A stretch of DNA of 64,000 nucleotides from Bacteroidia bacterium (GTDB lineage: Bacteria; Bacteroidota; Bacteroidia; SpSt-205): assembly GCA_025059535.1 (NCBI GenBank), contig JANXCX010000024.1, positions 87,425 through 151,424 on the forward strand, given 5' to 3'. Made by a program: the position numbers and the translations under genes. Of this stretch, positions 1 through 64,000 are shown piece by piece (position 1 is the stretch's first letter; each line of letters starts with the position of its first letter). The notes under the pieces are model-generated. The model made no database searches and was not told the DNA's origin. It saw nothing but the letters and a program-made list of their open reading frames with translations.

Positions 1-631
1 GCCAGTAGGCCTGGAGCCACAGCGTATCCCAAGCCAAAAAGGCCGAATTAGGCCCAACTATCTTAGCGCTGCTCACCTGAAGCTCTAAGGAGTCGTTGTT
101 TAGCCTGAAAGTGCCTTGGAGCCGCCCATGGGAGGACTCTACGAGGAAGTGTCCCCGGTGGCCCTGCTTAGAAAGCGTCAAGCAAGCTACATAGGGCTCT
201 TCAATAGCCCCTTCAGCCTCTAATCCCTCTAGGCGACTGAAAAGACGCCACAGAGGATAAATCCGGCGAAGGGGCAGAGGAGGAAGCCGCACCAGAAAGC
301 CTTCCGAAGGAGGCGTTTCAAAAGAAAAGTCTGATTTTGGAGGGGCTTTCCAGCGGAAGTCGCTTATCTGCACGTTGAGAGCGGGAGAGAATTGGAGGGT
401 TAGCGCCTGTGCGACCAACCTACCCCAAGCGGTCAGAATTTCTACGCTTTCCAGTTCTATGCGGCCCAGTTCTTCCCAACGGGCGGCGCCATACCGCAGA
501 TAGCCGATGCCCAACTGTCTCATGCCCCATTGAAGGAGGAGAGGCAACCAGAAGAGCCGCAAGGCCCATACAATCAACCCCAGAACCCCCAGACCAGCTA
601 GCATCAGGCTCAGAAAGGCTAGGCGTCTCAC
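1..631 (-). CDS. AsmA/TamB-like membrane-anchored protein, N-terminal part (cut by window edge)
   Basis: This reading frame is missing from the ORF track because it runs off the left edge. I translated the minus strand by hand and it stays open for 210 codons from a GTG that overlaps the stop of the methyltransferase gene (GTGA). The protein begins with one hydrophobic segment of about 25 residues (LAFLSLMLAGLGVLGLIVWAL) followed by basic and beta-rich sequence with phrases such as GRIELESVEIL. A single N-terminal anchor followed by repetitive beta sequence is the usual start of AsmA/TamB/DUF748 proteins, which bridge inner and outer membrane and move lipids or help insert beta-barrels. Most of the protein lies outside the window, so the family call is tentative. 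It is third in an operon headed by a beta-barrel gene. Confidence 0.5.
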   Translation of the reverse strand, partial: MRRLAFLSLMLAGLGVLGLIVWALRLFWLPLLLQWGMRQLGIGYLRYGAARWEELGRIELESVEILTAWGRLVAQALTLQFSPALNVQISDFRWKAPPKSDFSFETPPSEGFLVRLPPLPLRRIYPLWRLFSRLEGLEAEGAIEEPYVACLTLSKQGHRGHFLVESSHGRLQGTFRLNNDSLELQVSSAKIVGPNSAFLAWDTLWLQAYW

Positions 632-1311
632 TTTTCCAGCACGCCAAAGGGCCCTACTACCCAGGCTTTTCGCCAGGAAAGCGCCGAGACCCTACGCCAA
701 GCCGCGTACATGTCGCGACTCCAAAAAATATCATCCGCTATGAGGAGCCCCCCTTCGGCTAAGGAAGGGTATAAGGCTTTTATGTACCCTACGAAAGCAG
801 CTCCGCCATGGTTCCCATCCAGGAAAACGACATCCCATACTGGTTGAGGCTGGCTTAAGAAGGCTTCAAACGTTTGGCAGTGGAGGGTAGGATGCAGGCC
901 TAGGATTTGGAAGTGCTTTTTGGCGTAACTGGCTAAGGTAGGGGAGGCTTCAACCGTATGGATTTCAGCCTTGGGGGCGCTGCAGGCCAGGTAAAGCGTG
1001 CCTAGACCTAAATGCGTGCCAAGCTCTAGAATGCGTTGAGGCCGGCGCGGGGCTACTAAGCGGTAGAGTAAGCGGCCCTTGGCCGGCGTACAACTGGCCT
1101 GACGCGTAAGGGCGGCCAGCGACAGCCACCGAATCTGACCCCACTGCGCCGCCGGATAGCGAGCCCCATAGACCTCAACGCCCAAGATTAGGCCTTTGGC
1201 CCGCCTGAGGGTTTTGTACAGCTGCGTCACCATCGCCAAAGCTGGCGGGTACCCCCCACCCACGCTCAACCAGAGCCACCGCCCAAAAGCCTCTATTAGC
1301 GCAGCTCCCAT
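628..1311 (-). CDS. Class I SAM-dependent methyltransferase (O-methyltransferase-like)
   Basis: Predicted soluble methyltransferase of about 227 residues. The SAM-binding Rossmann motif I is seen as RILELGTHLGLGTLYLA, followed by an acidic strand end in IHTVEASP and a motif IV-like VWDVVFLDGNHGG. A further strand, GGLLIADDIFW, is typical of the caffeoyl-CoA/catechol O-methyltransferase group. The substrate cannot be read from the sequence. I prefer the ATG at 1311 to the track start at 1341, because it leaves a 16-base overlap with the upstream beta-barrel gene rather than 46. The downstream gene starts inside this gene's stop codon, so the three genes are probably translated from one mRNA. 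Confidence 0.75.
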   Translation of the reverse strand: MGAALIEAFGRWLWLSVGGGYPPALAMVTQLYKTLRRAKGLILGVEVYGARYPAAQWGQIRWLSLAALTRQASCTPAKGRLLYRLVAPRRPQRILELGTHLGLGTLYLACSAPKAEIHTVEASPTLASYAKKHFQILGLHPTLHCQTFEAFLSQPQPVWDVVFLDGNHGGAAFVGYIKALYPSLAEGGLLIADDIFWSRDMYAAWRRVSALSWRKAWVVGPFGVLEK

Positions 1312-1898
1312 AGCCGATACTGCCCATATAGGCTCACCCAAATATGCCGAGCCAAGGTGCGTGAGGCCTGAAAAAGCACCTTATCCCAAGCTGGACTAAT
1401 ATCGCCACTAAGCTGGAGGCCTAAAACCAGGCGCTGGCTTATATACTTCTCCAAGCCTAAATGCAGATGCAACTGCGAGCGATTGAAATAATCCGCAAAT
1501 CGATAAACTCCTCCTACTTTAGGCTGGCTTTGGGCACGCAGAAGAAGGGAAGCGCTGAATCCTCCCCAGAACCACCCAGGCCGGGATGTTGTATCTAGCC
1601 GAAAGCCCCACCGCAAGGGCAGATTAGCCCAGAGGTGGGTTTCGCGCAGCCCCTCCGACTGAAGTATAAAGAATCGCCCGCCTGGCACTACCTCAATAAA
1701 GCGCCTGGGCTTGTAAAAGTAACGCAGAGAGAGCCCTGCAAAGCCTTGAAAGCCTGGTGGGCGCGGGGCACTGGGCTTACGCTGGAAAATCTCCCCCAAA
1801 GGTAGGCCTCGACGCGCCACGGCGATGCGCTGGATAACGCCTACACTCCCCTCTATCCCCAAGTTCAGCTGCAGCCATACCAGGAGACAAACGCCCAT
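1296..1898 (-). CDS. Putative outer-membrane beta-barrel protein
   Basis: About 200 residues, unrecognised at family level. It has an N-terminal signal-like segment (MGVCLLVWLQLNLGIEG) and then alternating aromatic/polar strands ending in aromatic residues, such as GLSLRYFYKPRRF, LHLHLGLEKYI and WVSLYGQYRLW, as in small outer-membrane barrels of Bacteroidota. The track start (1913) is a TTG inside the promoter. The ATG at 1898 lies exactly 4 bases after a perfect TACTTTTG box and starts the signal peptide cleanly. First gene of a three-gene operon, divergent from the SH3 lipoprotein gene. Confidence 0.6.
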   Translation of the reverse strand: MGVCLLVWLQLNLGIEGSVGVIQRIAVARRGLPLGEIFQRKPSAPRPPGFQGFAGLSLRYFYKPRRFIEVVPGGRFFILQSEGLRETHLWANLPLRWGFRLDTTSRPGWFWGGFSASLLLRAQSQPKVGGVYRFADYFNRSQLHLHLGLEKYISQRLVLGLQLSGDISPAWDKVLFQASRTLARHIWVSLYGQYRLWELR

Positions 1899-1902
1899 CT
1901 TC

Positions 1903-1910
1903 CAAAAGTA
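1903..1910 (-). promoter_or_regulatory. -7 box TACTTTTG of the beta-barrel operon
   Basis: Perfect TAnnTTTG on the minus strand, 4 bases before the ATG at 1898. Back-to-back with the plus-strand box at 1930. Confidence 0.7.
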
Positions 1911-1929
1911 CAAAAGCGCAGCTTTTCCA

Positions 1930-1937
1930 TAGTTTTG
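1930..1937 (+). promoter_or_regulatory. -7 box TAGTTTTG of the SH3 lipoprotein-der operon
   Basis: Perfect TAnnTTTG, 4 bases (caga) before the GTG at 1942. This supports that start and predicts a leaderless or nearly leaderless mRNA. Confidence 0.7.
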
Positions 1938-1941
1938 CAGA

Positions 1942-2634
1942 GTGCGGAGGGTTTTATTTGGACTTGTGGGGTATCTATGGTGGGGGTGCCAGCCAGTGCC
2001 GCAAAGAGAGCTGGAAATCGCCGAAATGACCGTGCGTCGCGTAGCGCCCAGCTTTAGCGCCGCTGTGTTAGATACGCTGCCAGCTGGCCTGCAAGTAGCC
2101 GAGATGCGCAGCGTAGATACCTGGATAGAGGTCTGCTACAGAGGGATAAAAGGATGGATTCCAGCGGACTTTTTGCCCGGCGAGCCTTTACCTGGAAGCC
2201 TTATAGCCGAGGCGCCCGACGATAGCGTAGCCATAGCCCTTCGCTCCTCTCCTACCCCCTCCTCCGATACCACCCCCACTGAGGAGGCCACCTATGTGCG
2301 CCTCCGGGAGCTTCTGCCTTGGCACGTGCCCGACTCGTTTCTCTATGCCGGCTTCTATGAAGGGCTGCCCGGCGAGGAAATAGGCCTTATCGTCGTCAAT
2401 CTCATGCCCCGCCTTAGCCTTACTATTAAGTACCTTCAAATAGAGGAGGAAAACCTTCAGGAGGTAGAGCTTCCCCTGACGGGCGAAGTTGCCCTCACAG
2501 GGAATCTCATACAAGTTACCCATGACGAAGCCCCCTTTCAAAGGGCTGAGTTTGTACGAATGGGGCGACGGCGCGGGCTCTTACTCAAAAGGAAGGAGGG
2601 TGAATACAGCCTACTCTGGCGGCATAGCTCTTAG
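1942..2634 (+). CDS. SH3b-domain lipoprotein
   Basis: A 230-residue predicted lipoprotein. A short hydrophobic signal ends in the lipobox LWWGC. Residues about 27-80 match a bacterial SH3 (SH3b) domain: TVRRVAPSFSAAVLDTL, then WIEVCYRGIKGWIPADFL, the usual 'G.. GWI' ending. SH3b domains in envelope proteins commonly bind peptidoglycan or other cell-wall ligands. The C-terminal half is beta-rich and unrecognised. The GTG start is supported by the TAGTTTTG box 4 bases upstream. The der gene follows after 3 bases and is very likely co-transcribed. Confidence 0.7.
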   Translation: MRRVLFGLVGYLWWGCQPVPQRELEIAEMTVRRVAPSFSAAVLDTLPAGLQVAEMRSVDTWIEVCYRGIKGWIPADFLPGEPLPGSLIAEAPDDSVAIALRSSPTPSSDTTPTEEATYVRLRELLPWHVPDSFLYAGFYEGLPGEEIGLIVVNLMPRLSLTIKYLQIEEENLQEVELPLTGEVALTGNLIQVTHDEAPFQRAEFVRMGRRRGLLLKRKEGEYSLLWRHSS

Positions 2635-2637
2635 CCC

Positions 2638-3933
2638 ATGCGCCGCGCTGCCTTGGTGGGCCGTCCCAACGTAGGTAAATCCAGCCTATTCAACCGTCTC
2701 CTTCGCAAGCGCCTTGCTATCGTTGAAGACACCCCAGGCGTAACGCGCGACCGGCATTATGGGGTTCTGCACTTAGAGGATAAAACCCTCCTGCTCATAG
2801 ATACAGGTGGATTTTTAGGTAAAGGAGAAGGGCTGGAAGCCCAAGTAGCCCAACAGGCCCAATTTGCCCTAGAAGAAGCGGACCTGATTTTGTGGGTAGT
2901 GGATGCCCAGGAAGGACTGACGGCTGCGGATGAAGAATTTGGCGCATGGCTGCGGCGCTACTGCCCGCCCGAAAAGCCTATCTGGCTTCTCGCCAATAAA
3001 GTTGATACCCCAGCGGACTCGGGTAAGGTTTGGGAGTTTTACCGGTTGGGTATAGAGCCGGTGTATGGGGTCTCAGCCACCACTGGCCAAGGGGTGGCAG
3101 CCCTACGCGCCGCTTTAGCCGCCTATGCAGAGGTAAGTCCTTTACCAGAGGGGCCCTACTTCGCCCTTATTGGCCGACCCAATGTGGGTAAATCCAGTTT
3201 GCTGAATGCCCTCCTGCAGGCGCCGCGGGCGATTGTAAGCCCTACGCCCGGCACTACGCGCGATCCACTTTATGTGGAGGCTCAGTGGCGCGGTAAGCCT
3301 TTCTACTGGATAGATACCGCTGGGCTACGCCGCAAGGCCCGCATTCCGGACCACTCTATAGAAAGGTATGCCGCCCTTCGCACCTTGCAGGCCCTGCTCA
3401 CGGCGCACGTAGTGCTACTTGTGGTAGAAGCCACCGAACCCTGTACGGCCCAAGATATGGCTTTACTGCGTCAGGCCGAAAAGCAGGGTAAAGGGATCGT
3501 TTGCCTCATCAATAAGGCTGACCTTCTGCCGCCCGCCCAGCAGCGAGCCGTAAAGGCCTATGTGCAACGCAAGCTCCTTCCCCTGGAACCTGTGCCTATT
3601 TTAGCCGTATCCGCCCTCACGGGCCAAGGGCTGGACGAGGTTTCTAAAACCGCCTTTGCCACTTACGAAGCGGGCGGTAGGACCATTTCTACCCGCCAGC
3701 TCAACGATACCCTCCTCCCCATCCTGCGCGCTCATCCCCATCCCCTTGTAAGTAACTGCCAGCCTTCTATTAGGCTCATTCAGCAAATAGGCACCTATCC
3801 CCCTACCTTCTTGCTCTTAGCCCGACACGCCGACAAGCTGCGCGAAACTTACCTGCAATTTGTACGGCGGCAAATTCAGCGGTCTTTCCCTTTTCCCGGC
3901 TGGTGGCTGCGCTTACAGGTACGTTCCGAGTAG
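2638..3933 (+). CDS. der: Ribosome biogenesis GTPase Der (EngA)
   Basis: 431-residue tandem GTPase that acts in maturation of the 50S ribosomal subunit. Domain 1 opens with the P-loop GRPNVGKSSLFNRL near residue 8 and has the switch DTPGVTRD, the DTGG motif and NKVD. Domain 2 repeats the set: GRPNVGKSSLLNALL near residue 180, PGTTRD, DTAG and NKAD. The C-terminal stretch after residue about 350 fits the KH-like domain, ending in the family-typical FPFPGWWLRLQVR. Length is normal for the family. It sits 3 bases behind the SH3 lipoprotein gene. Confidence 0.97.
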   Translation: MRRAALVGRPNVGKSSLFNRLLRKRLAIVEDTPGVTRDRHYGVLHLEDKTLLLIDTGGFLGKGEGLEAQVAQQAQFALEEADLILWVVDAQEGLTAADEEFGAWLRRYCPPEKPIWLLANKVDTPADSGKVWEFYRLGIEPVYGVSATTGQGVAALRAALAAYAEVSPLPEGPYFALIGRPNVGKSSLLNALLQAPRAIVSPTPGTTRDPLYVEAQWRGKPFYWIDTAGLRRKARIPDHSIERYAALRTLQALLTAHVVLLVVEATEPCTAQDMALLRQAEKQGKGIVCLINKADLLPPAQQRAVKAYVQRKLLPLEPVPILAVSALTGQGLDEVSKTAFATYEAGGRTISTRQLNDTLLPILRAHPHPLVSNCQPSIRLIQQIGTYPPTFLLLARHADKLRETYLQFVRRQIQRSFPFPGWWLRLQVRSE

Positions 3934-3942
3934 CTTAGAGCT

Positions 3943-3950
3943 TATATTTG
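3943..3950 (+). promoter_or_regulatory. -7 box TATATTTG of the dtxR-like-WD40 operon
   Basis: Perfect TAnnTTTG located just after the der stop codon and 4 bases (taaa) before the GTG at 3955. It suggests that dtxR is transcribed independently of der. Confidence 0.7.
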
Positions 3951-3954
3951 TAAA

Positions 3955-4590
3955 GTGCGAACGCCCGCCGAGGAAAATTACCTCAAAGCGCTGTGGCATT
4001 TAGGCGGTTCGCAGGCTGAAGTACCGATTCAGGCCTTAGTCCAGCGTATGGGCGCCTCCTCGGGGGCCATTACGGACATGCTCAAGCGTCTGGCTGAGAA
4101 GGGGTATATTATTTATCGGCCTTATCACGGGGTAAAGCTCACGGAAAGGGGCCGTACCGTTGCGCTGGAAATGGTGCGGCGCCACCGCATCTGGGAAACC
4201 TTCGTTTACGAAAAATTAGGTTACACGGGCCAGCGCATCCACGAGCTGGCTGAAGAGCTGGAACATGCCTGCGATGAGGAATTTATTGAACGATTGTACG
4301 GTTTTTTGGGCCAGCCTAAGCTGGATCCTCATGGCGATGAGATCCCCGCTTTAGACAAGGGGCCTCGGCCCCTCAGCCGCCTCAATAAAGGTCAGAAAGG
4401 GGTCATACGCTGCTGGTCTTCTAACCCTTCGGTAAACGCCGGCGTAGCGCTTCTGGGTTTCATGCCAGGTGAGATAGTAAAGGTTTTGGACCACTTCCCT
4501 TGCGACCAGGCGCTGTGGGTAGAGTATCAGGGACGCTTATGGGTAGTACCGCCAACAATTGCAGAAAACCTTTGGGTAGATATTGTTTAG
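3955..4590 (+). CDS. DtxR/MntR-family metal-dependent transcriptional regulator
   Basis: 211 residues. The N-terminal winged helix begins immediately (PAEENYLKALWHLGG) and contains GAITDMLKRLAEKGYI as recognition region. A dimerisation and metal-binding domain follows (residues about 65-125) with VRRHRIWETF and HELAEELEHACDEEF, carrying the His/Glu/Cys ligands usual in DtxR/IdeR/MntR. Residues about 135-211 form an SH3-like FeoA domain (LSRLNKGQKGVIR). Proteins of this type repress iron or manganese genes when the metal is bound. Which metal is sensed cannot be told. A WD40 gene follows after 6 bases. Confidence 0.9.
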   Translation: MRTPAEENYLKALWHLGGSQAEVPIQALVQRMGASSGAITDMLKRLAEKGYIIYRPYHGVKLTERGRTVALEMVRRHRIWETFVYEKLGYTGQRIHELAEELEHACDEEFIERLYGFLGQPKLDPHGDEIPALDKGPRPLSRLNKGQKGVIRCWSSNPSVNAGVALLGFMPGEIVKVLDHFPCDQALWVEYQGRLWVVPPTIAENLWVDIV

Positions 4591-4596
4591 TGGAGC

Positions 4597-5490
4597 GTGC
4601 GCCTGATAGGCGACTGGGATTTGCCGGGGCATGCGGGGCCCGTATATGCGCTGACCTGTGATTATGCGAGCAAGAATCTCTATTCAGGTGGCGCCGATGG
4701 GCTAGTGGCCGAGTGGGACTCCCTTAAAGGGCATCCTGCGCGGGCCATAGCGCGCGTGCCTGCAGCGATTTACGCCCTGCACCGGCTACCAAACTCGACC
4801 CAGCTCTATGTGGGTGAAAGCAGCGGGCGGGTTTACGTGTTAGACCTTGCCCGGAAGGTGCTTGTGCGCCTCCTTCAGGCGCATCAGGGGGCGGTGTTTG
4901 GCCTATTTTCTCATCCTACAGAGTCCGAGGGTTGGAGCTCTGGACGCGACGGCCACTTTGTCTTTTGGGACACTCAAGGGAACGAACCCTATGCCCGCCT
5001 GCTGATTTCCGAGGCGGGGCTGCGCGGTTTTGCCCTGCACCCGAAAGGCCAGCGCTTCCTCTGTGCGGCACGCGACGGCTGCTTGTACGAAATAGACCGT
5101 GCCACGCGCCAAGTCCAGCGCCAGATACCGGCCGACCCTGAGCTAGTTTTTACAGTCCAGTACTGCCCTACCTCGCCCTTGGCCGCCTCGGGAGGTAAGT
5201 CGGGTATCCTACGGCTCTGGAACGCCGATTTCCAGTGCGTATGGGAAGTAAGCGCCCATACTTATGCCCTCAATACCCTGGCCTGGCATCCCAGCGGCAA
5301 ATGGCTAGCTACGGGCGGGCGCGACCGCCTCATTCATATCTGGGATGTTACCCAGAAGGTAAAGCGCTTGACCCTTACAGGCCATCAGCGCAGCGTAAAT
5401 GCCCTCTTATGGCTAGGACCAGATACCTTAGTCTCTGCGGGAGACGATGGCCTCGTCAAGATATGGCATCTGGAGGAAGCTGACGAATAA
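4597..5490 (+). CDS. WD40-repeat beta-propeller protein
   Basis: 297 residues made almost wholly of WD40 repeats, with no signal peptide, so probably cytoplasmic. Blades are visible as GHAGPVYALTCDY, LQAHQGAVFGLFSH, SAHTYALNTLAWHPSGKWLATGG and GHQRSVNALLWLG, with WD endings such as LIHIWD and VAEWD. About seven blades fit the length. WD40 proteins are scaffolds and the partner is unknown. It starts at GTG 4597, 6 bases after the dtxR-like gene, so the two form an operon. Its last 35 bases overlap dprA, which is transcribed from the other strand. Confidence 0.85.
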   Translation: MRLIGDWDLPGHAGPVYALTCDYASKNLYSGGADGLVAEWDSLKGHPARAIARVPAAIYALHRLPNSTQLYVGESSGRVYVLDLARKVLVRLLQAHQGAVFGLFSHPTESEGWSSGRDGHFVFWDTQGNEPYARLLISEAGLRGFALHPKGQRFLCAARDGCLYEIDRATRQVQRQIPADPELVFTVQYCPTSPLAASGGKSGILRLWNADFQCVWEVSAHTYALNTLAWHPSGKWLATGGRDRLIHIWDVTQKVKRLTLTGHQRSVNALLWLGPDTLVSAGDDGLVKIWHLEEADE

Positions 5491-6553
5491 GGAAACCGCC
5501 CGGCCTCTGACAAATCCACCCCGCTACTTCCATTTCCACCAGCGTAGCCAAAAGTTTAGGTATTGGACAGGCTAAATGAGCGCTTACCTCATCTATGTGC
5601 TTGGGCCCTTCTTGCAAGATATCATAAATGCGCCTTTGCAGGGGATCGCTGGGCTGAGGTGGCGGCGAATTGAATAGGGGTAGTTTTGCGCCTTGACTCT
5701 GGAGCTCCTTGAGGATCACGGCGGGATCATAGGCTATCTGGGCCACCTGCTCAGCAATCAGCCCATGCGTACCACGTGTGGTCGGTGCAAATATGTCCCC
5801 CGGCACCGCATATACCAAGCGATTCGCTTCAAAGGCCATGCGCGCCGTAAAAAGTGCCCCTCCCTTTTCACGCGATTCTATTACAAGCGTAGCTTGGGCT
5901 AAAGCGGCCATGATGCGATTGCGAAAGGGAAAGTGTAGTGGATGAGGCTTGACGCCTGGCGGATATTCGCTCAGCCATGCGCCCTGCTGGAGAATAGCTT
6001 CGGCTAATTTCCGATGCGCCGGCGGGTAAACGTAATCCATCCCATGCGCCAGCACCGCAAGGGTAACGCCTTTATGCGCTAAGGCGCTGCGGTGGGCCTG
6101 CGCATCAATCCCATAGGCCAGTCCGCTTACGATTCCTATCCCTGCCCCTACCAGCGCCTCTACAAAGTATTCGGTAGCCTTCAGACCGTAGACGGAGGGT
6201 TTGCGCGTGCCGACCACCGCCACAAACAACCGATCCGTCAGACTCGCCGTACCTTTATAGTACAATATAGCGGGGGGCTGCACAGCCGTGTGCAGAAGAG
6301 GCGGAAATTCCGCCGCCCAAAAGGGTAAAATCCGAATGCCTAACGTTTGGCAGTGCTGAAGGATTTGCTCGGACGTTTCGCGTAAGGCTTTTAGTTCGGT
6401 GGCATACTTTTGGAGACGCAGCGGCCAGGCGTTAGGGGGCTTCCGCCAGAGCTCGGCTAAGCTGCCCCACACTTGACGCAGCTTACGCGCATGGGCTGGG
6501 CCAAAGCCCTCTAGCCGTAAAAGCGTCAGCAACGCCAGTAGCTCTTCCTCCAT
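5456..6553 (-). CDS. dprA: DNA-processing protein DprA (Smf)
   Basis: 365 residues. DprA loads RecA onto incoming single-stranded DNA during natural transformation. The Rossmann-like core is clear: VVGTRKPSVYGLKA, GIVSGLAYGIDAQAHRSAL, HGMDYVYPPAHRKLAEAI, FPFRNRIMAALAQATLV and KGGALFTARMA. An N-terminal helical SAM/HhH-like region (LRLEGFGPAHARKL) and a C-terminal winged-helix region (residues about 300-360) complete the family layout. It is the last gene of cmk-ispH-porQ-dprA and overlaps the 3' end of the convergent WD40 gene by 35 bases. The rest of a competence machinery is not in this window. Confidence 0.96.
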   Translation of the reverse strand: MEEELLALLTLLRLEGFGPAHARKLRQVWGSLAELWRKPPNAWPLRLQKYATELKALRETSEQILQHCQTLGIRILPFWAAEFPPLLHTAVQPPAILYYKGTASLTDRLFVAVVGTRKPSVYGLKATEYFVEALVGAGIGIVSGLAYGIDAQAHRSALAHKGVTLAVLAHGMDYVYPPAHRKLAEAILQQGAWLSEYPPGVKPHPLHFPFRNRIMAALAQATLVIESREKGGALFTARMAFEANRLVYAVPGDIFAPTTRGTHGLIAEQVAQIAYDPAVILKELQSQGAKLPLFNSPPPQPSDPLQRRIYDILQEGPKHIDEVSAHLACPIPKLLATLVEMEVAGWICQRPGGFLIRQLPPDAIS

Positions 6554-6556
6554 GCT

Positions 6557-7573
6557 CTATTTCCCTCTAAAAGGCCGCAGACGCAGAGAAATAGCCTGAG
6601 CCGCCATCCGTTGGAAAAATAGAATGTAGGCGTAATCTAAGCGCCATTTTTCTCCGCCTACCCCTAGACCGAAGCTCATACCCCCTAGCGAAGGGCTGCC
6701 CGGCGGATTGAGCTCGCGCCGTCGCTGGACATGATAGGCTATACGCAGGGTAATTGGCTTATCTGGCAAAACCTCCACCCCCACCACTACATGCCGGAGA
6801 AGATGTTCGGTCCAGGGCGGAGGCGGAGGCGGTACAGGATTGCCGAAAATATCGTAGCGAGTAGGCTGGAGGGGGTCATTGTAGGCCATTTTCCAGCGCT
6901 CTAAATGCACCAGCCCAAGGTGAAGCCGAAAAGGCGCATGGGGTACGCGATAGCTTAGGGTAGCCTGCAGTGAGGTAGGGAAGGGCTGGGCAAAAGGCCG
7001 CCCGCGCGGCCGATAAAGCTCTGTACCTATATTCCGCAGCACTAGCCCACAGGCCCATCCCCGCACCGTATCGTTGTAAAGAAGGCCTATATCCGCCGCT
7101 AAGCCAGCACGCCGATATTGCTGGATGGTAATGACCGAGAAGGGCACTTTGAGGTTCATTCCCGCATGCCAGCGCCCGAAATGCCGCACCGCCCCCAGTA
7201 AAAAGGCCCCCTCGTAGGCCCAAAAACTACCTAAAGTGTTACCTACCTCGTCTGTCCATTTAAACTCCCCATAATTCACATACTGCAAGCCGCCCCAGAA
7301 AGTGCCTACACTAGGCCAGTGGTGCGCATACGCAAAGTAGCCAGCAAAAATATCGCCTAAATAGGGCTGGAGCAGAAGGTGGAAATGGCCGTGGGCCCGA
7401 GCGGAAAGGAGGGCTGGATTATGGGCGGCGGCGGTCACCTCGGTCTCCCCCGGAAACCCTAAGCCGCCCAGCCCAGCCGCGCGCCCAGAAGGAAAAAGCT
7501 TAAGGAAATCATAACTCCATCCGCCCGCTATCTGCCCCCACAGTAGGCCTACGAACCCACTAAGCCCCCACAC
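6557..7573 (-). CDS. porQ: Type IX secretion system protein PorQ (outer-membrane barrel)
   Basis: About 338 residues, a PorV/FadL-like outer-membrane barrel required by T9SS. The mature protein opens with GGWSYDFLKLFPSGRAAGLGG, the characteristic PorQ N-terminus with its 'F L L P x S A R x x A L G G' pattern, followed by an AAHNPALL turn and many amphipathic strands. The track start (7591) is TTG. The GTG at 7573 starts a tidy signal peptide (VWGLSGFVGLLWGQ) and shortens the overlap with ispH to 14 bases, so I chose it. dprA begins 3 bases after its stop. Role: with PorU, PorV and PorZ it belongs to, or supports, the cell-surface attachment complex. Confidence 0.85.
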   Translation of the reverse strand: MWGLSGFVGLLWGQIAGGWSYDFLKLFPSGRAAGLGGLGFPGETEVTAAAHNPALLSARAHGHFHLLLQPYLGDIFAGYFAYAHHWPSVGTFWGGLQYVNYGEFKWTDEVGNTLGSFWAYEGAFLLGAVRHFGRWHAGMNLKVPFSVITIQQYRRAGLAADIGLLYNDTVRGWACGLVLRNIGTELYRPRGRPFAQPFPTSLQATLSYRVPHAPFRLHLGLVHLERWKMAYNDPLQPTRYDIFGNPVPPPPPPWTEHLLRHVVVGVEVLPDKPITLRIAYHVQRRRELNPPGSPSLGGMSFGLGVGGEKWRLDYAYILFFQRMAAQAISLRLRPFRGK

Positions 7574-8429
7574 GGGCGTAATAAGCCTCAATGTAGGCCT
7601 TTACTTTCTCCATAAGCCACTGGGGGGTAGAAGTAGCGCCCGCAATTCCAATCCGTTGAGCGCCTTCCAGCCATTCCCACTGAACCTCCTCGGGCGCGGA
7701 TATATAGTAGCTGCGCGGGTTAGCCGCTACACACACGGAGAAAAGGGACTTGCCATTAGAGCTCTTCTTACCTGCTACAAAGAGGACTACATCCTGACTT
7801 TTGGCAAATTCTATGAGATGCGGCTCGCGATTAGACACCTGGCGACAGAGTGTATCGGCGATAATCGCATGAGGTATGCGCGCTAAAAGGCGCTGGACCA
7901 CCTCCGCAAAAAGCGCAGGGGCTTTCGTGGTCTGACTGAAAAGGTAAGTAGGCCGGCTGGAATCCAGCGGCAGTTTATCTACCTCTTGGGGCATTCCTAC
8001 CACAAAGAGAGTAGCCTGCTGAATCTGCCCCACAAGGCCTAGCACTTCGGGATGGCCAAGCTGGCCGAGAAGGACTATTTGAACCTCCGGCCGATCAATT
8101 TCACGCAGGCGATTTTGCAGCTTGAGCACGACGGGGCAGGAGGCATCCAGCAGATGCACGCCATTAGCCCGGGCCTGTTGATAGGTTTCAGGCGGTTCCC
8201 CATGCGCCCGAATAAGCACGGTCTCGCCGCGCAGCTGGGGCAAGTCCTCATGCCGAATAATCCGCAGCCCTTTCGCTTCTAAGCGGCGCACCTCCTCATC
8301 GTTATGGACAATATCGCCCAGCGCATACAGATGCGGATGAGTTTCTAAATAGGCCTCAGCCATCGCTACCGCATACACCACGCCGAAGCAGAAGCCAGAC
8401 CGCTCGCTAATCGTGATTATGGGCTTCAT
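7560..8429 (-). CDS. ispH: 4-hydroxy-3-methylbut-2-enyl diphosphate reductase IspH (LytB)
   Basis: 289 residues. Last enzyme of the MEP isoprenoid pathway, reducing HMBPP to IPP and DMAPP with an iron-sulfur cluster. The three cluster cysteines are present: Cys14 in SGFCFGV, Cys98 in DASCPVV and Cys195 in DTLCRQVSNRE. The substrate-site signature SSNGKSLF and the GIAGATSTP motif are also seen. Start overlaps the cmk stop (ATGA), so translation is coupled. Presence of ispH indicates the MEP rather than the mevalonate route. Confidence 0.97.
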   Translation of the reverse strand: MKPIITISERSGFCFGVVYAVAMAEAYLETHPHLYALGDIVHNDEEVRRLEAKGLRIIRHEDLPQLRGETVLIRAHGEPPETYQQARANGVHLLDASCPVVLKLQNRLREIDRPEVQIVLLGQLGHPEVLGLVGQIQQATLFVVGMPQEVDKLPLDSSRPTYLFSQTTKAPALFAEVVQRLLARIPHAIIADTLCRQVSNREPHLIEFAKSQDVVLFVAGKKSSNGKSLFSVCVAANPRSYYISAPEEVQWEWLEGAQRIGIAGATSTPQWLMEKVKAYIEAYYARVGA

Positions 8430-9130
8430 GGGCTATACGGAAAGGAAATAGCGGGAACGGTTATAAGGGGTTTGACCCAGCTTAACACTCTCTCTATCTG
8501 CTGGGGTATGGTGAGGCAGGTAGTATCTAAGAGGCGGGCGTCTGGAGCAGGCCGCAGGGGACTTATGGGGCGCGTTTCGTCGCGGTAGTCCCGCTCTAAA
8601 AGCGCCTGCCGGATAGCCTCTCTATCTGCGGGCAGACCCTTTTGGCGCAATTCTTGGTAGCGGCGCTCTACGCGTACCTCCAGCGAAGCGATGAAGAAGA
8701 CTTTGAGCGGCGCTTCGGGAAATACTACGGTGCCAATATCCCGCCCTACTACAACCATACCGCCTTTCTGGCCCAAACGCTGCTGCTCCTGCACCATATA
8801 AGCCCGCACCCAAGGTAAGGTGCTAATAACGCTAGCAAGACGCGCTATCTCGGGCAGGCGCAGCTCCTCACTTAGCCGCCGCTCGCCTACCCAAGCCACC
8901 AGCTCACAGCCTTCCGGCTCCATATGTAGGGCAAACTTCTCCAGCACATCAGGCTTTAGCCGCTCTATTTCCGCTTCGGTAAAGCTTTGCTGGTGCAGAT
9001 ACCACGCTAAGGCCCGGTACATAGCCCCTGTATCCAAATACAAATACCCCAGAGTTTCCGCTACGCCGCGTGCTGTGGTAGTTTTACCTGTGGCCGCATA
9101 CCCATCTACCGCAACAATAATTTTGCGCAC
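8426..9130 (-). CDS. cmk: Cytidylate kinase
   Basis: About 234 residues after correcting the start. Phosphorylates CMP and dCMP with ATP. P-loop VDGYAATGKTTTARG, then LYLDTGAMYRALAWY and VVGRDIGTVVFPEAPLKVFF, all family signatures; the LID-type arginines lie in ERRYQELRQKG. The track extends the frame to 9229, into the divergent epimerase gene, without any homologous sequence. The GTG at 9130 gives the usual family length and lies 8 bases after a perfect TATCTTTG box. First gene of the cmk-ispH-porQ-dprA operon. Confidence 0.95.
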   Translation of the reverse strand: MRKIIVAVDGYAATGKTTTARGVAETLGYLYLDTGAMYRALAWYLHQQSFTEAEIERLKPDVLEKFALHMEPEGCELVAWVGERRLSEELRLPEIARLASVISTLPWVRAYMVQEQQRLGQKGGMVVVGRDIGTVVFPEAPLKVFFIASLEVRVERRYQELRQKGLPADREAIRQALLERDYRDETRPISPLRPAPDARLLDTTCLTIPQQIERVLSWVKPLITVPAISFPYSP

Positions 9131-9138
9131 CTTGCGCC

Positions 9139-9146
9139 CAAAGATA
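9139..9146 (-). promoter_or_regulatory. -7 box TATCTTTG of the cmk-ispH-porQ-dprA operon
   Basis: Perfect TAnnTTTG on the minus strand, 8 bases before the cmk GTG at 9130. Confidence 0.65.
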
Positions 9147-9172
9147 CAAAACTCACCAGTAGGGAATAGGAG

Positions 9173-9180
9173 TAGCTTTG
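9173..9180 (+). promoter_or_regulatory. -7 box TAGCTTTG of the epimerase gene
   Basis: Perfect TAnnTTTG, 4 bases (cgcc) before the ATG at 9185. Divergent from the cmk box within a 54-bp gap. Confidence 0.7.
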
Positions 9181-9184
9181 CGCC

Positions 9185-10138
9185 ATGCGGATACTTGTGA
9201 CAGGGGGGGCGGGCTTCATCGGTTCCCATTTAGCCGAGGCGCTCCATACACACCACGAGGTGCACGTTTTAGATAACCTTTCTACGGGCCAGCGCGAAAA
9301 CCTTCCCCCTGATATCCCGCTATACGAGATAGACTTGCTGGAAGCCGAAGCCCTTGAAGCCCATTTTGCCAAGCACACCTATGAGGTCATTTGCCATCTA
9401 GCCGCTCAGGTAGATGTGCGAAGCTCTATAGAGGCCCCGCACCAAGATGCCCAGGTAAATATTCTGGGTACGCTCCGCCTTCTGCAGGCCGTGCGAAGTT
9501 TTCGGCCTTGGGTGATTTTTGCCTCTACGGGTGGAGCAATATATGGGGAAAAGGCGCGCCTGCCCATCCCCGAGAGCGAGCCCCCTAATCCAGAATCCCC
9601 CTACGGAATCAGCAAGTTAGCCGGTGAGCTGTACCTCCAGTACTTTGGGCGCGTCTATGGCTTCCCTTACACTATCCTCCGCCTGGCTAATGTATATGGA
9701 CCCCGCCAAAGCCCGCACGGAGAAGCCGGTGTGGTAGCTATTTTCAGCTATCGTCTCCTTACAGGCCAGCCTACGTGGATATATGGGGATGGCCACCAAA
9801 CGCGCGACTTTATCTTCGTGGCGGATGTGGTAGAGGCCTTTATGAGCGTGCTACGGCACCCCACAACCACCCAAAATCAGATTTTCAACGTAGGCACGGC
9901 TCAGGCTACAACAGTTATCGCTTTGCACCAGCGTGTGGCGGCTCAGGTAGGCAGTGGTCAATGCCCCCAATTCCTTCCCCCTAAGGCTGGAGAGGTACGC
10001 CATAACAGCCTAGACGCCCGCAAGCTTTATCAGGCTACGGGCTGGCAGCCGCGTACGACCTTAGAAGAAGGCCTAGCCGCCACCTTAGCCGCCTTTCAAA
10101 AAACCCTCACAACCACCAGATTCCAAAATAAGGGTTAG
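9185..10138 (+). CDS. NAD-dependent nucleotide-sugar epimerase/dehydratase (GalE-like SDR)
   Basis: 317 residues, extended short-chain dehydrogenase. NAD-binding TGGAGFIGSHLAEAL lies at the N-terminus; CHLAAQVDVRSS and the catalytic YGISK (Tyr-x3-Lys) follow, with LRLANVYGPRQ and TRDFIFVADVV downstream. This pattern is closest to UDP-glucose/UDP-N-acetylglucosamine 4-epimerases, but substrate choice in this family cannot be fixed from motifs alone. The serine or threonine of the triad is probably in FASTGGAIYG. It is monocistronic or nearly so, with its own box 4 bases upstream. Confidence 0.85.
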   Translation: MRILVTGGAGFIGSHLAEALHTHHEVHVLDNLSTGQRENLPPDIPLYEIDLLEAEALEAHFAKHTYEVICHLAAQVDVRSSIEAPHQDAQVNILGTLRLLQAVRSFRPWVIFASTGGAIYGEKARLPIPESEPPNPESPYGISKLAGELYLQYFGRVYGFPYTILRLANVYGPRQSPHGEAGVVAIFSYRLLTGQPTWIYGDGHQTRDFIFVADVVEAFMSVLRHPTTTQNQIFNVGTAQATTVIALHQRVAAQVGSGQCPQFLPPKAGEVRHNSLDARKLYQATGWQPRTTLEEGLAATLAAFQKTLTTTRFQNKG

Positions 10139-10158
10139 ATTTCTCTCAATCAGTCCTC

Positions 10159-10166
10159 TACCTTTG
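10159..10166 (+). promoter_or_regulatory. -7 box TACCTTTG upstream of the DUF4476 gene
   Basis: Perfect TAnnTTTG, 18 bases before the ATG at 10185, so this transcript would have a short leader rather than none. Confidence 0.55.
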
Positions 10167-10184
10167 TTTTGTTACTTTGCCAAC

Positions 10185-10571
10185 ATGTGGCGGTGGATAG
10201 GGCTAATGGGGCTAGGTCTTATGTGGGGACAAAAATGTGTGATGGCTACGTTGAGTGAAGTGGACTTCAACTACTTCCGGTTAGAGGTAGCGGCGCAAAG
10301 CCTAGAATCTAACCGGATAGCCCTCCTACGCACTCTACTGAGCGAACACTGCATATCAGCCGCCCAGCTGCGTGAGCTCCTATGGCTGCTGGAATACGAA
10401 AATAGCCGTCTAGAAATGCTTAGCTTTGCGGCGGAGCGCATTTATAACCCGCATCAGCTCCGCTCTGAGTTAGAGCCTCTTTTTTCTACCCCAAGCGCCC
10501 GCCGAGAATTTGAGAAATGGTGGGAGAAGTGGGAAAAAGCTCATCCGCGCCCTTCACCGAAGAAGCACTAG
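10185..10571 (+). CDS. Small secreted DUF4476-like protein
   Basis: About 128 residues. A signal peptide (MWRWIGLMGLGLMWGQ) is followed by a helical domain, FNYFRLEVAAQSLESNRIALL with ISAAQLRELLWLL and a final FSTPSARREFEKWW. This matches the DUF4476 pattern seen in many Bacteroidota periplasmic proteins of unknown role. The track start at 10164 is a TTG lying inside the promoter box, so I use the ATG at 10185. Its last 18 bases overlap porU on the opposite strand. No function can be assigned. Confidence 0.65.
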   Translation: MWRWIGLMGLGLMWGQKCVMATLSEVDFNYFRLEVAAQSLESNRIALLRTLLSEHCISAAQLRELLWLLEYENSRLEMLSFAAERIYNPHQLRSELEPLFSTPSARREFEKWWEKWEKAHPRPSPKKH

Positions 10572-13500
10572 CTTTTCCTGCGCTGATACTTTTTCACCAG
10601 TAGCCAGGTTGCGTACTTCAAGGCGATAGATATATACGCCACGCGCCAACCGATCCCCATAGCTATCCAGTCCATCCCAGAAGAGTTCTTGGCAGAAGGT
10701 GCTACGGCTGTTTATGAGGGTAGAGAGCGTCTGCACCAGCCGGCCCGAGAGCGTGTAAATCCACACGCGCGCTTCTAAGGGCTCGCCGGGCTGATTGTGC
10801 TCAAAGCAGAAGCGCGTAGCTGTAGTGAAGGGGTTAGGGTAGTTGAAGACGCGCCCAAGGCGGAGGCGACGGCGCTCTACCACCGTAAAGTAGGTTTCTG
10901 CCGTGCCCTCCTGACCAGCCAAATTATAGACCCGGAGCCGTAAGCGGTACTCCCCTTCGGGAAGATTCGTAAAACGGTATTCTAAGCGGCCTTCATTGGG
11001 CCGGTCGCGCCGAGCCTGATAATAGGCGCCTAAGAAATACTCCTGCTGATTGAGAAAGGCCTTGATTTCCTTGCCCACGGCTAAAGGAGAGAGGTTGATG
11101 CCTAGACTATCGGTGATATAGGCCAGAAGCAAGGGATTAGGGTCGGTCCAGCCGCCCGCCACCCAAGTAGTATCCCCTATGTAGAGCCGAATCTGGGGCG
11201 GGGAAGAAGCCTGAAGGGTTGTGTCGGGGCAGCAGAGGATAAAGCGCGTTTCTGCTCCGGCTGCGGCATTGCCCTGCTCATCTTGGGCCCAAGCCGAAAT
11301 GCGGCCATGCCCCACCTGGGGCAAAATTTCCAGCGGTAAGCGCACCGTAAGGCTAAAGCGCCCTGCCCGGACTGAAGCCTCCCCATTGAAAAGAAGTATT
11401 TCCTGAGCCGTATAGCTCGTACGGCTGATAAGGGTCTGACGCGTTACGGCCTTATCCCATAGGCGCATGTAAAGCGTACCCGTGAAGTTAGGCAGGGGCG
11501 AGCCATCTGGCCGCTGCACCTCACCCTCCAAGTGTACAGGACGCAGGGGCCGCAGCGTATCGGGATCAGTCGCCGAAGGGGCTCTTGCGCCTACACGTGT
11601 AAGTACGACTTTGTAGCGAGGTAGGCCAAGCGGGAGGAGTGGATCCCCTAAAAAGGCAAACGAACGCGTATTGATAGCCATAGCGCCGCCCCAGCTGCGA
11701 TTCTTAGTCTGCTGCATGAGCCGCCCCAGCAAAATAGCCCCACCCGCCTTAGCCTCCTCTGCCATTACCGCATAGAAATTCTTGCTCAGGGCGAAATTCA
11801 GTGAGGCAAATACCTTCCGCGTGGAGGTGAGAAGCCCTATAGCGCCGCGTTTAGGCAGAAAAAGCACCTCTACCCCCCCGCTGCGAATCTCGGGTACATC
11901 CCATTTCCCCCAGTCACAGGTCGCTGTAACGAAAAACACATAGCGCCCTACATTCTGCAATTGCCGAACTACGGAAAGGGGGAAAAATTCAAAGCTCTGC
12001 AGGGTGTATTCATTTCCATGGCCCACATAATGCGCAATCAATGCCCCTTGATTGAGCTGGGAGAGAAGGGCCTGCTGGGCTTGAGGAAAAACAAGCCCCG
12101 AAGCTCGCGGCACGGCTGGATAGCGATCCAAGTAGATTTTGGCCTGGTCTAAGTAGGGCAAAGAATCCCCTAACTCGGTCGCTAGCTCCTCCGCCTGCTG
12201 GGTATGAAGGCCATTATCCTTATAATCGGAAAAGAATATCACCTTTTGCAGCCAACTGCCGCGCGCCGAAGGATTCGTAAGGTACTCACGCAGCTTTTCT
12301 AAATAGTGGCTTAGATCTTCTAAGCTATAGGTGGGTAGCCGGCAGATACCTATATCCAGAAGGTGTCTCTGAAGGATCTGATCGCGCGGATCATAATAGG
12401 AAGCCATGAACCCTTCACCCCAGAAGCCCTCGGCCTCGTCCAGAAAGCCGAAGAAATCATCGCTTCCATAAGTACCGGGCGGGTAAAAGCTCTCACGACT
12501 TTGATAGGTGGGAAAGAGCGTAGGACCACGAGCCCGAAAGTCGTAGCTGGCAGCCCCAACAATAAGCAGAAAGGCTGGACGTTCAGAAGGGTCTGTAGCT
12601 CGCTTATAGAGCATGCGCAGGAAATTGCGCAACGCGCAAATGTCTGGGCGACCGCCTGAGAATTCGTTGTAGAGCTGGTCTAAGGTTACTACGGCGCATG
12701 GGCCGCTTTCAGGATGGAGTTGGCAGAACTGCTGCGCAAGGGCCGCTTGGGCTTCGGTAGTGGCTATCACCCACCGAATGCGGTGGAGGGCATGTAGGTC
12801 TTGATTGCGCACCTGCCCTATGGGTGTGGGATCGTAGACGGCATTCAGGCTAAACACCTGATAGCGCCGCAGCGTGTCCCCACGAGCCCCAAAAGTGAAG
12901 AGCCCACCCCCAAAGGTGCCCGAAACTTGCTGAGGCGCTAGATCATCGGTGACATCCCACACTATGGGGGCTTCGGGAGCCTGCAGGCGGACCTCCCAGT
13001 TAGCGCCTGCCGGCAGGTAAAAGGTAGTCTGCCCACCGGACCACGCCAGCGGAAACCACCCCACCACCTCCACAAAATCTAGATAGGCGGCTTCACTGCC
13101 GATATAGCGGAAACTCAGCGTAGGATTAGCGCGCGTAGCGGAAAGGCTGTGAGCGGTAGTAACCCATACCGCCTGCCTGTCATCAAAAATACCTGAGAGT
13201 GCAGGCACCGAGAGCGTAGCTAATGAGGTACCGTCCCAGCTCAGCGCAATCTGAGCGGGGCGCAACGAGGTGCCCGCCAGCTGTACATACAACTTTAGGC
13301 TATCACAAGCCGGCAGAGGCAGTTGTAAAGCCAAGCTGGGGGAAAATTGAGTCATTTTCTCGCCTAGCCACACGCGGCCAGATTTTAGAATATTAGTTTG
13401 CTCTTGCTCATGGAAAAAGAGTAAAAGTCCCTGACTGCGAGGTACAAGAGGGGTTGGTGGAGGGGAAGTAGAGGCTATACGCTGCCCCATGCCCCTTCCC

Positions 13501-14264
13501 CAGGTGATAAAGTAGGCACAGCTATCCGTGTAGGGGTTTTTGAGGTGAAAGTAGGGCCGCGTACTTTGCGCAAGGGGGTACCAAGCATCTGGGCTGGCTG
13601 CCCAGAAATAGGCCGCATCCTCTGGATCCCAGCGGCCATCCGAAGCCCCTGGAAAATATAGAGGAATTTCTACCAGGTCATCGGGCGGGAGGGCCTCATT
13701 TTCTTGGGGTAAAGGTCCCCCGCGCTGGCCATATACCTGAAAGGTACGGGGGTCTATGGTGGCCGGATTGAGACCCAGGGCCTGAAGGGTTTGGTAGGTA
13801 ATCCGATAAATTCCTGGTCGACCCGTGGCGATTTTGTACCACTGGCCCTGGGCAAGTACTGAATGGGAGGCGAACTGGAACCGGCCCTGCCGGCGCGGGG
13901 GTACTGAGCTGGGCCTTAGCCGATAAGGCGGTAGGCCCTTCCAGCGCCGCAGCCGGCTTCCTGAACGGTGCAGCTGCCAACTGTGGAGATAAAGCTGCTG
14001 CACTGGCCGACCCTCCAAATAAAGCGGCTCAGAAAGCTCCACGCAGCTAGCTGGATACCACTCTTGCCCCTCTGCCCAAGGAATGCGCTGTACCCAAGCC
14101 TGAAAGTCTCCTACCGAGTCTTCATAAATGCCACCCGCCTCAACCTCCAAAGCAAAATGCCCCTCTAATTGAATAAGCCGGGCTGGCGGAAGGCCAGGAC
14201 CGGACGCCACAGACGACCAGACCTGAGCCCACACTACCAGCGGCACCAGCCCCAGCCCAGTCAT
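10554..14264 (-). CDS. porU: Type IX secretion system sortase PorU (C25 cysteine peptidase)
   Basis: 1236 residues. PorU removes the C-terminal sorting domain of T9SS cargo and joins the mature protein to A-LPS at the cell surface. A signal peptide is followed by a long N-terminal beta region, then a gingipain-like C25 domain at about residues 490-870. The catalytic dyad is visible as His749 in AHYVGHGNE and Cys783 in TATCDWGKWD. PTYQSRESFYPPGTYGSDDF is the family's substrate-loop region. Ig-like domains follow, and a C-terminal sorting-type domain starts at NYPNPF. The tRNA-Lys gene lies 21 bases upstream on the same strand. The usual partner porV is not adjacent. Confidence 0.95.
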   Translation of the reverse strand: MTGLGLVPLVVWAQVWSSVASGPGLPPARLIQLEGHFALEVEAGGIYEDSVGDFQAWVQRIPWAEGQEWYPASCVELSEPLYLEGRPVQQLYLHSWQLHRSGSRLRRWKGLPPYRLRPSSVPPRRQGRFQFASHSVLAQGQWYKIATGRPGIYRITYQTLQALGLNPATIDPRTFQVYGQRGGPLPQENEALPPDDLVEIPLYFPGASDGRWDPEDAAYFWAASPDAWYPLAQSTRPYFHLKNPYTDSCAYFITWGRGMGQRIASTSPPPTPLVPRSQGLLLFFHEQEQTNILKSGRVWLGEKMTQFSPSLALQLPLPACDSLKLYVQLAGTSLRPAQIALSWDGTSLATLSVPALSGIFDDRQAVWVTTAHSLSATRANPTLSFRYIGSEAAYLDFVEVVGWFPLAWSGGQTTFYLPAGANWEVRLQAPEAPIVWDVTDDLAPQQVSGTFGGGLFTFGARGDTLRRYQVFSLNAVYDPTPIGQVRNQDLHALHRIRWVIATTEAQAALAQQFCQLHPESGPCAVVTLDQLYNEFSGGRPDICALRNFLRMLYKRATDPSERPAFLLIVGAASYDFRARGPTLFPTYQSRESFYPPGTYGSDDFFGFLDEAEGFWGEGFMASYYDPRDQILQRHLLDIGICRLPTYSLEDLSHYLEKLREYLTNPSARGSWLQKVIFFSDYKDNGLHTQQAEELATELGDSLPYLDQAKIYLDRYPAVPRASGLVFPQAQQALLSQLNQGALIAHYVGHGNEYTLQSFEFFPLSVVRQLQNVGRYVFFVTATCDWGKWDVPEIRSGGVEVLFLPKRGAIGLLTSTRKVFASLNFALSKNFYAVMAEEAKAGGAILLGRLMQQTKNRSWGGAMAINTRSFAFLGDPLLPLGLPRYKVVLTRVGARAPSATDPDTLRPLRPVHLEGEVQRPDGSPLPNFTGTLYMRLWDKAVTRQTLISRTSYTAQEILLFNGEASVRAGRFSLTVRLPLEILPQVGHGRISAWAQDEQGNAAAGAETRFILCCPDTTLQASSPPQIRLYIGDTTWVAGGWTDPNPLLLAYITDSLGINLSPLAVGKEIKAFLNQQEYFLGAYYQARRDRPNEGRLEYRFTNLPEGEYRLRLRVYNLAGQEGTAETYFTVVERRRLRLGRVFNYPNPFTTATRFCFEHNQPGEPLEARVWIYTLSGRLVQTLSTLINSRSTFCQELFWDGLDSYGDRLARGVYIYRLEVRNLATGEKVSAQEKLVLLR

Positions 14265-14285
14265 AAACTACCCAACTGTCCAACG

Positions 14286-14357
14286 TGTCCCCAGCAGGAT
14301 TCGAACCTGCGACCCGCGGATTAAGAATCCGCTGCTCTACCGCTGAGCTATGGGGAC
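14286..14357 (-). tRNA. tRNA-Lys (anticodon CTT)
   Basis: The minus strand folds as a full cloverleaf: acceptor GTCCCCA/TGGGGAC, D arm GCTC-AGCGGTA-GAGC, anticodon stem GCGGA/TCCGC with loop TTCTTAA, and T arm GCAGG-TTCGAAT-CCTGC. Anticodon CTT reads AAG (Lys). The discriminator is A and CCA is not encoded (the next bases are CGT). It lies 21 bases upstream of porU, on the same strand, and just behind the divergent nuoJ promoter. Confidence 0.96.
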
Positions 14358-14382
14358 ACTGCGAAGTAAAGCATTTTTGGGC

Positions 14383-14390
14383 TATGTTTG
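14383..14390 (+). promoter_or_regulatory. -7 box TATGTTTG of the nuoJKL operon
   Basis: Perfect TAnnTTTG, 4 bases (cagg) before the GTG at 14395. It decides the nuoJ start against the track start, which lies inside the tRNA. Confidence 0.7.
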
Positions 14391-14394
14391 CAGG

Positions 14395-14916
14395 GTGCTA
14401 AGCTGGATTCCTATAGGCTTAGGGGGCATGCTGGCCCTGGCTGGCGCGGCCCTTGCCATAGCCCTGCGCGACCCGATTTACGCGGTACTGGCCCTAGTAA
14501 AAAGCATGCTGGGCCTTGCGCTTGTATATTTCGGCTTAGGCGCCGACTACTTTGGCGCTATCCAGATAATCGTCTATGCCGGGGCGATTCTCGTGTTGTT
14601 CCTTTTTGTGGTCATGCTTGTGAATCTTACCCCTTCAGATATTCCGCCGCTTCCCCGTGGCTTACCGCTCTATGGCGCTATATTTCTGGCGCTTTTGTGG
14701 ATGGGACTCCTAAGTTGGGGCCTTCGCGCCTTTGGGAGAGCCCTGCCTCCCAGAGCAGCCGAAGCCGTCGGTGTACCCTACCTCTACCAGAACCTCAAGG
14801 CCATAGGTAAGGTCCTCCTTACCGCCTATGCCCTGCCTTTTGAGGTGCTCTCGCTTACTCTGCTCGTGGGCCTCATTGGAGCTACCCTCCTGACGCAAAA
14901 GCGCCCTAAATCATGA
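14395..14916 (+). CDS. nuoJ: NADH-quinone oxidoreductase subunit J
   Basis: About 173 residues, membrane subunit of respiratory complex I. Five hydrophobic segments are visible, including IPIGLGGMLALAGAALAIAL and the conserved QIIVYAGAILVLFLFVVMLV, which carries the family's mid-membrane signature. The track begins at an ATG within the tRNA-Lys gene (14350). The GTG at 14395 is better: it is 4 bases after a perfect -7 box and gives the usual N-terminus. It overlaps nuoK by ATGA. It is the first gene of the local nuoJKL group; other complex I genes are not in the window. Confidence 0.93.
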   Translation: MLSWIPIGLGGMLALAGAALAIALRDPIYAVLALVKSMLGLALVYFGLGADYFGAIQIIVYAGAILVLFLFVVMLVNLTPSDIPPLPRGLPLYGAIFLALLWMGLLSWGLRAFGRALPPRAAEAVGVPYLYQNLKAIGKVLLTAYALPFEVLSLTLLVGLIGATLLTQKRPKS

Positions 14917-15221
14917 AACCAGAGCTTCTCTACCCCTGCCTGCTTCTAGCCAATGGGCTTTTCACCTTGGGTCTATTAGGCCTTTTGCTGCGGCGCAACA
15001 TCCTCTTGACTTTTCTTGCCATAGAGCTGATGCTCAATGCGGCTAACCTCAACTTCCTCACCTTTTCCCGCTACCATGAAGAGCCCACCGGGGCCATATA
15101 CGTGCTTTTTGGCATTTGTTTGGCAGCCGTAGAGGCAGTGATTGGCCTCGGCCTCGTTATCCGCCTCTTTCGCCAGCATCAGAACCTAGGCTTTGCCAAA
15201 TTAGCTGAGCTCAAATGGTAG
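14913..15221 (+). CDS. nuoK: NADH-quinone oxidoreductase subunit K
   Basis: 102 residues with three membrane segments, the usual NuoK size. The core IELMLNAANLNFLTF contains the conserved membrane glutamate thought to take part in proton translocation. The second glutamate lies in AAVEAVIGLGLVI. Start overlaps the nuoJ stop and its end overlaps the nuoL start, so the three are translationally coupled. Confidence 0.96.
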   Translation: MKPELLYPCLLLANGLFTLGLLGLLLRRNILLTFLAIELMLNAANLNFLTFSRYHEEPTGAIYVLFGICLAAVEAVIGLGLVIRLFRQHQNLGFAKLAELKW

Positions 15222-17110
15222 AGCAGCTCCTACCCTTAGCTTTGGCTTTGCCTGCTTTAGGCGCGCTCTCTATCGGAATAGGCGGATTGTGGTTTCCAGT
15301 CCTGCGGCGCTATAAAATATTTTTAGGTAGCCTCGCCACAGCACTTGTAGGCGCTGCCTTCGCCATTTTCTTCAGCGCTTTCCTCACCTACACAAAGCCC
15401 CTCTATATAGGATGGCCGTGGGACTGGATAGGCATAGAGGAACTGCGCATTCCCTTGCGCTATCAGATAGACACGCTTAGCCTATGGATGGCGCTTATCG
15501 TTACCGGCGTAGGCGCCCTGATACACCTCTACTCAATAGGCTATATGAAAGAAGAGCCGGGGTTCTGGCGCTACTTCGCCCTGCTTAATCTCTTCATTTT
15601 CGCCATGCTGGTGCTAGTTCTCGGCGACTCCCTACCCCTGCTCTTTTTGGGCTGGGAAGGCGTAGGCGCCTGCTCGTATTTCCTCATAGGCTTTTGGCAT
15701 CAAGAAGAAGCTAATGCCCGGGCTGCCCAGAAAGCCTTCATTATGAACCGCATTGGCGATCTGGGCCTACTGGCAGGGATGATCTGGCTCTACGCCGAGA
15801 CCAGAACCCTAGATCTAGACCGCCTCAAGGAATTCACCTATCCAGCCGACGTGGCGATAGGCGTAGGGATACTTTTCTTCTTGGCTGCTACGGGTAAATC
15901 CGCCCAAATACCCCTTTACACCTGGTTGCCCGATGCTATGGCTGGCCCTACGCCAGTTTCCGCCCTCATCCATGCCGCTACTATGGTCACAGCTGGGGTC
16001 TATCTGATAGCCCGGATGGATTTTCTCTACAATAGCGCCCCAGAAGTTCTCTTACTGGTCAGCGGTATAGGCACGGCTACGGCGCTTATCGGCGCGCTAC
16101 TAGCTTTGGGCACTTACGATATCAAGCGGATTTTGGCCTACTCTACGGTATCTCAGTTAGGGTTTATGTTTGCCGCAGCCGGGGCAGGCGCCTACCGCGC
16201 AGCCATTTTCCATGTTTTCACCCACGCCTTCTTCAAAGCCCTGCTTTTTCTGGGAAGCGGCAGCGTGATTCATAGCGTAGGTACGCAGGATATTCGGGTT
16301 ATGGGGGGGCTGCGACGCTACCTACCTTGGACAGGGAATACCTTCTGGGTGGGTGTATTAGCGATTGCGGGATTGCCGCCTTTAGCCGGCTTCTTTTCTA
16401 AGGATGAAATCCTCGCCGCTTTGTATGCCCGAGGGGCAGAGGGAGAGACGATTTATTGGATTTACTGGGGTACGTTGTTACTTGTGGCCTTTCTCACGGC
16501 TTTTTATATGGGTAGGGCCGCTTGGCTTACCTTTGAGGGGGAATACCGCGGCACGGCTACGCCCCATGAAAGCCCGGCCGTTATGACTATGCCTTTAGGG
16601 CTCCTTGCGATAGGAGCGGCAACTGCCGGCTTGGTGAACCTCCCCCACTTTCTCGGATCCCCCGGGCTTCATAGCCGCTGGCTGGCTTCTACCCTTCAAG
16701 AGCCGGCTTCTTTCCACCTCGCTCACACCACCGAATACTTTCTCCTGGCTCTCTCGGCCCTAATAGCGCTGGTTGGACTAATTACCGCCTGGCTCCTCTA
16801 CCGCACAGGCCTTAAAGGTGAGGCCCACCTGCAGCAAATCCTTGGCAAGCTCCACCTAGCCCTCCAAAAGCAGCTATATATAGACACCCTTTACGAAAAG
16901 AGTTTCGTACAGCTTTACTACATTTTTGCCGATTTAGCTAAGGATGTGGTAGGGCCTTGGATAGGGCGCACGCTTCCTAGAGCTTTAGGTGAGGCCTTAG
17001 GTCGCCTAGGCGCTCTTCTTACCCGCCTTCAAAGGGGCTACCTACCCCTCTACCTGGCCTACTTCATAACTCTAGCCCTCCTCTTTCTGCTGTGGACATT
17101 TAGCTCGTAA
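15215..17110 (+). CDS. nuoL: NADH-quinone oxidoreductase subunit L
   Basis: 631 residues, antiporter-like proton-pumping subunit at the far end of the complex I membrane arm. Signatures include LFLGWEGVGACSYFLIGFW with the key glutamate, ATGKSAQIPLYTWLPDAMAGPTPVSALIHAATMV and AYSTVSQLGFMF. About 14-16 membrane segments are visible; the C-terminal part includes the long lateral-helix region. nuoM and nuoN, which normally follow, are absent here. Confidence 0.97.
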   Translation: MVEQLLPLALALPALGALSIGIGGLWFPVLRRYKIFLGSLATALVGAAFAIFFSAFLTYTKPLYIGWPWDWIGIEELRIPLRYQIDTLSLWMALIVTGVGALIHLYSIGYMKEEPGFWRYFALLNLFIFAMLVLVLGDSLPLLFLGWEGVGACSYFLIGFWHQEEANARAAQKAFIMNRIGDLGLLAGMIWLYAETRTLDLDRLKEFTYPADVAIGVGILFFLAATGKSAQIPLYTWLPDAMAGPTPVSALIHAATMVTAGVYLIARMDFLYNSAPEVLLLVSGIGTATALIGALLALGTYDIKRILAYSTVSQLGFMFAAAGAGAYRAAIFHVFTHAFFKALLFLGSGSVIHSVGTQDIRVMGGLRRYLPWTGNTFWVGVLAIAGLPPLAGFFSKDEILAALYARGAEGETIYWIYWGTLLLVAFLTAFYMGRAAWLTFEGEYRGTATPHESPAVMTMPLGLLAIGAATAGLVNLPHFLGSPGLHSRWLASTLQEPASFHLAHTTEYFLLALSALIALVGLITAWLLYRTGLKGEAHLQQILGKLHLALQKQLYIDTLYEKSFVQLYYIFADLAKDVVGPWIGRTLPRALGEALGRLGALLTRLQRGYLPLYLAYFITLALLFLLWTFSS

Positions 17111-17111
17111 T

Positions 17112-17717
17112 ATGGATACTGGCATTCTCCATACGCACCATTTGCTTGGGGTGCTTCTGCTACTGCTGGTGGGAACCCCCGTAGTATTCCCAAAATGGAG
17201 CCAGAAGGTGCGATGGGCCCACGCCCTTTTAGATTCTCTGCTTTTGCTTACGGGGCTTTACCTACTAGCCCGCGCGCCCCAGGCTTTTGCGCCGACATAC
17301 TTGGCGAAATACGCTCTGGTAATCTTAGCTATCGGGCTGGCGCTTCTTGGGCAGCGTCGGGCCAATAAACGCCTCTCGATAGCCGCCTTTTTCGTGCTCC
17401 TCTATGCGTACGGTTTATCGCTTCAGAGGGACTGGCTTCTACGATCAGAAGCGGATCGAGTAGCGACCTGGCAGGGGGCCGAACCTTCTGAGGCGTTAGG
17501 GCAAGCGCTCTATGCCCAGCTGTGCCAGCGCTGCCATGGGGCCGATGGTAGGGCCTACTACCGGAAATCCCCCAGCCTCCACCCTATCCAGAATCCTGAC
17601 ACGGCCTACTGGATAGCCGTCATCCGAGCGGGTAAAGGCGTCATGCCCGCTCACCCCTACCTCAGTGATATCCAGCTACAGAGCCTCGTCCTTTTTCTGC
17701 GTAGTTGGCAGAAGTAG
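17112..17717 (+). CDS. Membrane protein with SirB-like four-helix domain fused to cytochrome c
   Basis: 201 residues. The first 115 contain about four membrane helices (HHLLGVLLLLLVGTPVVF, ALLDSLLLLTGLYLLA, YALVILAIGLALLG and IAAFFVLLYAYGLSL), resembling SirB/SirB2 proteins. The remainder is a class I cytochrome c domain with heme site CQRCHG (Cys138, Cys141, His142) and a probable axial Met178 in GVMPAHP. The heme domain would face the periplasm. It begins one base after the nuoL stop, so it is probably co-expressed with complex I genes and may carry electrons. The SirB assignment rests on topology and is less sure than the heme domain. Confidence 0.8.
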   Translation: MDTGILHTHHLLGVLLLLLVGTPVVFPKWSQKVRWAHALLDSLLLLTGLYLLARAPQAFAPTYLAKYALVILAIGLALLGQRRANKRLSIAAFFVLLYAYGLSLQRDWLLRSEADRVATWQGAEPSEALGQALYAQLCQRCHGADGRAYYRKSPSLHPIQNPDTAYWIAVIRAGKGVMPAHPYLSDIQLQSLVLFLRSWQK

Positions 17718-17728
17718 TGGGAATCTCT

Positions 17729-17736
17729 TATCTTCG
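17729..17736 (+). promoter_or_regulatory. Variant -7 box TATCTTCG of the TonB receptor gene
   Basis: One mismatch to TAnnTTTG, 5 bases before the ATG at 17742. Position supports it although the sequence is imperfect. Confidence 0.45.
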
Positions 17737-17741
17737 CCCCG

Positions 17742-20174
17742 ATGCGTGCATTTATATTCGCCACCTTAGGTTTAGGATGGGTATGGGCTCAAAAGATTCT
17801 CCTGAAAGGCAGGGTAGTAGATGAAACCACCCGAGAGCCTCTCATTGGGGCCAAGGTAGTGATTGAGGGCGGGCAAACGGGCGCCCTCACCGACTTGGAA
17901 GGTCGCTTTCAAGTGGAGATAGGTTATGCGCCCACGCTGCGCCTTCAAGTAACCTACGAAGGTTATGAGGACAAAGCCTACCTCCTACGCGTACCAAGCG
18001 ACCGCTCGGAGATGGAGGTTGAGATTGCCCTCACGCCCCGAAACACCGTGCTTCAAGAGGTGGTAGTCTCGGCCGCTCGGCACGAGCAGCGCATTGAACA
18101 AGTCTCCGTATCCATGGATTTTGTGCGCCCGCGCCAGGTAGAGAATCTAGCCTCTATAGACCCTATAAAGGCGTTAGAACAGACCCCTGGCATCTCTACG
18201 AATAAGGATCAGCCCAGCATACGGGGTAGCAGCGGTTACACCTATGGCGCCGGCTCACGCGTGCTGCTTCTGCTGGATGGCCTACCGATGATGAGTCCAG
18301 ACCGACTCAGTACCCAGTTCGACCTAATTCCCGTAGATAACATCAAGCAAATAGAGATCGTAAAAGGAGCTTCTTCCGTACTCTATGGAACGGGGGCCTT
18401 AGGCGGCATCATAAATGTAGTTTCGGAGGATGTAAAGTTTCAGCCGCGTACGGTGGTACGGCTGCAACATCAGATTTACGACTCCCCGCGGCCTCCAGTA
18501 GGGGATTGGGACGGTCGTAGTTCCGCCACCGTCAGTGCAGCGCACATTCTTCATGCCCAACGCGTAGGGAATTGGGAAGTGAGCGCGCTTTTAGACCTTA
18601 TCCGGGATACAGGCTTTCGGAAAGAAGGCTTCTCGAATAGGGGTCGGACGTGGATTTCTATTAAGCATAATGCGCCTTTCTTAGAGGGGCTTCAGTACGG
18701 CGTTACCCTACAGGCTAATATTGACTCCAGTGCGACTTACATCGCTTGGGACAGCTTCCCCACGCGGGCCAATTTCCCCGGCGAGGGATTTTTGACCTAT
18801 CAGCTTCTCCAGCGGTATATGGTGGATCCTTTCATCTCGTATCTCACGCCTGGGGGTAATCGCCACTATCTGCGCGGGCGGCACTTTCGTACGGTAAATG
18901 ACCTTAGCACCCCACAATCTGGCGGGGCTACCTTGCACTACTACGATTATCAGTACATCCAGAATCTGGAGAAGTGGGGCAAGATCATCGTAGGGGCCAA
19001 CTATACCGAAAACCGGGTATATGCGCGAGAGGTCTTTGGCCGGGCACGCGGCCGGCAAGCCGCCGCTTTCGCCCAAGCGGAAATAGATGTTTGGCGCTTC
19101 CATATAAGTGCGGGTATACGCTATCAGTACGAGGATATTCAGGGCGATACTTCTTTTCGGATCAGGCCAGATGGGCGTGTCGTGAAGGATGAAGGGAAGC
19201 CCCTCATGCGTTTAGTCACGATACGCGAGCCTATTATACGCGGGGGTATTACTTTCACCCCTTTTACTGGTACTATCCTACGTGCTTCGTGGGGACAAGG
19301 CCTACGCAGCCCCTCTGTAGCTGAACGCTTTACCGCTACAGGCGCTGGCGGCATCTTAGTCTTCCCTAATCCCTACGTGAAGGTAGAGCGCGGCTATAGC
19401 GCCGAAATCGGCCTCCGCCAATACCTAAAAATTGGCGAGGCCCTCAAGGGCTTTCTGGATATCTCCGCTTTCCGCATGGAATTCCGCGATATGGTGGAAT
19501 TCCAGGTAAATACCGAAGTTTTCTTGCGCCTAAGCGGCCAATTGCCCTTCTCTGCTATCAACCTCTCGCGCGCGCGCATAGACGGTATAGAACCGCTATG
19601 GGGCTTACGGTATGAAAAAGGAAAGTTTTTCCTAAGTCTCAATGGAGGTGCTACTCTAATAAATCCCATCAATCCAGATGGCAGCAAAGAACTTGATACA
19701 CTAAATAATAACGAAGGGGCCTTCAGAGTGCTTCAAGCGGCCTTGAACCCCAATGTTCAGCCCGGCACGCCTGAGTATAACATCGCCCGCGATATTCCCT
19801 ATACCCTCAAATACCGCAATAAGCAAATCGTACGCGGCATTTTTGAGATTGGCTACGGAAGCGTCTCTCTCACCACTAATTTCCGCTACAGTAGCGGCAT
19901 TACAAATGTGGATAAGCTCTTTTTCCTTCTGGGCGTAGTTTCCTCGGGCGATCCTAATGCTACGGCACGGCAGCTAGCGGGCTTAGAAGAGTTTTACCGC
20001 GATTATGCCGCTAAGCCTTATACCGTTTGGGACTTTATCCTAGCCTACGATACCAAGCGGGTGCGATGGTCCTTCCACATATTCAATGCCTTCAATCGGA
20101 TTTACACTACTTTGCCGGGGACATTGAATGAGCAGCGGTCATTTGCAATTCAATGCATAATTCGCGTTCAGTAG
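17742..20174 (+). CDS. TonB-dependent outer-membrane receptor
   Basis: 810 residues. Signal peptide (MRAFIFATLGLGWVWAQ), then a carboxypeptidase-like regulatory domain at about residues 20-105 (LKGRVVDETTREPLIGAKV, GALTDLEGRFQ), usual in Bacteroidota. The plug follows at about 110-235 (EVVVSAARHEQRIEQVSVS, PSIRGSSGYTYG, VLLLLDGLPMMSPD and SSVLYGTGALGGIINVVS). The rest is a 22-strand-type barrel. It imports a bulky ligand such as an iron chelate, cobalamin or a sugar polymer, driven by TonB. No SusD partner gene is next to it, which argues against a glycan-uptake locus. The ligand is unknown. Confidence 0.93.
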   Translation: MRAFIFATLGLGWVWAQKILLKGRVVDETTREPLIGAKVVIEGGQTGALTDLEGRFQVEIGYAPTLRLQVTYEGYEDKAYLLRVPSDRSEMEVEIALTPRNTVLQEVVVSAARHEQRIEQVSVSMDFVRPRQVENLASIDPIKALEQTPGISTNKDQPSIRGSSGYTYGAGSRVLLLLDGLPMMSPDRLSTQFDLIPVDNIKQIEIVKGASSVLYGTGALGGIINVVSEDVKFQPRTVVRLQHQIYDSPRPPVGDWDGRSSATVSAAHILHAQRVGNWEVSALLDLIRDTGFRKEGFSNRGRTWISIKHNAPFLEGLQYGVTLQANIDSSATYIAWDSFPTRANFPGEGFLTYQLLQRYMVDPFISYLTPGGNRHYLRGRHFRTVNDLSTPQSGGATLHYYDYQYIQNLEKWGKIIVGANYTENRVYAREVFGRARGRQAAAFAQAEIDVWRFHISAGIRYQYEDIQGDTSFRIRPDGRVVKDEGKPLMRLVTIREPIIRGGITFTPFTGTILRASWGQGLRSPSVAERFTATGAGGILVFPNPYVKVERGYSAEIGLRQYLKIGEALKGFLDISAFRMEFRDMVEFQVNTEVFLRLSGQLPFSAINLSRARIDGIEPLWGLRYEKGKFFLSLNGGATLINPINPDGSKELDTLNNNEGAFRVLQAALNPNVQPGTPEYNIARDIPYTLKYRNKQIVRGIFEIGYGSVSLTTNFRYSSGITNVDKLFFLLGVVSSGDPNATARQLAGLEEFYRDYAAKPYTVWDFILAYDTKRVRWSFHIFNAFNRIYTTLPGTLNEQRSFAIQCIIRVQ

Positions 20175-20182
20175 AATTTACC

Positions 20183-20190
20183 TACCTTTG
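20183..20190 (+). promoter_or_regulatory. -7 box TACCTTTG of the beta-barrel gene at 20199
   Basis: Perfect TAnnTTTG, 8 bases before the ATG at 20199 and 8 bases after the stop of the TonB receptor, suggesting separate transcription. Confidence 0.6.
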
Positions 20191-20198
20191 CTGGCAGT

Positions 20199-20993
20199 AT
20201 GCGTAGTATGCGAGTCGTGCTTGTCAGTGTGGCCCTGCTAAGTGGGGGCCTACTCCATGCCCAAGAAGGCGTGAAATTCGGGTTGCGATTGTCGCCGGGG
20301 ATTGGCTTTTTCGGCGTTGACTCAAGCGGCCGTACCTCCATCAAGAACCTCACCTCTAGTGGTGCCTTCAACATCGCTGGAGGGTTAATGCTTAGCTTCG
20401 GATTTTCGGATAATGTGGCCCTAATCTTAGGGCTCGGCATGGCCCGCGGCAGCGGCAAGATTACCCTAAAGCCCGACTATGGCATAGTCGGCCGCGTGGG
20501 AACTAACGCTGACACCCTTTACCTCCGAGAAACCGGCCTTACAGGCGAGTCGCCGATTTCCTACCGCCTTACTAGCCTCAATGTACCTGTATTCATCAAG
20601 CTGCGCACAAACCCTATAGCTGAAACGCCTATCCGCGCAAAGGCCCTTTTAGGTGGTCAGGTAGACTTACGTATAGGCTCCTCCACTAAGTCCGAGCGCC
20701 GCTTGGTAGCGGAGTCTTTTATTGATGAGGGTGTCGTACGTACCAGCGACCATTTTGGTAGCTTCTTTGCACAGCTCTCCGCCGGGGCGGGCGTAGATGT
20801 AGTTCTGGAAGGCATTGGTACGATTGACTTTACAATCCTTTACAATCATGGCTTGACTAATTTCCTAAATAAAGACTTCAAATTTGAGGCTACGGTGAAT
20901 AATACCACCTATACTGACCTGAAGCCGTACGAAAAGCTGCGCGGCATTCTTAGTACCTTGCAGTTCCAGCTCATCTTCTGGTTCGGCGAATAA
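20199..20993 (+). CDS. Outer-membrane beta-barrel protein (PorT/OMP_b-brl type)
   Basis: 264 residues with signal peptide (VVLVSVALLSGGLLHAQ). It then follows the PorT-like 8-strand pattern: VKFGLRLSPGIGFFGVD, FNIAGGLMLSFGF, NVALILGLGMARGSG, TSLNVPVFIKLR and a final LSTLQFQLIFWF. The line NVPVFIKLR is typical of Bacteroidota outer-membrane beta-barrels. Function unknown. An ATG at 20208 is an alternative start. It is followed by a strong intrinsic terminator. Confidence 0.75.
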   Translation: MRSMRVVLVSVALLSGGLLHAQEGVKFGLRLSPGIGFFGVDSSGRTSIKNLTSSGAFNIAGGLMLSFGFSDNVALILGLGMARGSGKITLKPDYGIVGRVGTNADTLYLRETGLTGESPISYRLTSLNVPVFIKLRTNPIAETPIRAKALLGGQVDLRIGSSTKSERRLVAESFIDEGVVRTSDHFGSFFAQLSAGAGVDVVLEGIGTIDFTILYNHGLTNFLNKDFKFEATVNNTTYTDLKPYEKLRGILSTLQFQLIFWFGE

Positions 20994-21014
20994 GCCTTTT
21001 AGCTGGCTTGCTTC

Positions 21015-21048
21015 GGGCACCCTCTTATAGAGGGTGCCCAGTTTTTTT
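21015..21048 (+). terminator. Intrinsic terminator after the beta-barrel gene
   Basis: An 11-bp perfect stem GGGCACCCTCT/AGAGGGTGCCC with a 3-base loop, followed two bases later by a run of seven T. It separates this gene from the convergent TauE/SafE gene. Confidence 0.93.
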
Positions 21049-21051
21049 ATT

Positions 21052-21813
21052 TTAGCGCAGAAATAGAACCACGCCGATTACCATCAGTACCGTTGCGAAT
21101 AGGCGGGCTAAATGGACCCCAGCCACCCGCTGAGCCAGGCGCGAGCTTAATGCGCTACCTAAAAATATGCCCACCCCTAAGGCTAAACTGACGCCCACGG
21201 CTACATTCCCACTGCGCCAATAAGGAATAACGGCCATAAAGCTTACGGGCAGTGTCATAGTAAGGAGGCTTGTGCCTTGAGCCGTATGCTGGTCTAGGCC
21301 CGCTAACGCCACGAGTAAGGGCACAATAATCACTCCCCCTCCTAATCCTGTAAGACCTTTTAGGGCACCGGCCAATAGCCCTACAAACACCCCTAATAGT
21401 AGGCGTTGCCAGATAGAACGTACAACTGGATGGGCTTTTTGTATCCGCCGCCCCGCCTGCCAAAACTGCCACATACTTACAGCAATCAGAAAAAAGGCAA
21501 ATACCCGCCTCAACAGCACGGTAGACCAGCTTTGTATCCACGCCGCTACGAAGAAGCTGGCTATCCCTAAGCCGGTGGCTATTCCTAAAGCCAAGCGCCA
21601 TTCTACACGGCCGTACCGATAGTAATTCCACGCCGCCCAGCCAAATACAGGGAAGGCAAAAGCTAAAAGGGCCGTACCCTGCGCTAAATGCTGCGAATAC
21701 CCCAAAAGAAGTACAAGGAGGGGAATGATAATCGTTCCACCTCCTATGCCTATCATCCCGCTCAGAAGGCCCGCAAGCATTCCAAGCCCTATACCTACAA
21801 GCAGCTCGTGCAT
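21052..21813 (-). CDS. TauE/SafE-family sulfite/anion exporter
   Basis: 253 residues with about 8 membrane helices in two homologous halves. Each half starts with the family signature, GLLSGMIGIGGGTIIIPLLVLL near residue 15 and GALKGLTGLGGGVIIVPLLVAL near residue 145, followed by AQGTALL or AQGTSLL. Members of this family move sulfite, sulfonates or related organic anions across the inner membrane. The substrate is unknown here. I found no clear -7 box upstream; a terminator lies between it and the upstream same-strand gene. Confidence 0.88.
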   Translation of the reverse strand: MHELLVGIGLGMLAGLLSGMIGIGGGTIIIPLLVLLLGYSQHLAQGTALLAFAFPVFGWAAWNYYRYGRVEWRLALGIATGLGIASFFVAAWIQSWSTVLLRRVFAFFLIAVSMWQFWQAGRRIQKAHPVVRSIWQRLLLGVFVGLLAGALKGLTGLGGGVIIVPLLVALAGLDQHTAQGTSLLTMTLPVSFMAVIPYWRSGNVAVGVSLALGVGIFLGSALSSRLAQRVAGVHLARLFATVLMVIGVVLFLR

Positions 21814-21816
21814 AGT

Positions 21817-21834
21817 TATTTTTGGTTATTTTTG
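21817..21834 (+). repeat. Tandem 10-bp repeat (GTTATTTTTG x2) before the TauE/SafE gene
   Basis: Two adjacent copies of GTTATTTTTG (21816-21825 region and 21826-21834). Each contains a perfect plus-strand TATTTTTG box, but nothing is coded downstream on the plus strand. It may be an operator for the minus-strand permease gene, or promoters of an antisense RNA. Confidence 0.35.
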
Positions 21835-21845
21835 CAACATAATAA

Positions 21846-21874
21846 CAAAAAAGGGCAGGGTTATACCCTGCCCC
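21846..21874 (-). terminator. Intrinsic terminator after the T9SS cargo gene
   Basis: On the minus strand a 9-bp stem GGGCAGGGT/ACCCTGCCC with a 3-base loop is followed by six T, 27 bases beyond the stop codon at 21901. Confidence 0.88.
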
Positions 21875-21900
21875 TTTGGTAGGAGGCGTAAGGCCTCTGT

Positions 21901-23922
21901 TTAGTAAAGTACGAGACGCAGGCCTTTGGTATAGCCCCGGTAGGTAACGCTTAAGAGGTAAGTACCGGGCGCAAGACCGCTGGGTAGGGCGAGGTTATGC
22001 GTACCCGAAGGCAGATCGGGCGAAGCCTCCCACAGAAGGCGGCCTGTCATATCCATAAGACGCAGAACTACGTTGTCACCTTCTGTCAGCTCAATGCGTA
22101 CCTGGGCAGATTCCTTGGCTGGGTTAGGCCAGAGAAAGGCATTCCAGTAAGGTGGAAGAGGCGGGAGGGAAAAACCAAGCGCAGGATTAAGGGCACTAGC
22201 CACCAGGCCTATGGCATAGTCTACAGTTTCTATTTCACGCGAAGGCGCCCACACACCCGCCACTCCTTCCAACGCTCGCCGAGAACTTAAGCTACCCTCT
22301 TGAGATACTATGCGATTAACGAAATTTTGTGGCAGTGGGCCAGAGGGCAGCAGGGTAAGGAAACCCACCGCTAAGCCCTGACCCCCCTCTAAGCGTATGG
22401 GGTTTGTAAGGCGCACCGTATAGCGCCGAAGGAAAAGAAGCGTCTCCACCGGCGCGGCTCTATCTATAGTGAGTGTATCTAAAACTTCCCCATTCTCAAA
22501 ATCTTGCACGCGCAGACCTACCGAATCCAAGCGCTGACCTATGGCGTCATTGCGCGGATCGTAAGCAAATACCCACAGGGCTACAGGGAAATCGCCATCA
22601 CCGCGCGGCTGATGCTGATAGAGCATATCCAGCGAGAGGGCTTCTATGCGCAGGCTATCTGGCGCCACAAAGGTCATCCCACTCGGGAAGCCTAAGCCCC
22701 CTGCGCCATCTTCAGCCGGCTCAAATTCGCCATCATCAAAGCGTAGGAGGTATTTGCCCCTGTTTGGACCGCTTTGCAGAGGAGCACATAGTACGGCACG
22801 CGCACGTAGGCGATTATTCGCGGGCAGCGCATCGCCTCCACTCAACAGGTTGACTTGATACTCAGCTATAAGCGGCTTAGTGCTCAGAGAGGTAGTGGGT
22901 GATTGATCTACAGGAAGGCGCCGTGTAAAAAGTACTGTATCCCGCGCATCCACATCCAAGCCCGAAGTATGAAGTACGGTATCCCGATGGATAGCTTGGG
23001 GGTTGCCTTCCTCAAAAAGCGAGAGAATACACCGAATGTTACCCGTAGTAGGCTGATTTCCCGTGTTGAATACCACCGCTGGGACGGAGGGGGAAGCGCC
23101 ATTTTGAAGGAGAAAAACACCTTGACTGTATTCATTGAAGAGCCAATCCGCCTGAATATCCCGTATAGTGCAGTCAAAGCTGGAGGGGCGCCATATCTTT
23201 ATAGCTTTTTTAGCGAAAGGCGGTTCCCAACGCTGGGCTATATTTAACCCACTTTGGCCGGTCGCATTCTCCATACCCACCACATTATAGTTTCCGCTAC
23301 CATAGCCTGGGTAGTAGCCCGGGCTAATCGTATCATACTGAAGGAGTATGGAATTGTCGCGTGGGTCTAAAATGATTTGGAAGACGCATTTACCAGTCCA
23401 TCCCTCGGGCTGCTGGCCATTCCAGTAGGCCACACTGTCCCAGGTTATCACAAAGCGTCCGGCACCATCAGTGCCATAGGCCAAGCGCGCGCCAGGGATA
23501 GGGGTTCCATCCTCCTTGACAAAAGTAAGGTCGGCCAAATAGGCCGCTATCCACTGATTCGGAAAAGCGGAATTGGGAAAGGTAGGGAAAACTGCGGAGC
23601 CTGCCGAAGCCACATTCGCCCGCCGACCAAAAGTTATGTAGCCATTATAACCTATGTAGATTTCATCGTACTTATTCCAGTAAAAAGTGAATTCAAACGG
23701 CAGGCGGATCGGCCCGACTACCCCATCATCCCCGAGAAGCTGGATGAAGCTAGGGTTACCATTATTGAGCTGGCTTGTAGGCACCCACTGGAAAGTCGGT
23801 ATGGAGTCGGGGTTTCCGACGGCACTTTCGGTATACCACCGATAGCCGCACAGGTCGCTACCAGTAGGTGCAGGTTGGGCCTTCAGGCTAAGTAGGAGGC
23901 CGAGTAAAGTAAGCCAACGCAT
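21901..23922 (-). CDS. Secreted T9SS cargo protein with C-terminal sorting domain
   Basis: 673 residues. Signal peptide (MRWLTLLGLLLSLKA), then a NIDO-like beta domain in residues 20-250 (LPFEFTFYWNKYDEIYIGYNG, AYLADLTF, FVITWDSVAYW). Middle beta-sandwich modules follow, and the last 80 residues are a type A sorting domain (FLWPNPAKE, VVLRLMDMTGRLLWE, LAPGTYLLSVTY). Such proteins are exported through T9SS and either anchored at the surface or released. No catalytic motif was seen. It has its own box 4 bases upstream and its own terminator, so it is monocistronic. Confidence 0.85.
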   Translation of the reverse strand: MRWLTLLGLLLSLKAQPAPTGSDLCGYRWYTESAVGNPDSIPTFQWVPTSQLNNGNPSFIQLLGDDGVVGPIRLPFEFTFYWNKYDEIYIGYNGYITFGRRANVASAGSAVFPTFPNSAFPNQWIAAYLADLTFVKEDGTPIPGARLAYGTDGAGRFVITWDSVAYWNGQQPEGWTGKCVFQIILDPRDNSILLQYDTISPGYYPGYGSGNYNVVGMENATGQSGLNIAQRWEPPFAKKAIKIWRPSSFDCTIRDIQADWLFNEYSQGVFLLQNGASPSVPAVVFNTGNQPTTGNIRCILSLFEEGNPQAIHRDTVLHTSGLDVDARDTVLFTRRLPVDQSPTTSLSTKPLIAEYQVNLLSGGDALPANNRLRARAVLCAPLQSGPNRGKYLLRFDDGEFEPAEDGAGGLGFPSGMTFVAPDSLRIEALSLDMLYQHQPRGDGDFPVALWVFAYDPRNDAIGQRLDSVGLRVQDFENGEVLDTLTIDRAAPVETLLFLRRYTVRLTNPIRLEGGQGLAVGFLTLLPSGPLPQNFVNRIVSQEGSLSSRRALEGVAGVWAPSREIETVDYAIGLVASALNPALGFSLPPLPPYWNAFLWPNPAKESAQVRIELTEGDNVVLRLMDMTGRLLWEASPDLPSGTHNLALPSGLAPGTYLLSVTYRGYTKGLRLVLY

Positions 23923-23926
23923 AAGG

Positions 23927-23934
23927 CAAAGTTA
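23927..23934 (-). promoter_or_regulatory. -7 box TAACTTTG of the T9SS cargo gene
   Basis: Perfect TAnnTTTG on the minus strand, 4 bases (cctt) before the ATG at 23922. Confidence 0.7.
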
Positions 23935-23992
23935 GAGATAAATCCAAAAGTAAAGGCAAATCCCACCTAAAGGTTGGCATTTCGGATTCAGC

Positions 23993-24001
23993 TAAATTTT
24001 G
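23993..24001 (+). promoter_or_regulatory. Variant -7 box TAAATTTTG of purK
   Basis: One extra base relative to TAnnTTTG, but the final G lies exactly 4 bases (cccg) before the ATG at 24006, as in other operons here. Confidence 0.5.
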
Positions 24002-24005
24002 CCCG

Positions 24006-25130
24006 ATGCGGCGCGTCGGCATAGTGGGCGGCGGACAGCTTGGCCGTATGCTTATTCAGGCAGGGATAGATTTGGATTTGCGGCTGCGCGTACTAGATGG
24101 CGCAGCTGACTCGCCCTGCTCGGGTATCGCGCACGAATTTGTGCTAGGGTCGGTGCGCAGCGCTACCGACCTCTATGAGTTTGGAAAAGACTTGGAGATA
24201 GTAACCATAGAGCTTGAGGAAGTTTCCGTAGAAGGTCTGCGCCTACTTCAAGGGCGGGGGATTCATGTAGCCCCAGCGCCAGCTATCGTAGAGCTTATTC
24301 AGGATAAGGGAACGCAACGGCAGTGGTATGCCCAGCACGGCTTTCCTTGCCCCCGTTTCCAGCTGTGGACGCCAGGTATGCCCATAGAGCTCTCCTTTCC
24401 GTTAGTGCAAAAGGCGCGCCGTGGGGGGTATGATGGGCGCGGCGTCCAGATAGCCCACACGCCCAGCGATCTTTGGCCCGTGCCCAGCGTGCTGGAAGAG
24501 TATTTGCCTATTCTCAAAGAAGTAAGCGTGATCGCTGCGCGCAACCGCGCCGGCGAAGTGCGCACTTTCCCGCCCGTAGAGTCGGTTTTTCACCCTCAGG
24601 CCCATATAGTAACGCACCTGAAAATTCCCGCTGACCTTCCACCTGACTTGGCGCAAGAGGCCCAGCAGTTAGCTGCTCATTTAGCCGAAACTTTACGCAT
24701 AGAAGGCCTTTTGGCCGTAGAGCTTTTCCTTACCACTGACAGCCAATGGTATCTCAACGAAGCGGCTCCTAGGCCACATAATACGGGCCACATCACCGTC
24801 AAAGCTTGCTGGACCAGCCAATTTGAGCAGCACTGGCGCGCCATTCTAAATTTGCCTTTAGGGGAGACCCGCCTGCACACCCCTGGCGCGCTCGTAAATA
24901 TCCTCGGGCCCGCTGGCGCCAATGGAACGCCGCGCTTTCCCTTCTTAGAAGCCATCCTGCGTCTGCCAGGCGTCTCCGTCCACCTTTATGGCAAGCGTAA
25001 GAGCACGCCTTTCCGCAAGCTGGGGCATGTCCTCCTCCTTGCCCCAGACCCTCCTACGCTCCAAAAGCACCTAGCCCAGGTCCAAAGCCTCCTGCAGGTG
25101 GAGGTAGAAGAAGAAACTACACAGGGCTGA
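24006..25130 (+). CDS. purK: N5-carboxyaminoimidazole ribonucleotide synthase PurK
   Basis: 374 residues, ATP-grasp enzyme that carboxylates AIR to N5-CAIR in purine synthesis. N-terminal VGIVGGGQLGRMLIQA, then IVTIELEEVSVEGL, the ATP-binding PLVQKARRGGYDGRGVQ, the EEYLPILKEVSVI strand, and the active-site AVELFLTTDSQWYLNEAAPRPHNTGH. All are family hallmarks, and length is usual. purE is not in the window. The yceI-like gene follows after 21 bases. Confidence 0.96.
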   Translation: MRRVGIVGGGQLGRMLIQAGIDLDLRLRVLDGAADSPCSGIAHEFVLGSVRSATDLYEFGKDLEIVTIELEEVSVEGLRLLQGRGIHVAPAPAIVELIQDKGTQRQWYAQHGFPCPRFQLWTPGMPIELSFPLVQKARRGGYDGRGVQIAHTPSDLWPVPSVLEEYLPILKEVSVIAARNRAGEVRTFPPVESVFHPQAHIVTHLKIPADLPPDLAQEAQQLAAHLAETLRIEGLLAVELFLTTDSQWYLNEAAPRPHNTGHITVKACWTSQFEQHWRAILNLPLGETRLHTPGALVNILGPAGANGTPRFPFLEAILRLPGVSVHLYGKRKSTPFRKLGHVLLLAPDPPTLQKHLAQVQSLLQVEVEEETTQG

Positions 25131-25151
25131 ATTTAGTTAAGGACTTGCATT

Positions 25152-25766
25152 ATGCGCTGGATATGGGCTTTGCCTGTAGCGCTTTTATTTCTTGGATGCC
25201 AGCAAGGTCCTCAGCCGCCAGCTGCCTCTATTGAAGCGGCTCAGCCTACTTCCGCTGGTGAAGGTAAATCCATCCAACTCACTCCCGCCACTAGTCAGAT
25301 TATCGCGATTGGCCGAAAGCTCACTGGCAAACACGAAATCCGCTTCCCTCTCAAGAGCGGCCAGCTTACCCTTGCTCCAGATAACTGCATAGCGGGAGGA
25401 AAAATCGTCTTAGACATCAGTAAGCTGGAAGTGCTAGACCTCAAGGGCGAGTGGAAAGGTAAGCTGGAAGAGCATCTGCGCAGCGAAGATTTCTTCCTCA
25501 CAACCACTTACCCCGAAGCCATATTTGAAATTACCGGCTGCGAAAAAAGTGCCAGCGATACGGTATATCTTGCGGGAAATCTCACCCTACGGGGCGTTAC
25601 GAAAAACATTCGGTTTCCCGCTGTGGTTCGGCTGACGCAAGATACCCTATATGCCACGGCTAACTTCACTATCAATCGGCAGGAGTGGGGTATAGCCTAT
25701 AAGGGAAAAGCCGACGATCTGATTCAGGATGAGGTAGCTATTCAGCTAAACCTTCGGGCACCTTGA
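25152..25766 (+). CDS. YceI-family lipoprotein
   Basis: 204 residues. Signal peptide with lipobox LFLGC, a short Pro/Ala-rich linker, then a YceI lipocalin-like barrel at about residues 45-204 (GKHEIRFPLKSGQLTL, HLRSEDFFLTTTYPEAIFEI, LTLRGVTKNIRFP and INRQEWGI). YceI barrels bind isoprenoid-type lipids such as polyprenols or quinones in the periplasm. A CTTG 4 bases before the ATG could be part of a weak promoter, but co-transcription with purK is simpler. Its last 21 bases overlap the convergent glycosyltransferase-like gene. Confidence 0.88.
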   Translation: MRWIWALPVALLFLGCQQGPQPPAASIEAAQPTSAGEGKSIQLTPATSQIIAIGRKLTGKHEIRFPLKSGQLTLAPDNCIAGGKIVLDISKLEVLDLKGEWKGKLEEHLRSEDFFLTTTYPEAIFEITGCEKSASDTVYLAGNLTLRGVTKNIRFPAVVRLTQDTLYATANFTINRQEWGIAYKGKADDLIQDEVAIQLNLRAP

Positions 25767-27089
25767 AACTAAACCTGCCACAAGAAAAAGAATAAGGGTC
25801 GGTGTACAAATGGCCAGGTGGCGTAGCTCCAGTATGCGTAGAGCTATGTGCGTAAAGGGTAAGCAGAGCGCATAGCCACCCAGTAGCCAAAACGCCGGAT
25901 TAGCAGTGCGCCAGCCTTTCAGGCCCACTAAAGCTAAGCTTCCTATGAAGCCAGTGAGGAAAAAAAATGAGCTCGCTATATAGAAGGGGTGTTTGTAAAA
26001 AGTTTTTCCCCAGCCGAGCGGGGATAGCGTTTGATTTTCATAGATTAGGTAGCCTACGAGCGCATGGGTAAGCTGGAAAAGGGTGGATTGCCAGCGGGTA
26101 AGGGTGAGGCCTAATCGCTGCGCTTGGGGGCGCAAGCTATCGTAGCGAAAACAACTATCAGGCTGACCTCTAGTGGCATGTATCTCCGCTAGCAGCCAGA
26201 CGAGTTCGTTCTTTTCGGAAGGGGGTAAGTAGCGTGCAGCGGTAAGGTGGAGAAGCGCCTCAGGTAGAGGGGCTTCATAGCCCATTAGCATGAAGTAAAA
26301 TCGGCTATCGGATGAAATCCCCAGTCGCTCCGTAAGCGGCCGCATAAACTCCCACGGCGGTTCGTGGTAAGCATCTTTGTAGAGCGACCTATTTCCATGA
26401 AGGGGACGGAAATCCCCATGTACTTGAAAGTTTCGCCCAATCCATAGGCCCTCGGCCAGCAGAAAAGGAAAAAGAAAGGCTAGGACTTGGCGGAGAATGG
26501 CCTTTCGCGGGCTCTCCTGCACATACTGGAGGGTAAAGTACGCTAAGATGGGCAAAAGGAGCACAAGACTAGCAGGCCGCAGAAAGAAAAGGAGGGTAAA
26601 TAACACCCCGGCCCATCCGTGATATCCCTGCAGAAGGAGTAGGGGGGTAACGACCATAAGGGCGCTAGCAGGGGCGTCTGTAAGAAGGTCGGTCCAGCGC
26701 TGGGCTCCATACAGCCCACCTAGCGTCCAGGCTAAACCCATGAAATGGCGCCCCAGCGGAGGCACCCCCTGTAATTTCAGCCAGTATAGGGAATAGTAAA
26801 CAGTACCTAAGACTAGCCCTAGCTGCAGGATGATAAGGAGCCATTCGGCGCTGCGCTCCTGCCGCAATAGGGCATACCCTAAGCCGTAGAGCAGCCCATA
26901 CCCTGGCAGGCGGTCGTCTGGCCAGTAGAGGCCCTGCTTAAAGTAGTAAAGGATGGGCTCTAGGTAGCCTGCGCTATCTGGCGCACGAAAAGGCCAATCT
27001 CCTTCCCCCCGCCCCCGCCGGTAGAGAGCGTAGATTAGGGAAAGCACAAAGGCCAAGACTGTCCATAGCGTGGCTACCCCCCCTCTCAC
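25746..27089 (-). CDS. Polytopic membrane protein, probable GT-C-fold glycosyltransferase
   Basis: 447 residues with about 10-11 membrane helices. An early loop after the first helix has APDSAGYLEPILYYF, an acidic motif in the position where GT-C enzymes (PMT/ArnT/GT39 type) have their catalytic Asp/Glu. Loops also contain SRPASLVL-like positive stretches. These enzymes move sugars from polyprenyl phosphates in the periplasm. The family is inferred from topology rather than clear motifs. The bshA stop is 2 bases upstream, so it is the second gene of that operon. Confidence 0.55.
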   Translation of the reverse strand: MRGGVATLWTVLAFVLSLIYALYRRGRGEGDWPFRAPDSAGYLEPILYYFKQGLYWPDDRLPGYGLLYGLGYALLRQERSAEWLLIILQLGLVLGTVYYSLYWLKLQGVPPLGRHFMGLAWTLGGLYGAQRWTDLLTDAPASALMVVTPLLLLQGYHGWAGVLFTLLFFLRPASLVLLLPILAYFTLQYVQESPRKAILRQVLAFLFPFLLAEGLWIGRNFQVHGDFRPLHGNRSLYKDAYHEPPWEFMRPLTERLGISSDSRFYFMLMGYEAPLPEALLHLTAARYLPPSEKNELVWLLAEIHATRGQPDSCFRYDSLRPQAQRLGLTLTRWQSTLFQLTHALVGYLIYENQTLSPLGWGKTFYKHPFYIASSFFFLTGFIGSLALVGLKGWRTANPAFWLLGGYALCLPFTHIALRILELRHLAICTPTLILFLVAGLVSRCPKV

Positions 27090-27091
27090 GC

Positions 27092-28231
27092 TTAGGCGGG
27101 CAGAAGGTGCGACACGGGTAGCTCTAAAGCTTCCTGGTAGAGGGCCTCGTACTGGGGGACTATGCGTTCTACAGCATAGAGGCTAGCGCGCCGCAGTGCC
27201 CCAGCGCGGTAAAGCGTATGCTGCCGATATACCTCTAAAATCGCTTCACGGGCGGCGCGCCAATCGTTGGCCGGATAAAGCCTACCCGCATTTTCCTGAA
27301 TAAGTTCAGGCAAACCGCCTACGGCGGGTGCCACTACGGGCACCCCGCAGGCCATGGCTTCTAAAGCCGCTAGTCCAAAGCTTTCATAGGCTGAGGTAAA
27401 TACGAATATATCCCCTATAGCTAAAAGGGGCGCTATGGACTGGAGGGTTCCCGTGAAATGTACTCTACCGTAAAGTCCTAATTCGTAAGCCTTTTTCTCG
27501 CAGGCGGCCCGCTCTGGCCCATCCCCAATCAAAAGCAGACGAGCAGAAAGACCTATTTCCAAAAGCTCACGCAGAATTTCCAGAAGCTGAGGGGTCTGCT
27601 TCACTGGACGGAAGTTAGAGGCATGGACAAGGAGAAGCTCCTCCGGCTGCGCATAGGCAGCTCGAAGGCGGCCATTATAGGCGCTAGGAGAGAAGCTTTG
27701 AAGATCCACAAAATTCGGTATGACCTTAGGGAGGCTGGAAAGGCCGAAATTGACCTGACTTTCGCGCGCAAGAGCCTCGGAGACAGCCGTAACTGCGGCG
27801 CTACCCTGCAGGGCAAATCGCACCACTTCCCACAAATCAGGATCCTGGCTCACTAAGGTCGTATCTGTCCCATGAAGCGTAGTAAGGAAGGGAAGGTATA
27901 TTCCCGCCTGCTGTAAAATAGCCTGCGCTAAGAAGGCACTTATAGCATGAGGAATGGCATAATGCGCATGAACAAGGTCCAAGCCTTGCTTGGCCAGACG
28001 GACTAAACGGCCAGCTAAAGCACTCTCATAGGGTCGGAAACGAAAAACCGAATAATCTGACGGCACTACTTGATGAAAGTAAAGATTAGGCAGGCAGTTA
28101 TCCAACCTAAGCGGCGCTTCGGCTGAGAGCAGATACACTGTATGGCCTCGACAGGCTAAGGCTCGCGCAAGTTCGGTAGCTACTACCCCACTTCCGCCCG
28201 GCGTAGAATGGCAGATAATACCAATTCGCAC
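27092..28231 (-). CDS. bshA: N-acetyl-alpha-D-glucosaminyl L-malate synthase BshA (bacillithiol synthesis)
   Basis: About 379 residues, GT4-family retaining glycosyltransferase joining UDP-GlcNAc and L-malate, the first step of bacillithiol synthesis. RIGIICHSTPGGSGVVATELA at the N-terminus is the BshA-type start, followed by FHQVVPSDYSVFRF, VHAHYAIPHAIS and LHGTD, and by the C-terminal nucleotide site YESFGLAALEAMACGVPVVA. The track start (28291) adds 20 residues with no homology; GTG at 28231 gives the usual N-terminus and length. bshB and bshC are not in the window. Confidence 0.9.
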   Translation of the reverse strand: MRIGIICHSTPGGSGVVATELARALACRGHTVYLLSAEAPLRLDNCLPNLYFHQVVPSDYSVFRFRPYESALAGRLVRLAKQGLDLVHAHYAIPHAISAFLAQAILQQAGIYLPFLTTLHGTDTTLVSQDPDLWEVVRFALQGSAAVTAVSEALARESQVNFGLSSLPKVIPNFVDLQSFSPSAYNGRLRAAYAQPEELLLVHASNFRPVKQTPQLLEILRELLEIGLSARLLLIGDGPERAACEKKAYELGLYGRVHFTGTLQSIAPLLAIGDIFVFTSAYESFGLAALEAMACGVPVVAPAVGGLPELIQENAGRLYPANDWRAAREAILEVYRQHTLYRAGALRRASLYAVERIVPQYEALYQEALELPVSHLLPA

Positions 28232-28602
28232 AAAAGAAGTTAACAAAAAAACCTTTTGGCTTCTAAACAGGCCGGCTTTTGGCTGGCTCACTTAGGCCAG
28301 CTGTACAGGTTATTAGATATTTTCAAATAGTGGGGCTAAGTCATATAGGCTTTCTATTCAAAATCGTATATACCCCTAAGTCCTATGGGTTTTTGCTGGC
28401 GGGGTGGGGCGCCAAAGGCGAATCCAATTTTGCTATATCCGCTTCAAGCTCAGCAATCGCTTGGCATTAGGCCCAAAATTATCCAGAGCCTAAGGGGGTT
28501 GAACCTTCTCTTTTGAAACAACAGGCTGCGCTTAGTTTAGTATGAGGTTCTTAGGGCCCCAGTTTGTCCTAAGCCCCCTACCGCCATTTAGCTAAAAATG
28601 CC
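28232..28602. other. Intergenic region between bshA and rimP, no gene recognised
   Basis: About 370 bases, more AT-rich than its surroundings. The ORF 28279-28470 lacks any recognisable pattern and is probably chance. A perfect minus-strand box TAATTTTG (28474-28481) could drive bshA with a leader of about 240 bases. No tRNA, strong terminator or known riboswitch fold was recognised. Confidence 0.5.
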
Positions 28603-28610
28603 TACCTTTG
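28603..28610 (+). promoter_or_regulatory. -7 box TACCTTTG of the rimP-nusA-infB-purS operon
   Basis: Perfect TAnnTTTG, 6 bases before the ATG at 28617. Confidence 0.7.
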
Positions 28611-28616
28611 TAAAGC

Positions 28617-29096
28617 ATGCATGTCTTGAAGGAGCTTGAGAAGCGGATAGCCCTTTGGACGGAGAGCCAGCTTGCGGAGGCTTTCCCACAAGCCTTTTTG
28701 GTGGAAGCGCGCCTGCGGGTGCGTGGTCCACAGCCAGAGATTCACCTGCGCATAGATACCGACAAGGGAATTACGCTGGAAGAATGCCTGCGTATTCATT
28801 TTTTCTTACACGATAAGCTTCAATCGGTGGATTGGCTGCCCGAGAATTGTAGCCTGAGTGTGGGGACGCCGGCTTTAGGTAGCCCTTTGCGGGTGCGGCG
28901 GCAGTATATGGCGCGCATTGGGCGCCGCCTACGCATACACACCCGAAATGGCCAGCGGTGGCGCGGCATCCTACGTGCCGTTTCCGAAAAAGGGCTGCGG
29001 CTGCAGACCTCTCGCCGCCTCATATTTCTGCCTTGGGAACGCATCGCTTCGGCTTGGCCTGAGTTTGCCCGACCTAAATCCGCTTTCCGTTCCTAA
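28617..29096 (+). CDS. rimP: Ribosome maturation factor RimP
   Basis: 159 residues, needed for 30S subunit maturation. The N-terminal domain has LRIDTDKGITLEECLRIH, which matches the family's 'iD...gvtlddC' pattern, and VGTPALGSPLRVRRQYMARIGR matches 'SPGldrpL...f.r..G'. A C-terminal SH3-like domain completes it. It is the first gene of the standard rimP-nusA-infB operon, which supports the call strongly. Confidence 0.93.
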   Translation: MHVLKELEKRIALWTESQLAEAFPQAFLVEARLRVRGPQPEIHLRIDTDKGITLEECLRIHFFLHDKLQSVDWLPENCSLSVGTPALGSPLRVRRQYMARIGRRLRIHTRNGQRWRGILRAVSEKGLRLQTSRRLIFLPWERIASAWPEFARPKSAFRS

Positions 29097-29102
29097 TTCG
29101 CT

Positions 29103-30458
29103 ATGCCGCGCGCTTCTGCCACCCGCTCCGCCGAGAAAGAACGCCAAGAGCGCCAGAAGCTCTATGGCTTCATGCAGGAATTTATCCAACTCCATCGGAT
29201 TGATAAGGAACGCTTCACTGAGGTAATGAAAGAAGCCTTCTTAGACGTACTCTCTCCGCGGGAAGCCGACCGAAAAGAGGCTGAGCGCCGCGGCATTTAT
29301 TCGGTAATCGTCAATCCCGATACCGCCGATATCCAAATTCTACGCCGGCGGCAGGTCGTCGCCGATGATGAAGTGGAAGACGAAAGTCGCCAAATTCCCC
29401 TAAGTGAAGCCCTCACCCATGATCCGCACCTACGGGTAGGGGAATACTTTTTAGAAAATATCCCCTTCTCGGAGCTAAACAGGCATCAGATAGAGATGCT
29501 GCGGCTTCGGCTACGGCAGCGGCTCTTGGATTTAGGCCGTCGCGCTATCTACCAGCGCTATAGCCAGATGATTGGGACTATAATTACGGGTGATGTCCTC
29601 AAGATCACGCGTGAGGAACTTATCATTAAGCATGAAGGCATAGAGCTTTCGCTTCCTAAAGAGGAGCTTATTCCGAATGAGGAGAGCCTTTATGTGCCTA
29701 AGGATAGTGCGCCGGGGCGGCGCGGCCGAAATACCCAGAGCGTTGTGAAAGCCGTAGTCAAAGAGGTACTGGATCCGCAGCGGACCTCCCCCTACCGCCC
29801 CATTGTAATTCTCTCCCGTGCCTCGCCCCTCTTCCTAGAAACCCTTCTCAAACAAGAAGTGCCCGAAATCAACGATGGGATTATTAGCATCAAGAAGGTA
29901 GTCCGTGCCCCAGGCAAGCGGGCTAAAGTGCTGGTAGAAAGCTATGACGATCGCATAGACCCCGTAGGCGCTTGTATAGGCGTGAAAGGCACCCGCATCC
30001 GCCCAATTGTAGAAGAACTACGCGGAGAGTATGTGGATATTATTCCTCACAATCCGAACATAAAGCTTATGATTCTGCGGGCCTTGGCCCCCGCCGATGT
30101 GAAATATGTAGATGTTTATCCTAATCGCCGCTACGCTAAGGTCTTTGTGGAGCCAGACGACTATGCGCGCGCCGTGGGCGAAAAAGGTATTAATGTGCGT
30201 CTTGCCGAAGAACTTCTGGGATATAAGCTGGACATACGAGAAGTAGCCGAATACGGCGAAGAGGAGGATATTGAGCTGTCGGAATTTCGCGACGCTATAG
30301 AAGAGCCTATTCTAGCGGCGCTGCAAAAAGAGGGCTTCTACACGGCGCGCTCCGTGCTACAATACCCTATTGATGAGCTTCAAAAACGCACGCAGATAGA
30401 TTTAGGAACGCTGCGGCGCGTGTACGAAATCCTACAAGCTGAGTTTGAAGATGAGTGA
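29103..30458 (+). CDS. nusA: Transcription termination/antitermination factor NusA
   Basis: 451 residues. N-terminal RNA polymerase-binding domain at about 1-130, an S1 domain at about 150-220 (GTIITGDVLKITREELIIKHEG), and two KH domains: VGACIGVKGTRIRPIVEEL near 295 and AVGEKGINVRLAEELLGYKLDI near 365. A C-terminal helical tail follows. Modulates pausing, termination and rRNA antitermination. The infB start lies inside its last codons. Confidence 0.97.
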   Translation: MPRASATRSAEKERQERQKLYGFMQEFIQLHRIDKERFTEVMKEAFLDVLSPREADRKEAERRGIYSVIVNPDTADIQILRRRQVVADDEVEDESRQIPLSEALTHDPHLRVGEYFLENIPFSELNRHQIEMLRLRLRQRLLDLGRRAIYQRYSQMIGTIITGDVLKITREELIIKHEGIELSLPKEELIPNEESLYVPKDSAPGRRGRNTQSVVKAVVKEVLDPQRTSPYRPIVILSRASPLFLETLLKQEVPEINDGIISIKKVVRAPGKRAKVLVESYDDRIDPVGACIGVKGTRIRPIVEELRGEYVDIIPHNPNIKLMILRALAPADVKYVDVYPNRRYAKVFVEPDDYARAVGEKGINVRLAEELLGYKLDIREVAEYGEEEDIELSEFRDAIEEPILAALQKEGFYTARSVLQYPIDELQKRTQIDLGTLRRVYEILQAEFEDE

Positions 30459-33018
30459 TCGGATGTGGAAACTGGGAGAACTTGCAAATGAACTTCAGCT
30501 TTCTACGACTACTTTAGCTAAGATTTTGGATGAATTAGGTCTTAAGATAAAAGATGCGCCGATGGAGCGCATTCCAGAGGAGTATTATCAGCGCCTCATG
30601 CAGCACTTGGGACGGGGGAAAAAAGAAAGTGCAAGTGAGCGGACTAGAGATTTGCCTGAAAGTCTGGGGGGTATGGAGGAAGGCCGTTCTTCCACAGCCC
30701 CTTTGGGTAAAATTAGGCTGGGCCCGCGCAAGCGCATAGTCCCCTCCCCTGTTTTCACCCCTCTGTCAGAGATGACGCCTTCGCCACCTCCTCCCCCTCC
30801 TGTTGAGGAGACGCCCACGACTCCCCCTTCTCCCTCTACGGAGACGCCTTCGGTAGAGTTACCCTTCATCGTAGGTAAGATAGAGCTACCCAGTTCGCCT
30901 CCGCCACGCAAGAAGCCGATTACCCTTACGCCTTCCCCTCTTTTCCATTCGCCGCTTGCCTCTCAGCCTTCCTCTCCTTCTCCGTCAGAGGAGGCGGAGG
31001 CGCGCGCCGAAGCGCCGGTTTTAGAATCTCCTTCGGAGGGGGAGAAGTCGGCTACGGGACGCCGCCGCAAGCGCGTCCGCAAAAAGCGCAAGGAGCTAAG
31101 AGCTACCCTCCAGCCTATTGCTAAAACGAAAGCCTCGTCCCCTCATCCGCGACGCCCGGTGAAATCCCAGCTCAAAGCTTCAGGGGATGTGGCTACCCGC
31201 CGCCGCTTCCGTCAAGAAAAATACCGCCAGCGCGAGAAAAAACGCGAGCTGGAAAGACTGGAAGCGGAAGCCGCCGCCTCTACGATTGAGATCGCTGAAT
31301 ATGTAACCGCCGCTGAGCTGGCTAAAGCGCTAAACGTCCCCGTGAATCAGGTTATCGCCAAATGCTTAGAGCTTGGCTACCCTACCTCCATCAACCAGCG
31401 TTTAGAGCGCGACCTCGCCGCTATAATAGCAGAGGAATTCGGCTATAAGGTAAAATTCATCAGCCTAGACGATACCCTGGAGCAGCTTACGGCCGTACCT
31501 GAATCGCCAGCGGACCTCCAGCCACGCCCACCTATTGTTACGGTTATGGGCCATGTGGACCACGGCAAAACAACCCTTCTAGACTACATACGAAATACCA
31601 ACGTAGTAGCGGGCGAAGCCGGGGGTATCACGCAGCACATTGGGGCATATGAAGTAACTCTGCCCTCAGGGCAAAAAATTACCTTTTTAGATACCCCAGG
31701 CCACGAGGCTTTCACGGCCATGCGCGCCCGCGGCGCTCAAGTTACCGATATTGCCATCATCGTAGTAGCCGCAGACGATCAGGTGCGTCCCCAAACCCTA
31801 GAGGCCCTCAACCACGCCCAAGCCGCTGGTGTGCCTATCATCTTCGCCATAAATAAAATTGACAAGGATACAGCTAATCCTGACCGAATTCGGCAGCAGT
31901 TGGCGGAGGCTGGCTTCCTCGTGGAAGAATGGGGCGGTCCTTATCCAGCTCAGCTTATCTCGGCTAAAAAAGGTACTGGTGTACAAGAACTTCTGGAAAA
32001 AACCCTTATTCTAGCGGAGCTTTTAGACCTTAAAGCTAATCCCCATCGCCCCGCCAAGGGTACGGTTATTGAAGCGCAGCTGGATAAAGCGCGCGGCCCA
32101 ACGGCTACTGTGCTTGTGCAAACAGGCACGCTGCGGGTAGGGGATATTATTCTGGTAGGGCAGTTCTTTGGTCGTGTCCGAGCCCTTCTAGACGAACGCG
32201 GACGACGGCTAGAGCAAGCCGGCCCTTCCCAACCGGTTCAAGTGCTAGGGCTGAGCGGCGTGCCCGAAGTGGGTGATAAACTATATGTCTTAGAAGAAGA
32301 GAGTGTGGCGCGCGAAATGGCCCATCGGCGCGCCGAGCTGATGCGGGAAAAAGAGCGCCGCAAAGTTTCAGGCAGCCTCCTGGAAGGCGTAGCCAGCGGA
32401 CAAACCAAACAGCTCAACCTGATTGTCAAGGCCGACGTAAGCGGCTCGGTAGAAGCGCTTACCGACTCCTTAGTCAAGCTCTCCACCCCCGAAGTTCAGG
32501 TAAATGTAATCCACCGCGGCGTAGGCCAAATTACCGACAGCGATGTACTCCTCGCCAAAGCCTCCAATGCCCTAATTGTGGGCTTTCAAGTACGCCCAAG
32601 TCCTACTGCTCGCCAGCTAGCTCGCCAAAACAACGTGGAAGTTCGCCTCTACAATGTCATCTACGACATTATTGATGAAGTCAAAAGTGCGCTTTCTGGC
32701 ATGCTTACCCCCATCATCCAGCAGGAAACCATAGGCAGTGCCGAAGTGCGGCAAATCTTCAAAATTCCTAAGGTCGGTACCGTAGCGGGATGCAAGGTCA
32801 TAGAAGGTAAAATCGTACGCGGGGCCAAAGCGCATCTCATTCGGGAGGGCGTGGTAATTTACACTAGCAGCATCGCCAGCCTCAAGCGCTCTAAGGATGA
32901 TGTCAAGGAAGTGGCCGAGGGATTAGAGTGTGGGCTTTCCATAGAAGGCTTCCAAGACATCAAGGTAGGGGATATAATTGAGTGCTTTACAGAGGTACAG
33001 GTGAAACGCACGCTCTAA
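30451..33018 (+). CDS. infB: Translation initiation factor IF-2
   Basis: About 855 residues. The GTPase places initiator tRNA on the 30S subunit. Two IF2_N modules are seen (residues about 3-48 and 280-335), separated by a long Pro/Ser/Glu and Arg/Lys-rich linker with runs such as PPPPPPVEE. The G domain begins at GHVDHGKTT (367-375), with [17 protein letters not shown] and NKID. Domains II-IV follow, including [16 protein letters not shown]. The track start (30445) is TTG; ATG 30451 overlaps the nusA stop and is preferred. Confidence 0.97.
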
Positions 33019-33290
33019 TGCCCCACTATAGGGTTCTTCTTACCGTGTTACCCCGGCCAGAGCTTTTGGATCCCGAGGGGGAGACGATTGGGCAGGCAAT
33101 CCGTAAGCTAGGGGTGCCAGCGGTATATGCGGTTCGGGCGGGACGCGCCTTTGAGCTTCGCTTAGAGGCCCCCTCCGTGGAGGTAGCCCAGCAAACCGCC
33201 AAAATGCTTGCCGAAAGGCTCCTGCATAACCCTATTGTGGAAATCTACCAGCTCCAAGCGCTGGAGGAGATTATGCCGTCAGTACATTAA
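33018..33290 (+). CDS. purS: Phosphoribosylformylglycinamidine synthase subunit PurS
   Basis: 90 residues, the small structural subunit of the PurLQS complex, which converts FGAR to FGAM. The pattern YRVLLTVLPRPELLDPEGETIGQAI is the family's 'V.V.l kpgvlDPqG.ai' signature, and VPAVYAVRAGRAFELRL matches 'V..vr.GK..el'. The track start is inside infB; the ATG at 33018 shares a base with the infB stop (TAATG), suggesting coupling. purL and purQ are not nearby. Its last 20 bases overlap the convergent VWA gene. Confidence 0.88.
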   Translation: MPHYRVLLTVLPRPELLDPEGETIGQAIRKLGVPAVYAVRAGRAFELRLEAPSVEVAQQTAKMLAERLLHNPIVEIYQLQALEEIMPSVH

Positions 33291-34137
33291 ACCATCCGCC
33301 TAAAGCCATTCCGATTAGCCCCACAAGACCTACACCAAAACTCACCAGAATTAGAGGAGCCTGTAAGGCATAGGTGTGCCACCCCTTCTCCCATCGCAAA
33401 AGGGGACGCAAGGGAAGGGACTGATTATACACCTGGGGGGTGAGCACGGCTAAACCTGCAGGAAAGAATTGCGGTGGGGCTTGCCCTACTAATACCCCAT
33501 ACAGCTGGATACCGCGCTGGCGCAGAAGCTCTCCAAGTGCCCTAAGGGAGGGGGAATCGGGCAGGTTATTTGCCCCGTCGCTAAGAAGGATTGCCTGATG
33601 GCCCGCTTTAGCCACCCCTAAAAGCGCCTGAAGGGCTGACCCAATGTTAGTACCTTCCCCCAAGTCCCACACGGTGGCATTCTTTAGCATAAAGCGCAAG
33701 GCAGCCCTATCGGTGGTGAGCGGAAGAACCGCATAAGCCTGAGCCGCAAATACAATAAGACCAACTTGGCCTGGTACTTGCGCCCTTTCTAAGGAGTCTA
33801 TCCAACGGGCTAAAAGCGCTTCCGCCAGTCCGCGCCGATCGGGCGCCACATCGCGCGCGCGCATACTACGTGAGACATCTAGCACTACCCAGGTAGGGGG
33901 CAGGAAGTATCGCATCTGGTGCAGCTGTATCTTAGGCTTAGTTAGGGCTAAGGTGGCTAGAATTAGAGACCCAAGCAAGGTAAGCGTAGGAAAATAGGCT
34001 CGCAGAAAGAGGCCGGCTTTTTTAGGCCCGGTAGGACGATAGCCTAAATGTAGGCGCACACGTAAGGCCGCCGCTCCAAAGACCGCCCAAAGCCCTAAAA
34101 GAAATAGCCACAGGGGCTCCTCAAGCTCTATTTTCAT
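33271..34137 (-). CDS. Membrane-anchored von Willebrand factor A protein (BatA/BatB-like)
   Basis: 288 residues. Two N-terminal membrane helices, then a VWA domain at about residues 80-240 with a complete metal site (MIDAS): DVSRS, the GTNIGSAL threonine and SDGANN. A C-terminal membrane helix (LILVSFGVGLVGLIGMAL) ends the protein, as in BatA/BatB. Bat proteins are associated with MoxR ATPases and envelope stress or oxygen tolerance in Bacteroidota. Here MoxR and DUF58 genes are missing, and the gene ends an operon of nucleotide-sugar genes. Confidence 0.85.
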   Translation of the reverse strand: MKIELEEPLWLFLLGLWAVFGAAALRVRLHLGYRPTGPKKAGLFLRAYFPTLTLLGSLILATLALTKPKIQLHQMRYFLPPTWVVLDVSRSMRARDVAPDRRGLAEALLARWIDSLERAQVPGQVGLIVFAAQAYAVLPLTTDRAALRFMLKNATVWDLGEGTNIGSALQALLGVAKAGHQAILLSDGANNLPDSPSLRALGELLRQRGIQLYGVLVGQAPPQFFPAGLAVLTPQVYNQSLPLRPLLRWEKGWHTYALQAPLILVSFGVGLVGLIGMALGGWFNVLTA

Positions 34138-34909
34138 ACCGCATAAGAATTAGCCGATGAGGCCGAAGACGCCTACCACATATCCATAAAGCCTGCCACA
34201 TAGCGTGCCATAAAGCTATTTTCTCTTCCACCGTAAGGGGCTGACCTAAGAAAATCTCGCTATACTCCCCGCTTAGGAGAAGATGGAGTCGGTCTCTGAG
34301 AAGGGGCTCTCCTTCTACCTGCTTTACCTCCATGGGAAGCAGACTGCCTGGATGGAAAGTAGCGTGGGGCCGCAAGAGGGCCTTTACCATGCGTACGAAT
34401 TCCAGAAAGCGATCGGGTAGGGGCTTGCGCCACTGCCACAGCCAGAGGTACCACCGAGCTATTAGGTAAAGTGCCCGGCCCCATCGCTCCAAAATCGGAA
34501 AAAGAAAAGGCCCCCCTAAAAGCCCTATAAGGATTAGGGCTATTGGGCCTACTACCCACATCCAAGGCAAAGAGGGTAAGGCTTCGGAGGTTTGCTCGAG
34601 GCCAGGCATGAAAACAGTGGAGTCCAGCAAAGGCATAAGGGAATCGGGAGGTAGAGGCCCGAGGGAGGTACGTAGCCGAAAGGTGTCTCGATCCCACACC
34701 AGCGCTACCTGCCCTGGCCCCTCCCAGGCGCGCAGGCGCACATACAGGGTTTCTCCCCTTAGCTGGAGGTCCAGCCGCTCTATACCCTGAGGTAGGCCCT
34801 TGGCCCCGACTTTCCCTATCCTGAAAGGCCGGCCTATTATGAGGCTCTCAGGCAAGCCCAATATCTGACCCAACAACCCTACAACCCCTAAGAGAGCCCT
34901 CCTACTCAC
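34121..34909 (-). CDS. Membrane protein of the Bat locus type (DUF4381-like)
   Basis: 262 residues: signal-like N-terminus, periplasmic beta region of about 90 residues, one strong membrane helix (MWVVGPIALILIGLLGGPFLF), then a cytoplasmic helical part with many Trp and Arg. This layout and its position directly before a BatA-like gene (17-base overlap) match the conserved unnamed gene between DUF58 and batA in Bacteroidota. Its start overlaps the rfbA stop. Function unknown. Confidence 0.55.
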   Translation of the reverse strand: MSRRALLGVVGLLGQILGLPESLIIGRPFRIGKVGAKGLPQGIERLDLQLRGETLYVRLRAWEGPGQVALVWDRDTFRLRTSLGPLPPDSLMPLLDSTVFMPGLEQTSEALPSLPWMWVVGPIALILIGLLGGPFLFPILERWGRALYLIARWYLWLWQWRKPLPDRFLEFVRMVKALLRPHATFHPGSLLPMEVKQVEGEPLLRDRLHLLLSGEYSEIFLGQPLTVEEKIALWHAMWQALWICGRRLRPHRLILMRYENRA

Positions 34910-35774
34910 GCGCCTCGTGAACTATACGCAGAAGGTATTGGCCATAGGGCGTTTTGGCTATGGGAGCCGCCAAGCGCTCAAGCTGCTCTAGACTGATATA
35001 GCCTTTACGGAAGGCTACCTCCTCAATACACCCAATTTTGAGTCCCTGACGCTCTTCTATCACCTGTACAAACAGGCTAGCCTCTAAAAGGCTGCGGGGG
35101 GTGCCCGTATCCAGCCAGGCAAAGCCCCGGGGCATGATACGGACCTGAAGGGTGCCGCGCGCTAAATAAAGCCGATTGAGATCGGTAATTTCCAGTTCGC
35201 CGCGAGCCGAGGGGCGGAGCTGGGCCGCCAGCGCTGGCGCCTCGCCATCATAGAAGTATAGTCCCGGCACCGCATAGGAAGAGCGCGGCTGTGCCGGCTT
35301 TTCCTCCAAACTCACTACGCGCCCCTGTTTGTCAAATTCCACCACGCCATACCGCTGCGGATCGTGTACGGGATAAGCAAATATGAGGGCACCCCGCTCC
35401 ACTTTACAGCTTTCCAAGAAAGCCTGCATCCCACTACCATACAGGAGATTATCGCCTAAAATCAGCGCACACGAATCGCCCCGCAGGTAGGGCTCGGCTA
35501 AAATCAAGGCCTGAGCTATCCCTTCGGGACGCACTTGCACCTGATAGCTGAGGGAAATGCCCAGCGCGGAACCATCCCCGAAAAGACGCTCAAAGTAGCC
35601 TATATCACGCGGCGTACTAATAATCAAGATATCCCGAATCCCCGCCAGCATAAGCGTACTCAAAGGATAATAGACCATCGGCTTATCGTATATGGGAAGT
35701 AGGTGCTTCGTGATAATTTCAGTCATCGGATACAGGCGCGTGCCAGCACCTCCAGCCAAGAGAATGCCTTTCAT
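34902..35774 (-). CDS. rfbA: Glucose-1-phosphate thymidylyltransferase RfbA
   Basis: 290 residues, makes dTDP-glucose from glucose-1-phosphate and dTTP. The N-terminus GILLAGGAGTRLYPMTEIITKHLLPIYDKPMVYYPLSTLM is the unmistakable RfbA/RmlA signature; I also see ILGDNLLYG, PHVYGVVEFD-like VHDPQRYGVVEF and AWLDTGTPRSLLEAS. Length is normal. Start overlaps the rfbC stop. rfbB and rfbD are not in the window. Confidence 0.97.
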   Translation of the reverse strand: MKGILLAGGAGTRLYPMTEIITKHLLPIYDKPMVYYPLSTLMLAGIRDILIISTPRDIGYFERLFGDGSALGISLSYQVQVRPEGIAQALILAEPYLRGDSCALILGDNLLYGSGMQAFLESCKVERGALIFAYPVHDPQRYGVVEFDKQGRVVSLEEKPAQPRSSYAVPGLYFYDGEAPALAAQLRPSARGELEITDLNRLYLARGTLQVRIMPRGFAWLDTGTPRSLLEASLFVQVIEERQGLKIGCIEEVAFRKGYISLEQLERLAAPIAKTPYGQYLLRIVHEARE

Positions 35775-36337
35775 AGGCTGCGAAAGGGATTTTCCGCTTC
35801 GCTAAAATAGGGTAAGTTCGCATCCTTAGGAGAAAGGCGCGGGGAGCCCTCCAGCTTCCAGCTAATCCCAAAGGTGGGATCATCCCAGCGATAGCCTCCA
35901 TCTGCCTCTGGCACATAGTAAGCCGAGCAGCGATAAAGGACCCATGCCGCCTCCGAAAGCACTAAAAACCCATGGGCAAAACCTATGGGCACATATAGCC
36001 AAGTGAAATACTCCCTATCACTACTCAGCTCTATGGCGTGCCACCTTTTATAGGTAGGAGAGGAAGGACGCAGGTCCACAAGTACATCTTGAATATGGCC
36101 TTGAATTACGGAGACAAGCTTAGCCTGAGCATGGGGTGGGCGCTGGAAGTGGAGACCACGCAGCACCCCTCGGAGGGAATAGGAAAGATTGTCCTGAACG
36201 AAAGTGGGTAAGCCGAGGCGCTCGTATAAAAGAGCCCGCCCCACCTCTACAAAATATCCTCGCTCATCCGTATAGCGCGGCAAATGCAGGAGCAGCGCAT
36301 CCGCCAGGGGAAGCGCTTCCACGTGCGGCACTTTCAT
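35771..36337 (-). CDS. rfbC: dTDP-4-dehydrorhamnose 3,5-epimerase RfbC
   Basis: About 188 residues. Cupin-fold epimerase of dTDP-sugar synthesis. Family motifs: [49 protein letters not shown] with the catalytic-region His, [15 protein letters not shown], and [10 protein letters not shown]. The track start (36418) adds 27 residues inside the neighbour; the ATG at 36337 overlaps the UXS stop as ATGA and gives the usual length. Confidence 0.95.
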
Positions 36338-37290
36338 GAAGGTACTGAAGAGAGCTTCTCCTTGAAGTAGGCAATACTGCGTTGGAGCCCTTCGCGCCGA
36401 GACACCTGCGGATACCACCCCAGCAGCTTATGAGCCAGCCGAATATCTGGCCTCCGCACCTTTGGATCATCTTCTGGAAGCGGACGAAACTCTATCGTGC
36501 TGCGGGAAGTAGGAATCAGCTCAAGCACCTCTCGGGCAAATTGTAGAATAGACACCTCCTCTGGATTACCCAAATTCACGGGATAAGGGTAATCGGTATG
36601 AAGAAGGAGGCGAAAAATACCCTCTACTAAGTCGTCTACATAACAGAAGCTGCGGGTTTGACTGCCATCGCCGTATACCGTGAGCGGTTCGTTGCGCAGG
36701 GCCTGACCAATAAAGTTAGGTAGGACACGCCCATCATCTAGGCGCATGCGAGGGCCGTAGGTATTGAAAATGCGGGCAATCCGTATGGAGACGCCATGCG
36801 TGCGGTGGTAAGCCATCGCCATAGCCTCCATGAAGCGTTTCGCCTCATCATAGACACCACGCAGGCCGATAGGATTTACATTGCCCCAGTAGGATTCAGG
36901 CTGGGGATGCACTAGCGGATCGCCGTAGACCTCTGACGTAGAGGCTAGCAGAATCGTGGCTCCCTTAGCCCGCGCTAGCCCTAAGCACTTATGGGTACCT
37001 AGAGCCCCTACCTTGAGAGTTTGAATAGGGATGCGCAGATAGTCTGCCGGACTGGCCGGCGAGGCAAAGTGTAAAATATAATCCAAAGGACCGGGCACAT
37101 GGATGAAGTTTGTTACATCGTATTGTAGGAAAGTAAAGCGCGGTCTTCCAAAAAGGTGGGCTATATTATCAGGGCTTCCTGTGGAAAAGTTATCCAGCCC
37201 AATTACTTCAAAACCTTCTTCCCAGAAGCGATCGCAGAGGTGGGAGCCGAGGAAACCGGCTGCACCCGTAATAAGGATGCGTTTAGGCAT
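36334..37290 (-). CDS. UDP-glucuronate decarboxylase-like NAD-dependent SDR (UXS)
   Basis: 318 residues. Converts UDP-glucuronate to UDP-xylose in characterised members. [19 protein letters not shown] binds [22 protein letters not shown] and [20 protein letters not shown] are UXS signatures; RGVYDEAKR carries the catalytic Tyr-x3-Lys; and [12 protein letters not shown] follows. Together these separate it from RfbB and GalE. It heads the rfbCA/Bat-like operon. The UDP-glucose dehydrogenase at the right edge of the window could supply its substrate after UDP-glucose oxidation. Confidence 0.9.
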
Positions 37291-37295
37291 TGGGA

Positions 37296-37303
37296 CAAAA
37301 GTA
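37296..37303 (-). promoter_or_regulatory. -7 box TACTTTTG of the UXS-rfbCA operon
   Basis: Perfect TAnnTTTG on the minus strand, 5 bases before the ATG at 37290. Confidence 0.7.
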
Positions 37304-37312
37304 GTAAAGGCC

Positions 37313-37320
37313 TACCTTTG
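37313..37320 (+). promoter_or_regulatory. -7 box TACCTTTG of rpmH-rnpA-yidD
   Basis: Perfect TAnnTTTG, 4 bases (cagc) before the rpmH ATG. A TTG at 37290-37292, 20 bases upstream, fits the -33 element and overlaps the start codon of the divergent UXS gene. Confidence 0.75.
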
Positions 37321-37324
37321 CAGC

Positions 37325-37489
37325 ATGCCGAAGCGTACCTACCAGCCTAGCCGCACTAAGCGCGCGCGCACCCATGGTTTTCGGGCGCGTATGCGTACGC
37401 GCTGGGGGCGGGCAGTGCTAGCCCGTCGGCGCCGAAAAGGTCGTTATCGCCTCACTGTGAGCGATACACTGGGGGGGAAGCCATATTAG
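37325..37489 (+). CDS. rpmH: 50S ribosomal protein bL34
   Basis: 54 residues. Sequence [22 protein letters not shown] with a long basic helix and LTVSD is typical bL34; a short tail (TLGGKPY) follows. The track start lies 74 codons upstream inside the divergent gene and is not real: the ATG at 37325 lies 4 bases after a perfect box. The stop TAG overlaps a likely ATT start of rnpA. Confidence 0.97.
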
Positions 37490-37874
37490 CCGCGCTACCC
37501 TTCAGAAGGCCGAGCGCCTGCGCGGGCGGCGCACCTTCCAGCTTTTACGCCAGCTGGGCTTCACCCACCAAGAAGGGCCACTCAGGGTACGCGCGTTATT
37601 CTTCCATGTACGCGTGGAGCCCTATCCTATTCGCGTGGCCTTCTCAGTAGCTCGGCGGGCTTACCGCAAGGCCCATGACCGAAATCGCTTGCGCCGACTC
37701 TTGCGTGAAGCCTACCGCCGCCAGAAAAATGAATTTTGGGCCGCACTTCCTAAGGGTGAGCTCTGGTTATGGTGGCAGGGGGAAGCCAGCGCTACCCCCC
37801 CTTCCCTCCCAAGACTGCAAGAACTGATGAAACGGCTTTTCTGGCAAGTGCTACACCGATGCGCTACCTTTTGA
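37485..37874 (+). CDS. rnpA: Ribonuclease P protein component, probable non-canonical ATT start
   Basis: About 129 residues. RnpA binds the RNase P RNA and helps process tRNA 5' ends. The core [27 protein letters not shown] is the family's RNR signature. The track starts at GTG 37614, which removes the first third. The same frame stays open upstream to a stop at 37458 and codes for [19 protein letters not shown], matching the usual RnpA N-terminus ('RL.....F..l...G'). No ATG, GTG or TTG lies in that stretch. An ATT at 37485, overlapping the rpmH stop (ATTAG), gives the expected length; ATA 37464 and CTG 37518 are alternatives. Confidence 0.85.
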
Positions 37875-38068
37875 TAGGGGCTATCTGGGCATATCAGCGT
37901 TTCTTTTCACCGCTCTTTCCCCCTTCCTGCCGCTATGTGCCCACCTGCTCCGAGTATGCCAAGGAGGCTTTGCGCCGTTATGGATTATGGAAAGGATTGA
38001 GGCTAGCGCTGCGTCGGCTTAGCCGCTGCCACCCATGGGGCGGCAGCGGCTACGACCCCGTACCCTAA
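37859..38068 (+). CDS. yidD: Membrane protein insertion efficiency factor YidD
   Basis: 69 residues: [31 protein letters not shown] with the two conserved cysteine clusters, and [17 protein letters not shown] at the end, all family signatures. The ATG at 37859 lies within rnpA (16-base overlap), as is common. The track start was 30 codons too early. yidC, the usual next gene, is absent. The last 4 bases overlap the convergent gene. Confidence 0.95.
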
Positions 38069-39285
38069 GGCTGCAGAAATACCCGACGCACTTCTACCCC
38101 CACCTGCAAGAGATATACTCCGCTCGGCACCTCGGCAGGTAGCTGGAAGAAAGGCTGCTCACCCCGCACACGGCCTTGCCATACTAAGCGCCCCATCCCC
38201 TCATACAGGCGCACCGGCAGCTCTTTCCCAGCCTCTAAGCAGGGCAACCTACCCCAGCGCCCCTCACTGGAAAACTCCAAACAACCTACTGACGCGGGCT
38301 GTATAAGCGCCGACGTTTGGCTATACACCAGTACCACCCGCACCTCCGTCGTGTCTACAGGCTCATTTCCAGGCCCTCCAATCAGCCCATTATTTCGTCT
38401 AAGCTCAATCCGCCTAATCTCCTCTAAGCGCCCATTCGCTCCATAGAGGTAGTTCAGAACTGTGCGTGCATGAGAAACTATCTGATTGGGCTGATTTGGA
38501 GCGTAGCTATAGCTATCGGTGGAGTCCTTGAGTACTACCCGTGTCCCGCCCACGGAGCCATAGGTCATCACACGATAGCTACTTGAAGCGCCTCCGCCCA
38601 TCGCTGGAGGGGAGGTATCACGCGCCTGAGTCAAGTACCCGGAGGCGTCCGTACAGAAGAGCATGCTACCTTCCCCAGAGATAATAGTATCACACCGACT
38701 AGCGCCCCCAGCACGGCGACGATATACAAATGCCTCTTGCCATGTGCCTCCATCCCGCACATACACCCGAAGGCTATCGCCTACATGCTCACGGCGATAG
38801 AGGACAGGTGTCTCTAAACCTAAGCCTTCCCCTCCAATGGCAAAAAAGGCAAGAGACGAGCGAAGAAGTTCCTCGGCCTGCTGAGCCGTAGAGAAAAATT
38901 CCGCACGCAACAGCATATCTCCTCGTTCATCCCGCCCATACGCCTCTACTCGATCCGCAAAATAGGCATAGAGAGTTTGCACACGCAGGGTCTCTAGCTG
39001 ACCACCACCGGCCCTATCGATTTGCGTTCGGCCTAGCTTGGTCAGACGCCCTTGAGCACTAAGTACGAGCGTATCAACCCGCCGAAGCCGCCAGCCTCCT
39101 CCTTGCCCTTCGCGGTCGTAATTTTCCCTAATCAAGGCAGACCCCTGCCGAAGGTGACGAATTAGCTGAAAGGTATCGGACCCTTGCGGAGCGTAGCGGA
39201 TATACCACACCGTATCCGCAAACCAGAGAGGCTGAGCAGTCAGCCCGCCCAGTAAAAGTAGGGCTAGGATAGGTTTGGGACGCAT
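38065..39285 (-). CDS. Secreted protein with probable T9SS C-terminal sorting domain
   Basis: About 406 residues. From the ATG at 39285 it begins with a clean signal peptide ([18 protein letters not shown]). The middle is beta-rich and unrecognised, with tyrosine/serine-rich stretches. The last 60 residues resemble a type A sorting domain: [18 protein letters not shown] and [19 protein letters not shown], the 'G.lv......l..G.Y...v' pattern. The track start (39387) would put 34 polar residues before the signal. No convincing -7 box was found upstream. Confidence 0.6.
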
Positions 39286-39516
39286 GAGGACTAGCGTAAG
39301 CAAAAACCGTACCACAAGCCCATCTAGTAGCCTACGCTCGTTTGCCTGCGCCGCCTGTAACTCTCTACCATCCATGCCTTCGGGCATAACCTAGAAGCTA
39401 TTTTATCGGCGTGAGGTTTTTTGAACCGTTTTTTCATCCAGTACCTTTCCTGACGCTTTCTCCATAGAGGGCTGCTTAGGTTATTAGGGGTTGAGTAGGG
39501 TGGGAGTTGGGGTCGG

Positions 39517-40317
39517 CTAGCTGGCAAGTCCTGCAGCCTGGATAAGCTCTAGAAGCTGGGCATGCGCCCACGTATTCCCTGCTAGAATGCTTCGGCTCCA
39601 GAGATAGTCGGCGCTGCCGTGAAAGTCCGTAACACAGCCACCTGCTTCCTGAACCAGCAGGCTACCCGCGGCTACGTCCCAGGGGTGCAAATCCATTTCA
39701 AAGAATACATCCAGGCGGCCTGCCGCTACGTAGGCTAAGTCCAAGGCCGCTGATCCGAGCCGACGCAGCCCGCCAAACCGCCGCAAGACCTCATTTAGTA
39801 CCTGAAAATAGCGCTCAGCCCGCTCTGGCGAATTGTACATAAAGCCCGTAACGGCCAAAATCTTATCGGGATCGCCGGTATGGCTTACATGAATAGGTTC
39901 GTGATCCTTATAGGCGCCTCCGCCGGCCACCGCCCAGAAGGCCTCATCTTGTTCTACGGCATACACTACCCCCACTACTGGCCGCCGATAGTGCAGAAGC
40001 GCTACGCTGATACCAAAGAGCGGAATCCCATGCACGAAATTTTTGGTACCGTCCAGGGGGTCTATTACCCAGAGGAGTTCTTTGTCGCTAGTAATCTCGC
40101 CGCTTTCCTCTAAAATAAAGCCAGCTTCAGGGATAAGGCGGGCGCAGGCCTCTTTAAGGCGCATTTCGGCTTCTCTATCCACATACGAAACGGGGTCACG
40201 CGCGGTTTTGTACTCCGCCTGCTCGCGTGAAAACTGGCGAAACTCGGTGCGCAGGTAAGCCCCTACCGAGCGGACGATTTGGAGGAGCGCAGCCAGGGGA
40301 AAAGCGAGCGCAGCCAT
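39517..40317 (-). CDS. Inositol monophosphatase family protein (SuhB-like)
   Basis: About 266 residues. Mg-dependent sugar phosphatase fold: EESGE provides the first metal ligand, WVIDPLDGTKNFVHG is the signature motif, and HPWDVAAGSLLVQEAGG supplies the last aspartate. Substrates in this family include inositol-1-phosphate and related sugar phosphates; the true one is unknown. I chose the ATG at 40317. It still overlaps lnt by 55 bases, and no later start keeps the N-terminal helix. Confidence 0.9.
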   Translation of the reverse strand: MAALAFPLAALLQIVRSVGAYLRTEFRQFSREQAEYKTARDPVSYVDREAEMRLKEACARLIPEAGFILEESGEITSDKELLWVIDPLDGTKNFVHGIPLFGISVALLHYRRPVVGVVYAVEQDEAFWAVAGGGAYKDHEPIHVSHTGDPDKILAVTGFMYNSPERAERYFQVLNEVLRRFGGLRRLGSAALDLAYVAAGRLDVFFEMDLHPWDVAAGSLLVQEAGGCVTDFHGSADYLWSRSILAGNTWAHAQLLELIQAAGLAS

Positions 40318-41891
40318 ACGCTCAGCGCAAAAGTAACTAAGAGCCCCCACCCAGTTTCGCCCAAGTGGGCGTAACCTCTTAAAGGCTTCTGAGGCCGGAG
40401 GAGGCCCCTCAAGCAGCCGGCCTCCCCATACGGAAGGGCGGCCTGCACCCTACCCCCCTCGGCAATCAAGGCCGAGATACCGGTATTCGCACTACGCACG
40501 GCGGGCAAACCCAGAACCTGCGCGCTCAGCCGCCCATAACTAAAATGCTGATAATATCCAGAGCTTCTCTTCCACCAGCCATCATTAGTTAGAAAGGCTA
40601 AAAGGGTCAAGCCTTCCCTCAAACGCTGGCGCAAATCCTGAAGAAAAATGCTTTCGTAGCATATCCCTACCACGAGGGGCATCTCGTCTGGAAAAAGCCA
40701 GAGGGGGCTGACCGCTTGAGGCTTTCCAAAATTCCCGAAGCTCCCGCCTAAATCAATATACCAGCGCCGCAGAAAGCTAAAAATCTCTAAGTAAGGTACG
40801 CGCTCTACGAAGGGGACGAGCCGCGCCTTGATATGAACGAAGTAAGTATCGGGGCGCAAGAGCAGAGCGGCGTTGTAGGTTTCGTAGGCCCCACCTTCAG
40901 GAAGGGGGTGAGCGGATACAGGAAACGGGCCCCTTGGGGGAAAAAAACGATAGCCAACTATGCCTAAAAGTACATTTACCTGATGGCGGCGGGCGTATTC
41001 GGTGAAAGGGAGGAGATAAGGATGGCTTTTCCACCCATCTAAGGGCACGGCTACGGGTATAGCGGTTTCAGGGAAGACAATCAAAGCGCCTGGCTCTGGC
41101 TGTGCCGGCAAAAGGCGTATAAGGTATTGGACCTGACTGTCAGGGGGAAAGTCGGCAAACTTGGTATAGGGGTCTATGTTGGGTTGTATGGCGTACACAG
41201 AGCGTGCCTGGCCTGCTTGGGAAGCGGGTGGAAAAATTAGCGCCCCAAGGGGTAAGCCGGCCCCCCAAACGGCGAAGCCAGCCCACTTAAGCCAGCCCTT
41301 TTGCTGATAGAGCCAGGCGGCGCCTATGAGCATCCAGACCGAAATCCCAAGGGGGCCGATCCACTGCCCCAAGGCACGGAGAGGGGGCCATTCACTCCAG
41401 GCGAAACCCAACGTAAGCCAGCTCCAAGAAAGCTCCCACCGAAAATGAAGGTATTCAAACAGTCCCCAAGCCCCTATGAAAAGCCAGGGGGAGAAAGGCT
41501 GGCCCAGGAGGCCGCTAAGCCGGCGCGTAAGCCAGAAAGGAAGGAGCATAAGAAGCGGATTGGCTACGATAGCGGCGGCCCCGGCCGCCAGGCTAAGGAG
41601 AGCTTCCTGCCAATCGGGAGCGCTAAGGGCCGTCAGCATAAGCCAGTAGCACCCGATAAGATTCCATAAAAGAAGGCCGCTGTACAGCACGCGCAGAGGC
41701 CTGGCCGCTTCGGCTAGTCGCCAGAGAAGAGAGAAAGCTAACCATCCTAGAAAGGCTAAGGAGAAGGGGGGAAATGCCAACCCTAGTAGAAAACCTGCAA
41801 GAAGGGCGGCGCTATAAGGCCTCTTGGTAGGAAGCGCCCGCCACCACGAGTACCACCTCACCCAGAGGGGGACGCGCGCCGTAATAGGCAT
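40263..41891 (-). CDS. lnt: Apolipoprotein N-acyltransferase Lnt
   Basis: 542 residues. Adds the third acyl chain to lipoproteins in the inner membrane. About six N-terminal membrane helices (LLAGFLLGLAFPPFSLAFLGW onward) are followed by a periplasmic nitrilase-like domain with the triad Glu in VFPETAIP, Lys in KARLVPFVERVPY and Cys in GICYESIF. A C-terminal helix ends it. The ATG at 41891 overlaps rsmI by 80 bases; a GTG at 41861 would reduce this to 50. The lipoproteins in this window are likely substrates. Confidence 0.94.
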   Translation of the reverse strand: MPITARVPLWVRWYSWWRALPTKRPYSAALLAGFLLGLAFPPFSLAFLGWLAFSLLWRLAEAARPLRVLYSGLLLWNLIGCYWLMLTALSAPDWQEALLSLAAGAAAIVANPLLMLLPFWLTRRLSGLLGQPFSPWLFIGAWGLFEYLHFRWELSWSWLTLGFAWSEWPPLRALGQWIGPLGISVWMLIGAAWLYQQKGWLKWAGFAVWGAGLPLGALIFPPASQAGQARSVYAIQPNIDPYTKFADFPPDSQVQYLIRLLPAQPEPGALIVFPETAIPVAVPLDGWKSHPYLLPFTEYARRHQVNVLLGIVGYRFFPPRGPFPVSAHPLPEGGAYETYNAALLLRPDTYFVHIKARLVPFVERVPYLEIFSFLRRWYIDLGGSFGNFGKPQAVSPLWLFPDEMPLVVGICYESIFLQDLRQRLREGLTLLAFLTNDGWWKRSSGYYQHFSYGRLSAQVLGLPAVRSANTGISALIAEGGRVQAALPYGEAGCLRGLLRPQKPLRGYAHLGETGWGLLVTFALSVWLRSLFPWLRSSKSSAR

Positions 41892-42501
41892 GAAGTTCGG
41901 CTAAGGTAGCGCGCCGAATTTCTTCGTGGCGCTTGGTAAGCTCGCGGGCAATACAGCCCCAGCGCTTATCCCCTAAGTAGCGACACAGAAGCTCTAACGT
42001 GCGCACTAGCCGACGCGGCGACTCATACCAGACCACCGTACGCTCTTCCTTCAGAAAACTTTCCACATAAGCGGCCTGACCTTTGCGCGGGAAAAAACCC
42101 TCAAAAATGAATCTATCGCAAGGTAGGCCACTGGCCACTAAGGCCGTTAGCGCCGCATTAGGGCCTGGGAGCACATACACAGGGATTTGCCGGCGATGAG
42201 CCTCTCGGATAGCTAGGAAGCCGGGATCCGCCAAAGCGGGCATGCCACTGTCTGTAGCTAGGCCTACTTTCCAATTGTGCGCTATGGCCTCCGCAAAAAG
42301 ATGGGGCAGACGCGCGTGTTCATTGGCTACATGGAGAGCACGCAGAGGGGGTGTACGGATACCATAATGGCTAAGCACCTTACGCACCTGGCGCGTGTCC
42401 TCGCACCATAGCACATCTAAATCGGGCAGCAGGTCTAAAACCCGCAGGGTAATATCCCTCAAGTTCCCTATAGGGGTGGGGAGCACCCACAACCCCTGCA
42501 T
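41812..42501 (-). CDS. rsmI: 16S rRNA (cytidine1402-2'-O)-methyltransferase RsmI
   Basis: 229 residues. LWVLPTPIGNLRDITLRVLDLL and CEDTRQVRKVLSHYGI at the N-terminus, GLATDSGMPALADPGFLAIREA, LPGPNAALTALVASGLP and FIFEGFFPRKG are all RsmI signatures. Methylates the 2'-hydroxyl of C1402 in the 30S decoding centre. It follows the Lrp-like gene after 6 bases. Confidence 0.97.
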   Translation of the reverse strand: MQGLWVLPTPIGNLRDITLRVLDLLPDLDVLWCEDTRQVRKVLSHYGIRTPPLRALHVANEHARLPHLFAEAIAHNWKVGLATDSGMPALADPGFLAIREAHRRQIPVYVLPGPNAALTALVASGLPCDRFIFEGFFPRKGQAAYVESFLKEERTVVWYESPRRLVRTLELLCRYLGDKRWGCIARELTKRHEEIRRATLAELHAYYGARPPLGEVVLVVAGASYQEAL

Positions 42502-42507
42502 AGGGAA

Positions 42508-43080
42508 CTACTTTTTGCTCCCGCCCTTAGGGCGTTCGGCAGGGGCCTTACCCTTGGTAGCTTTAGCGCGCCCAGAAGCTGATCCACTGCTAGGCGCGTC
42601 CACCGCCGGAATAGGCACGCCGCGCCGCACTGGCTCATCCAGCACGACTTGCGTCTCTATCCGCTCCGCCTTGAGCTCATGCACCAGAAACTGCATGAAC
42701 GCCTGCAGCTCCGCTATCCCCCGCAGATACACATGCGCCATCAGATTCATCTCACCCGTAAGTACATAAACCATACTCACCTCTGGACGCGCCTCCAGCA
42801 CGCGCACCGCTTTCGGAATATCTACCACCTGCAGACGCAGAAGAATAGAAAGGGAATACCCCAACCTCTTAGGATCTAAAATAAGCTGGGTCCCTTTGAT
42901 TACCCCCCACTCTCGCAGGCGCTGCGTGCGCAAATACACCGTCCCAATAGAAACGTTCAGCCTATCCTTAATCTTAGAATACGATTCGGTTGGATTTTCG
43001 GCAAGCACGGTCAAAAGCCGATAATCCATCTCATCCATGACTTCTCTGCGACGCTTCATACGCTTCGGCATTTTCGGCAT
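42508..43080 (-). CDS. Lrp/AsnC-family transcriptional regulator with basic C-terminal tail
   Basis: About 190 residues. AsnC-type helix-turn-helix at about residues 15-65 (MDEMDYRLLTVLAENPTESYSKI, GTVYLRTQRLREWGVI), then a RAM effector-binding domain to about 160 (LLRLQVVDIPKAVRVLE, VLTGEMNLMAHVYL). A tail of about 30 residues is Lys/Gly/Ser/Pro-rich (SGRAKATKGKAPAERP). The track start (43206) is far upstream in the promoter region; ATG 43080 lies 17 bases after TATCTTTG. It leads the rsmI-lnt-suhB operon. Confidence 0.88.
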   Translation of the reverse strand: MPKMPKRMKRRREVMDEMDYRLLTVLAENPTESYSKIKDRLNVSIGTVYLRTQRLREWGVIKGTQLILDPKRLGYSLSILLRLQVVDIPKAVRVLEARPEVSMVYVLTGEMNLMAHVYLRGIAELQAFMQFLVHELKAERIETQVVLDEPVRRGVPIPAVDAPSSGSASGRAKATKGKAPAERPKGGSKK

Positions 43081-43097
43081 AAAACAAAATCCCACGG

Positions 43098-43105
43098 CAA
43101 AGATA
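43098..43105 (-). promoter_or_regulatory. -7 box TATCTTTG of the Lrp-rsmI-lnt-suhB operon
   Basis: Perfect TAnnTTTG on the minus strand, 17 bases before the ATG at 43080; the short leader could allow autoregulation. Confidence 0.6.
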
Positions 43106-43634
43106 TAAATTTTCGGTCGTTTGCAATACCTACCAACCACCCTACCTAAAATGGGAAACTCTCTCCATTTCCATACCCCTCTGATAACCCCCCCTACCAT
43201 GCACAAATCTTATGGCGAGCCTCCATTTTTCAAAAAGCCCTTACCCTTTTCCCTCTCGGCCATTGCAGTAAGAATGCCTGCCCTTATCTTCTGCCTAGCA
43301 GAGCATTTGCAAGGATATTCTTTGGCTCGGTGGAAAATTCTACTTATCCAACTCTATTGAACGCCCTTACGCACCTTATAGCTTACGGCCCATCAGGCGT
43401 ATTAGCCTCCTTGCCTACTCTTATCCTCTTCCACCCCCCCCCCATAAACTTTTGGTGAGGGAAACGCAAGCGGCTCAAACCTACCTTATCGGCCTTAGCC
43501 CAGCCAGTGAGAGGGACCAGTCAATAAAATCTACTTCAGCAGCCGCCCGATTCCCTCCCCAACCACTCATAGTCCGATTCTGACGCTTAGAATTTAGGGG
43601 AGATAGCGGTGCCGCCCGTGGCCTAAGTAGTGTT
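43106..43634. other. Intergenic region between Lrp-like gene and nadE, no gene recognised
   Basis: About 530 bases, the longest non-coding stretch in the window. The small ORF at 43121-43360 has no protein-like pattern. A run of ten C (near 43430) stands out. No tRNA, clear hairpin-plus-T terminator or known RNA motif was recognised. Confidence 0.5.
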
Positions 43635-43642
43635 TATTTTTG
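43635..43642 (+). promoter_or_regulatory. -7 box TATTTTTG of nadE
   Basis: Perfect TAnnTTTG, 13 bases before the ATG at 43656. Confidence 0.6.
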
Positions 43643-43655
43643 CCTACCAAATACT

Positions 43656-45482
43656 ATGCGCATCGGTGCCGTCTCCTTGCGCACTACGCCTTTGGATTTT
43701 ACGGGTAATCGGCTGCGGGTAATAGCCGCCCTCCAAAAAGCCAAGGAGTTGTCAGTAGAACTTGTAGTATTTCCTGAGCTCTGCCTTTCGGGCTATGAGT
43801 GTGGGGATTTTTTCTGGAGCAGCTGGGTAGCCGATGCCGCTTGGGAAAGTCTGGAAGGTATTCGGCCTTATACGGAGGGGCTTGTGGCGATTCTGGGCCT
43901 ACCGCTGGAGATAGGCGGCCGGCTATATAATGCCGCTGCCGTCGTAGCGGAAGGGGATATATATGGGTTTGCGCTCAAGCGGCGCCTGCCTTACGATGGG
44001 GTATTTTACGAGCCACGCTGGTTTACTTCTGCGCCAGAGGGGCGGCTGCGGGAGCCGCGCAGCGGTACCTATGCGGGATATGCCTTACCTTTTGTATGGG
44101 AGGGCTTCTACCTTTCGGTGGAAATATGCGAGGATGCCTGGCAGCCAGGGCGGCCCCTAGAACGGCATCTAACTCACTTAGGGGTATGCCTCAATGCTTC
44201 GCCCTTTGAGATGCGCAAGGCAGCCCGACGGCGGCGCCTAGTGACGGAGAGTAGCTACCGATACCGCTGCTTCTACGCTTATGCTAATCTGGCGGGTAAT
44301 GAGGCGGGGGAGCTCCTCTACGAGGGCGAAAGCCTACTTGCCTGGCAGGGCCAAATAGTAGGGGCTACGAGCCGCTTCTTTTATGAGGACTACCAGCTGG
44401 CCTGGGCCGAAGTAGATGAGGAGCGCCTGCGCCGAACGGCGCGCCAAAATTCCCTCCCGCTTCCAGAAAATCCTATAGAACTTCCACCCCGCCAGCGTGC
44501 TGGGACGCCTGGGGTGGCTTCTAAACCGCGCACCTTGCCAGAAGTTTCTCCCTGGGAGGAGCTCACCGAGGCCATCGCGATGGGATTATGGGATTACCTT
44601 TGGAAAAGCCGGGCTCGGGGCTATGTCATTTCCCTCTCAGGCGGTTTGGATTCAGCCGCTTGCGCCGTTTTATCCCATTTGGCTTTTCAACGCGCCCGTA
44701 GCGAGCTTCCCCCCGATGTGTATCGGCAGCGGCTCTCGTACATGGAAGGTACCCCTCAAGTTTATACCTTCTACCAGGCGACGGCCCAAAGCTCGGACAC
44801 TACCTACCGGCGCGCCCTTGGCCTAGCCCAAGAGCTGGGTATACCCTTCCACCGCTGGGAGATTGATGAAATTGTGCGTTTGTATGAACAGCGCGTGGAA
44901 GCGTGGCTAGGCCGCCCGCTCTCCTGGGAAATGGACGATATTGCTCGGCAAAACCTTCAGGCCCGTGTACGGGTGCCTGGGATCTGGATGGTAGCTAATA
45001 TTCTGGGAGCGATACTTCTTACCACTAGCAATCGGAGTGAGCTTTCGGTAGGCTATTCTACGATGGATGGCGACTCTTCTGGCGGCTTAGCGCCTATTGG
45101 GGGCGTAGCTAAGGCGGATCTTCGGGAGTGGGGTCTATGGGCCGCCGAGAAATGGGGCCTTGAGAGCCTACGCGAAATCGCCTTAGCCACCCCCACCGCT
45201 GAACTAAGGCCCGGCGGACAAGCCGACGAAGAGGACCTCATGCCCTACCCCCTCCTCAACGCACTCGAAAAGCAGCTCATTCAAGAAGGTCTTTCGCCCC
45301 AAACCCTTCGCCACTATGTGCAAGCCGAAGGCGCGCCGATTGAATGGGCGGATAAATTTCTCCGCCTCTTTCGTATCAGCCAGTGGAAGCGGGAGCGGGC
45401 GGCGCCAGCCTTCCACGTGGATGCCTATGACATGGACCCACGCAGCGCCGCACGCTTCCCCATCCTTCACAGCCTAAAATAA
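43656..45482 (+). CDS. nadE: Glutamine-hydrolysing NAD+ synthase NadE
   Basis: 608 residues. Amidates NaAD to NAD using ammonia from glutamine. The N-terminal nitrilase-type glutaminase has the triad Glu41 (VVFPELCLSGYE), Lys108 (FALKRRLPYDG) and Cys158 (VEICEDAWQ). The C-terminal synthetase has the ATP pyrophosphatase loop SLSGGLDSA (about 326-334), and SNRSELSVGYSTMDGDSSGGLAPIG downstream. Length and order fit the two-domain family. It appears monocistronic; sppA has its own box. Confidence 0.96.
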   Translation: MRIGAVSLRTTPLDFTGNRLRVIAALQKAKELSVELVVFPELCLSGYECGDFFWSSWVADAAWESLEGIRPYTEGLVAILGLPLEIGGRLYNAAAVVAEGDIYGFALKRRLPYDGVFYEPRWFTSAPEGRLREPRSGTYAGYALPFVWEGFYLSVEICEDAWQPGRPLERHLTHLGVCLNASPFEMRKAARRRRLVTESSYRYRCFYAYANLAGNEAGELLYEGESLLAWQGQIVGATSRFFYEDYQLAWAEVDEERLRRTARQNSLPLPENPIELPPRQRAGTPGVASKPRTLPEVSPWEELTEAIAMGLWDYLWKSRARGYVISLSGGLDSAACAVLSHLAFQRARSELPPDVYRQRLSYMEGTPQVYTFYQATAQSSDTTYRRALGLAQELGIPFHRWEIDEIVRLYEQRVEAWLGRPLSWEMDDIARQNLQARVRVPGIWMVANILGAILLTTSNRSELSVGYSTMDGDSSGGLAPIGGVAKADLREWGLWAAEKWGLESLREIALATPTAELRPGGQADEEDLMPYPLLNALEKQLIQEGLSPQTLRHYVQAEGAPIEWADKFLRLFRISQWKRERAAPAFHVDAYDMDPRSAARFPILHSLK

Positions 45483-45485
45483 GCC

Positions 45486-45493
45486 TACCTTTG
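45486..45493 (+). promoter_or_regulatory. -7 box TACCTTTG of the sppA operon
   Basis: Perfect TAnnTTTG, 4 bases (cagt) before the sppA ATG at 45498 and 3 bases after the nadE stop. Confidence 0.7.
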
Positions 45494-45497
45494 CAGT

Positions 45498-47240
45498 ATG
45501 TGGAAATTCCTCAGACTCCTCCTGGCTTTTCTGATAGCGTTTTTCCTGGCTATGATTTTGGGAGGGGTTTTACTAGTAGGGACCTTCACCTCGGCCGCCA
45601 TTATGCTCTCCCAAAAGGATAAATCCGTCTCCACTTCCCTTGCGCAAGGAGGGTGGCTCTACCTACCCCTTTCTGGTAAGCTGAGAGAATACGAGAAAAG
45701 TCCTATACCCTCTCTCTCTATCACCATAAACCTCTTCGGTGGGCCGAAAGAGAAGGTACCTACGTTGGATGAGATTCGCCAGGCTCTGGAAAAGGCCGCC
45801 CAAGAGGAGAAAATCCAGGGGATAGTGCTGCGGATGGGCGATCTTTCGGCCTCGCCGGCTCAGGTACAGCAGATTGGGCGCTGGCTGCGGCAGTTCAAGG
45901 CCCGCTCTAAGAAGCCTATCTATGCCTATGGCGATTATTTCACCGAGCTTACCTACTACCTTGCGGCTTATGCCGATACTATAGCTATGTATCCACGCTC
46001 TGGCACCCTTCTGGAATGGAATGGCCTAGTGTCAGAACAAATTTTTTTCAAACGCCTTCTGGATAAATGGGGCATAAAGCCGCGCCTATTTCGGACAGGC
46101 GGTTATAAGTCCGCCGCAGAAAATATCACCGAGGAGCGCTTCTCCCAAACTAATAAAGAGCAGCTTACGGAGCTGCTGGGGGACATTTGGAATGAGTGGG
46201 TAGATACGATTGCCGCCCTGCGAAAAATCCCCCCTGAGAGCCTACGCAGTTGGACGGATACTTACATATTCTTCTCACCGCAAGAAGCGCTTCAGCATAG
46301 GCTGGTAGATACGCTGGTTGCTTGGGATGATTTGGAACGGAAGCACTTCACGCCGTCGGGCAAAAAAGACCCCGCATGGGTTTCCTATAAAGCCCTCCTA
46401 GCCGAAAAAGATAAAGCCGAGGAGTATATCGCCTTGGCCTATATGGAGGGAGCCGTCGGCCCCGAAGAAGAGGTTTCAGCGGAAGAATGGCTGCCCCTCC
46501 TCAAAAAAATAGAGGAGGATGAGAAGGTCAAGGCGGTAGTTTTACGCATAAATAGCCCGGGTGGGGCGGTACTGGAGTCGGACAAAATAGCTCGGGCTAT
46601 CCAACGCCTGCGCCAACGCAAGCCAGTAGTGGTATCTATGAGCGGCGTAGCCGCCTCTGGCGGGTATTACATATCGGCCTACGCTAATAAGATTGTAGCT
46701 GAGCCTACCACTATCACGGGTTCTATAGGGGTAATTGCCTTGCTACTTGATCTTACTGACCTAGCAGAGAAGGAGCTTTACCTGCGTACCGACCGCATAA
46801 AGGTCGGAGGAAAATATGCGGATTTCATGAGTCCGTTTCGCGAGCCTACGCTGGTAGAGCAGCAGCACATGCAAAACGAAATAGATCAAATTTACCGGGA
46901 ATTTTTGGAGGTTGTGCGCGAGGGGCGGCGTTACCCTTCGGTAGAAGCGGTCCATACGATCGCTCAAGGGCGAGTATGGTCAGGTAAAGATGCTCTAACA
47001 ATAGGCTTAGTGGATACCCTAGGGGGTATAGAAACCGCCGTGAAGGCTGCAGCCGATTTAGCCAGACTGGCTACCTACGGCATCAGAACCTACCCCGAGG
47101 GTAAGTGGAGGTGGCAGAAGCTGCTGGGAGACGATTTCCCCTTTGCACAGCTTTGGAGACAAGTACAGGGGAGTATAAGCCCTTCCTTTCCTCAAGGACC
47201 TCAACTTTTATGCGCCTCCTGCGAGATTAAGGTACGCTAG
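45498..47240 (+). CDS. sppA: Signal peptide peptidase SppA (long, two-domain form)
   Basis: 580 residues. An N-terminal membrane anchor (FLIAFFLAMILGGVLLVGTF) precedes two S49 protease domains. The catalytic lysine is Lys204 in FRTGGYKSAAE and the nucleophile Ser387 in SMSGVAASGGYYISAYA, spaced as in the 67-kDa family. KIVAEPTTITGSIGVI also fits. It degrades signal peptides left in the membrane. The 908-residue gene begins one base after its stop, so they share an mRNA. Confidence 0.94.
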   Translation: MWKFLRLLLAFLIAFFLAMILGGVLLVGTFTSAAIMLSQKDKSVSTSLAQGGWLYLPLSGKLREYEKSPIPSLSITINLFGGPKEKVPTLDEIRQALEKAAQEEKIQGIVLRMGDLSASPAQVQQIGRWLRQFKARSKKPIYAYGDYFTELTYYLAAYADTIAMYPRSGTLLEWNGLVSEQIFFKRLLDKWGIKPRLFRTGGYKSAAENITEERFSQTNKEQLTELLGDIWNEWVDTIAALRKIPPESLRSWTDTYIFFSPQEALQHRLVDTLVAWDDLERKHFTPSGKKDPAWVSYKALLAEKDKAEEYIALAYMEGAVGPEEEVSAEEWLPLLKKIEEDEKVKAVVLRINSPGGAVLESDKIARAIQRLRQRKPVVVSMSGVAASGGYYISAYANKIVAEPTTITGSIGVIALLLDLTDLAEKELYLRTDRIKVGGKYADFMSPFREPTLVEQQHMQNEIDQIYREFLEVVREGRRYPSVEAVHTIAQGRVWSGKDALTIGLVDTLGGIETAVKAAADLARLATYGIRTYPEGKWRWQKLLGDDFPFAQLWRQVQGSISPSFPQGPQLLCASCEIKVR

Positions 47241-47241
47241 G

Positions 47242-49968
47242 ATGGAAGTAGAGTTTTTATGGCCTCTGATTACAGAGGTAGTGCGTCAAGAGCCTATATC
47301 GGAGGAGGATTGGGAATTTTTGCGTCAGAACGCTGAGACGCTAGAGTGTTCTAAGGAGGTTTTGGAGCGGCTGGTAGCGGTGCGTCTAGCGCTGCTTCAG
47401 GCTGAGCTCCTTCCGCGGGTGGAGGCTCTGGGGGCCTTCATTCATACCCTGCGGGAGGCTGCTTCACGTAAGCTTTCTTTTCTTTTAGAGCTTAGCCAGG
47501 AGATGGGGGTACCAGCGGAGCTGGTGCAGGTTCTCGTACAAGTGCCTAAGGTACCTAAGCTACGCTACCTGAGCCGGCTTCTCCAGGCAGTCCATAAGAT
47601 AGGCATGGGCTCTTCCCTTCTACCCTGGATAGAGCGAGAGGCGGAGGCGAGGGGTCTATCCGGCGAAGCGGTGGAAGCACTCCACGGGCTTATGGAGAGT
47701 GCGCTTCGGCGCAACTTACTCAAAGCGCTTCAGAGCTACTGGCGGCTCTTAGTGCTTTTAGAAAAGCAAGGGGAGGCAATCGCTGAGGTCAGTTATTTAG
47801 CCGAGCTAGCGCGCGAGGCGCATCTGCCAGAGGCATTGGCTCAAGGCCTTTCCGACTATGTCCGTCAGCGCCAGCGCGGCCAGTCGGTTCTGGAAGCCCT
47901 AAGTAGCCTTTGCCGTACAGCCCTCCAGAAAGGCGCTATCTCCGAAGAAACCCTCCCTTTCCTCCATCAGTTGGCCGAAGAAGAAGGTTTGCCCTCCCCC
48001 ATTTTGGAGGCTCTTCTAGCGACGGAGCAGAACCTTCGCCACTTGGTCCCAGGCACGTTTGCGGTCGAGGCGCTAGAACCGCTTCTGGCCAGCCTTATTG
48101 CTACGGGTCACCTGGATGAAACCGCTCATCGCTTCCTTATTCAAAGGGCCAGCGAGATAGGGCTGTCCAAGGTCCAGATAGAGGCGATTATAGACTTGGA
48201 AAAAGAAATTCAGGCCGGCAAAGCGAAATTTCCTCAGAGTTTTCAGCCTGTTATACGCGTTTTAGTGGAGCAAGCCCGCATAAGTGATGAACGCCTTTTA
48301 TACCTAGTCAAGAAGGCCCAAGCCGTGGGGGGAAATGAGCGGGTAATTCGGAGCCTTGTTCAGATAGAGATCACGGCTCAGAAGAAACAGTTTCAGGAGC
48401 GCCTTTTAGCTTCGTCCCCGCCCCCTCCCCCACCACCCCCTCCACCGCCGCCTACTACCCCTCCACCTACGGTAGAGCGCCTTACGCCCCCTTCAGACAC
48501 CTCGGGGCTCCTCTCCCCTAAAACAACTACTTTCCCTAAGGGCGGAAATTTTCCTAAGATTGCCAGCGATTTTTACACTATAAAGGTTTTCTCTTTGCGC
48601 AGCGAAAAGGATATAGTCCGAAAAGCCGATATATTCGTCAGAGAGAGCCGAGTTAGCTGGTACATATTCTTGAGCTATGGTGAGCGTGAATACGTTCTAG
48701 CGGTCAAGGGCCAGCCCGAGCATCGCTTTGAAGAAGTGCTCAGCTGGGCAGTCAGCCCCACGGGCGAAGTAATAGCCATAAAGCATCGCCTCCAAGGCAG
48801 CTATCGTATCTACCTAAACGGGGAAGACGGTCTAGCCCTTGACGATATCTCCGCCCTCGTCCTTTCGCCCAACCACAAACGAGTAGCCTACATAGGCAAA
48901 AAAGGGGAAGACTTCTTCGTATTTTTGAACAACATTGGAGCGGGGCCCTTCCTTCAAGTAACTAATCTAACTTTCCGCCCGAACGAAGAAAATGATCTCT
49001 ACTTCGTCTTCCAGAAAGAGCCCCACAAATGGGTCATAGGAGACTACGTAAGCGGCATTCACAGCGAAGCGTATTCTTTCATAGACCTCCTGACTTTTTC
49101 TCCTGATGCCAAACGCATGGTTTATGTAGTGCGTAAGGAGCGAGGCAAATTGGCGCTCCAAGAAGGAAAACAGGCCAGTGAAGCCTACGATGGGATCTCC
49201 GATATTCGCTTTACACCGGATAGCCAACATCTTGTTTATCTTGTGCAAAAAGGCCTCCAAATCGGCATAGCCTGGGATCATGAGATACTCAAACTCAGCG
49301 ACGGGATAGGTGGGGTAACGCTCTCACCCGATAGCCGATTTGTAGCCTATATTTTGCGCGAGAAGGAGGCGTATCACATGTGCGTGCAGAAGAAGGCTTT
49401 CGGTCCATACGAGCGGGTGGAGCGTCCTTTCATTACCCACACCAAGCCGGCCATTATCTATCCAGCAACCCAGCAAGGGAAGCAGTACATATTTGTGAAT
49501 GGAGCACCTGAGGCGGGGCCCTTTGAGGGCCTTGCCCGATTTAGCGGACAGGGGGACAGTTACAGTGCTTTAGTACGCATAGGCACAGAAGGGCAAGCCG
49601 TAGTGCGGAATGGCAAGGTAGGCCCTACGTATTCGGCCGTTGATCAGCTTACTTGGGATAGCAAGGGAAAAAACCTTGCGTATGTGGCCCGACGACGCGG
49701 CGGCTGGAGCGGTGTAGTATGGAACGACACGGAAAGCGATGCGTATGAGTTTCCCCAATACCTTTCCTTTGACCCAGAAGGAAAAGCGCTCTTTTTCTTT
49801 GCTAAGCGTCGTGACGGCTGGTATGGCGTACTGAATGACACGCCTATACCCGAATCGCTTTGCAAAGAGATTCTCACACCGCCTGTCTACGATCCAAAAG
49901 GACGAGCCTTTCATTACCTTTATCGGCAGGGCAAGGATATCTATGAGGCGAAGGTAAGCCTACGCTAA
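47242..49968 (+). CDS. Unfamiliar 908-residue protein: about seven helical repeats, poly-Pro hinge, beta-propeller
   Basis: I do not recognise this protein as a whole. Residues 1 to about 385 show about seven related helical units of 43-57 residues. Examples are ISEEDWEFLRQNAETLECS, ISEETLPFLHQLAEEEGLPS, LDETAHRFLIQRASEIGLS and ISDERLLYLVKKAQAVGG, each preceded by a hydrophobic helix and followed by a shorter one. A run of about 13 prolines near residue 393-407 separates this from a C-terminal half with TolB/PD40-type propeller blades (LTFSPDAKRMVYVVRK, VTLSPDSRFVAYILR, LSFDPEGKALFFFAKR). No signal peptide or membrane helix is seen, so it is probably cytoplasmic. Sits between sppA and ribD with almost no spacing. 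A scaffold role is a guess. Confidence 0.8.
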   Translation: MEVEFLWPLITEVVRQEPISEEDWEFLRQNAETLECSKEVLERLVAVRLALLQAELLPRVEALGAFIHTLREAASRKLSFLLELSQEMGVPAELVQVLVQVPKVPKLRYLSRLLQAVHKIGMGSSLLPWIEREAEARGLSGEAVEALHGLMESALRRNLLKALQSYWRLLVLLEKQGEAIAEVSYLAELAREAHLPEALAQGLSDYVRQRQRGQSVLEALSSLCRTALQKGAISEETLPFLHQLAEEEGLPSPILEALLATEQNLRHLVPGTFAVEALEPLLASLIATGHLDETAHRFLIQRASEIGLSKVQIEAIIDLEKEIQAGKAKFPQSFQPVIRVLVEQARISDERLLYLVKKAQAVGGNERVIRSLVQIEITAQKKQFQERLLASSPPPPPPPPPPPPTTPPPTVERLTPPSDTSGLLSPKTTTFPKGGNFPKIASDFYTIKVFSLRSEKDIVRKADIFVRESRVSWYIFLSYGEREYVLAVKGQPEHRFEEVLSWAVSPTGEVIAIKHRLQGSYRIYLNGEDGLALDDISALVLSPNHKRVAYIGKKGEDFFVFLNNIGAGPFLQVTNLTFRPNEENDLYFVFQKEPHKWVIGDYVSGIHSEAYSFIDLLTFSPDAKRMVYVVRKERGKLALQEGKQASEAYDGISDIRFTPDSQHLVYLVQKGLQIGIAWDHEILKLSDGIGGVTLSPDSRFVAYILREKEAYHMCVQKKAFGPYERVERPFITHTKPAIIYPATQQGKQYIFVNGAPEAGPFEGLARFSGQGDSYSALVRIGTEGQAVVRNGKVGPTYSAVDQLTWDSKGKNLAYVARRRGGWSGVVWNDTESDAYEFPQYLSFDPEGKALFFFAKRRDGWYGVLNDTPIPESLCKEILTPPVYDPKGRAFHYLYRQGKDIYEAKVSLR

Positions 49969-51017
49969 TGGCGGAGGGTCTGAGCCCTTTAGACGAAGCG
50001 CATCTGTGGCGTGCATTCTGGCTAGCACGCCGGGCTGTACCTTCCTTAGTGGAACCTAACCCCCCCGTAGGCGCTATCCTAGCAATAGGCGAGGAAATCT
50101 TAGGGGAGGGCTTTCATGCACGCTTCGGCGAGGCCCATGCGGAGATAGTCGCCCTCCGCCAGGTAAAGCAGCCGACGCGTTTGGCAGAGGCTACTCTGTA
50201 TGTAACCTTAGAGCCTTGCTGCCATACCTCTAAGAAGACCCCCCCTTGCGTGCCCGCCATTGTAGAGGCAGGGATAAAACGGGTCGTAGTGGGGCATTTA
50301 GACCCAAATCCCGCCGTAGCAGGCCAAGGGGTAGCCCTCCTTCAAAAAGCCGGCCTCACCGTCCAAGTGGCTTCCTCGGCTATTCCCTCGGCGCGGCTTC
50401 TTCGGCACTTTTGGGTAAATGTGCGCTATGGCCGCCCCTATATCACGCTCAAGTGGGCGCAGACCGCTGGCCCCACGGGCCGCTTTCCCTTTTCGGGTGG
50501 GATTATGGGGAGTCGGCAGCAGGGTCGGCTAGCCATTTCGGGCTTTTGGGGAAAGGTATGGGCCCATCGCCTTCGGGCTCAACATAGTCACCTAGCCGTT
50601 GGTTGGCGGACCTGGCACTTAGACCGGCCAGCTCTCACCACGCGCTATTTTCCAGGCTCTAACCCTATCCCGCTGGTGTTGTATCATCCGGCCCGCGCTA
50701 CGGCGCTCTCCCTTCCTTTCTATCCGGCGCCTCAGATTGACCGGGATTTCGCCCAGACACTCTATCAAACCCACAAAGTAGGTTCTCTGCTGGTTGAAGG
50801 CGGGGCCCATACGCTAAATCAGTTTTTAGCGGCAGATCTCTGGGACGAAATCCATGTGATTGTAGCCTACCGGGAGGTAGCCGTGCCTTCAGAAGCGGTG
50901 GTTTTAGCCCCTGCCCTTCCGCTCTCTTATTCGTGGCATCGCCTTACCCTCAGCCCTAAGGAAGAAGTATGGATTGCACGCCGCCCACAGGCTAAGGACG
51001 AAATAGCTCTGCCGTAA
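49968..51017 (+). CDS. ribD: Bifunctional riboflavin synthesis deaminase/reductase RibD
   Basis: 349 residues. The N-terminal deaminase domain has the zinc site GEAHAEIVALRQV and TLEPCCHTSKKTPPCVPAI. The C-terminal reductase domain has ITLKWAQTAGPTG, GWRTWHLDRPALTTR and LVEGGAHTLNQFL. The two together carry out the deamination and side-chain reduction after GTP cyclohydrolase II. The start shares a base with the previous stop (TAATG). Its last 26 bases overlap mutY. Confidence 0.96.
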   Translation: MAEGLSPLDEAHLWRAFWLARRAVPSLVEPNPPVGAILAIGEEILGEGFHARFGEAHAEIVALRQVKQPTRLAEATLYVTLEPCCHTSKKTPPCVPAIVEAGIKRVVVGHLDPNPAVAGQGVALLQKAGLTVQVASSAIPSARLLRHFWVNVRYGRPYITLKWAQTAGPTGRFPFSGGIMGSRQQGRLAISGFWGKVWAHRLRAQHSHLAVGWRTWHLDRPALTTRYFPGSNPIPLVLYHPARATALSLPFYPAPQIDRDFAQTLYQTHKVGSLLVEGGAHTLNQFLAADLWDEIHVIVAYREVAVPSEAVVLAPALPLSYSWHRLTLSPKEEVWIARRPQAKDEIALP

Positions 51018-52002
51018 AGCTGGAAGGCGAAAAGGCGAGCCTTTGGAGCAGGCGGCGGATAGGTGCAGGCAAGGCATAGCGCTCCAGTTCGCTCCATGCC
51101 ACAGGATTCGTGGATGGCAGAGGAGCGGGGAGGGATTTTATATAACCCCATAGCTGAAAGTGAGAGAAGGCGTGCCGAAAAACGGGTGGGCTTGGAAGAG
51201 GCTGGGCAGGTCGTTCTGAGGGCAAGCACCAGAGGCCGCCCCATAGGCCCTTTGCCGGGCGCCGCTCCAGCCAGACCGCTTCAGACGTAGCATATATGAG
51301 GAAAATCCACTGCTGGATAGGCTTAGTCTTGGTAAGGCGGGGAGCGGGAAACTGCGTAGGCTTCCCACTATGGAAGGCCTGGCATTCGGCATGCAGGGGG
51401 CAGATTTTGCAGCGTGGGCGACGAGGCAGGCATACAAGCCGAGCTAGGTCCATCAGGGCAAAGGCCACCCAGGGCTGCCGCCAACTTTCAGGCAAGGCAT
51501 CCGCTTTTTTCTGATAGTAGTGGCGCTGGCTGAGCGGTGTAGGATCACCCCACAGGCGGCTCAGGATGCGCGCCACATTTCCATCCACTGGGAGATAGGC
51601 GCCCCATCCAGCGAAGCTAAGGATGGCCCGCGCCGTATAGGGACCTATGCCGGGAAGCGTAAGAAGAGCTTTGAGGGGATCAGCGCTTTTGGCTATAGAG
51701 GCCCAGCCGCCTTGGTGCCATAGCGCCTGCGCCGCCCGAAGGAGATTATGAACCCGCTGATAATAACCCAAGCCCTGCCACAGGCGTAATACCTCGCTTT
51801 CCTCCGCTTCTACCAGCGCCTTTAGCGTGGGATAGCGCGCCAAAAAGGTTAAAAGCCGCTGCTCTACCTGCGCAATCTGGGTCTGCTGTAAAAACGTCTC
51901 GGCAATCCAGATTTGGTAGGGGTCTTGGGTTTCGCGCCATACAAAGCGACGCCCCTCCTCCTCGTACCATGCACGCAGAGCCTCTCGCAGAGTCTCACTC
52001 AC
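50992..52002 (-). CDS. mutY: A/G-specific adenine glycosylase MutY
   Basis: 336 residues. Removes adenine mispaired with 8-oxoguanine. Catalytic Glu35 in [11 protein letters not shown], helix-hairpin-helix [15 protein letters not shown], catalytic Asp in [14 protein letters not shown], and a complete 4Fe-4S cysteine set C-x6-C-x2-C-x5-C in [17 protein letters not shown]. The C-terminal Nudix-like domain ([26 protein letters not shown]) recognises 8-oxoG. Last gene of the baeRF-tpiA-yjbQ-mutY operon; start overlaps the yjbQ stop. Confidence 0.96.
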
Positions 52003-52412
52003 AGGCCTATTACCTTAATGACCACGCGCTTGCGCCGCTGCCCGTCAAATTCTAAATAAAAAATCTCCTGCCAGGGACCTAAATCTAAATCCCCGCGTGT
52101 AACCGGCACTACGACCTGAAGGTGGGTAAGGAGATTTTTGAGGTGGGCGTCGGCGTTATCCTCGCCCGTGCGATGGTGGTGGTAGTCCCGGCGATAAGGG
52201 GCTAGGGCCTCCAACCACTTCCAGAGGTCTTCATGCAGGCCGCGTTCGTTATCCTGAATGATTACGGAGGCGGTAAGGTGCATGGAGGAGACTAAGCAGA
52301 GGCCTTCTTGGATACCGGATTTTCGCACCTCTTCGCGCACTTGTGGGGTGAGGTGGACGATGGCACGCCGTTCGGGGGTGTGCATCCATAGGTAGGCGGT
52401 ATGGCTACGCAT
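51999..52412 (-). CDS. YjbQ/UPF0047 family protein
   Basis: 137 residues, small trimeric fold. Signatures: [23 protein letters not shown], the [15 protein letters not shown] segment with its metal-like His cluster, and [12 protein letters not shown]. Some members show weak thiamine phosphate synthase activity, but the cellular role remains open. It lies 3 bases after the tpiA stop and overlaps mutY by ATGA. Confidence 0.93.
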
Positions 52413-52415
52413 AGG

Positions 52416-53183
52416 CTAAGCAATAAGCCCTTTTCGGCGCAGGAGGATTTCGGCTAAGGGAAGGAAGGTTTCGGCTTTGAGGCTAGCGCCGCCGACTAGG
52501 CCGCCATCTACGTCGGGCTGAGCAAAAAGTTCGGGGGCATTTTCGGGTTTGAGGCTGCCGCCGTAGAGGATGGGGATTTGGTGGGCGGGGGCGCCTTTTT
52601 GGGCAAGAAGATTCCGGAGAAAGGCATGGGCCTCCTGCGCTTGGGCTGCGGTGGCGTTATGGCCCGTGCCTATAGCCCAGACGGGCTCGTAGGCCAGCGC
52701 TAGGCGCTCCCAGCTAATTGAGGAATCCTCCAGTACCTCGGCGATTTGCCGGGCCAAAACGGCAAAGGTCTGGCCCGCGGCGCGCTCCGCAGCGGTCTCA
52801 CCGACGCAGTAAAGGACGGAAAGGCCGCGCTGCTGAGCATCCATTACCTTACGACGCAGAAGGGGGCCCCTTTCGCCGAAGTGCTGGCGGCGCTCGGAAT
52901 GGCCTACAAGCACCCACCGCGCCCCTATTGCCGCTATCTGCTGCATGGATACCTCGCCCGTATAAGGCCCAAAGCCGCCCGGATAGCCATTTTGCGCCCC
53001 TACTTCCAACGAAGTACCCCGCACTTGCGCCTCTACTGCCCCGAGATAGAGAAAAGGCGGAAAGAGGATTCCCCGAAGCGGCGGAGCAAATTTAGGCCAG
53101 CCTTGTACAATTTCCTGCGCCAATTGGCGCGCCTCCTCGGGCAGGAGGTGCATTTTCCAATTAGCCGCCAAAATTAGCCTCAT
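52416..53183 (-). CDS. tpiA: Triosephosphate isomerase
   Basis: 255 residues. Interconverts dihydroxyacetone phosphate and glyceraldehyde 3-phosphate. Catalytic residues are all present: Lys in AANWKMH, His in VLVGHSERRQHFGE, and Glu in LAYEPVWAIGTG; the phosphate-binding loop is ILYGGSLKPENA and VGGASLKAETF. Start overlaps the stop of the baeRF-like gene. Confidence 0.98.
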   Translation of the reverse strand: MRLILAANWKMHLLPEEARQLAQEIVQGWPKFAPPLRGILFPPFLYLGAVEAQVRGTSLEVGAQNGYPGGFGPYTGEVSMQQIAAIGARWVLVGHSERRQHFGERGPLLRRKVMDAQQRGLSVLYCVGETAAERAAGQTFAVLARQIAEVLEDSSISWERLALAYEPVWAIGTGHNATAAQAQEAHAFLRNLLAQKGAPAHQIPILYGGSLKPENAPELFAQPDVDGGLVGGASLKAETFLPLAEILLRRKGLIA

Positions 53184-54262
53184 GGCAAAAGCAGCATAAG
53201 CGGCGAGGGAAGCTTACCCGGCGGCAAAAAGAGGACTTCGCCGCCTTTCTCGCGCACGGAAGCAATAAGAAGATCTAAACCATCGGAGGTAGAGGCCTGC
53301 TGCTTACGCCCAAGAAGCTCCTGCACTGGCAGGCTATACCCTTCCTCCACAAAGAGCACGGGCGACGAAGGCAACGAATCCTGCAAAAGCTGCCATATTT
53401 CTTGAGGGGTCTGGGCTTCGCTATACTGCAGAAAAGGATAGTACATCTGCTCCAGTACCCGAGCCTGATGATGCAGGTGCTGGACTAAGTGGTGCTGGAT
53501 TATTTCGGGGGAGGCGGTTTCGGGTATACCCCCAATCCGACTAACTGGGCCGCGGCCCTCCAGCCCACGGCTCACCTCCTCAATGAGCCGCTCATCACCC
53601 ATAAGAAGGACGGGCACTTTTTCGAGTTCTAAATAGTGGGCGACAGCGGCGCGCAAGGTCTCAATATACTTGACGAGGGCTACATTATAGGCGGCACGAG
53701 CCATCTCGCTAAACATTTCTTCAAATCGGCCCCCCTCGGTTGGGCCGCTTTGAAAGTAATGGCGGGCTTTTTGGAGATGAGCTAAGGCTTCTCGGACGGA
53801 TTCCGCCAAGGGCAAAGGAAAGACCCGGTCGCCTACTCCCTCAAACCAGCGCGCCGAATTCTCCGAAGCCAGGCACACAAATACCGTTCGCGTGCGATAC
53901 AGGGCATAAAGCGCCGGATGAACTTTGAGCGTTTTGCCTATCGTGATTTCTTCTTTCCACTGGAAAGGCAAGAAGATAGCCTCTGACTCTTGGGTCGTGA
54001 CGGCGACTAACCAGGTGCCTTCGCCAAGGGAGGGACTTTCCATTAGGCGGTTCAGGGCATACTCAAGGTTGGTACGGACGTTCTCGGCCTCGCGCCGGTC
54101 GGGATGCTTGGCTAAGGCTTTTTCCGCCTTTTCTCGCACTTTCTGAAGGGCCTCGGCCAGAGGCGACGCGTCGGAGCTTGCAGGAAGGTAGGCTGTCAAA
54201 GCCAAAGTAGCCGTACCAGCCGTTACCAAGCGTCGTACCCGATTTATCCGCAATGGCTCCAT
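53180..54262 (-). CDS. baeRF-like protein (bacterial eRF1-related family)
   Basis: About 360 residues. The N-terminal part begins with a strand ending ALTAYLPASS and a helix of charged residues. It continues through AIFLPFQWKEEITIGKTLKVHPALYALYRTRTVF, VCLASENSARWFEG, matching the layout of bacterial relatives of archaeal/eukaryotic release factor 1. A C-terminal eRF1 domain 3/L7Ae-like part has TSDGLDLLIASVREKGGEVLFLPPGKLP. I see no GGQ peptide-release motif. These proteins are suspected of acting on ribosomes. ATG at 54262 is chosen over the track start, which overlaps the divergent gene. First of the tpiA-yjbQ-mutY operon. Confidence 0.6.
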   Translation of the reverse strand: MEPLRINRVRRLVTAGTATLALTAYLPASSDASPLAEALQKVREKAEKALAKHPDRREAENVRTNLEYALNRLMESPSLGEGTWLVAVTTQESEAIFLPFQWKEEITIGKTLKVHPALYALYRTRTVFVCLASENSARWFEGVGDRVFPLPLAESVREALAHLQKARHYFQSGPTEGGRFEEMFSEMARAAYNVALVKYIETLRAAVAHYLELEKVPVLLMGDERLIEEVSRGLEGRGPVSRIGGIPETASPEIIQHHLVQHLHHQARVLEQMYYPFLQYSEAQTPQEIWQLLQDSLPSSPVLFVEEGYSLPVQELLGRKQQASTSDGLDLLIASVREKGGEVLFLPPGKLPSPLMLLLP

Positions 54263-54279
54263 ATGCCCACCAAATCCGC

Positions 54280-54287
54280 TAACTTTA
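54280..54287 (+). promoter_or_regulatory. Variant -7 box TAACTTTA of the membrane protein-symporter-panC operon
   Basis: One mismatch to TAnnTTTG, 5 bases before the ATG at 54293. It lies in the 30-bp gap to the divergent baeRF-like gene. Confidence 0.45.
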
Positions 54288-54292
54288 TCGGC

Positions 54293-54688
54293 ATGGCCGC
54301 CATAGGCACGCAAAGTAAAAATTTTCTGCTTTTTCTCGGCGGGGTGGCCCTTCTGGGCACGTTAAGTAGCCTCTGGCTGCCCCATTGGTCCGGTAGCCTA
54401 TATGTGCTTGCGGTACTGGGGTACTTTTGGCAGGGAAACTGGCGGCATGTGATAGGGGCCGGCTCAGTCATGGCGGTGGTTTGGCTAGGCCTTGCGCTAA
54501 GCTGGGACCTCCCCAATGAAGGTCTGCTAGCCGAACGAGTGGGAAGGCTCTTCGGCCTGCCGCGCTGGGGCCTTTGGAGCCTCACGGCGTTTTTAGGATT
54601 CCTTTTAGGTAGTAGCGGAATCGGTCTCGGTCAAGCCCTGTGTCACCTTCTGCCGCAAAAACCTCCGTGGCTCCGTGCGCCTAAATGA
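54293..54688 (+). CDS. Small membrane protein of unknown function
   Basis: About 131 residues with roughly four hydrophobic segments (FLLFLGGVALLGTLSSLWL, YVLAVLGYFW, VMAVVWLGLALSW, LWSLTAFLGFLLG). Not recognised. The track start at 54263 abuts the baeRF ATG (CATATG); the ATG at 54293 follows a near-consensus box and is preferred. Its end overlaps the symporter start by 14 bases, indicating coupling with that gene. Confidence 0.6.
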   Translation: MAAIGTQSKNFLLFLGGVALLGTLSSLWLPHWSGSLYVLAVLGYFWQGNWRHVIGAGSVMAVVWLGLALSWDLPNEGLLAERVGRLFGLPRWGLWSLTAFLGFLLGSSGIGLGQALCHLLPQKPPWLRAPK

Positions 54689-55961
54689 GTTTGGGCGGCT
54701 TTCCCTGCGTCTGCTGGCAGGCTTCGCCATAGGGGCGGGGCTCGGCCTTCTGGTGCGGGCCTTTCCCTTCCCCCATGAATGGCTGACCTTAGCCGCCCGA
54801 TGGGCAGGCGAAATCTTTCTGCGCAGCATCTTCATGCTCATACTGCCGCTTATTATTCCCACCCTTCTCTTAGGCCTCCAGCGGCTCGCCGAAACCGGCG
54901 CTATAGGCCGAATCGGGCTCCCTACCCTTTTGACCGTCGTAACCCTTACCACCATAGCGGCAACTATCGGCCTTGTTCTGGCCAATCTAATTGCCCCCGC
55001 TCATCTTCTTTCCGCCTCGGCCCGCACGGCTCTAATTGAGCGCTTCGGCCAAAGTGTGCCAACCTCACGCAGCCTGACACATGAACTCTTTCTTAATCTC
55101 ATACCCAAAAATCCCTTCTATGAGATAGCCAACGCCTTCACACCCAATCAGCAGGGTGGACTTCTGGCCGTAGTTCTTTTCACTATAGCCTTCGGAATAG
55201 CTCTAACCCATCTACCCTCAGAGACCACACGCGGCTTTTACCACCTGCTGGAGGTCATATACGAAGCAACGGTCTGGCTCTTACGGAGGATTCTGAAGTG
55301 GCTAGGGCCTTTGGGCGTGGGGGGGCTAATTTTCCAAGCCGTAGAAGGATTAGGATGGGAAATTTTCCCGCTGCTCAGTGCCTATGCCGCTACGGTGGCG
55401 CTAGGCCTTCTCCTCCATGGTGCGGGTGTATATAGCCTTTTCCTGTGGCTATTTAGCAAAGTATCCCCCTTAGCCCTTTTGCGCGGTAGCATGCCGGCTT
55501 TAGTGCTGGCTTTTTCTTCGGCAAGCAGTAACGCTACCCTACCCACCACCTTAGAAATAGCGACGCGCCGCTTGGGTATAGCCGCACCCGTAGCCCAATT
55601 CATTCTTACCCTCGGTGCCACGGTCAATCAGAATGGCACCGCCCTCTATGAGGGCGTAACTTTGCTTTTCCTTATGCAGGTATTTGGGGTGCCTTTGAGT
55701 GGGGGCGAGCAGCTGCTTCTTATAGGCTTAGCGGTACTTATCGCCATAGGGGCCGCCGGCGTACCAGGCGGTTCCCTCCCTCTCCTGGCGGGCGTGCTAC
55801 CGGCTTTTGGCGTGCCACCTGGCGCCATAGCTCTTATCTACGGCATAGACCGCTTTCTGGATATGCTGCGCACTACCGTGAATGTATATGGTGATATTGT
55901 AATCGCTACTTATATTCATCGCCTCTCGTATGGAAATCCTCCAGACGCGTCAAAGCGTTAG
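54675..55961 (+). CDS. Dicarboxylate/amino acid:cation symporter (GltP/DctA family)
   Basis: 428 residues, about eight membrane helices and two re-entrant loops. Signatures: SSASSNATLPTTLE (the serine-rich HP1 loop), TLGATVNQNGTALYEGVTLLF (TM7 NMDGT-like motif, here NQNGT) and GAAGVPGGSLPLLAGVL (HP2). The Met-to-Gln change in the NMDGT motif could alter sodium or substrate binding. Starts at GTG overlapping the previous gene and overlaps panC by 32 bases. Confidence 0.93.
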   Translation: MRLNEFGRLSLRLLAGFAIGAGLGLLVRAFPFPHEWLTLAARWAGEIFLRSIFMLILPLIIPTLLLGLQRLAETGAIGRIGLPTLLTVVTLTTIAATIGLVLANLIAPAHLLSASARTALIERFGQSVPTSRSLTHELFLNLIPKNPFYEIANAFTPNQQGGLLAVVLFTIAFGIALTHLPSETTRGFYHLLEVIYEATVWLLRRILKWLGPLGVGGLIFQAVEGLGWEIFPLLSAYAATVALGLLLHGAGVYSLFLWLFSKVSPLALLRGSMPALVLAFSSASSNATLPTTLEIATRRLGIAAPVAQFILTLGATVNQNGTALYEGVTLLFLMQVFGVPLSGGEQLLLIGLAVLIAIGAAGVPGGSLPLLAGVLPAFGVPPGAIALIYGIDRFLDMLRTTVNVYGDIVIATYIHRLSYGNPPDASKR

Positions 55962-56787
55962 AAACTGGCGAGCCAAGGTACATGGCTCGGTCGGCTTTGT
56001 CCCGACAATGGGCGCCCTTCATGAAGGCCATCTATCGCTGGTACGCCAAAGCTTAGCCGATAACCCCTGGACCATCGTGAGCATTTTCGTCAATCCCCGC
56101 CAATTCGGTCCTCGTGAAGATTACCTCCGCTACCCGCGAACCTTAGAAACCGATATACGCCTACTTCAAAATCTGGGGGTTTCAGCTGTCTTTGTGCCTT
56201 CTGAGGAGGAGATGTATGGGAGCGATGAGGAGGTTTATATTAGCCTGACGCGCCTGAGCCAATTGTGGTGCGGGAGCTACCGGCAGGGGCACTTTGATGG
56301 AGTAGCCCTGGTACTGGTCAAGCTCTTCAATCTCATCAACCCTTCGCGCGCCTACTTCGGTGAGAAGGACTTTCAGCAAGTCCGCCTAGTGGAGAAAATG
56401 GTAAGTGAGCTTTTCTTTCCCTTACAGGTGGTGCGAGTGCCTACGGTGCGCGAGCCAGATGGGCTTGCGCTAAGCTCTCGCAATACTTACCTCTCGCCGC
56501 GTGGGCGTGCCCAGGCCGTAGCGCTTTACAAGAGCCTTCAGTACATTCAGGCGTTGATACCAACTACCCTACGGACAGATGAGCTTATAGAGGCGGGGCG
56601 CTTGTATTTGGAGGAGCACTTTCCCGAGGTGAGGCTGGAGTATTTAGCTATTGTGGATGAGGATTCCTTAGAGCCTCTTGAGCATCTATGGCAGTCGGCG
56701 CGGCCGCGTGCCCTTATTGCGGCGTATGTAGAGGAGGTGCGCCTTATTGATAATCTGCCGCTGATAGTGCCGTCGGAGCCGTCCTAA
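55930..56787 (+). CDS. panC: Pantothenate synthetase PanC
   Basis: 285 residues. Joins pantoate and beta-alanine with ATP. Motifs: VGFVPTMGALHEGHLSLVRQ (HIGH-type), VSIFVNPRQFGP, RAYFGEKDFQQVRLVEKMV, TVREPDGLALSSRNTYL (KMSKS-type region). Length is normal. The first 32 bases overlap the symporter gene and the last 44 overlap tsaE on the other strand. Confidence 0.97.
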   Translation: MEILQTRQSVRNWRAKVHGSVGFVPTMGALHEGHLSLVRQSLADNPWTIVSIFVNPRQFGPREDYLRYPRTLETDIRLLQNLGVSAVFVPSEEEMYGSDEEVYISLTRLSQLWCGSYRQGHFDGVALVLVKLFNLINPSRAYFGEKDFQQVRLVEKMVSELFFPLQVVRVPTVREPDGLALSSRNTYLSPRGRAQAVALYKSLQYIQALIPTTLRTDELIEAGRLYLEEHFPEVRLEYLAIVDEDSLEPLEHLWQSARPRALIAAYVEEVRLIDNLPLIVPSEPS

Positions 56788-57178
56788 GGTAAGCGGTAAG
56801 GCGACGCCGATCCCCCTCCAGCGGTTCTAGTTGTACCTCCACCCAGGGGGGTGGTGGTGGGCCAGGGAGTTTATCAGCCCACTCCACAAAAACGAGCGGA
56901 GCCTCCTCCAAGGCCGCATACACCTCTGCCCACCGAGAAGGAATAGCCCAGTCCAATTTATACAGGTCTATATGCACCGCGCCAGGTAGGTAGTGGATGT
57001 AGGTAAAGGTTGGGCTGGTGACGTCGGGCCCCACCCAGGCGCGCACGAGGGCGGTCTTTCCTGCGCCGATAGGCCCAATCAGAAGCCATCGCCGAACTTG
57101 GGGCGCCCAAGCCTGTAGCTCCCTCACCACCTGCGGCAGCTCCGCCTCAGAAAACTCCCGCCGATATACCTCCTTCAC
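56744..57178 (-). CDS. tsaE: tRNA threonylcarbamoyladenosine biosynthesis ATPase TsaE
   Basis: 144 residues. P-loop LLIGPIGAGKTALVRAW, then SPTFTYIHYLPGAVHIDLYKL and PLVFVEWADKLPG, all in TsaE order. It supports t6A modification at position 37 of ANN-decoding tRNAs, such as the tRNA-Lys in this window. Start overlaps the porX stop (ATGA), so the two are co-translated. Confidence 0.94.
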   Translation of the reverse strand: MKEVYRREFSEAELPQVVRELQAWAPQVRRWLLIGPIGAGKTALVRAWVGPDVTSPTFTYIHYLPGAVHIDLYKLDWAIPSRWAEVYAALEEAPLVFVEWADKLPGPPPPPWVEVQLEPLEGDRRRLTAYLRTAPTALSAADYQ

Positions 57179-58737
57179 TTCTTCACCTCCAGGCGTAGGA
57201 AGGGCACTATTATTTCCTCTAAGCTCACGCCCCCGTGCTGGTAGGAGTCCCGATAGAGGCGCACGTAGTCGTTGTAGTTCGTAGGATAGACCAAGAAGTA
57301 ATCCTCGCAGGCAAAAAGGTAGGTAGCGCTGGCGGTAGCGCGAGGCAGGCGGGCCTCTTCGGGCTTTCGGATATGGAAAAGCCCGCGTGCATCGCGGTCG
57401 TAGTTGAGGTTACGGCCCTGTTTGTAGCGCAGATTCGTGGTGGTCTCCCGATCCCCCAGCACGCGCACAGGCCGTCGCACTTGCACAAAGCCGTGATCCG
57501 TAGTGAGGAACACCCGCCGAACATACTGCGGCAGAAGGCGCATAACCTGAAAGAAGGAGGAATTCTCCAGCCAGGCGCGCGTAGTGGCTCTAAGCGCTAT
57601 GTCGTTGGAAGCGAGTTCTTTGAGGATGTTCATCTGCACGCGCGTGTGCGCCATAAGGTCTAAAAAGTTGAAAATCAAAAGAAGGATTTCATGTTGGCGT
57701 AGAAGCTGAGGTAGCTGCTGCACGAGGGCCTTGCCTTCTTCCAAGCGCAGGACTTTGACATACCCTATGCGCGCAGGCATCTTGTGGCGATGGAGAAGGT
57801 CCCCGAAAAATTCTTCTTCAAATAGGTTTTTGCCGCCTTCCTCATCATCGTCGGCCCAATAGCGGGGAAAACGCTGGGCTAGCTCTAAGGGAAAAAGACC
57901 GCCAAAAAGGCTATTGCGCGCATACTGCGTGGCCGTAGGGAGGATAGAGAAAAAGAGCTGTTCCTCGGCGGTGTGATAGTAAGGGGCGATGAGGGCTTCC
58001 AATACTTTCCACTGGTCATAACGCATGCCATCTATGAGCAAAAGAACTACGGGCTCCTTAGAGCGCTCGGCTAAATGCGGTAAAAAATACTTTGTAAGCA
58101 CATCGGGCGACAGGGTAGGACGCTGGCTGCTGTGGACCCATTCCAGGTAGTTTTCTGTGTAAAATCGGCTAAAAAGTAGGTTAGCTTCGGCACGCTGGCC
58201 GTCCAGAATGCTGCGCAGCTCGGCTTCCCCGCTTTTCTCTAAGGCTAAATCCCAATATACAAGGTCCCGGTAGATCTGAAGCCATTCTTCGGCGGTGGGA
58301 TTTAGGGCGATTTGGGTGGCTAGGCGGCGGAATTCGCGCTGGTAGTCTTGGCTAGTCTGCTGCTGCTGCAGAAGCGGCCCACTGAGAAGGCGCTTGCAGG
58401 TAGAGAGGAGCTGCTGGGGTTTGACGGGCTTAATAAGGAAGTCGGCAATTTCCACGCCTACGGCTGCCTCCATAAGCGGCTCACTTTCATCCTTCGTTAC
58501 CATCACGATAGGCAAATGGGGAAGAAGGCGCTTTACCTGCCGGGCCAGCTCTATGCCCTCCATGCCCGGCATATGCTCATCTACAATAAGTAGGTCTATA
58601 GGCTGTTGATGGAGCGTCGCCAAAGCCTCCGTTGGATAGCGTAGCGGAATAACTTCAAAGCCTTTTTCCCGCAAATGCAGAACTTGAGGCTCCAGATGGT
58701 CTATTTCGTCATCTACCCAAAGGATTCGGCTACGCAT
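57175..58737 (-). CDS. porX: Type IX secretion response regulator PorX (receiver + PglZ domain)
   Basis: 520 residues. Receiver domain at 1-120: ILWVDDEIDHLE with acidic residues at 9-11, phospho-acceptor Asp53 in LLIVDEHMPGMEG, the conserved lysine in FLIKPVKP. A helical linker is followed from about residue 205 by a PglZ/alkaline-phosphatase-fold domain with metal-site motifs LLIDGMRYDQW and FLTTDHGF. In characterised species PorX, with PorY, links signalling to T9SS gene expression and to the motor proteins. Its start is 4 bases from a TATCTTTG box, and it is divergent from a phosphatase gene by only 28 bp. Confidence 0.94.
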   Translation of the reverse strand: MRSRILWVDDEIDHLEPQVLHLREKGFEVIPLRYPTEALATLHQQPIDLLIVDEHMPGMEGIELARQVKRLLPHLPIVMVTKDESEPLMEAAVGVEIADFLIKPVKPQQLLSTCKRLLSGPLLQQQQTSQDYQREFRRLATQIALNPTAEEWLQIYRDLVYWDLALEKSGEAELRSILDGQRAEANLLFSRFYTENYLEWVHSSQRPTLSPDVLTKYFLPHLAERSKEPVVLLLIDGMRYDQWKVLEALIAPYYHTAEEQLFFSILPTATQYARNSLFGGLFPLELAQRFPRYWADDDEEGGKNLFEEEFFGDLLHRHKMPARIGYVKVLRLEEGKALVQQLPQLLRQHEILLLIFNFLDLMAHTRVQMNILKELASNDIALRATTRAWLENSSFFQVMRLLPQYVRRVFLTTDHGFVQVRRPVRVLGDRETTTNLRYKQGRNLNYDRDARGLFHIRKPEEARLPRATASATYLFACEDYFLVYPTNYNDYVRLYRDSYQHGGVSLEEIIVPFLRLEVKK

Positions 58738-58741
58738 GTTT

Positions 58742-58749
58742 CAAAGATA
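58742..58749 (-). promoter_or_regulatory. -7 box TATCTTTG of porX-tsaE
   Basis: Perfect TAnnTTTG on the minus strand, 4 bases before the porX ATG. Only 2 bases separate it from the opposing plus-strand box. Confidence 0.75.
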
Positions 58750-58751
58750 AG

Positions 58752-58759
58752 TATATTTG
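58752..58759 (+). promoter_or_regulatory. -7 box TATATTTG of the SpoIIE phosphatase-MFS operon
   Basis: Perfect TAnnTTTG, 6 bases (ggaagt) before the ATG at 58766. The track start at 58757 (TTG) lies inside this box. Confidence 0.75.
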
Positions 58760-58765
58760 GGAAGT

Positions 58766-60523
58766 ATGGAGCCGGCCTTGGCCATAGTTTGGCTACCTGA
58801 TACCCCTACTTGGACTGCTCTTCGGGAGGTGATTAGGGAAGGGCTACCTAATATGGTCGTGCATTTTTTTGCGACTCCCGAGGAGGCCCAGCGCTACACC
58901 GAGCGCAGTCTTTTGGAAGGGAAGTCTATTTTTCTTTTTATTGCCCCCTTACCGAATGGTGAGGAGTTTTTAGTTGAATCCCTGAAGCGCTGGCCTCTAG
59001 CCTATGCGTTGGGCTTGACTCATGAAAGCGACTTTACCGTAGAGGTTGGCACTTACCTTGTAGCCTATCTGAATGGCCAACCCTCGGCGCTGCGGCCTTA
59101 CCTTCACCAGCTAGTGCGCCGCTATGAGGAGCGCCGGCAAAGTGAGCAACAGAAAGCCCTCTTGGCCGAAATCCACCGCGTCTCCCTCTCTCTTACGGGC
59201 GAGGTGCGTTTGGAATGGCTTATCTTCAAACTTTTGCGCTTGGCTTTGGAAAATAGCGGCGCCCCGCAGGCTTTCCTGATAGTACCCGAAGACGAGTCCA
59301 GCGAAGCCCTACTAGTAGCTGGCTACGCTGAAGCAGGGGATTATGAACCGCGCCCCTATCCGCCACGTCCTTTGGCCCAAGAGATGCGGCTCTTCCTCCC
59401 AGCTATCTACCATACCGTGCGCACGCGCGAAAATCTCTTTATCCTTCCCGGTAAGGAGCATCCCCTTTGGCACCGCCACCCAGAATGGGAACGGTTTGGC
59501 CTTGAAGCCCTACTCTGCCTCCCCCTTATCTACCAAGGACGGCTCATGGGCCTCCTCTACCTACCCAACCCTAACACCGAATTCTTTACTACCCCCGAAA
59601 AGCTGGAATTCCTGAAGCTTTTTACTGCCCCTGGGGCATTGGCCCTGCAGAATGCCCAGCTCTATGCCGAGATGGAGGCCCGCGTGCGCGAGCGCACTCA
59701 AGAGGTTTTACGCCAGAAGGAAGAGATAGAACGCCAAAGTGCCCTTCTGCGGCAGCAAAACGAGGACATCCTGGCTAGCCTGCGCTACGCCCAGCGCGTC
59801 CAGCGCGCCATTTTTCCCCCTTGGAGCGAGCTGCAAAAAACCCTCCCCGAAAGCTTTCTTTTTTACCATCCGCGTGAAATTGTAGGTGGGGACTTTTACT
59901 GGTTTGCCCAGCGGCTCAGTAAAATCGTCATAGCAGTAGGGGATTGCACGGGCCATGGGATTCCAGGGGCCTTTATGACGATCATCGCAAATACCCTACT
60001 CAAGCAAATAGTGGAGCTGGAGGGGGTTTTCAAGCCGTCGGAAATTCTGTACCTCCTCAATCTGCGTATGCGTGCGGCCCTCCAGCATGAGGATGCTCAA
60101 TACCAGCGCTTTCGGGAGGGTATGGAGATCGCCCTAATTCAATTAGACCCTAAACGGCATAAGCTCCTGTATGCGGGCGCAGGGCGGCCTCTTTTCCTCG
60201 TACGGCAAGGCAAAGGTCAAGAAATCCTCCCCGATCGGCTTACGATTGGCACTTCCCCAGAAGGGGAAGCCCCTGAGTTTACGCTGCATGCCCTTGACCT
60301 CCAGCCGGGAGATACCCTCTTCCTCTTTTCCGATGGGTTTGCCGACCAGCTCAATCCCGAAGGCAAGCGTTACCAACTGCGCCGGCTTTACGAGCTTTTT
60401 GAGGTGATAGCCGAGCAGTCAGCGGCCCGACAGCAGGTTCTTTTAGAGGCTGAGCTGGAACGCTGGCGCCAAAACGCGCGGCAAACCGACGACATCCTTA
60501 TTATTGGCCTGCGCATTCCTTAG
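58766..60523 (+). CDS. GAF-domain SpoIIE-type serine/threonine phosphatase
   Basis: About 585 residues. An N-terminal region of about 125 residues with receiver-like spacing but no evident phosphorylation site; a GAF sensor domain at about 135-310 (LEWLIFKLLRLALENSGA, ALLCLPLIYQGRLMGLLYL); a coiled coil at about 310-350; then a PP2C/SpoIIE phosphatase domain with YHPREIVGGDFYW, AVGDCTGHGIPGAFMT, LFLFSDGFADQ and RQTDDILIIGL providing the metal-binding aspartates. Such proteins control partner-switching regulators by dephosphorylating an anti-anti-sigma-like protein. No such target is in the window. An MFS gene follows after 3 bases. Confidence 0.93.
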   Translation: MEPALAIVWLPDTPTWTALREVIREGLPNMVVHFFATPEEAQRYTERSLLEGKSIFLFIAPLPNGEEFLVESLKRWPLAYALGLTHESDFTVEVGTYLVAYLNGQPSALRPYLHQLVRRYEERRQSEQQKALLAEIHRVSLSLTGEVRLEWLIFKLLRLALENSGAPQAFLIVPEDESSEALLVAGYAEAGDYEPRPYPPRPLAQEMRLFLPAIYHTVRTRENLFILPGKEHPLWHRHPEWERFGLEALLCLPLIYQGRLMGLLYLPNPNTEFFTTPEKLEFLKLFTAPGALALQNAQLYAEMEARVRERTQEVLRQKEEIERQSALLRQQNEDILASLRYAQRVQRAIFPPWSELQKTLPESFLFYHPREIVGGDFYWFAQRLSKIVIAVGDCTGHGIPGAFMTIIANTLLKQIVELEGVFKPSEILYLLNLRMRAALQHEDAQYQRFREGMEIALIQLDPKRHKLLYAGAGRPLFLVRQGKGQEILPDRLTIGTSPEGEAPEFTLHALDLQPGDTLFLFSDGFADQLNPEGKRYQLRRLYELFEVIAEQSAARQQVLLEAELERWRQNARQTDDILIIGLRIP

Positions 60524-60526
60524 CCA

Positions 60527-61735
60527 ATGAATTGGCGCGCTTGGCTAGCCGTACTAGTGGCGACCCTGGGCTATTTCGTGGATATCTATGACCTTATCCT
60601 TTTTTCTGTCGTACGGGAAGCCAGTCTGACCGACCTGGGCTTTAGCCCAGCCGAACGGCTGCGGTATGGCGTTCTCCTTATAGACCTTCAGATGGTTGGC
60701 ATGCTTTTAGGGGGGCTTCTGTGGGGCATTTTAGGGGACAAACGCGGCCGGCTCTCCGTACTTTTCGGCTCCATTCTCACCTACTCTTTAGCCACGCTTT
60801 TCAATGGCTTTGCAAAAGGTATCTGGGACTATAGCGTTTGGCGATTTATAGCGGGGATAGGACTAGCGGGCGAGCTAGGGGTGGGCGTGACGCTGGTAGC
60901 CGAGCTTATGCCGGCTGCGCTGCGCGGCTGGGGCACTACGCTTATCGCTACAATCGGAATTTTCGGCGCCGTAGTGGCTAGCCTAGTAGGAGATAGGTTT
61001 CATTGGCGCACCGCTTACTATATAGGCGGCAGCCTAGGCTTTGGGCTCCTTTTTCTGCGCCTAGGCGTAGGCGAATCGGAGCTTTTTACCCGCTTCCGCC
61101 AGCAGGCGCACGTGCCCGCTGGCGACTTCTTCCAAATTTTCCGCCGAACCGAACGCCTATCCCGTTATCTTTTTATCATTCTCACAGGCGTCCCGATCTG
61201 GTACGTGGTGGGGATTTTAGTAACTTTTTCGCCTGACCTCTTTCGCGAGATAGGGCTGACGGTTCGCGCAAGCCAAGCCATACTTTACACCTATATTGGT
61301 CTCTCCATTGGCGATCTCTTGGCTGGGATCCTTAGCCAAGTGCTGCACAGCCGCAAGCAGCCAATCCTCATCTGGCTTAGCTTCTCGACGGTGTTGGCCA
61401 TACTTTACAACCAGCTGCCTTTCACTGCGCCGACCCGGGTTTACTGGTTTTGCCTCTGGCTAGGGTTATTTTCGGGATATTGGGCGGTGCTCATAACAAG
61501 TGCGGCTGAGCAATTTGGCACCAACCTGCGCGCTACCGTCACAACCAGCGTACCTAACTGGATACGCGGCTCCCTCGTGCTATCCACCCTCCTATGGCAG
61601 GCCATCCAGAGCTTCACTTCCCTAAGAACAAGCGCCCTCCTGAGCGGGATCATAATATATGGGATAGCCTTATTTTCGGCTACGCGCCTTCGGGAGACCT
61701 ATGGGAAGTCTTTAGATTTTCTGGAGCGGGATTAG
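60527..61735 (+). CDS. Major facilitator superfamily transporter
   Basis: 402 residues, 12 predicted membrane helices. The motif A loop between helices 2 and 3 is GILGDKRGRLSVLFGS, and RFIAGIGLAGELGVGVTLVAEL is motif B-like, as in the sugar/aromatic acid:proton symporter group. GYFVDIYDLILFSV in helix 1 resembles the 'D.yD' motif of that group. Substrate unknown. Its last 56 bases overlap waaA on the other strand, the longest tail overlap in the window. Confidence 0.88.
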   Translation: MNWRAWLAVLVATLGYFVDIYDLILFSVVREASLTDLGFSPAERLRYGVLLIDLQMVGMLLGGLLWGILGDKRGRLSVLFGSILTYSLATLFNGFAKGIWDYSVWRFIAGIGLAGELGVGVTLVAELMPAALRGWGTTLIATIGIFGAVVASLVGDRFHWRTAYYIGGSLGFGLLFLRLGVGESELFTRFRQQAHVPAGDFFQIFRRTERLSRYLFIILTGVPIWYVVGILVTFSPDLFREIGLTVRASQAILYTYIGLSIGDLLAGILSQVLHSRKQPILIWLSFSTVLAILYNQLPFTAPTRVYWFCLWLGLFSGYWAVLITSAAEQFGTNLRATVTTSVPNWIRGSLVLSTLLWQAIQSFTSLRTSALLSGIIIYGIALFSATRLRETYGKSLDFLERD

Positions 61736-62975
61736 CTTCGGTCTGTAGCCAGGGCGCAGTGGCTAACTTCTCCCAAATCAGTTGAATAGTATCGGGCTTG
61801 CTCTCCAAATACTGCTCCACCCGCTGGGCTATGATTCGGAGACGCCGGGAGTCTCGTACGAGGCTTTTGACCGCATTAGAAAAACTGATAGGATACCGAC
61901 AACTTTCTGCCACACCGAGCTTTATGAGTTCGTGTGCCTCTGAAAAACTTTTGTAGTTAGGCCCAAAGAATACAGGCTTTCGATAAATTATCGCTTCCAG
62001 AATGTTATGAATCCCCCGGCCAAAGCCGCCACCTATCCAAGCCACATGGCCATAGGCATAGAGATAACCCAGCATTCCTGTCGTGTCCAGAATCAAGGTA
62101 TCGGCAAAATCCCAAGACTCGTGCGTGTATTGCGCACAGCGGACTGGCCATATTCTCCGGATAAATTCAATCTGGCGCGCCGAAACCTCATGCGGCACTA
62201 AAATCCACCGAATAGAATAACCCCGAAGGAATTCATACGCTTGGGCTAGGAAGCGTACATCCGCTTCCCACACACTGCCGCCGATGATGCAGAATTTATC
62301 GCCTATCCAGTTTTGAATGCCGGAAATAGGCAGCCAGTTCTCAGCCAGCTGACGCACCCGTATGAGTCGACTGTCGCCGGTGAGGGTGCTTTGAATAAAG
62401 CCCGCCGTGCTTAGCTTGACCCAATCGGCCTGCGTCTGAACGAAGATATGCGTCATGTAGCGCAGGAGCTTTTTTTTCCACCACCAGCGCAGGCCGTGGA
62501 GCGGCTCTACATGCGCACTGAGCAGGTACATTGGGCAGTTATGCACATAAAGCTGGTGAAGGAGGTTAGGCCAAAGGTCGTATTTGACGAAGAAGACGGC
62601 TTGCGGCCGAAGGAGACGCACCCAGCGGCGCATCACCCAGGGCAGATCCAACGGTAAGGGCCCTATCCAGTCGGCCTGAGGATAAGTCTGAGAGGTATAA
62701 CGCTCCCAGCCCGAAGGCGAAAAAAACGTAACCACCAGAAAGGGCCGCTGAGACAGCTTAGTTAGGAGATATTCCATTATCACGCGCCCCTGCTCAAATT
62801 CGCCTACCGAGGCGCAGTGCAACCAGAGTACCTTGCGCTTAGGTGGGGGTAGAGGGGGAGGGGTACGCCGGGCCTGCCACCACCGCCGCAGCTTATCATG
62901 AAACAAACTCGCCAGCGGCACTATCGGTAGAGCTAGAAGCCAGCCCAGCGTATAGAGAAATCGCCAAAAGCTCAT
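61680..62975 (-). CDS. waaA: 3-deoxy-D-manno-octulosonic acid transferase WaaA (KdtA)
   Basis: 431 residues. Attaches Kdo to lipid A precursor at the inner membrane. Short N-terminal anchor (FLYTLGWLLALPIVPLASLF), then WLHCASVGEFEQ with the catalytic glutamate region, PQAVFFVKYDLWPNLL, and the C-terminal donor site AWIGGGFGRGIHNILEAIIYRKPVFFGP. These are typical. Its start overlaps the stop of the upstream beta-barrel gene (ATGA). It shows the cell makes Kdo-containing LPS. Confidence 0.95.
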   Translation of the reverse strand: MSFWRFLYTLGWLLALPIVPLASLFHDKLRRWWQARRTPPPLPPPKRKVLWLHCASVGEFEQGRVIMEYLLTKLSQRPFLVVTFFSPSGWERYTSQTYPQADWIGPLPLDLPWVMRRWVRLLRPQAVFFVKYDLWPNLLHQLYVHNCPMYLLSAHVEPLHGLRWWWKKKLLRYMTHIFVQTQADWVKLSTAGFIQSTLTGDSRLIRVRQLAENWLPISGIQNWIGDKFCIIGGSVWEADVRFLAQAYEFLRGYSIRWILVPHEVSARQIEFIRRIWPVRCAQYTHESWDFADTLILDTTGMLGYLYAYGHVAWIGGGFGRGIHNILEAIIYRKPVFFGPNYKSFSEAHELIKLGVAESCRYPISFSNAVKSLVRDSRRLRIIAQRVEQYLESKPDTIQLIWEKLATAPWLQTEANPAPENLKTSHRSPEGA

Positions 62976-63724
62976 TCTACCGGCGCTTTTTCATACAGCA
63001 GAAGGCTCCACCCAAAACGGAACCCATACCAGAAATCCCGCCGCAGACGCTCTTCCACGCTGCGCTGATCATACACGTAGTAGCGTAGGCTCCGGGTGAA
63101 AAACTGCCCTGCCTCAAAGGCTAAAAAAAAGTTTATGAGCCCGCGGTTGGCAAAAAACCGGTAGCCGAGGCTCTCCGTAAGCCCCCAGCCGGCGCTTAGG
63201 CGGTCTAGGCCCTTGAGGTATTCTCCTTCCAGCAGGGGGAGTCTATCGCTGCGCGCCTTATCTATAAGAATGCGATGGCGTAGATAGCCTAAGCCAAGTT
63301 CTACAAAAGGCCCGCAATTAGGGTTTTGGCCAGGCCAGCGCAGAAACTGAGCGATATACCCTATGCGGAAGCTCCCCTGCCAGCCCCGCTGACGCAGATT
63401 GGGGCTAAATACCCGCCCATTCTCATCTACAAAAGCTAAACTACCCGTCTGCCAAAAGCTCTGTAGGTGCAAGCCCGCCAGAAAATTCGGCTCTCGGACC
63501 TGGTCCCCAATAAGGCCGCCGCCCTGCAGGAGAAAGTAAAGATTAGCCCGGGTCTTGTACCCTATTTCGCCGCCAACTACGGCCGTATAGCCAAAACGAC
63601 GCGCCAAATCAAGCTGAGGAAAATACCCCCCATAGCCGACAGAGAGAAGGCCAAAGGCAATCACGGAGTCGCGTATGCTCTGCTGCCCCCACACGAGGGC
63701 CAAACCTAAGCCTACTCGCCACAC
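62972..63724 (-). CDS. Putative outer-membrane beta-barrel protein
   Basis: About 250 residues. From the GTG at 63724: signal peptide (VWRVGLGLALVWGQ), then amphipathic strands typical of Bacteroidota outer-membrane barrels (AFGLLSVGYGGYFP, ANLYFLLQGGGLIG, GPFVELGLGYLRHR, FWYGFRFGWSLLLY). Function unknown. The track start (63742) is the TTG of the TACCTTTG box; the GTG 15 bases downstream gives a proper signal peptide. Co-transcribed with waaA. Confidence 0.65.
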   Translation of the reverse strand: MWRVGLGLALVWGQQSIRDSVIAFGLLSVGYGGYFPQLDLARRFGYTAVVGGEIGYKTRANLYFLLQGGGLIGDQVREPNFLAGLHLQSFWQTGSLAFVDENGRVFSPNLRQRGWQGSFRIGYIAQFLRWPGQNPNCGPFVELGLGYLRHRILIDKARSDRLPLLEGEYLKGLDRLSAGWGLTESLGYRFFANRGLINFFLAFEAGQFFTRSLRYYVYDQRSVEERLRRDFWYGFRFGWSLLLYEKAPVE

Positions 63725-63729
63725 CAGCG

Positions 63730-63737
63730 TACTTTTG
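63730..63737 (+). promoter_or_regulatory. -7 box TACTTTTG of the UDP-glucose dehydrogenase gene
   Basis: Perfect TAnnTTTG, 13 bases before the ATG at 63751; left half of an 18-bp near-palindrome shared with the minus-strand box. Confidence 0.65.
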
Positions 63738-63739
63738 CG

Positions 63740-63747
63740 CAAAGGTA
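63740..63747 (-). promoter_or_regulatory. -7 box TACCTTTG of the beta-barrel-waaA operon
   Basis: Perfect TAnnTTTG on the minus strand, 15 bases before the GTG at 63724; it points across the plus-strand box rather than away from it. Confidence 0.65.
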
Positions 63748-63750
63748 CAT

Positions 63751-64000
63751 ATGCAAATCGCTGTCATAGGTGTAGGATATGTAGGCTTAGTTACGGCTGC
63801 GGGCCTAGCGGAATCGGGCAATCGCGTGATAGGATATGATATAGACGCAGGCAAAATAGCGGTACTCCAGCAGGGCCAATCCCCTATTTACGAGCCGGGC
63901 TTGGAGCGGCTGCTGGCCCATAACCTTCACAACCAGCGGCTCCATTTTACGGCTGACTTAGGCGAGGCCCTCCGAGAAGCTGAGCTAATCTTTTTAGCCC
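63751..64000 (+). CDS. ugd: UDP-glucose 6-dehydrogenase, N-terminal part (cut by window edge)
   Basis: Not in the ORF track because it runs off the right edge. The 83 visible codons read MQIAVIGVGYVGLVTAAGLAE, the NAD-binding GxGYVGL signature of UDP-glucose/UDP-ManNAc dehydrogenases, then VIGYDIDAGKIAVLQQG and SPIYEPGLERLL, which fit UDP-glucose 6-dehydrogenase best. The product UDP-glucuronate would feed the UXS-type decarboxylase at 36.3 kb. UDP-N-acetylmannosamine dehydrogenase remains possible until the rest is seen. Confidence 0.88.
   Translation, partial: MQIAVIGVGYVGLVTAAGLAESGNRVIGYDIDAGKIAVLQQGQSPIYEPGLERLLAHNLHNQRLHFTADLGEALREAELIFLA

Follow-up and report, generated by a model that had tools for sequence, protein, structure and literature searches.

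The porX-phosphatase locus

We analysed a 64,000-nt stretch of Bacteroidia DNA (the window, part of source genome G000) and focused on the 28-bp intergenic gap at 58738-58765, which was read directly from the sequence and separates porX on the minus strand from a SpoIIE-type phosphatase gene on the plus strand. porX (57175-58737, minus strand) encodes a T9SS response regulator of 520 aa with a receiver and a PglZ domain. The protein matched the NF052313 equivalog at 3.4e-190 and 633 bits (cut-off 300), carried the Pfam domains Response_reg and PglZ, and aligned over its full length with the response regulators 7pv7/8ted, its best solved structures (E 2e-141); by domains and score, it thus belongs to PorX. 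PorX proteins regulate the T9SS together with PorY and SigP. With 30 matches to the T9SS C-terminal sorting domain in the source genome, the system is probably in use there. tsaE (56744-57178, minus strand; PF02367, 1e-14) has 4 nt in common with the 3' end of porX, and the two genes probably lie on one transcript. An MFS transporter gene (60527-61735, plus strand; PF07690, 2.3e-21) follows the phosphatase gene.

The phosphatase gene (58766-60523, plus strand) encodes 585 aa. The product matched PF07228 at 1.6e-28 and 100.4 bits (cut-off 25) and GAF_2 at 1.2e-9, and the acidic residues of the GGDFYW, GDCTGHG, SDGF and TDD motifs were invariant in 10 orthologues. By PF07228 and these acidic metal-binding motifs, it is a predicted SpoIIE (PP2C-type) phosphatase. 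Structure prediction from ten orthologues gave a model with, from the N to the C terminus, a beta-alpha CheY-type domain, a GAF domain, a long helix and the PP2C domain; because the mean pLDDT was 79 and the pTM 0.44, the packing of these domains is uncertain. The predicted CheY-like domain, encoded at 58766-59155, has a receiver fold that lacks the phospho-acceptor aspartate where strand 3 ends, and this receiver-like N-terminus is possibly a docking domain. The best fold matches of the model were the SiaA PP2C domain and Pseudomonas RssB. The catalytic domain resembled that of Pseudomonas SiaA (6k4e; profile E 1.5e-40, fold E 3.1e-18), but the protein reached 171.8 bits against the 700-bit cut-off of the NF038263 equivalog, over residues 284-584 only, and falls outside that group. 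RssB likewise joins a receiver to a PP2C domain; unlike SiaA and RssB, the present phosphatase combines a GAF domain with a receiver-like domain devoid of the acceptor residue.

Bacteroidota primary-sigma promoters consist of a -7 box, TAnnTTTG, and a weak -33 TTTG. The gap holds two perfect -7 boxes in divergent orientation, 2 bp apart (CAAAGATA-AG-TATATTTG). The porX box (TATCTTTG, 58742-58749, minus strand) ends 4 nt before the porX ATG (58737-58735, minus strand), and the phosphatase box (TATATTTG, 58752-58759, plus strand) ends 6 nt before the phosphatase ATG, which opens at 58766 on the plus strand. The sequence therefore agrees with the original prediction of two back-to-back boxes at these distances from the start codons. 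A box is expected by chance on one strand of a given 28-bp stretch with p ~0.003, and both gap boxes also match TAHHTTTG, the refined -7 consensus (PMC6847099). The longest phosphatase ORF opens at an in-frame TTG at 58757, inside the -7 box, and relatives align at or near the ATG. The -33 positions of each promoter coincide with the first codons of the opposite gene, as had been predicted, but no -33 motif was detectable upstream of start-proximal boxes in 51 and 83 aligned promoters from two genomes. A search for structured RNA found none near the gap and, within the window, only a tRNA elsewhere.

Start-proximal promoter boxes in the source family

In Flavobacterium, the -7 box spans -12 to -5, counted from the first transcribed base (PMC6847099, PMC9723704), so that 4 nt separate it from the start site. 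At a box-to-ATG distance of 4 nt, porX transcription should begin on the A of the ATG (58737, minus strand), giving a leaderless mRNA; with a distance of 6 nt, phosphatase transcription should begin at 58764 on the plus strand, giving a leader of ~2 nt. The gap boxes resemble known Bacteroidota primary-sigma promoters in matching the consensus perfectly and, for porX, in the 4-nt distance that fits the -12 to -5 placement; the difference is that most mapped genes have longer leaders, whereas in the source family the box often stands right next to the start codon. The leader exceeds 10 nt in 87% of cases in F. johnsoniae (PMC6847099) and has a median of 24 nt in F. psychrophilum, with 5.5% leaderless (PMC9723704), and leaders below 10 nt amount to 3.7% in B. 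thetaiotaomicron (PMC7366714). Leaderless mRNAs or very short leaders thus make up about 3.7-5.5% of mRNAs in two mapped Bacteroidota (PMC9723704, PMC7366714). Among 953 bacterial genomes surveyed, leaderless signals were found in 1 of 37 Bacteroidetes/Chlorobi genomes, at 2.4% (PMC3160421). Many leaderless genes of Actinobacteria and Deinococcus-Thermus similarly carry a -10-type box ~10-12 bp before the start codon (PMC3160421), but they use another sigma box and belong to other phyla than the source family.

Gene-based statistics were obtained from one 299-kb contig of the source genome, which holds the window, and from samples of the congener G008. A perfect box lay within 40 nt of the start in 72 of 223 genes on the contig and 85 of 243 in G008, compared with 6 and 5 genes, respectively, for the reversed motif. 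The box-to-start spacing showed a sharp mode at 4 nt in both; start codons were taken from a simple ORF script, and the mode was also visible without gene calling. This mode equals the distance between box and start site mapped in Flavobacterium (PMC6847099, PMC9723704), which supports start-proximal promoters. Among leading genes, a perfect box stood 3-6 nt before the start in 36/94 (38%) on the contig and 74/163 (45%) in G008, and in 59% and 61% when one mismatch was allowed. The corresponding perfect-box counts were 13/142 (9%) and 28/232 (12%) for operon-internal genes, and 6/94 (6%) and 7/163 (4%) for leading genes at a control offset.

We defined a leaderless index as the whole-genome count of TAnnTTTG-N4-ATG divided by that of TAnnTTTG-N18-ATG. 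All 12 source-family genomes (11 from the source genus, 1 from a sister genus) had an index of 4.9-9.5. G001, a genome of the same order, scored 1.5, and among 154 other Bacteroidia from 105 genera the index did not exceed 3.5 and was mostly near 1. These results indicate that the start-proximal layout is a common rule of the source family and nothing special to porX, and the sequence statistics point to a predominantly leaderless family within the Bacteroidota.

Intermediate index values were seen in G154 of family f64 (3.5, the maximum outside the source family) and in G050, G089 and G121 of family f40 (~2.1); families f64 and f40 also hold some of the nearest phosphatase relatives. Those relatives that bear names (SKYB, SKYG, SKW, KatS3mg025/026) are Bacteroidia assembled from metagenomes, and from these names we take a hot-spring origin to be probable.

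Because start-proximal boxes are common in the source family, divergent neighbours often have nearly touching promoters. The 299-kb contig contained 8 back-to-back box pairs within 30 bp, whereas 10 Markov shuffles gave 0.1 on average. The porX gap was the tightest of the 8, and G008 has a pair 1 bp apart that is tighter still. Divergent gene pairs with two start-proximal boxes numbered 8 of 41 on the contig and 12 of 33 in the first G008 sample; a special excess of such double-box pairs was considered and rejected, as the counts fit roughly independent boxes. Four further back-to-back or close divergent box pairs lie at other genes in the window (1903-1937, 9139-9180, 37296-37320 and 63701-63747). 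At L040:801-816 (C25:260801-260816), divergent ORFs are separated by a 15-bp gap with facing boxes 1 bp apart, each overlapping the start codon of the other ORF.

Conservation of the porX-phosphatase pairing

The head-to-head arrangement of porX and the phosphatase gene was found in all 11 readable family genomes, namely the 10 source-genus genomes in which porX was found and the sister genus. The search of relatives proposed with the original prediction thus bore out the pairing. The gap measured 28-80 bp among orthologues, and the two boxes, where both were perfect, were 2, 9, 9, 12, 21, 21, 22 and 51 bp apart. Seven of 10 relatives, six from the source genus and the one from the sister genus, kept the porX box 3-4 nt from the ATG; in three congeners (L016, L019 and L026) it was degenerate, and other promoters may serve there. 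All 10 had a phosphatase box, 4-9 nt ahead of the start, with two of the starts re-read by eye.

tsaE followed porX in only some relatives, and no tblastn match to the MFS transporter was found in the relatives' loci. Between G000 and G008, 4 of 10 evaluable divergent pairs survived, together with 1 of 10 convergent and 19 of 40 co-directional pairs. Gene order around the porX pair is thus fluid, and in this small sample the pair is retained more consistently than divergent pairs are on average. One divergent pair with a short gap, 11121/11151 in C25, was broken.

Outside the family, no SpoIIE-domain homologue was found in the porX flanks of 28 loci (25 from the class, L024, L025 and the same-order L013), with 1.5 kb searched, or 4 kb for L024 and L025. 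Among the flanks searched, the pairing appears confined to the source family. In other families, the nearest relatives of the phosphatase (in G154, G058 and G050) did not share a contig with porX. The divergent neighbour of porX was an HD-domain phosphohydrolase, recognised by shared sequence and confirmed by Pfam in one case, in 14 of the 25 class loci (L060, L064, L065, L067, L068, L070-L074, L076, L078, L081 and L082). Five source-genus genomes encode a homologue of this phosphohydrolase, either on a different contig from porX or at a separate site, and in G000 it lies at C6:140055-141185.

A probable minimal divergent promoter pair and its alternatives

We consider it most probable, at roughly 0.78, that two primary-sigma (sigma-A type) promoters form a minimal divergent pair in the gap, each providing basal transcription from its own box in the leaderless layout common to the family. 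The porX box would set transcription on the start codon and the phosphatase box 2 nt before it, as start-proximal promoters with leaderless mRNAs would do throughout the family. Basal expression of each gene would most likely come from its own box. The gap has no room for two polymerases at a time, which at modest firing rates would have little effect, and interference would arise only when one side is strongly activated. The sequence, the genome- and family-wide statistics and the conserved pairing are observations; the start sites, the absence of leaders, the basal expression and the weak interference are inferred. A start-proximal box could also be one of several promoters of its gene. The degenerate porX box in three relatives, and start sites that are predicted from sequence, leave some room for the boxes being chance matches with the real promoters elsewhere; given the genome-wide positional mode at 4 nt, the enrichment of boxes over shuffles and the conservation of both boxes across the family, we regard this as very improbable.

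The original prediction had gone further and proposed mutually exclusive or tightly linked expression, with both genes in one signalling circuit. Its physical premise is sound: with boxes 2 bp apart and predicted starts 27 bp apart, polymerase footprints must overlap, and, given established footprints, simultaneous occupancy of both boxes would be impossible in every relative. A regulatory switch, in which back-to-back boxes were selected for mutual exclusion of porX and the phosphatase, would also suit a pairing that persists in all 11 readable family genomes as the flanks (MFS, tsaE) change. However, the orthologous boxes are anywhere from 2 to 51 bp apart, and similar box pairs occur at unrelated genes, including the 1-bp gap in G008. 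Bidirectional promoters of E. coli also initiate in opposite directions from sites separated by a few tens of bp, but they are pseudo-symmetrical sequences that engage polymerase in either orientation (PMC12825309), whereas the porX gap has two separate boxes with a spacing that varies among relatives and is thus not a shared promoter of that type. All five bidirectional promoters tested in E. coli showed no polymerase competition at basal activity, for which they were too weak; strong activation was needed before any interference was seen (PMC12825309). One would therefore not expect mutual exclusion by default, and a switch is improbable. The data lend no support to mutual exclusion as something selected for, and the 2-bp arrangement is the extreme of a layout that is common in these genomes.

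The conserved pairing could have arisen in other ways. The whole promoter region lies within 28-80 bp, and a break in the gap would harm one or both promoters, so that a shared tiny promoter region could by itself hold the genes together regardless of function. Divergent pairs were retained more often than convergent ones (4/10 versus 1/10 between G000 and G008), as such a by-product would have it, but the sample is ten pairs, co-directional pairs were retained as often (19/40), and the short-gap pair 11121/11151 was broken. We therefore hold this explanation as possible, though short of an even chance. A somewhat more tentative proposal is that the phosphatase acts in the PorX pathway without any promoter logic, adjacency serving co-inheritance or matched expression. 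This would fit the retention of the pairing in 11 of 11 genomes compared with 4 of 10 divergent pairs overall, the predicted CheY-like, GAF and intact PP2C domains of the phosphatase, and a T9SS that is probably in use. Against it, phosphatase orthologues in other families are not beside porX, the usual porX neighbour outside the family is the HD phosphohydrolase (14/25), whose homologue lies elsewhere in the source genus, and the source genome encodes 20 SpoIIE-domain and 3 STAS proteins, allowing many possible circuits. Since adjacency is conserved in a fluid gene order, a link to PorX is nevertheless suggested, and the phosphatase may plausibly belong to the PorX circuit. In the literature searched, no paper joining PorX and SpoIIE was found. 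The combined history, in which the source family moved to leaderless transcripts as its main mode and porX exchanged its HD neighbour for a PorX-pathway phosphatase with receiver-like, GAF and PP2C domains, is unlikely as a whole.

The predicted existence of a predominantly leaderless Bacteroidota family is more interesting than the porX pair itself. Bacteroidota make little use of Shine-Dalgarno sequences. If about 40-60% of leading genes do have a box abutting the start codon, the family would offer a contrast for translation initiation without Shine-Dalgarno sequences, and its start codons would be predictable from promoter boxes. Touching divergent promoters in compact genomes need not mean shared regulation. 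As a separate observation, a ~32-kb segment of the source genome (C8:18989-50932) contains five SpoIIE-domain genes, one STAS gene and one T9SS sorting-domain match.
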